IMG/VR virus record: IMGVR_UViG_3300041809_002462 | Span: 1-23,257 of that record | From: a virus | Length of the DNA: 23,257 bases | Reading direction: 5' to 3' (one strand) | Part shown: piece after piece, positions 1-23,257 of the stretch | How positions within the stretch are numbered: position 1 is the first letter of the stretch | Layout: every line of letters begins with the position of its first letter | The notes under the pieces: generated by a model | What the model saw: the letters and a program-made list of their open reading frames with translations, nothing else | What the model was told of the DNA's origin: nothing | The model's database searches: none | Translations under genes and position numbers: made by a program

Positions 1-1
1 G

Positions 2-70
2 AAGCAACTCTACCAACTCAAGAAGCTGGGTGAAAACGACTTCATCGCCGTCAACGCGAGGACGAATTAG
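2..70 (+). CDS. C-terminal end of upstream head gene (partial)
   Basis: The last 22 codons of a reading frame enter from the left edge and stop at TAG 68-70. The tail is basic and polar and cannot be identified by itself. In phages with a fused protease-capsid gene the preceding gene is usually the portal protein, so a portal C-terminus is the best guess from position only. Its stop codon overlaps the ribosome binding site of the next gene (TAGGAGG, 68-74), which suggests tight translational coupling. Confidence 0.5.
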   Translation, partial: KQLYQLKKLGENDFIAVNARTN

Positions 71-78
71 GAGGCACC

Positions 79-2271
79 ATGCCGCTATTGCGAAACGAGG
101 ACGAACGGAACAACGCGGAGGTCTTCTCCGCCGATGCGCAAGTGCTGCCGAGCACGGCCAACGCCAAGGACGGCACCATCGACGTGGTCTGGTACAGCGG
201 GGCCGCAGTCCCGCGGATGGACCGCGCAACCGGCGAACCCTACATGCTGCAGCTCGACATGCAGGGTTGCCGCTTCGACCGGCTGAACAACGGCGCGCCC
301 GTCTTCGACACCCATTTCACCGGCGACGATTTCAAGTCGCTCATGGCCGGCAAGGTCGGCACGCGGGCCCAAGTGGGCGTGGTGCGGCGCGCCTGGCCCA
401 ACGGCGATAAGGGCATGGCCACACTGCAATTCGATCTCGGCGACGCGGACGGCGCCGAGATGTTCCGCAAAGCCAGCACGGGCATCCTGCAGAACCTCAG
501 CTTCGGAACGTTTGTCTACAAGCGCGAGAAGCTGCAAACCGAAGGGATGCCGGAGGGCAAGCCGCCGTATCTGAACGACAAGGAAATCGGCATGTTCAAG
601 GCCACCGATTGGGAGCCGTTCGAGATTTCGCCGTGCACCATGCCGGCCGATTTCAATACGTGCTTTCTGAGCGCAGACCGGGCAACCAGCCCACAAAAGG
701 AGACACCTGCCATGGAAAAGAAGACCACGCAGGAAGCGGGCGCGGGTGCCCGTACTGTGAACGAACAGGCACTGGCCACCGCGCGGGAAGAGGCGGTCCA
801 GGCCGAACGGCAGCGCGTCAGCGAAATCCAATCGCTGAGTGCGACCGCAATCAAATATGGAATCGATGAGACCGTCATCGGCGACTTCATCGCCAAGGGC
901 GTGCCCGTCGACCAGGCACGGAAGGAACTGTTCGCCCATCTCGCGACCAAGGGCCAGCAGGGAGTCCCGCCGCGCCCGGGCGCAGAGGGCCCGGCATTCC
1001 CGATTCGCGGGGAGGGCGGCACCTCGGTGACCCGCGACGGCATGGAGCGGCGCCTGGCCTGCATGCAGATGGCGCTGTTGCTGCGCACGGACGCACGGTT
1101 CTTCCTGGCGCGGCGCCGGGACCACAACGGCAACGATCTCGGCGAGTATCTCCGCGGGTGCGGCCCGGAACAACAGCAGCGCGCCGAGGACATGGGACGT
1201 GAGTACCGCAACTTCAAACTCATGGACATGGCCAAGGAGTACCTGCAGATGAAGGGAGTTCCGGTGCGCGGCATGGACGTGACGCGGGTTGCCGAACTGT
1301 CGCTCCAGGCTCCCTCGCGCGGGCCGGAATTCTTCGCGGGCGGCGCCGAATCCACCTCCGATTTCCCGGCAATCGTGGCCAACGTCGCCAACAAGACCTT
1401 GCGCCAGGGTTACGAGGCTTACCCGCGCACATTCCAGCCGTTCTGCCGGCAAGTGACGGCGCAGGACTTCAAGCCCATCAACCGCGTGTTGCTCGCCGAT
1501 GCGCCCGCCCTGCCCCAGTTGGACGAGAAAGGCGAGTTTCACCATCTGCAACTGACGGACAACAACATCAGCTATGCGCTCGCAACCTTCGGTGGGCTGG
1601 TGGCGTTGACCCGCAAGGTCATCATCAACGACGACCTGCAAGCGTTCACGCGTATCCCGGCGGTGCTCGGGGTGTCCGCGGCGCAGCGCGAATCGAACAC
1701 GGTGTGGGCCATCATCACGTCGAATCCGGCGGCTGTGTACGCCGGCGACAAGACGTCCACCACTCTGTTCCATGCCAACCATGGCAACCTGTTGACCGGC
1801 GTCGGCAGCAGCATCGATCCGAACGTGAATGCGACCGAGGCCGCGATGCAGAAGGCCTACGGCCAGGCGCGTGCTGCCTTCCGGTCGCAGAAAGGGCCGC
1901 AGGGCACGCCGTTGAATCTCATCCCGCGATTCATCGCGGTGCCGACGACGCTCGAGATGTACATGCTCCAGCGCGTGTATCCCATCAACCTCGCGGCCTC
2001 CTCCGCGACTGCCGTGGTGCCGGAGTGGGTGCGCAGCCTGATTCCGGTGGTCGAGCCGCGTCTGGATGCCAACAGCCCCACGGCGTGGTATTTCATCGCG
2101 GACCCGGCGCAGATCGACACCGTGGAGTACTGCTACCTGGAAGGGCAGCAGGGCGTGTACATCGAAACCAAGCAGGGCTTCCAAGTGGACGGCGTCGAGA
2201 TCAAGGCGCGCATGGATTTCGGCGCGGCGGCCATCGACTATCGCGGGCTTCAGAAGAACGCCGGCGCCTAG
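79..2271 (+). CDS. Prohead protease / scaffold / major capsid fusion protein
   Basis: This 730-residue protein combines head maturation protease, scaffold and capsid shell subunit. Residues 1 to about 205 look like an HK97-type prohead protease. A candidate catalytic His is H79 (FDTHF), the candidate Ser is S141 in a NLSFGTF stretch, and a family-typical closing motif lies near 178-192 (DWEPFEISPCTMPADF). Residues about 212-300 are charged and helical, as in a scaffolding delta domain. Residues about 430-730 resemble Mu gpT-like major capsid proteins, ending with a typical QGVYIETKQGF...GVEIKARMDFG segment. The start ATG follows GGAGG at 70-74. Protease-capsid fusions are a known family of about this size. 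The next gene begins 71 bases downstream. Family recognition is by eye; catalytic assignments are tentative. Confidence 0.88.
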   Translation: MPLLRNEDERNNAEVFSADAQVLPSTANAKDGTIDVVWYSGAAVPRMDRATGEPYMLQLDMQGCRFDRLNNGAPVFDTHFTGDDFKSLMAGKVGTRAQVGVVRRAWPNGDKGMATLQFDLGDADGAEMFRKASTGILQNLSFGTFVYKREKLQTEGMPEGKPPYLNDKEIGMFKATDWEPFEISPCTMPADFNTCFLSADRATSPQKETPAMEKKTTQEAGAGARTVNEQALATAREEAVQAERQRVSEIQSLSATAIKYGIDETVIGDFIAKGVPVDQARKELFAHLATKGQQGVPPRPGAEGPAFPIRGEGGTSVTRDGMERRLACMQMALLLRTDARFFLARRRDHNGNDLGEYLRGCGPEQQQRAEDMGREYRNFKLMDMAKEYLQMKGVPVRGMDVTRVAELSLQAPSRGPEFFAGGAESTSDFPAIVANVANKTLRQGYEAYPRTFQPFCRQVTAQDFKPINRVLLADAPALPQLDEKGEFHHLQLTDNNISYALATFGGLVALTRKVIINDDLQAFTRIPAVLGVSAAQRESNTVWAIITSNPAAVYAGDKTSTTLFHANHGNLLTGVGSSIDPNVNATEAAMQKAYGQARAAFRSQKGPQGTPLNLIPRFIAVPTTLEMYMLQRVYPINLAASSATAVVPEWVRSLIPVVEPRLDANSPTAWYFIADPAQIDTVEYCYLEGQQGVYIETKQGFQVDGVEIKARMDFGAAAIDYRGLQKNAGA
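697..714 (+). promoter_or_regulatory. Internal ribosome binding site and in-frame ATG inside the protease-capsid gene
   Basis: A strong Shine-Dalgarno sequence (AAGGAGA, 697-703) lies 8 bases before an ATG at 712 that is in frame with the fusion gene. It falls exactly at the junction between protease and scaffold-like parts (Met212). Initiation here would give a 519-residue scaffold-capsid protein without the protease. This resembles the nested protease/scaffold starts of lambda C/Nu3. Use of the site is inferred. Confidence 0.55.
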
Positions 2272-2342
2272 GGCGCCTAGGCGTTGGGAAACCACAACAG
2301 CGGGGCGGCGCGAGTCGCCCCGACAGGAACAGGAGAAGTTCG

Positions 2343-3137
2343 ATGCAGAATTACATTCAAGAAGGTCAAACCCTTACGGTGGTCGCGCCCAATGCGCTCG
2401 TGAGCGGCGGCGGGTGCCAGGTAGGCAACATTTTCGGCGTCTCGGTGAACAACCAGAACACTGGCGACGCCAGCGAACTGGTGGTGGAAGGCGTGTTCGA
2501 TCTCGCCAAGGACGCGAGCACGTTCAATCCTGGCGACAAGGTCTTCTGGAACAACGCCACGCAGCAGGCCACGTCCAGCACGCTGACCGCGGCTGGCACC
2601 TCCAATAAGGAGATCGGCTTTGCGGTGCCGAACCAGCCGGACGGCACTGTCGCTCCCGGCGGTCAGACCGCCGATGCGACCGTTCGTGTGCGGCTCAATC
2701 CGCTTGGCTTCGGTCCAGTGCAGGCGGCGGACACGGACCCGTCACTGATTCAGAAAACGGTGGTGACGCTCACGGCGGCGCAGATCATGGCCATGTTCGG
2801 AGCGGCGGTCAGCATCTTGCCGGCGCCCGCGGCCGGACAGGTTCTCGTGGTGGATCAGTTCATCGTGCAGATGAAACCCGGCGCCACGCAGTTCACCGGC
2901 GGCGGGGCGGTGTCGTTCCAGTATCACGGGACCGGCGTGGTGCCGCACTCGTCGACCATCCCTGCCGCGACCATCACTAGCGCGGCTGCGAGCGAGAACG
3001 TAGTGCCGCCGCCCACGGGCGTCATCCAGCCCCCATCGGCGACCGGTATCGACATTGTCAATGCCACGGGCGCCTTCGCCACCGGCAACGGCACGATGGT
3101 CGTGACGGTATTCTACTCCATCATCACGCTCAACTAA
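2343..3137 (+). CDS. DUF2190-like capsid decoration/cement protein with C-terminal extension
   Basis: This 264-residue protein starts at ATG 2343, 7 bases after AGGAG (2331-2335). Residues 1 to about 115 have the pattern of the DUF2190 family: an early QEGQTLTVVAPNALVSGGG segment, then GVFDLAKDASTFNPGDKVFW and short beta strands. Members lie next to the major capsid gene and are thought to be capsid cement or decoration proteins. Residues about 125-264 form a second beta-rich domain, rich in Val, Thr, Ala and Pro, that I do not recognise; it could be an exposed decoration domain. No cysteines or membrane segments are evident. Position directly after the capsid gene supports the call. Confidence 0.72.
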   Translation: MQNYIQEGQTLTVVAPNALVSGGGCQVGNIFGVSVNNQNTGDASELVVEGVFDLAKDASTFNPGDKVFWNNATQQATSSTLTAAGTSNKEIGFAVPNQPDGTVAPGGQTADATVRVRLNPLGFGPVQAADTDPSLIQKTVVTLTAAQIMAMFGAAVSILPAPAAGQVLVVDQFIVQMKPGATQFTGGGAVSFQYHGTGVVPHSSTIPAATITSAAASENVVPPPTGVIQPPSATGIDIVNATGAFATGNGTMVVTVFYSIITLN

Positions 3138-3139
3138 GC

Positions 3140-3155
3140 GCGGCCGACGCGCCGC
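3140..3155 (+). other. Small GC-rich hairpin between capsid decoration and head completion genes
   Basis: GCGGC (3140-3144) and GCCGC (3151-3155) form a perfect 5-bp stem around a 6-base loop just after the TAA at 3135-3137. The following bases are AT-rich (to ATG 3169) but lack a T run, so this is at best a weak terminator or an mRNA-processing hairpin. It may be chance in GC-rich DNA. Confidence 0.25.
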
Positions 3156-3168
3156 CGCATCATTATAT

Positions 3169-3510
3169 ATGTCCGACTGGCCCACCATCGACGCGGCGGC
3201 GAACGTGGTCATGCTGCAGACGTTCGGTGAGCCAGTCGTGTATCAATCCGCACAGGCTGGCGTGGCGGTTGGCGATCCGGTGACTATCACCGCCGTCCGC
3301 CACGCACGCGTGCGCGAAGAGTCCGGCGCGTTGGCGAATATCGAGGAGATCTCCGTCAGTGCCTCCGACCTTGTTAACTTCCCTCAGCGCGGTGATTGGG
3401 TGACCGCTTGGGGATCGCAGTTCGTGGTGACCACAGTGCGCCAGCCGGACCCATACGGGCTGGTCGAGCTTTCGCTGATGGCGCGGGCCGGGCAGAATCC
3501 CAATGACTAA
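3169..3510 (+). CDS. Putative head completion / head-tail joining protein
   Basis: This 113-residue protein lies between the capsid genes and the tail tube gene, where lambda carries its head-tail joining gene gpFII. The small size and beta-rich character, with a SGD/RGDWVTAWGSQFVV-type segment in the second half, fit head-tail connector families. I see no diagnostic motif, so the call rests mainly on position. No Shine-Dalgarno sequence precedes ATG 3169; the upstream bases are an AT-rich run. The 3' end overlaps the next gene by 8 bases (ATG 3503, TAA 3508-3510), indicating translational coupling. Confidence 0.55.
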   Translation: MSDWPTIDAAANVVMLQTFGEPVVYQSAQAGVAVGDPVTITAVRHARVREESGALANIEEISVSASDLVNFPQRGDWVTAWGSQFVVTTVRQPDPYGLVELSLMARAGQNPND

Positions 3511-4000
3511 TCCGAAAACGATCCTGGCCGAGTGGGTGACGGCGCTCCAGGCTCTGCCGAACCTGGTGGATGCCCTGGGCGGGGATGGCAGTTACATCCA
3601 GTTCTACACCGAGAACGCCACCGTTTTCGGCCAGCCAACGCAAAACAATATTCGGCTGGCGATCCTTTCGATGCCGCCCGGTTCGATCATGATCGCGTGG
3701 CAGGGCACCGGGCCCGGCAGACTCGGTAATGCGCTCGTATTTGTGCATGATTTCTCGTTGTATTTACGCGCGCCCGAGGAGGCCGATGTCGGCTACGAGG
3801 ATCTCTTCCACTGGATCGTGAACGACGTGCCGGCGGGCAGCAGCCTCCGGATGCTGCACACTGCCGTCGATCCGAACTGCGAGCCGATGGACTTCTACCT
3901 GCCGTCGGCCCGCCGCAACACGGTCGTGATCAGCCCGGACGGGGCCACCTTCGAGTATTTCGAGGTGCCGGTGCGGCTGATCGAATCCTATAACCCGTAG
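3503..4000 (+). CDS. Putative neck / tail terminator-position protein
   Basis: This 165-residue protein starts inside the end of the preceding gene. It has no motif I recognise with confidence. Its mixed alpha/beta pattern begins with an amphipathic helix (residues 4-25), followed by beta-rich segments that end in FEYFEVPVRLIESYNP. The place, two genes before the tail tube, is where siphoviruses encode the tail terminator or tail completion protein (lambda gpU or gpZ). Function is inferred from synteny only. The next small gene starts 17 bases after the stop. Confidence 0.5.
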   Translation: MTNPKTILAEWVTALQALPNLVDALGGDGSYIQFYTENATVFGQPTQNNIRLAILSMPPGSIMIAWQGTGPGRLGNALVFVHDFSLYLRAPEEADVGYEDLFHWIVNDVPAGSSLRMLHTAVDPNCEPMDFYLPSARRNTVVISPDGATFEYFEVPVRLIESYNP

Positions 4001-4017
4001 AGCGCGGAGAAGAACGC

Positions 4018-4173
4018 ATGATGGTATTTCTGGAATCGCCACAAGGCGACGAAATCAAAGAAGTGGAAGCGACCGCGGAGAGCCTCGCACCACTGTTGAG
4101 TAAGGGCTGGCGGCAGGTGCCCGCGCCGGCCAAACATGAGGCGGTCGTGCCGGCACCGAAGGAGGGTACGTAG
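4018..4173 (+). CDS. Small protein of unknown function before the tail tube gene
   Basis: A 51-residue frame (MMVFLESPQGDEI... ending APKEGT) lies in the 174-base gap before the tail tube gene. It is preceded by a purine-rich GCGGAGAAGAACGC stretch with GGAG about 9 bases from the ATG. It ends with TAG 4171-4173, one base before the tail tube GTG, and the tail tube ribosome binding site lies inside its last codons. That spacing supports a real coupled gene. The sequence is acidic at the N-terminus and Pro/Ala/Lys-rich at the C-terminus. I do not recognise the family. Confidence 0.55.
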   Translation: MMVFLESPQGDEIKEVEATAESLAPLLSKGWRQVPAPAKHEAVVPAPKEGT

Positions 4174-4177
4174 CGTG
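4161..4177 (+). promoter_or_regulatory. Ribosome binding site deciding the GTG start of the tail tube gene
   Basis: GGAGG at 4161-4165 lies 9 bases before GTG 4175. The same frame is open upstream to an ATG at 4136, but that ATG has no ribosome binding site and would overlap the small upstream gene. GTG 4175 is therefore preferred. Confidence 0.65.
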
Positions 4178-5203
4178 GCCAACGTCAGCGAGCTAATGAA
4201 CGGGTGGGGCTTCGGCAAGCAGACAGCCATCGGCACTCCCAACGTGACGGCCACCATCTGGCGGCACACCAACCTCAACACGAAACCCTGGGCCAAGGTG
4301 CCGGTCAACGAAGACGACCGCGCTGAGATCGGCAAGGGTCACGAGTTCCCGACCCAGCTTTTCAAATCGCATTACAACATGCCGGCGTACGAGATCTCGA
4401 AGTACGCCTCGTCGGAGTTTCTCGCCTGGGTGATGGCGTTTTCGCTCGGCAACGTAGTGCTGAGCGGCACTGGTCCGTACACCTACGTGATCGCGCCCGC
4501 GCTGGGCGCCACGAATCCCACCGGCCTCGAGTTGCCGTACTTCTCGTTCGTCCAGCAGATCCGGCCCGGTGGCTCGGCGATCCTCGACGAGATTCTGGTG
4601 GGCTGCGCCATCAAGGGATGGAAGCTGTCGATCAAGAACTCGCCTGGCCGCGCCAGTGCGACGTGCTCGGTGGAGTGCGTCACCACGGGGCAATATACTG
4701 CGCCCAGCGGAATTACCCTTCCGGCGGCCATTACGCCCCACGAGTTCAACGGCGGCATGGTGACCGCACTGACCTTCAATGGCATCAATTACCTCGCCGG
4801 TGGCAGCGCCAAGCAGTTCCTGTCGATGGAAGCCTCCTGGGAGAACAACTTCCGCCCCGGCTTCTTCCCCGGTTCGGGCACTCAGGATGGCTACCAGATT
4901 CAGGGCCGCTTCGAGTGGGGCGACCGCGTCTTCGCGGTGCAGTTCGTGGTGCGCGTGCAGGCTGGGTCGACCGAGTACGCGAACCTGATCAACCAGACCA
5001 CGGGAACCGCCACGTTCACGATGACCCGCGACGCCAACAACAGCCTTAGTATGGTCGTCCAAAAGATGGGGTTTGCCGTCGTTGAACTGGGAAACACTGA
5101 CGGCATTGTGACGCTGCAGATCACGGGCGTGCAGCTCTACGACGCGACGAACGGGCTGCTGACGGTAACCGTGGTCACGCCGCAGAACGGAATTGCCCAA
5201 TAG
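4175..5203 (+). CDS. Phage tail tube protein (major tail protein)
   Basis: This 342-residue protein is the likely polymerising subunit of the non-contractile tail tube. It resembles the Phage_tube_2 type of tail tube family: an N-terminal segment naming a fixed reference structure (MNGWGFGKQTAIGTPNVTAT), a long beta-rich middle, and a final part with TGTATFTMTRD followed by beta strands. It lies immediately before the tail chaperone-position gene and, apart from inserted cargo, the tape measure gene, as expected for the major tail protein. Its TAG overlaps the ribosome binding site of the next gene (TAGGAGGG, 5201-5208). The GTG start is chosen from its strong ribosome binding site. Confidence in the role is good, in the exact family moderate. 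Confidence 0.75.
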   Translation: MANVSELMNGWGFGKQTAIGTPNVTATIWRHTNLNTKPWAKVPVNEDDRAEIGKGHEFPTQLFKSHYNMPAYEISKYASSEFLAWVMAFSLGNVVLSGTGPYTYVIAPALGATNPTGLELPYFSFVQQIRPGGSAILDEILVGCAIKGWKLSIKNSPGRASATCSVECVTTGQYTAPSGITLPAAITPHEFNGGMVTALTFNGINYLAGGSAKQFLSMEASWENNFRPGFFPGSGTQDGYQIQGRFEWGDRVFAVQFVVRVQAGSTEYANLINQTTGTATFTMTRDANNSLSMVVQKMGFAVVELGNTDGIVTLQITGVQLYDATNGLLTVTVVTPQNGIAQ

Positions 5204-5211
5204 GAGGGAAT

Positions 5212-5820
5212 GTGAAAGACGAAACGAAAACGGGCTTCGATGTTTCGAAGCCGTTTGTAGTGCCGATCCTGTCTGGCGGCGAGAAGCGGTGCGAGGTGCG
5301 GTTCCCAACCGACGAGGAATGGTGCGCCTGGGCGCGTGCGCAGCGCACGGTGCGGCGTTTCCTGGGGCGTGGGAAGTCGCAGAGCGAGGACGTGGACCTG
5401 CCGAAGATCAATGCCGAGCTGTTCGCCAAGATCCGCACCGATCAAGACGGCCCTGCCTTCGACGACGCCGAAGCCGGCATGGTGATCGGCCGCATCGAGC
5501 GGTGCACCGTGGCCAACGTGGAGCGCGAAGGCATCAACTACCGGATTGAGATCAAGGTCCCCGGCGCGCGCGTCGTGCATGTGCTGCGCATGCCGACCGC
5601 TAAGGAGATGCAGGACCACGAACGGGCTTCGACCAGCGTTGTAGCGGCGCGGCGGTCGGTTGAGACTCGGGCGTTCCTGGAGCCGAGCGGCGCGCTCTAC
5701 GACAAACTGCACATCTCGCACGACGGCTACGCGGGTGCCGTGCCCATCGTTCACAAGTCGGCGGCGGTGTCCGAAGTGATAGCGCAACTGGCAATCGAGG
5801 CCGACGAAGACCCGGAATAG
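5212..5820 (+). CDS. Tail assembly chaperone-position protein (gpG-like by synteny)
   Basis: This 202-residue acidic protein starts with GTG 5212; an ATG two bases earlier is followed at once by a stop, so it is not usable. GGAGG at 5203-5207 supports the start. Residues 1-60 hold a segment typical of tail chaperones, which bind the tape measure protein (KPFVVPILSGGEKRCEVRFP then DEEWCAWARAQR). The role follows from its location between tail tube and tape measure. The -1 frame is open from 5550 through its stop and continues into the next gene, as in lambda G/GT, but I found no canonical slippery heptamer. The next frame could instead start separately. Confidence 0.5.
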   Translation: MKDETKTGFDVSKPFVVPILSGGEKRCEVRFPTDEEWCAWARAQRTVRRFLGRGKSQSEDVDLPKINAELFAKIRTDQDGPAFDDAEAGMVIGRIERCTVANVEREGINYRIEIKVPGARVVHVLRMPTAKEMQDHERASTSVVAARRSVETRAFLEPSGALYDKLHISHDGYAGAVPIVHKSAAVSEVIAQLAIEADEDPE

Positions 5821-5873
5821 CCGCGCCCGGCGACTGGCCGGAAGAGCCGGGCGTTCGATTCCTGATCCGGTCG

Positions 5874-6239
5874 GTGCTGCACCAGGGCGGGCTGTGTGGG
5901 CCTGACGAAGAATGCCCCGACCGCGTCTTCCGTTGCCGCCGGTGCGGTTACTCGGCCCAGACGGAGTTGGATGGCTGTCCCGCCTGCGGCGCGGATTGGA
6001 AGGCCATCGACGTCAGCCATGGCCCCGGCTGTCCGAAGAACCTGCTCGAAGAGGCGATGGATACGCCGAACGGTGGGGTCGTGCGGCGGTGCTTCCGCAT
6101 TCTGAACGCGAAAAGTATCGGGCTGACGATCACGCTGGCCGATATCACGGAGGAGGAATTCCGAGTGCTGGAATTGATTGAAGCCGAACGCCAAGAGCGG
6201 TTAAAAAATGGGGACCGCGGCGTTCAGGGCACTCAGTAG
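5874..6239 (+). CDS. Zinc-ribbon protein, possibly the T-like part of the tail chaperone
   Basis: From GTG 5874 the frame encodes 121 residues. Cys21, Cys24, Cys35 and Cys38 form a CX2C-X10-CX2C zinc ribbon. The C-terminal part (LTITLADITEEEFRVLELIEAE) is helical. No convincing ribosome binding site precedes the GTG. The same frame stays open back to 5550 and its codons just upstream (5823-5873) read like normal protein sequence (a DWPEEPGVRFLIRSVL stretch). The true protein may therefore begin earlier, either by -1 frameshifting from the preceding gene or at a non-standard start. Position suggests a tail-assembly role. Metal binding is inferred from the cysteines. Confidence 0.5.
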   Translation: MLHQGGLCGPDEECPDRVFRCRRCGYSAQTELDGCPACGADWKAIDVSHGPGCPKNLLEEAMDTPNGGVVRRCFRILNAKSIGLTITLADITEEEFRVLELIEAERQERLKNGDRGVQGTQ

Positions 6240-6249
6240 CGGGTCAACC

Positions 6250-6284
6250 ACCGATTCGGCGACTACGTATCCGAGTGAATCGGT
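6250..6284. terminator. Bulged inverted repeat between convergent genes
   Basis: ACCGATTCGG (6250-6259) pairs with CCGA-GTG-AATCGGT (6271-6284), giving a 10-bp stem with a 3-base bulge and an 11-base loop. It lies between the end of the + strand tail gene (6239) and the end of the antisense PIN-like gene (6317), where a bidirectional terminator would be expected. There is no strong T run on either side, so it could equally be a protein-binding site or a scar of insertion. Confidence 0.35.
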
Positions 6285-6316
6285 ACCTTCTATTGAAGCC
6301 TTGCCACGGCGCGACA

Positions 6317-7249
6317 TCAGCGGAAGAGGCCTTCTCGCCACTCGCGGTACGACCTGATCGACGCAGGGCGGGCGCTGCCCTTATTGAGGATCTTTAGAGC
6401 CCGGCGCTGGCGTTTATCCGCCGTAACGAATACGTCGCATGATGGCAAATACGTTGCGGACCACAAGTCGAGGTGGCCGGGGTTGTTTCCATGACCGAAA
6501 CCCTGTCGTTTAACAGACCGTTGGTAGATTGCGCACCCATAGCCCAACAGAAACATTCGCCAATAGGGCGTCGAGTTCAGCAGAGACCATAATTCACTCC
6601 GAAGTAGGGGCAAACCAACTGCACGCGCATAGATCGGGTTGACCACTTCATAAAGAAAGTCGCTGTTCTGCGCGTAGTGGCGCAGGAGGGCACCCATCGA
6701 CGGTGGGCGCTCTTCATTTTCAAAAACCACCTTCAACTCTTCGCGCAGGCCTTCGGTGAAGTTCCGCAGGACATCCTCTCGCTCTTTGTTAAATTCCAGC
6801 GCCACGCGCTGCGCCGCGTCATCAGCGAGCTCTGGTCTGTTAATCGCTATCCACGATCCTTCTGCGTCGTTTCCGGTATTGAGTGTCAAAGTCTGGTCGC
6901 GCCGAGCGTATCCCTGAGACACAGCAATGACCAGCTGATTTGGCGTCGCGAGCGGGCGGTTATCCTTCCCGACTGTCTTGATCAGGCGCAGCAGCCCGAG
7001 GCGCCGCCCCCGGTTTTCTGTCGCTGCTATTTCGGCGATTGCCAAAGCGGTCGGAATGATGGTCCCGGAGCGTAGCTTCTCCCGGATCAGGTCCAGGCCG
7101 GGATCATCTATGAGGTTGTTCCACGCACTTGTGTCGAGGATTTGCTTATTAGGGATTTCGGACGCCATGACGGTCCGGGCCGCGGCGCGGACGCTCGGCT
7201 TTTCAGGGCGCGAAGCCTCGTGGGCAATCGACAGATGCTCGACCTCCAT
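6317..7249 (-). CDS. PIN-like nuclease domain protein (antisense cargo gene)
   Basis: This 310-residue protein is antisense to the tail genes. Acidic residues lie in PIN-domain-like contexts: D39 in a QILDTSAW strand, E73 in an ALAIAEIA helix, and D261, D272 and D278 in a HLDLWSATY...CDVFVTAD segment. PIN domains are metal-dependent ribonucleases, often toxins or effectors. About 185 residues separate the two halves, far more than in small VapC-type toxins, so it belongs to an expanded family or has an inserted helical domain. The start at 7249 follows GGAG about 9 bases away; Met28 (7168) is an alternative. No antitoxin-sized partner is visible. GC is visibly lower than in neighbours (30 of 60 at 6541-6600). 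Activity is inferred. Confidence 0.6.
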   Translation of the reverse strand: MEVEHLSIAHEASRPEKPSVRAAARTVMASEIPNKQILDTSAWNNLIDDPGLDLIREKLRSGTIIPTALAIAEIAATENRGRRLGLLRLIKTVGKDNRPLATPNQLVIAVSQGYARRDQTLTLNTGNDAEGSWIAINRPELADDAAQRVALEFNKEREDVLRNFTEGLREELKVVFENEERPPSMGALLRHYAQNSDFLYEVVNPIYARAVGLPLLRSELWSLLNSTPYWRMFLLGYGCAIYQRSVKRQGFGHGNNPGHLDLWSATYLPSCDVFVTADKRQRRALKILNKGSARPASIRSYREWREGLFR

Positions 7250-7306
7250 TCACCTATTCTCCGCCTAAGCAAGACAGGTCGCGCAGCGTCCTCACCAAGG
7301 TGTCAT

Positions 7307-7765
7307 ATGGCCAGATTCCAAACCGTTATCAAGCACGCACGCTTCGTCTACTCGCCGTACACCTCCACAGAAATGCAGGGCTTCGCGCAGGTGTTGGCGG
7401 ATTCGATCCGGGCGCGCATTCAGAGCGGGCGGAACATCTACGACCAGGCGGCCGCGCCACTTAAGCCGGGGCCGCCGGGCCGCCGCGGTTACCCCGAATA
7501 CAAGGCGGCGCGGGGTCTCCAGCCAATCCGGGACTGGACATGGAGCGGGCATACATTGCGGTGCCTCAAAGTCTTGACGGCCAACGAGAATCGCGCGGCG
7601 ATCGGGTTCCTCGACGAGGCTCTTCCCGGCCGGCGAATGACGGCATCGCAGATCGCCTTCTTCAATAACCGGCGCGAGGCGCAGTGGGGTGTATCGCCAC
7701 GCGACCGCCAGGCCGTGCTCGCGGCATTTCAGGCGCGTCCATTCGTGATGCTCAAGGCAGCGTAA
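7307..7765 (+). CDS. Minor tail / virion morphogenesis protein before the tape measure gene
   Basis: This 152-residue basic protein starts at ATG 7307, preceded by AAGGTG (7296-7301). The frame extends upstream into the antisense gene, but that part is an overlap artefact. A helical N-terminal half (FAQVLADSIRARIQSGRNIYDQ) precedes a part with NNRREAQWGVSPRDRQAV, which has the style of Mu gpG/lambda gpZ-type morphogenesis proteins that end in a 'GLS..D' motif. The match is loose. Its TAA (7763-7765) touches the ATG of the tape measure gene, so the two are translationally coupled. Likely role: tail assembly or head-tail connection. Confidence 0.5.
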   Translation: MARFQTVIKHARFVYSPYTSTEMQGFAQVLADSIRARIQSGRNIYDQAAAPLKPGPPGRRGYPEYKAARGLQPIRDWTWSGHTLRCLKVLTANENRAAIGFLDEALPGRRMTASQIAFFNNRREAQWGVSPRDRQAVLAAFQARPFVMLKAA

Positions 7766-10700
7766 ATGGCAGACCAAGCGGAACGCGTAATCCTCGAAGC
7801 CGAAGACCTGGTCACCCCGGTGGTGGACAAGGCCAACGCCGGCCTGGACAGCCTTGAGAAGAAAGCCGAATCGTCGCATGGCAAGGTCATCCGGATTTCG
7901 GATCAGACGCGCTCGAGCGTCCAGCGCCTGATTGCATCGCTCGAAAAGCAGGCCGAGACTTACGGCAAGAGCGGCGTGGACAGACTGGTCGCGCAGCGTG
8001 ATCAACTTCTGCAGCGGTACAATCGCGAGCCGCAGGCCATCGACGCGATCACCAAGTCCTACGAGAAGATGATCGCGACGCAAAGACAGATCGACTCGGA
8101 GGCTAAATTCGAAGGCTTCGGCGAGAAGGTAAAGCAGTTCATCGAGAACCCGCTGCAAGGCGCCAAGAGTGCCGTCGGAGGCCTGCTTTCTGTCATAGGC
8201 CCGTTCGGAGGCGCCATCGCCGCCGGCGCGGCCGCGCTGGGCAGCATCGCGGTCGCGGGTTTCGAGGCTGCGAAGAGCCTGGGCGAGTACGCGACGCGCG
8301 TCAGGGACGTAGAGCTGCGCACGGGGTTGACATCGAAAGAAGTCGGACAGTTCGGCTTCGCGGCGCGCGCGGTCGGCCAGGATGTCTCTATTGTCGAGCG
8401 GATGATGCGGGGACTCTCGCAGGCGGCGGACGACACGTCGAAGGATGGCGAGAAGGCTCGCGCCACCATGCAGAAGCTGGGCGTCACGATGTACGACTCG
8501 GCCACGGGCGCGATCAAGCCGACGGCAGAGATTCTGGAAGAGCTGTCCGGCGGCCTGGCCCGGATGCCCAACGCGCTCGAACGCGACGCGGCGGCGATCA
8601 CGCTGTTCAAGAGGGCTGGCATCGAGGCCATTCCGGTGATTACCGAACTCTCGGAGAATCTGAAGCTCGCGCGCGAGCACGGATTCGGCTCTTCCGAGGA
8701 GGAGATCAACCGCCTGAAAGAATACACGCGCGAAGTGGCCGGGCTCGAAATGTCCTGGGAGCGAGTGAAGCGGAGCATGCTGGTTCCGGTGGCGGCGACG
8801 GTCAACTTCCTGTTCAACGGGCTGGCGTGGGCGGATTTCCTGCTCACTATGCCGGGGAAGATTCTGTTCAGCGGGAAGTGGACGGCGAAAGACACCGAGA
8901 TGGGCGAGACCGAAGGCTGGGGTTATGGGGCCAGCATGTCGCGCTCCGGGCACGCGGCGGAAGCGCGGTCGTTGGCGACCAACGATGCGATGGTGGCAGC
9001 GGCCAGGGCGTCGGACCAGGGCAATAAGCAACTGGAGATCGCGGAGGGCAAGCTCACTCAATTGCAAGGCGAGTTGAAGACCGGCGTTTTCCCTTCGGTG
9101 AATGAGCCGGTCATGAAGCAGATCGATCAGCAGCGCGAACTGATCGCGGGCATCAAAGCGCGCACGGAGGCAACCAAGGAGTTGAAAGAGTGGGAGCACC
9201 AGGCGGCCGAGGAGGAGAAACGCGCCTCCGAATCGGGCCTGGATGCAGTTGGCAAACTGATCGTGCAACGGGACGCGGTCGTGGCGCAGGGGAAGAAGGT
9301 CGGCGCGTCCCAGTCCGAGCTCGCCGCCGTCACCAAGGCTTACAACGATCAGATCCTCGACCAACGGGTCAAGGAGCACGTCAAGGATCTCAACCGCGCC
9401 ATGGAAGAACAGAACAAGCTGGTCCATCAGCACGTCGAGGAACTCAACCGCGACCTGGCCGAGCAGCGCAAGCACGACGAACAGGCGGAGAGGGCGCGTG
9501 AACGCATCGAGTCGCTCGATGTGCAGGCGCAGCGTGAAACGCTCGAGCGGGAAGCTGCGCGGGCGGGGCGCATGGCAGAACTGACCGTGGGCCAGCAATC
9601 GCCGATGGCGTTGTCCGATCCCGAAAAGCGGGTGCTCGCGGCGCAAAGGGAAGAGGCGGCGGCGCAGCAAGCCTACCAGATTCGTCTCGACCTGGCTGTT
9701 CAATTGGCGGGCATTGAAGCGCAGCGGATTGCACGGGAGACGGACTCGAACGAGAAGGCGGTGCTAGCGGCACAGGCGCGGAAGAACCTGTTCACTGAAT
9801 TGGCGCAGGCCGAGGACCAGCTCGACGAGAAGGAGGCGCAGCTCCAACAGAAGCGCCAGCAAGAGGTCCAGTCGCAGTTCGACAATCTGGAGAAAGAGGC
9901 GGAGAAGGTGATCGACGTCCTGTTCACCAAGCCCAAGAACTTCGGCGAGGATCTGCTGAACACGGTTCACGCCGCGGTGCTCAAGCCGGTGACCGAGACG
10001 CTTGGCGGCATGGCGGCGAACGCTCTCCATCCGATCATCTACGGCGCGGACGGCCAGGGCGGCCTCAGCGGGCTGTTGCGCGGAGGGTCGCGCCAGGATC
10101 CGGTGCGTGTGTCGACCGACCAGAACACCGCCGCGACCATGCAAAACAGCGCCGTAATGGCGGCGTTGACGGGCATCCTGGCGGCCGCCATGGGAGTGGC
10201 GGCTCCCTCCCTGCATGGCGGCGGGGCTGGCGTTTTAGGCATTTCCATACCATCGATCTCGGTGCCGGCCACGATGAGCATGCCGATGGCGGCGCCGGGC
10301 GGCTATTCCCCAGCTCCATGGAGCTCTGGCGGCGCAGGCGCTCCGGCCTCCTCCGGCGTTGGGGGCGCTCCGCTGTTTTCGAGTGGCACCGGTAGCGCGG
10401 CTACGTTGTCCGTGCCCGGTTTCGCCGGCCTGGGCAATCTGCCGCTTACCCATTCCGCGGCAGCCAGCATGAGCCCGGTGTCGGTGCTCTTGGGGACCGG
10501 CGGCACGGGCGCTGGTGCGAAGGGGCAGGCACCCGGCCTCTCCGGCTTGTTCGCGCCGGACGGGTTCTCCAAAACCCTGTCCAATCTGAAAAGCTCGGTT
10601 TGGAATCAGAAGGCGTGGGATGCGGATTCCGGCGGCGCGGGCGGGCCTGTCGTCGGCGGCATTCAAGGAGTGGCCACATCAAAGGCCGCTGGCGCCGCCG

Positions 10701-11422
10701 GCATGATGCTGGCCACCCACGGACTGATTACCGACGCCGGCACATGGAGCGGTGCGATTCAGGGCGCCGCCGGCGGCGCCTTGATCGGCGACCAGCTCGG
10801 CGGTCCCATCGGCGCGGCGGCGGGCGCTTCGTTCGGCTTCGAGGTGGGTGCCATCGAGAAGCTGATCGGCATAAAGTCGCCGGCGCAGAAGGCGCACGAC
10901 GACATCAAGTCGATCTACAACGTGAGCATCCCGACCAACAGTGGGACCATCAAACAAGTCGTTCAAATCGCGCAGTCGCAGTTCGGCGGCGATGTCGCGG
11001 TGGCCGTGCGGTCACCGAGTGTGCGTCAACTCGTCATGCTGTACTCGGAAGCCACCGGGCAGAAAATACCGCTGTCGGCCACCACGCCGTATTCGGGAAG
11101 CCTGGTGGAGCAGGGCGGCAAGCTCTACCAGCAGGCCAGCTATCAGGACGGCCAGGCTCACGTGTATGGTTCCAACCTCCCAACGCTCGGCGGGATTGCG
11201 GCGAGCACCTATCCCACGCCCAGCGGTCCGAACACGTCTGGCGGGACGGGCACGACTTACATGTCGCTGAGCATTAGCGGCAACGACGCGGCGAACTTCA
11301 TGACCGGCCAGTTTGTGACGCCGCAGTTCGTAACCGACCAGGCGATGGCGGCGCAGTATTCGAGCTACGGCCGCACGCAGCAGTCGGCCAACATGCAGTT
11401 GCCCGGATTGACGGTGGCGTGA
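7766..11422 (+). CDS. Tail tape measure protein
   Basis: At 1218 residues this is a typical tape measure protein, which sets tail length and is ejected at infection. The first 130 residues are helical and coiled-coil-like. A hydrophobic Gly/Ala-rich segment lies at about 136-166, as often seen in tape measure proteins. Long charged coiled-coil stretches occupy roughly 390-720, with many Gln, Glu and Lys. A Gly/Ala/Ser/Pro-rich region follows (about 800-960), then a further hydrophobic Gly/Ala-rich part near 975-1030. No peptidase or muramidase motif was noticed. Using about 1.5 angstrom per residue, the tail would be about 180 nm; this is a rule of thumb. It starts directly after the preceding stop codon. 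Confidence 0.85.
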   Translation: MADQAERVILEAEDLVTPVVDKANAGLDSLEKKAESSHGKVIRISDQTRSSVQRLIASLEKQAETYGKSGVDRLVAQRDQLLQRYNREPQAIDAITKSYEKMIATQRQIDSEAKFEGFGEKVKQFIENPLQGAKSAVGGLLSVIGPFGGAIAAGAAALGSIAVAGFEAAKSLGEYATRVRDVELRTGLTSKEVGQFGFAARAVGQDVSIVERMMRGLSQAADDTSKDGEKARATMQKLGVTMYDSATGAIKPTAEILEELSGGLARMPNALERDAAAITLFKRAGIEAIPVITELSENLKLAREHGFGSSEEEINRLKEYTREVAGLEMSWERVKRSMLVPVAATVNFLFNGLAWADFLLTMPGKILFSGKWTAKDTEMGETEGWGYGASMSRSGHAAEARSLATNDAMVAAARASDQGNKQLEIAEGKLTQLQGELKTGVFPSVNEPVMKQIDQQRELIAGIKARTEATKELKEWEHQAAEEEKRASESGLDAVGKLIVQRDAVVAQGKKVGASQSELAAVTKAYNDQILDQRVKEHVKDLNRAMEEQNKLVHQHVEELNRDLAEQRKHDEQAERARERIESLDVQAQRETLEREAARAGRMAELTVGQQSPMALSDPEKRVLAAQREEAAAQQAYQIRLDLAVQLAGIEAQRIARETDSNEKAVLAAQARKNLFTELAQAEDQLDEKEAQLQQKRQQEVQSQFDNLEKEAEKVIDVLFTKPKNFGEDLLNTVHAAVLKPVTETLGGMAANALHPIIYGADGQGGLSGLLRGGSRQDPVRVSTDQNTAATMQNSAVMAALTGILAAAMGVAAPSLHGGGAGVLGISIPSISVPATMSMPMAAPGGYSPAPWSSGGAGAPASSGVGGAPLFSSGTGSAATLSVPGFAGLGNLPLTHSAAASMSPVSVLLGTGGTGAGAKGQAPGLSGLFAPDGFSKTLSNLKSSVWNQKAWDADSGGAGGPVVGGIQGVATSKAAGAAGMMLATHGLITDAGTWSGAIQGAAGGALIGDQLGGPIGAAAGASFGFEVGAIEKLIGIKSPAQKAHDDIKSIYNVSIPTNSGTIKQVVQIAQSQFGGDVAVAVRSPSVRQLVMLYSEATGQKIPLSATTPYSGSLVEQGGKLYQQASYQDGQAHVYGSNLPTLGGIAASTYPTPSGPNTSGGTGTTYMSLSISGNDAANFMTGQFVTPQFVTDQAMAAQYSSYGRTQQSANMQLPGLTVA

Positions 11423-11428
11423 TTCAAC

Positions 11429-11845
11429 GTGCCAGGCAATCTCGTACAATCCGCCCCCAACGGGGTGATGCCGGCGTCCCTGTGTACCGCGTTCACGGAA
11501 CTGCGCGAGTATGCGCAGCTTCAGAACCAGTATCACGACGGCACGATCCAGCGGTCGCAGCTTGCGCAAACCTCGCGCCGGACGTTCCGGCTCGGCAAAC
11601 GCTTGAGCGCATCGGTGCTCTCGGCGCTGTACAGCTTCTGGGTATCGCAGAACGCCGGCATGACCCCGTTCGCCTTCTACAATCCGTTCGATGTGGCGTC
11701 GGGCCAGCAGATTGGCAGCAACTACGATCCCACCGGCAACAACACGCAGGGGCGCGTGACGGTGGTGTTTCGCGGCAACTGGGCGCAGGTCACCGACATC
11801 GCGCGAACGAACTTGCAGGGGTTGGAACTGGTCGAGGTGGCGTAA
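11429..11845 (+). CDS. Minor tail protein, gpM/DUF2460-like
   Basis: This 138-residue protein starts with GTG 11429, seven bases after the tape measure gene stop; ATG 11468 (Met14) is an alternative. Its pattern resembles small tail-tip proteins such as lambda gpM and the DUF2460 group: SRRTFRLGKRLSASVLSALYSFWVSQ, then FAFYNPFDV, a beta-rich part with RVTVVFRGNWAQ, and an acidic end. The N-terminal domain of the large gene at 13480 seems to be a paralogous version (a comparable 'LNWAETNQLKAFWESLQG' helix then a Tyr/Thr-rich loop). It is likely part of the tail tip below the tape measure protein. The antisense cargo unit follows directly. Confidence 0.55.
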   Translation: MPGNLVQSAPNGVMPASLCTAFTELREYAQLQNQYHDGTIQRSQLAQTSRRTFRLGKRLSASVLSALYSFWVSQNAGMTPFAFYNPFDVASGQQIGSNYDPTGNNTQGRVTVVFRGNWAQVTDIARTNLQGLELVEVA

Positions 11846-11897
11846 ATGCCCGGCCAGAGGGATTGTACGAATGTTTGGTCCAGGCACCGCATCGTTG

Positions 11898-12404
11898 TCA
11901 GAATGGGTTTCTCTTGAGCAACAAACTTCGCCAGTGCTCCTGGGCCAAGTCCATCAATTCCACCTCGGCATCGATCTCGGGCTGGTATGGCCATTCGTCG
12001 TTAGGATTGTCATCCACTCCATGTTTCACCAGCGCCTTCTCTACCAGCCGAATAGGCACCCGATAGCCTTGGGTATGACCTCCGAAAATCAAATGGCTGC
12101 CGTAGCTGAATTCGTTCCAGCCGTCCCACCCATAGACGTACACGAAGCGGAGGCCTTTGTATGACCGCGACAAATCCCGGAAGTGCTTGTGACCGTCCTC
12201 ACTGCACGCTTGAAAGATGTACTTCTTTTCCAAAAGATTCGGACCGAGACGTGTTGCGCGTTCGGAAAACAGTTTCTGCGCCTCTCCCACCAGCATGTCT
12301 GGCCTGAACACGCAGGATGGTCGAGCGCTGGCGAGACGCCTAAAGCGCAATACGTCGGAGGTGTTGCCAGCGACCACCAATCGGGCGTTGCACCAATCCG
12401 CCAT
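11898..12404 (-). CDS. Api92/YubB (DUF1281)-like protein, second gene of antisense cargo unit
   Basis: This 168-residue protein starts at ATG 12404, four bases after the stop of the PLD-like gene, so the two form one antisense unit. The frame is open 18 codons further upstream, inside the PLD gene, but the start chosen gives the family-typical beginning MADWCNARLVVAGN. Such an 'xxWCxN' start, a ferredoxin-like alpha/beta pattern, and a GWDGWNEFSYGSHLIFGG segment recall the DUF1281/YubB and Api92-like ferredoxin-domain family found on plasmids and phages. No biochemical function is established that I know of. It may modulate its PLD-like partner; that is inference. Confidence in the family is moderate. 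Confidence 0.5.
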   Translation of the reverse strand: MADWCNARLVVAGNTSDVLRFRRLASARPSCVFRPDMLVGEAQKLFSERATRLGPNLLEKKYIFQACSEDGHKHFRDLSRSYKGLRFVYVYGWDGWNEFSYGSHLIFGGHTQGYRVPIRLVEKALVKHGVDDNPNDEWPYQPEIDAEVELMDLAQEHWRSLLLKRNPF

Positions 12405-12408
12405 CTCG

Positions 12409-13392
12409 TTAACTTCGGGAGACGCGCCCAGCCGCTGTCCACAAGCGGAGAAACGCATCGGCGCTGTCAGCGTCCCGAACGGGTTTGGTCCGTCGCGCTA
12501 GTTCGGTTTTGAGCACGGCCTTTGCGGTCCTTTGAAATTTATTCCAGTCCATTGTTGCGCCACGTTTGGGAAGCTCGAGGTGGAACACGTAGCGCTCTTT
12601 GCCGGACTTCCGGTCTCGAACGTAGCTGTCGATAAGAAGGAGTCGCCCTGGAGGATGGACTACCACTGTATCGTCGGTGTGTCTAACCACCTGAATGATC
12701 CAATCGCCAAGTTCGAGCTCGTTTGCCATGCGAGGTCTGGAAGGCCAGAAGAAGTTTTCCATCTTCGAGCCCTCGGTATCCTTTACCAGCTTCTTAGCCT
12801 TTGCCTCACCTCGCCTGTAACGAGGAACTTCAGCTTCTGGGATCGAAAATCCCTGGCGCAGAGCAACGATCCAGAGCTTGGCGTGCTTTGCTCGGGACTG
12901 GCGACTACCAGTGGCGTCCGAGCTGGCAAAGTGGGGGGGCACATAAGCGCGCTTGCACTCATCGAGGTATATCGGGCCGACAGGTTCCGTGCAAATGCGG
13001 TTGATGAACTCCCGAGCTCGCCGGATGGCTACGGTGTCGTTAGTCAGAATTGCCGCCTCGTCCAAAAGCCGATAAGAGCGATTGGAGACGTTCGCTGATC
13101 CGGCGATGACGAAATGATCAGCTACTATCAGTTTGGAGTGCAGATGGCGCCGCGTAAAGACCTTGACGCCGCGCCTAATCAGTTTTTCAATCTCGGATGG
13201 GTCTGTGGCCCCTCCGCGGACCGTCGCCAGGCTCATGTCGACGACGAGGTTGTCGCCCCGGCTAAGCGGAAGCAGCTTCGCGCCGCCTCGTCCGATGTAG
13301 GCGATTGCCGCATCGACGTGGCGAGCAGACTTCACTCGGGTAATGAGCGTCTGCCAAAGCCGCTCGTTCGATAGCAGTGTGGCTGAACTCAT
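12409..13392 (-). CDS. Single-HKD phospholipase D-superfamily protein (antisense cargo)
   Basis: This 327-residue protein has one clear PLD catalytic motif: H85-x-K87-x4-D92 followed by G98-S99-A-N101, with E112 downstream. One HKD motif per chain is typical of PLD nucleases that dimerise, such as Nuc and BfiI, so endonuclease activity is more likely than lipase activity. Residues 1-140 cover the PLD domain; residues about 160-327 form a C-terminal domain I do not recognise, with mixed charges and strands. The start at 13392 (MSSATLLSNERLW) is preferred because the longer frame would run into the start of the tail-tip gene. A possible promoter lies in 13393-13479 on the minus strand (TTGCAC, 17 bases, TACACT), but the match is weak. 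It could be a defence nuclease. Confidence 0.7.
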   Translation of the reverse strand: MSSATLLSNERLWQTLITRVKSARHVDAAIAYIGRGGAKLLPLSRGDNLVVDMSLATVRGGATDPSEIEKLIRRGVKVFTRRHLHSKLIVADHFVIAGSANVSNRSYRLLDEAAILTNDTVAIRRAREFINRICTEPVGPIYLDECKRAYVPPHFASSDATGSRQSRAKHAKLWIVALRQGFSIPEAEVPRYRRGEAKAKKLVKDTEGSKMENFFWPSRPRMANELELGDWIIQVVRHTDDTVVVHPPGRLLLIDSYVRDRKSGKERYVFHLELPKRGATMDWNKFQRTAKAVLKTELARRTKPVRDADSADAFLRLWTAAGRVSRS

Positions 13393-13479
13393 CCGCAGAA
13401 CGGCGAGTGTAATACACAGCGTTAGTTGGTGCAACGTTAAAAAGGGAATAAGGGCCTCCGGCACTCCGATTTCGCAACC

Positions 13480-16400
13480 ATGTCCGACACTATCGGCCGC
13501 ATCGCCGTCCCCACGGCAATCAACTCCGGCCAGACATTCCCGCTCATCACGCGGTACCCGTTCGGCTTTTCCGTCGAGCGCCCCGTGATCGTGCATCGCT
13601 TCGGCTCACTCGACGCCAAGCAGGAGCAGCGGTACTACGTCGGGATCGGCCCGCGCAAGTTTCAGTTCAAGCACCCGAACCTCAACTGGGCCGAAACCAA
13701 CCAGCTCAAGGCGTTCTGGGAGTCGCTGCAGGGTCCGTGCCAGGCGTTCACCTACACGGCACCCAATCCCGATGGAACCACTACCAGCGTGCTGGTCACC
13801 TTTGAGCAGGCGCCGATCTCGTTCGAGTACTTGCGCAGCGCCGTCCAGGTCGGACTGAACTTCATCGAGGTAGTCGATCCGACCCAGGCGCCCAGCTACA
13901 CGGTCAACGCCACGTGCCTGCGCTTCCCCTCGAGCGCGCTATGCAGCGCACTGCTTTCCGAAGTGCAGCAGATTGTCCCGCTGGTCCACATCCGTGTGCG
14001 CGAGGCCGCCGTGCCGGACATCTATGTCTCCGACCGGCGCGTCACGGTGGGCGGCCAACTCTACCTGCCGCGCCTGATCGGGATCGGCGAGACCGGCTCC
14101 GACGTGCTGATCTCCCAGGACATCAAAGGCACCTCCGATAACGTCCGCTTCACGTTCGGCAACGGCGACCGCGTGATGACGCAACTCGCCAACGACACGG
14201 ACCTGAAGTACGCCGAGATCGACCTGTGCCTCTTCCACATCAACTCCGGGATTCTGCTGCAACTCTGGAAAGGCGTGATCCAGAACTTCACGAGCGACGG
14301 CACGCCGCTCTTCCCGGTGACGTGCTCCGACGGGTTCTTCCAGATCATGAACCAGTACCCGGAGCGGCAGGTCAGCCGCCAGTGCTGGAAGACCTACAAC
14401 GACAGCGTGAACTGCCCGTGGGCCACCAAGGGCGCGAGCGCCGCCGCAGTGACGGCGGCCGGCGGCGATCCCACGAGATGCGACTATTACCTGGAATCGG
14501 CGAACGGCTGCCAGGTGCACGGCATGGCGCCCTACTTTGGCGGCCAGCAGGCCGACCCGCAGGGCGTGATCATCAAGGATGATTCAACCGGCTTCCTAGG
14601 CTTCGGCCGAAACATCGTTACCGCGACGTCGATCATCTCCGATACGATCTGGGGCCTGGCGCTGGCGGAAATCTGGTGCAATTCGGGCGGCAATCCGCTC
14701 TTTGCGTTCATGGCCGCCGCGATGATGGTGGGTTACCGCGACGAGTCGGGCTACGCGGACTCGCTCGGCATTCTCGGCGCCGGACCGCTGGGCGGGTTCA
14801 CCCCATCGGTGGTCGTTACGAACGCGGATGGCTACAAGTACGTGGTGGCTCCCACCGTCGATGGGTACCTCTGGCAAGGATTCAAGGTCGACGGCAATCT
14901 CAACATCGCCCAGGACCAGCCTGGCATGGGTCTGCGGTTCATCCCCGGCAGCGATCCGGCGAACCCGGCCAGCGACTATTTCTCGATGGGGCAAGGGTCA
15001 CCGCAAGTCTGGGAGTCGAATGTTTATGCCGCCGGCACGGCCGCTTGCGAAATCCGCATCGTCAAATCCACCACGATTCAACCGAGCACGCCCGACCAGC
15101 ACCAGATGACCGTCCCCATCGACTACGGCATGTGGGGCTGGGCCTGGGACCAGTACGGCAACCGCATCGCGGTCAAGGGACTCATCAATCCGTTCTGGAT
15201 CGCCGTCAACATGTTGCTGCGCGCGATGGGTCTCTACGGCGACCCGTCCACCGACTCGAATCCAGCCGGCGGCGCCGGCCCGTGTTCGTCCGCCCAACTC
15301 GCCACATTCGTGCTGCCCTCGTTGGTGGTGGGCGATGGAAGCGGCGCGGCAGAGATCGCCGCGGCTCAGGTGACGCCGATTTTGGGCATGACCTCGCCGA
15401 TCGTGAACTACGCGCTAACACCGGCTGGGCAGGCGCTGACCGCTCCGCAAATCAACCTGAACCCGGACGGCAGTTACTCGTTCTCGTATTGGAGCAGCCC
15501 GCCACCACCGCCCCCGGAGGGAAGCGGGGTGCAGACCACAATGCCTATCGCGCAGGCGCTCTCACTTGGGTATGTCACGGTGACCAGCGTTCAAGGCACC
15601 GAGACGCAGTTCCAGTTTCAGGGAGTCATCAGCAGCCAAAAGCCGTTTCGCGACTGGTTGACCGAGGTATTGAACTGCTGTTTGGGATTCTACACCTGGG
15701 AATTCGGGCGGCTGAAACTCGGCTGCCGGATCAACGCGAGCGCGGTCGATGCTTACACGCTCGCCAACTCCCTGTTCCAGAGCCTGCGCCTGGCGCCGAT
15801 CCAGGCCGGGTTCGAGCACTTGGTGCTTTCCTTCGCCGACGTCGCCTATCAATACCAGGCGAACACGGCAGAGTACTGCGACAAGAGCCACGCAGCCTAC
15901 TACGGCCGCGCCGGATCTCCGCTGACGAGCCAGATGCACTCGGTGGGGATGTCCACGCTGAGCCAGGCGTTGCGCGTGGCGGTTACTCGGACGAGGGAGG
16001 AACTCGGGGGAGTTACGACGTGGGAGTGGCGGAACGCGCGCACGGCCGTCTGGCAGACCACGCTCCTGGGCCTGGGAAATGAAGTCGGGCAAGTGGTCTC
16101 GATGACGCACCCGGACGTGCCGGGCGTGCGTGGGACGTGCAACGCGACCGGCGACACGGCGACGTGGGAGAGCGGCGATCCGTGGACCTATGCGGGGACG
16201 GCGGAAGGCGACACGGGGCTGATCGACAAAGTGATCGTGATTGGCGGCGCACAGCTGACGATCACGGCCGTGGCGAGCGACGGATCGACGATCACGACCT
16301 CGCCCGCGCCGCCGAGCGGGACCGGCCTCGCGTTCCAGGTCATCACGATGTGCTTCCGGATTCAGCGATGGAGCCTGAAGAAGGACTGGTCGGTGCAGAT

Positions 16401-18111
16401 CGAGGGGCAGACCGTCACCGACTCGATGTACGACCTGGACGTGGGCCCCAAACCGATGGACGTGTTGCCTTCGCCACTGCCGGGCCTGTACTACCCGATT
16501 CCGCTGGGGCCGGCGTGGGCGCCCTACCAAGTGCAAGCGGCGGCAAACGACGCGCTGTTTCCCGGCGAGTGGACCTTCGACTCCAATCAGTCTTACGCGC
16601 AGATGGCCGACGGCAGCATGCTCGCTAATCTCCTGGTGACCGGAAAGCTGCCAGTGAACGAGTTCAGCTCTACCGGGGCTGGCGCCCCCGGAATTGGCTC
16701 GGTCGCGCAGTCTGCGGCCAGTGGATCGCTGCCGGCCAATGTGACGCTGCGCGTGGCTATCTGCGCGATCGACTCGAACGGGCTTCCTTCCGCCCCGTCC
16801 AGTATCGCCATCGTGGGGACCTCGGCCTCTGGAACCGACTCGTTCACGTTGGAAGACATCACCTGGCCGGCTGTTTCGGGCCTGGTTTCCTATGTGCTGT
16901 TCGTCGCGACGCAGGACGATTTGATCTGCGCGCAGGCAACAAGCGCGCTGACAGCGGGCGCAAACAACACCTACACGCCCGGCTCGATCACATTCGCGGG
17001 CCCGCTGGTGCGCTCGACGTGGGCGCTGCCGTCTCCCTATGTCCGCAAGGTCCGGCTGAAGGCTAAGCACGAGATTCACGGCGGAATCATCGGCGGGGCC
17101 ATCGACAGCGTGTCGGCCGACACGCTGGTCACCGGCTACTTGCAAGGCGCGCCGCCATCCTCCAATCCATCGTGGACGCCGGTGGGTCGTATCATCTCGA
17201 TCATCGGCAGGCCGGAGAGCGCCGCGCCTTATTTCAGCGCGAAGGTTACGTCGTGGAGCCAGTCGACCGGTGCCATCGGCGTCACGCCCGACCCTAACGG
17301 GATCGTGCAGGAGGGCGACTGCTTCGTTCTGCGCCTCAACGCCGACGCCTCGAACGCGGCGAACCTCACCTCCATCACCGACTCCGGATTGCAGAGCATC
17401 GCCTATCCCGCCGGGCTCACGCCCGGAGCGGAAGTCGGTAACCTGATCCGGGTCATCCAAGGCGCCTCGCGCGGCACGCCGCCGAGAAAGATCACCGCGA
17501 ACACGGCAACCAGAGTTACCTGGGATCTTCCGATGCCCATCAATCCAGGCGACGTATGGATCATCGAGGAGCCCACGTGGCCCTATTCCTGCGACACGAC
17601 CTCGATCGACAACGGCAACCCGTTGGCGGAGATGACGATCAACATGCCCACCGGCAATTTCGTCGACGAGACGCTCATCATCGCCGGCTTCACGGTGGAC
17701 GTGAATGGCAACGAGTCGCCCGACGGCGACGCGCCGCTCCGCGAGGACTGGATCTTTGGCGCGGAAGGACTGTCGAAAGTCGCCGGCCTCGTGTTCCAGA
17801 TGCAAGGAACGCTGGGCATCGAGTCGAACGCGGCCCAGCCACTCTATTTGAACAGCGCGGTCACCGCCGGCGACGTGAAAGGCTATGTGCAGGATGCCCC
17901 GACCGGATCCGGGATCACGTTCACGATATATGTGGGCGGCACGACCTGGCTGAGTCTAACCATTCCGGCTGGCGCGACCTCGGTGGTCGCAACGCCGTCT
18001 CAGATCGCCGCGCTCGCCCAGATCCCGGCGAACACGGCGGTCTCGATCGGTATCACGGCGGTCGGGACAAGCTTTCCGGGCGCGGACCTATCGGTGTTCA
18101 TCTACTCGTGA
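13480..18111 (+). CDS. Giant tail-tip fusion protein: gpM-, gpL- and gpJ-like parts (gene A)
   Basis: This 1543-residue protein appears to fuse several lambda-type tail-tip subunits. Residues about 1-140 resemble gpM/DUF2460 proteins. Residues about 160-360 resemble the DUF2163/BR0599 and gpL type (VHIRVREAAVPDIYVSDRRVTVGGQ region is shared style), with C302, C312, C334 and C344 spaced like the iron-sulfur cysteines of lambda gpL. A six-proline run (674-679) separates this from a gpJ/Phage-tail_3-like part near 710-960 (KPFRDWLTEVLNCCLGFYTW). Later parts are beta-rich, with a fibronectin-type-III-like region near 1080-1180, and the last 90 residues form a putative exposed domain. A diverged copy of its last 328 bases lies downstream at 18791-19117. 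No good ribosome binding site precedes ATG 13480. Subunit boundaries are estimated. Confidence 0.7.
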   Translation: MSDTIGRIAVPTAINSGQTFPLITRYPFGFSVERPVIVHRFGSLDAKQEQRYYVGIGPRKFQFKHPNLNWAETNQLKAFWESLQGPCQAFTYTAPNPDGTTTSVLVTFEQAPISFEYLRSAVQVGLNFIEVVDPTQAPSYTVNATCLRFPSSALCSALLSEVQQIVPLVHIRVREAAVPDIYVSDRRVTVGGQLYLPRLIGIGETGSDVLISQDIKGTSDNVRFTFGNGDRVMTQLANDTDLKYAEIDLCLFHINSGILLQLWKGVIQNFTSDGTPLFPVTCSDGFFQIMNQYPERQVSRQCWKTYNDSVNCPWATKGASAAAVTAAGGDPTRCDYYLESANGCQVHGMAPYFGGQQADPQGVIIKDDSTGFLGFGRNIVTATSIISDTIWGLALAEIWCNSGGNPLFAFMAAAMMVGYRDESGYADSLGILGAGPLGGFTPSVVVTNADGYKYVVAPTVDGYLWQGFKVDGNLNIAQDQPGMGLRFIPGSDPANPASDYFSMGQGSPQVWESNVYAAGTAACEIRIVKSTTIQPSTPDQHQMTVPIDYGMWGWAWDQYGNRIAVKGLINPFWIAVNMLLRAMGLYGDPSTDSNPAGGAGPCSSAQLATFVLPSLVVGDGSGAAEIAAAQVTPILGMTSPIVNYALTPAGQALTAPQINLNPDGSYSFSYWSSPPPPPPEGSGVQTTMPIAQALSLGYVTVTSVQGTETQFQFQGVISSQKPFRDWLTEVLNCCLGFYTWEFGRLKLGCRINASAVDAYTLANSLFQSLRLAPIQAGFEHLVLSFADVAYQYQANTAEYCDKSHAAYYGRAGSPLTSQMHSVGMSTLSQALRVAVTRTREELGGVTTWEWRNARTAVWQTTLLGLGNEVGQVVSMTHPDVPGVRGTCNATGDTATWESGDPWTYAGTAEGDTGLIDKVIVIGGAQLTITAVASDGSTITTSPAPPSGTGLAFQVITMCFRIQRWSLKKDWSVQIEGQTVTDSMYDLDVGPKPMDVLPSPLPGLYYPIPLGPAWAPYQVQAAANDALFPGEWTFDSNQSYAQMADGSMLANLLVTGKLPVNEFSSTGAGAPGIGSVAQSAASGSLPANVTLRVAICAIDSNGLPSAPSSIAIVGTSASGTDSFTLEDITWPAVSGLVSYVLFVATQDDLICAQATSALTAGANNTYTPGSITFAGPLVRSTWALPSPYVRKVRLKAKHEIHGGIIGGAIDSVSADTLVTGYLQGAPPSSNPSWTPVGRIISIIGRPESAAPYFSAKVTSWSQSTGAIGVTPDPNGIVQEGDCFVLRLNADASNAANLTSITDSGLQSIAYPAGLTPGAEVGNLIRVIQGASRGTPPRKITANTATRVTWDLPMPINPGDVWIIEEPTWPYSCDTTSIDNGNPLAEMTINMPTGNFVDETLIIAGFTVDVNGNESPDGDAPLREDWIFGAEGLSKVAGLVFQMQGTLGIESNAAQPLYLNSAVTAGDVKGYVQDAPTGSGITFTIYVGGTTWLSLTIPAGATSVVATPSQIAALAQIPANTAVSIGITAVGTSFPGADLSVFIYS
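17784..18111 (+). repeat. 3' end of gene A, duplicated downstream
   Basis: These last 328 bases of gene A match 18791-19117 at about 80% by eye, with a single 1-base gap. Most differences are at third codon positions. Homology starts abruptly at CGGCCTCGT and ends at the TGA stop. Confidence 0.85.
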
Positions 18112-18192
18112 CCGGAGCATAGACCGATCAGAGCGGACCGGTTAATTTACTCGCGGCAAACACTGCGCTCCCGCCGCAGAACGCGTGCGCCG

Positions 18193-18632
18193 CTACCACG
18201 TCTCGCGCAGCTCACGCATTATTGACGTGCAGAGGTCCCCGATCGCGTGAAATGAATCATATTCCGGCGTTGCGGAGTATAAGCGTTCAAATGTCACCTC
18301 ACCGCCCACTTGAGACATTGTGTATTTTGCGGCGTCTCCGTCGCCGAAGCCATATCTAACGATGATATTCGCCGGCTGGTCGACGTAGATCGAGATGTTG
18401 CTATGAGCGCATTCGCCCCTGCAAAACACAACAGCGCGTTGTCTTCGCGCTTGGATTCAAGAGCAGGCTGGAGTCCTAAGCTCCTGTACTCCGTCAGGCC
18501 TATCTCAATCTCATCGACGATTCCTGCATAGGCGCTGAGCAGATTGTCTGGAATACTCGCGTCCGGCAACGATTCGTGCCCTTGACGCCCGGACTGTCGA
18601 GCAGCTTCGCAAACCCATTTCCTCATCAGCAT
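18193..18632 (-). pseudogene. Frameshifted small cargo gene of unknown function
   Basis: Two overlapping antisense frames together look like one gene. The upstream frame (from ATG 18632 or 18626) reads well through a stretch with SLGLQPALESKREDNALLC, then degenerates into Ser/Arg/Thr repeats. From about 18429 the -1 frame reads well (HSNISIYVDQPANIIVRYG...) to the stop at 18193-18195. The switch coincides with a run of four T on the minus strand (18423-18426). One extra T would join them into a single 146-residue protein. I do not recognise the family. It could be a decayed gene, a sequencing error in a homopolymer, or a site of programmed slippage; decay or error is likelier. It sits between gene A and the chimeric remnant. 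Confidence 0.5.
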
Positions 18633-18660
18633 CAAGGTTAGCGCAAAACGAGTTCCGGCA

Positions 18661-18789
18661 ATGGACCCAATTTGTAAGCTGCAGCCGAATCGCACGATGC
18701 ACTTGCAAGTCTTTGACGACTACGGCGCAGCAGCCGCGCTGTGGGGCGCCTCAGACACCGGCTTCACGGTGTCCAGCGTGTTTCGCGAT
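18661..18789 (+). repeat. Partial copy of gene B 5' end
   Basis: This 129-base segment is a diverged copy of 20425-20553. The 24 base differences that I counted are mostly synonymous, which suggests the copy evolved as a working gene before truncation. Confidence 0.85.
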
Positions 18790-18790
18790 T

Positions 18791-19117
18791 CGGCCTCGTC
18801 TTCCAGATGCAAGGAACGGTTGGCGTCGAATCCAACGCGGCGCAGCCTCTGTATTTGAATCACCCGGCCACCGTCGGCGACGTGAAGGGTTAGGTGCAGG
18901 CCGCCCCGACCGGCTCTGGATCACATTCACGATCTATGTGGGCACCACGGCGTGGCTGGCACTAACCATTCCGGCGGGCCAGACCGTGGTGGTCGCCACT
19001 CCGTCGCAAATCAACGCTCTGTCGCAGATCCCGGCGAACACGGCGGTCTCGGTCGGCATCACGGCAGTTGGCACTACGTTTGCGGGCGAGAACCTCTCCG
19101 TTTTCGTCTACGCGTGA
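18791..19117 (+). repeat. Partial copy of gene A 3' end
   Basis: This copy of 17784-18111 is about 80% identical and carries the stop TAG and 1-base deletion noted for the chimeric remnant. The bases after it (19118-19228) show no gene or clear structure. Confidence 0.85.
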
Positions 19118-19228
19118 TTCAAGGTCTCGGCACGTCGAGCCAAACGGGTTCGGTAACTCCTGGTCGAGCGACCGCGGACCGATACGACCATACGAGATTC
19201 CGGCAGACATATCGCAGCCTCTTGTCTA

Positions 19229-20323
19229 TCAGCGCTCTTCAAACCCGTACCTTACTAGCAAGAATCCCAACACACAGAGGAGAATTGGGGTCGCCAACAC
19301 GCACTGAAAGAATCGAGGTGTGGTCCAGTGGAAAGCAAATCCCAGGATGAACACGTGCACAACGGGGAGCAGCCCAAGCATTCCAACAATCCAGAAAATG
19401 GGTTGAATTGAAACACGTGATTTAGGCAGGCGAGCCCAGTGATAAGCATCAGGGAACCGCCTGCTCATTGCCTGATCGAGCTGTTTGTAGCGGCCCTTTG
19501 TATAGCAGACCGAAAGGATGCCGCTCAATCCGAGGATGTAGATCAAAGTCGGAAGGAGAAACTGCACGACGCCATTCTTTCCTAGAACCTCCGCCATCTT
19601 GGCTGGTTCACGCCAAACGACGGTGGCCAATCCGATCTGCAGGGCAGCAAACCAGCCGGCGGCTGTCAACTCGTAGTCCCTGTATCGGCGGAGTTCGTGG
19701 CAGGCCTGCGTATACTGCGAGCTGACGTCAACGCTTTCACCGAGAACGAGAGGTGACGATTGGTTCCATAGGGCCTCGAAGGCCTTGGCAAAGACACCGA
19801 AGTTTTTCTCGTCATCAGTTCGCCGAATGAATAGGGCGGGACGGTTTTCTTTGAAGGTATCGTAGGGCAACAACTCCACGAGTACGAATTGATCGGGCAC
19901 TAAGATTCCCTGAAGCGTTGGAGCCGAATCATAGGCATTGACACGAAGAAAGCCAGCGTACCTGGAGTCTCGCGCCAGCCCGAGCCACTGGAGAGCCGCC
20001 TCTCGAACTTGCCTGACGGCTCCGTGAGGAGTGTCTCGATGTTCAACAAGACCGCGTCCGACTGCTTCAACCGCGGCGCGATCAAGGTTCGGGTCCAACG
20101 TAAGCACACGAAGAGGGCGCGCGCCATTAGGCTCCGTGGGCAGCGCCTTCTGGAGGTCCTCGAAGCTACACTTCGACATGATTGTGACGTACAACGCCCT
20201 GTCATATCGACCAGCAATTGTGTCACGCCAAATTTGCTGGGACGTCGCGTCGAGGCGGTGCTCAGCGACCAGTGGAGACGTAGCCACTTGCTGAACCGCT
20301 GGCGCATCGGCTGCGGAGGACAT
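19229..20323 (-). CDS. Four-helix membrane protein with a possible PLD-like N-terminal domain (antisense cargo)
   Basis: This 364-residue protein starts at ATG 20323, chosen for its very strong ribosome binding site; the frame is open 28 codons further without one. Residues about 28-190 are soluble: a LRVLTLDPNLDRAAVEAVGRGL segment and a PALFIRRTDDEKNFGVFAKAFEALW segment recall the degenerate PLD-like/DUF5919 domains of bacterial conflict proteins. No HKD motif is present, so it would be a sensor or binding domain. Four hydrophobic segments follow at about 218-237, 252-273, 306-331 and 339-358. Sensor-plus-membrane-pore architecture is common in abortive infection effectors, and superinfection exclusion is also possible. 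Both roles are inferred. It lies alone, divergent from gene B. Confidence 0.55.
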   Translation of the reverse strand: MSSAADAPAVQQVATSPLVAEHRLDATSQQIWRDTIAGRYDRALYVTIMSKCSFEDLQKALPTEPNGARPLRVLTLDPNLDRAAVEAVGRGLVEHRDTPHGAVRQVREAALQWLGLARDSRYAGFLRVNAYDSAPTLQGILVPDQFVLVELLPYDTFKENRPALFIRRTDDEKNFGVFAKAFEALWNQSSPLVLGESVDVSSQYTQACHELRRYRDYELTAAGWFAALQIGLATVVWREPAKMAEVLGKNGVVQFLLPTLIYILGLSGILSVCYTKGRYKQLDQAMSRRFPDAYHWARLPKSRVSIQPIFWIVGMLGLLPVVHVFILGFAFHWTTPRFFQCVLATPILLCVLGFLLVRYGFEER

Positions 20324-20340
20324 TTGTCGAACTCCTCCCC
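20321..20340 (-). promoter_or_regulatory. Strong ribosome binding site of the membrane cargo gene
   Basis: On the minus strand GGAGGAG (complement of 20332-20338) lies 8 bases before ATG 20323. It is among the best Shine-Dalgarno matches in the window and fixes the start of the antisense gene. Confidence 0.7.
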
Positions 20341-20424
20341 GCATCTTATCAAATGCCGTCCTCGGTCTACGCAATCTGTCACCGAACGCCCGACTACGGC
20401 ACCTCACAGGGTTAATCCTCGACC

Positions 20425-23257
20425 ATGGACCAGATCTACAAACTGCAGCCGGATCGCACGATGCACTTGCAGGGCTTTGACGACTATGGTGCAGCGGCTG
20501 CCCTGTGGGGCGCTTCGGACACCGGGTTCACCGTCTCCGGTGTATTCCGCGACCTTGCCGACTTCGCCGTGCTGGTGCTGTTCCAGAAGGACGATCCGTT
20601 CGGGCACCCGCTCTTCTCCTACCTGCCGGACGGCGATCTCACGGGCCTCGTTCTCGATTTCGACGTCACATGGCAGGGCATTCAGAGCTGGGAGTCGCTC
20701 AAGAGCGCGTGGACCGACTGGAACGCGCTCGATTACTCCATCGCCGGGGTCGGCTACAACGACGTGAAGTGGATGGGCACGCCGGGGATCACGGTTACGT
20801 GCAACATTACGGGCCGGGCTGGCGCGTCGGCCGCTTACCTCCTGAACCTGAACAACCCGCAGCCGGGCGACAAAGTCACGCTGTGGTACCAGAACCTTTC
20901 GTTCGTCAGCCCGTCGATCGCCGCCGCATCGAACCCGACGGCCGATGAGGCGATGTGGTGGCAGGGAAATGCCGCTTACAATCACTGGGTCACCATCGGG
21001 TCGGTCACTTATTCCTGCCTTGAAGGCGCTCTGAACAGCGCGGGCGTAGCGAACAACGTCGCCGCCCAGATCAACGCGTCCGATCCGAACTGCACCGCCA
21101 TTGTCGGCGGCACCTCCGGCAACGAGATCTTGGTCACGCTGAAGTCGACGGTCGCCGGGCCAGTTGCGGTCTCCAGCTCCGACGGATCGGCCGCCGACAC
21201 ACTTACGCAAACTACCGCCGCATCCATCTTGCAGTCGATCGCGCAGCAGATCAACGCCGTCAATTGGACCGAGAACGGTCCCGCCGTGCTCGCCGCCGCC
21301 GTGACGGGTCCGAATCAACTGACGATCAGCGCCGCGCCGGGCGCCGACGGCAACATGGCCGAGCTCTATCAGACCGACAACACCAGCGCCAGCCGGCTCT
21401 ATTTCACGGCGGCGAACTGGAGACTGTCCGGCGGCTCTTCGGACAACGTTTCCTGGCACGTGCACATCGATTTCACCGCGCTCGGCTGGAGCGATGTGGA
21501 CAAGGTCTGGTGGACCATCGCCCCAGCGCTGCCCAACAGCCAGGCATACCAGTCGACCGAGTGGGAGATGGTCGTCACCAACTGGGCGGTAACCAGCAAC
21601 CCGGCGAGTAAGCGGGCGCTCAAGGTGGCCGGGCCAGGAGCGGTCCGGATCGAAGAAGACAGTACGTGGGTGAGCACTTCCGGATACTGGGAGCAAGCCC
21701 CCGGCAACGACCCCGTGAATGGCGTGTTCGCCTTCTGGAGCCAGGGACGGGCGATCCGCGCGGCGGCGTCCGGTGCCGGCGCCACCGTCGAGACGCACTG
21801 CCAGCACACGCACGACATCTACGTCGGCACGCGCCTCGATACCAACTGCGGAATCGTCTCCGCCGCGCTCGACGGCGGGTCTCCGGTCACGCTCGACTGT
21901 TACTACCCCACGGCCACCACATCGCAGACGCGGCGCCTTCTGTTCTCCGGCGTCGCCGCTGGCCAGCACCAGGTGGTGATCACGCTCTCGGGCAACAAGA
22001 ACGCGTCGAGCCAGGGCTGGTATTTCTATTTCGACTTCCTCGAATGCGCCGTGAAGAGCGACGTGCCGGATCCGGCCGCGACGACTACCGCCGTGGCGGT
22101 CGCGACCGATTTCGACACGGATAACACCTACAAGCTGTCCCCACAGAGGCTGGTGTGGAACATTCAGAAGCTCGGGCTGCTGGGCGAGATCGATCACTAC
22201 TGCGGCGTCTTCTGGTGGAAACAATCGGTGGCGTCAAATCCGTCCTACCCACAGTGCACGGTGACGTTCTCCGGAACTTGGAACGATCAGGATGTTGTCT
22301 GGCTGCATATTGGCGGTTCGGCAATCGGCAAAACGGTGTTCGGCGGGCAAGACAGCAGCAGCACCATTGCCCGGCACTTCGCCAACTTCATCAACGCGAT
22401 CTTCGACGGCGTCTGGGCCACGTCCTCCGGCAGCGTCCTCACGATCACCTCCCATTCCTTCGGCAGTGTGTGGCAGTATCACGTCTCGACGGTGCTTGGT
22501 GCCAACACCGGATCCGGCCAAGCCGTGGTGACCGCTGACCTCCAGGGCGGCACCTATGGCACGACCTGGGTGATAGATCCAACCCAGACTCCGGTGCTCA
22601 ACCGGGCGTTCCGCGACTGGACCACGGATTTCTTCAACCAGCTCAAGGCGAGCAACATGAGCGCCGTCTGCTCGTTCTCGCAGGAACTGGTCCAGCCGCC
22701 AGACAATCCCGCCGGTGCTGCGGTGTGGGTTCAGCGCTTCCTCGACGGCACGGAGGTCCAGACCGCTACCGGGTTCGGGACGCTGAACAGTTCGCAAATT
22801 GCCTTCAGTTCCGGACCGCAGAACTACATGGCGCAGGCGCATGCCGCGATGGCTGCACTCATGCTGGCCGCGGGGCTGACACCCAAGCTCCAGTTCGGGG
22901 AGGTCGGCTGGTGGTATCAAGCCGACGCGTCGGGAATGGCGTTCTACGACGCCGACACGCAGGCCGCAGCACAGTCGGCGCTCGGCCGCGCGCTGGCACC
23001 GTTTCACACGCCAAATGACGATCCTTCGGTCAACAGCTACGCCGACGCGAGCTTTCTCCGTACGCGCCTGTACAACTACGTGGCTGCCATCCAGAGCTAT
23101 GTGCTCTCGCAATGCCGGACGGCCATTTTCGAACTGCTATGGCCGATGGACGTGAACGACCCGGATAACTGCAAGCTGATGCGCTACGTCAACCTTCCCA
23201 CGCAGTGGACGACTCGCGCCGGCTCCGGTTTCGACACGTTTCTGATTGAGGGTTACC
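20425..23257 (+). CDS. Long tail-tip protein with glycosidase-like C-terminal region, incomplete (gene B)
   Basis: The frame is open from ATG 20425 to the window end: 944 codons, no stop. Residues 1-150 are beta-rich with many Trp, Asp and Gly (KLQPDRTMHLQGFDDYGA, then a LYFTAANWRLSGGSSDNVSW type segment near 330). Around residues 720-940 the sequence looks like an alpha/beta barrel: E826 in QFGEVGWW and E903 in AIFELLWPMD have the look of the paired catalytic acids of clan GH-A type glycosidases, on predicted strand ends. This could be a tail depolymerase, or a TIM-barrel domain like that of gene-transfer-agent tail proteins. The catalytic assignment is speculative. The first 43 codons are duplicated at 18661. 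Only AGGG 13 bases upstream serves as a possible ribosome binding site. Confidence 0.6.
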   Translation, partial: MDQIYKLQPDRTMHLQGFDDYGAAAALWGASDTGFTVSGVFRDLADFAVLVLFQKDDPFGHPLFSYLPDGDLTGLVLDFDVTWQGIQSWESLKSAWTDWNALDYSIAGVGYNDVKWMGTPGITVTCNITGRAGASAAYLLNLNNPQPGDKVTLWYQNLSFVSPSIAAASNPTADEAMWWQGNAAYNHWVTIGSVTYSCLEGALNSAGVANNVAAQINASDPNCTAIVGGTSGNEILVTLKSTVAGPVAVSSSDGSAADTLTQTTAASILQSIAQQINAVNWTENGPAVLAAAVTGPNQLTISAAPGADGNMAELYQTDNTSASRLYFTAANWRLSGGSSDNVSWHVHIDFTALGWSDVDKVWWTIAPALPNSQAYQSTEWEMVVTNWAVTSNPASKRALKVAGPGAVRIEEDSTWVSTSGYWEQAPGNDPVNGVFAFWSQGRAIRAAASGAGATVETHCQHTHDIYVGTRLDTNCGIVSAALDGGSPVTLDCYYPTATTSQTRRLLFSGVAAGQHQVVITLSGNKNASSQGWYFYFDFLECAVKSDVPDPAATTTAVAVATDFDTDNTYKLSPQRLVWNIQKLGLLGEIDHYCGVFWWKQSVASNPSYPQCTVTFSGTWNDQDVVWLHIGGSAIGKTVFGGQDSSSTIARHFANFINAIFDGVWATSSGSVLTITSHSFGSVWQYHVSTVLGANTGSGQAVVTADLQGGTYGTTWVIDPTQTPVLNRAFRDWTTDFFNQLKASNMSAVCSFSQELVQPPDNPAGAAVWVQRFLDGTEVQTATGFGTLNSSQIAFSSGPQNYMAQAHAAMAALMLAAGLTPKLQFGEVGWWYQADASGMAFYDADTQAAAQSALGRALAPFHTPNDDPSVNSYADASFLRTRLYNYVAAIQSYVLSQCRTAIFELLWPMDVNDPDNCKLMRYVNLPTQWTTRAGSGFDTFLIEGY

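Follow-up and report, generated by a model that had tools for sequence, protein, structure and literature searches.

A cargo slot flanked by conserved tail genes in a soil phage holds genes for a PLD-family protein and a predicted Api92-like protein

In a soil phage, two conserved tail genes, here called A and B, flank a cargo slot with exact borders, low-G+C cargo and near-total cargo turnover. In the window, i.e., the whole stretch of DNA analysed, which is the single IMG/VR record IMGVR_UViG_3300041809_002462 of 23,257 bases, this slot is occupied by the genes P0001 and P0002 (Table 1). On balance, we favour the explanation that both are accessory cargo in a fixed A/B slot within the tail operon of a temperate Acidobacteriota phage, and that P0001 is an anti-phage nuclease. 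A literature search, with most subscription papers lying outside it, did not find an earlier report of this slot.

Table 1. Positions of the cargo inserts, their genes and the flanking phage genes in the window
Feature	Position	Strand	Remarks
g7/g8 cargo insert	6240-7306	.	G+C 0.579
310-aa ORF in g7/g8 insert	6317-7249	minus	without Pfam match
Gene A, upstream flanking tail gene (conserved)	11429-11845	+	68 related loci
A/B cargo insert	11846-13479	.	holds P0001 and P0002; G+C 0.565; borders from closed records
P0002	11898-12404	minus	168 aa; Api92/YubB-like by fold; begins MADWCN
P0001	12409-13392	minus	327 aa; single-HKD PLD-family protein, N-terminal PLD domain
Gene B, downstream flanking tail gene (conserved)	13480-18111	+	
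First B/Y cargo insert	18112-18655	.	G+C 0.553
Hybrid remnant, start of Y joined to second B 3' end	18656-19117	+	direct repeats D1-D3, 80-83%
Second B/Y cargo insert	19118-20419	.	G+C 0.560
392-aa ORF in second B/Y insert	19229-20407	minus	without Pfam match
Gene Y, next structural gene	20425-23257	+	cut by the window end

Relatives of gene A were present at 68 loci in viral_contigs, and neither P0001 nor P0002 was detected in any of them (tblastn, 1e-3). Both borders of the gap were contained in 59 of 72 gap records, the other 13 having run off the contig and been dropped; L001 is the window again and was left out, which gave 58 A/B records in 56 loci. Six of the 58 were closed, with the stop of A touching the start of B (-4 to +1 nt), three held 153-183 nt, and 49 held at least 300 nt (inserts of about 0.6-4.7 kb, the longest 4687 nt). 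Without five near-identical copies, the numbers were 5 closed, 3 short and 44 filled, of 52. The mean G+C of the inserts was 0.555 vs 0.617 in the flanks, and 48 of the 49 inserts were lower than their flanks. Among 54 inserts with ORFs of at least 80 aa, a count that includes open gap records, these ORFs all lay on the minus strand in 27 and all on the plus strand in 23, and both strands were used in 4. At the insert ends, a weak G-poor, A/C-rich stretch precedes gene B, with no position above 0.48 bits over 45 inserts; nothing clear follows gene A, and we claim no site-specific target. In filled loci, this weak bias lies in the last 15 bases before B, e.g., 13465-13479 in the window, perhaps as an open leader for translation without Shine-Dalgarno pairing.

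Variable gaps are concentrated at particular junctions of the operon. Counted by one method throughout, gaps of at least 300 nt occurred at g7/g8 in 51 of 52 cases, at A/B in 47 of 55 and at TMP/A in 11 of 62, and at the neighbouring junctions g8/TMP, g6/g7 and tube/g6 in 1 of 63, 0 of 53 and 0 of 45, respectively (A/B vs g8/TMP: Fisher p 2e-23, with phage kinship ignored). Stacked copies such as those in L026, described below, may account for some of the TMP/A gaps. B/Y is a third variable junction, with 10 of 23 gaps measuring at least 549 nt (G+C 0.53-0.58) and 13 only 1-9 nt. In the window itself, the g7/g8 and A/B junctions hold one insert each and B/Y holds two; the G+C of these inserts is 0.553-0.579 vs 0.628-0.645 in the core genes measured. 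By eye, the start of the 310-aa ORF in the window's g7/g8 insert (LDTSAWNNLID) appears PIN-like, and the 392-aa ORF in the second B/Y insert has apparent membrane segments near the end.

The cargo differs in nearly every phage. The 84 ORFs of at least 80 aa in the A/B gaps collapsed to 67 at 80% identity and to 66 blastp families, an upper bound since a simple ORF caller was used and some ORFs are spurious; the sole merged pair consisted of two overlapping ORFs of L055. Pfam and PADLOC scans covered 65 of the 67 A/B ORFs (sets A2 and A3), and the window's own two proteins were scanned separately. The Pfam scans of A2 and A3 gave 80 and 44 families, and among the best 25 of each that were listed were a WD40 protein (L023), GmrSD, aGPT-Pplase3, ADDT, TIR (two matches), AAA, UvrD, Cap4 nuclease, HD, FRG, ankyrin and HEAT. 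The start of the L023 WD40 protein looks TIR-like by eye. PADLOC matched the A/B cargo to 112 families at E ≤ 1e-5, and the best 25 of these 112 included LmuB, NsnA, TIR-TM, PD-T4-6, PD-T4-2_A, HEC-09, GajB and mad6, as well as several candidate PDC families and generic ones. The A/B cargo includes TIR, GmrSD, Lamassu-like, Gabija-like and DNA-modification proteins, and much of it has no known family. For g7/g8, where 49 of 61 representative ORFs were scanned, PADLOC gave 39 families, with RmrA, Lit, DzbA, CapP, ThsB, restriction enzymes, PD-Lambda-2 and others among the best 25 of the 39. Ten core proteins of the window, scanned as a control, had no PADLOC match at E ≤ 0.01. The PADLOC and Pfam matches include generic domains (ankyrin, HEAT, kinase), and their counts are not the share of defence genes. 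Of 42 records, two had a PLDc_2 match, namely the window and L032; the L032 protein, which occupies the same slot as P0001, is of restriction type, has 429 aa and also matches RE_NgoFVII (E 2e-6).

One A/B insert, L013:8961-12886, encodes a protein of thymine-hypermodification families (aGPT-Pplase3, E 9e-102; ADDT), a hint that the slot accepts anti-restriction genes as well. The presence of such likely phage-helping enzymes speaks for an explanation by counter-defence or host takeover, according to which the PLD protein would serve in the phage's lytic cycle, for example by degrading host or rival DNA, and P0002 would block a host defence. We consider this improbable, because both genes oppose the late operon, as do the ORFs of 27 of the 54 inserts, because both have bacterial relatives outside recognised phages, and because most of the named cargo is of defence type.

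Hybrid remnants suggest how cargo may be gained and exchanged. L026:5996-10327 (with the same order in L028) reads TMP, A, cargo 1, a fusion of B start and TMP end, a second A, a different cargo 2 and B; the fusion joins, in frame, 46 residues of the B start to the last 78 residues of TMP, and the second A copy is 82% identical in DNA. In the window, positions 17784-20552 follow the order B, insert 1, Y start plus a second B 3' end, insert 2 and Y, where the Y-start copy (18656-18788) is 81% identical to the second copy and the B 3'-end copy (18791-19117) matches at 80-83%. In L003, 27 residues from the A end are retained immediately ahead of B. In L026 and in the window, it appears that an existing module was joined by a further one, made up of the upstream gene end, the cargo and the beginning of the downstream gene. 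From two clear cases (L026 and the window) and one weaker case (L003), we infer that cargo may be gained or exchanged through recombination within the conserved tail genes of related phages. A Mu-type transposase (PF09299) was found in 0 of 42 records; the control had no match as well, so that this count carries no weight.

The sequence-only reading, which named no strand, had described a single-HKD PLD protein followed after four bases by a protein with a MADWCN start, and these features are borne out. P0001 matches PF13091 (PLDc_2) with E 8.4e-9 and 35.8 bits vs the curated cut-off of 27, and its HKD motif is complete (H85, K87 and D92, then GSAN). The ORF coordinates place four bases (12405-12408) between the P0001 stop and the P0002 ATG, and two relatives of P0002 beginning MATWCN and MANWCN back its start. 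Third-position bias and low dN/dS identify P0001 and P0002 as genes and not chance ORFs: their differences from relatives lie mainly at third codon positions, with dN/dS of about 0.11-0.22 (dN/dS pairs 0.21/1.83 and 0.29/1.31 for the P0002, or API, family against L071 and L072, and 0.29/2.33 for the P0001, or PLD, family against L085). Both families are under purifying selection. A search for sigma-70-like promoters of the minus-strand genes, including the PLD gene, found 0, with 0.5 expected.

The PLD family extends into bacteria. Relatives of P0001 occur in 5 of 250 genomes from the order of Ca. Sulfopaludibacter and in 3 of 399 genomes from its class (G504, G519 and G555); of the 399, G001 alone gave an API-family match. 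Queries with P0001, P0002, A7, A8 and the L088 PLD protein found no close relatives in viral_contigs, and relatives of P0001 or P0002 were absent from the phages database. Plasmid matches to the N-terminal half of P0001 were found at 121 places in 78 of 72,556 records. Rhodococcus accounts for 73 of the 78, and its large plasmids commonly carry this related PLD family, e.g., L002:5947-6891. The rarity of both genes among the genomes searched, together with cargo that changes from phage to phage, would fit passengers without a selected function in the phage, acquired at a permissive junction. We regard this as very unlikely: both frames are open, the families' dN/dS is low, and uptake without selection would hardly sustain a junction filled in 49 of 58 records.

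P0001 is probably an accessory nuclease with an anti-phage role. Its family profile reaches NucT (6ehi) with E 4.9e-5 over 47 positions vs E 1.5 for the P0001 sequence alone. Like NucT, it has one HKD motif per chain; unlike NucT (162 aa), P0001 (327 aa) continues into a C-terminal half of about 175 aa, which is common to the P0001 family (alignment A6) and had no Pfam match over the cut-off. The HKD aspartate is absent in the relatives L086 and L002, so that nuclease activity may not be general across the family; in L085, the N-terminal part that would contain the HxK residues is gone, and the L089 relative appears frameshifted. P0001 also resembles DISARM DrmC and Dpd DpdK in a weak local match around the HKD motif. 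Membership in either was rejected (16.9 vs 133 bits and 25.4 vs 100 bits), and in contrast to those systems, the window's insert contains no other DISARM or Dpd gene. A predicted structure of P0001 alone (pLDDT 33.8) was set aside. The earlier idea of a nuclease acting in defence gained support from context, namely from the position of P0001 in a cargo hotspot. HKD nucleases are discussed as restriction factors in PMC12839542.

P0002 had no match in Pfam, PHROGs, NCBIfam or PADLOC. Relatives with 61-69% identity occur in three Acidobacteriota genomes of the lineage of Ca. Sulfopaludibacter (L071, L072 and, over 75 residues only, L073), and a distant one in genome G369 (L077, E 1e-13); searches of plasmids with P0002 and its L077 relative found none. 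An AlphaFold2 model built from four rows (pLDDT 70) was compared with 998 PDB chains, of which Yersinia Api92 (2ijr) was best with Z 8.9, the next entry having 6.4; the superposition covers 99 residues at 2.9 A. Foldseek alone placed the model against 2ijr at E 0.061, and 6 of 11 BFVD matches with E ≤ 0.001 were named YubB ferredoxin-like, with YubB-named models in the lead. P0002 differs from 2ijr in length (168 vs 282 aa). The assignment to DUF1281/Api92 therefore holds at the level of the modelled fold and not of a Pfam profile, as P0002, L071, L072 and L077 matched 0 Pfam families up to E 10 and the family profile gave only one unrelated match among PDB sequences (E 1.4). Hence, P0002 is Api92-like by predicted fold, without sequence-profile support, and not a Pfam-filed member. 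For a possible lead, the occurrence of YubB in plasmid leading regions, the literature search found no paper.

The proposal that the two genes form a conserved PLD plus Api92 system fails for lack of recurrence, a refutation that the sequence-only reading itself had named, as a co-occurrence search outside this phage found no second pair. None of the four API-relative loci (L071, L072, L073 and L077, with a context of only 3.2-3.5 kb for L073 and L077) has a PLD-family neighbour by tblastn and ORF reading, no API relative adjoins the PLD relatives at loci L085-L090, and the API profile matched 0 of 5 genomes with PLD relatives. The PLD profile matched one of four API genomes, G369, scoring 25 bits within a frame of 576 aa at 1.42 Mb; the API gene of that genome lies at 1.86 Mb, so this distant PLD-domain match is unlinked to it. 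Among 42 records, the pair is present in the window alone. P0001 and P0002 are thus not a conserved pair, and their pairing is known from this window only. A true two-gene system, in which the Api92-like protein would sense or adapt and the PLD protein would be the nuclease effector, would then have to be a recent or rare pairing; the shared strand, the short spacing, the single insert and the similar G+C (0.550 and 0.574) are compatible with it, and given the missing second case we consider it unlikely. The pair matters less than the slot, and a shared insert is a weak guide to partnership. Among the neighbours of PLD relatives, named by eye, one relative lies beside HsdM and another near HigA-like and AbiE-like genes.

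Relatives of P0002 and of the phage both occur in Acidobacteriota, which points to this phylum as the host. Gene A has relatives in 17 of 299 genomes of the class, one of them at 88% (G484), and the prophage relative in G484 has a filled A/B slot (1118 nt, G+C 0.554). This prophage, together with tyrosine integrases in 8 of 42 records, indicates a temperate phage. An extension of the A/B hotspot to distant Acidobacteriota prophages was rejected: 25 places were found and 20 examined (two of them, L131 and L136, incomplete), and most filled gaps of L121-L138 hold structural genes, mostly on the plus strand, with core-like G+C of 0.59-0.66 and several alike between prophages. We therefore restrict the cargo claim to the close clade together with host prophage L120.

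According to the explanation that we favour, accessory cargo with an anti-phage nuclease, P0001 would form a dimer to which, by analogy with NucT, each chain contributes one HKD motif, and its C-terminal half would pick the target. It would be expressed from the prophage, in the orientation opposite to the late operon, and would cut the DNA of competing phages much as a restriction enzyme does. P0002 would be co-acquired and not a required partner, with the four-base spacing perhaps coupling its translation to that of P0001. Cargo would be exchanged between related phages by recombination in the flanking tail genes. A wider version, which we put forward tentatively and with considerable doubt, holds that there are several dedicated docking junctions inside the head-tail operon (g7/g8, A/B and B/Y), at which modules that move from phage to phage stack in tandem and leave hybrid scars, that P0001 represents a novel kind of restriction nuclease whose C-terminal half reads the target, and that much of the unnamed cargo is undiscovered defence.

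High-turnover hotspots of ~1-5 kb between two conserved genes are described by Rousset et al. 2022 (PMC9122126) for P2 phages, P4 satellites and two further prophages. The slot resembles these antiviral hotspots in its size of ~1-5 kb, its two conserved phage flanks, its high turnover and its defence-type genes. It differs in that slots lie here at several exact stop/start junctions of a head-tail operon, in Acidobacteriota phages and with stacked hybrid remnants. By these descriptive features, the slot is best read as a variant of prophage defence hotspots, with a putative anti-phage role.

The slot is a larger and more interesting finding than the P0001/P0002 pair; relatives of this soil phage carry different cargo, often defence-like genes, between tail genes A and B in almost every case. 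The hybrid remnants make it a testable question how cargo is picked up or swapped without breaking an essential operon. For Acidobacteriota, the slot offers a simple route to new anti-phage genes: reading what lies between two conserved tail genes.
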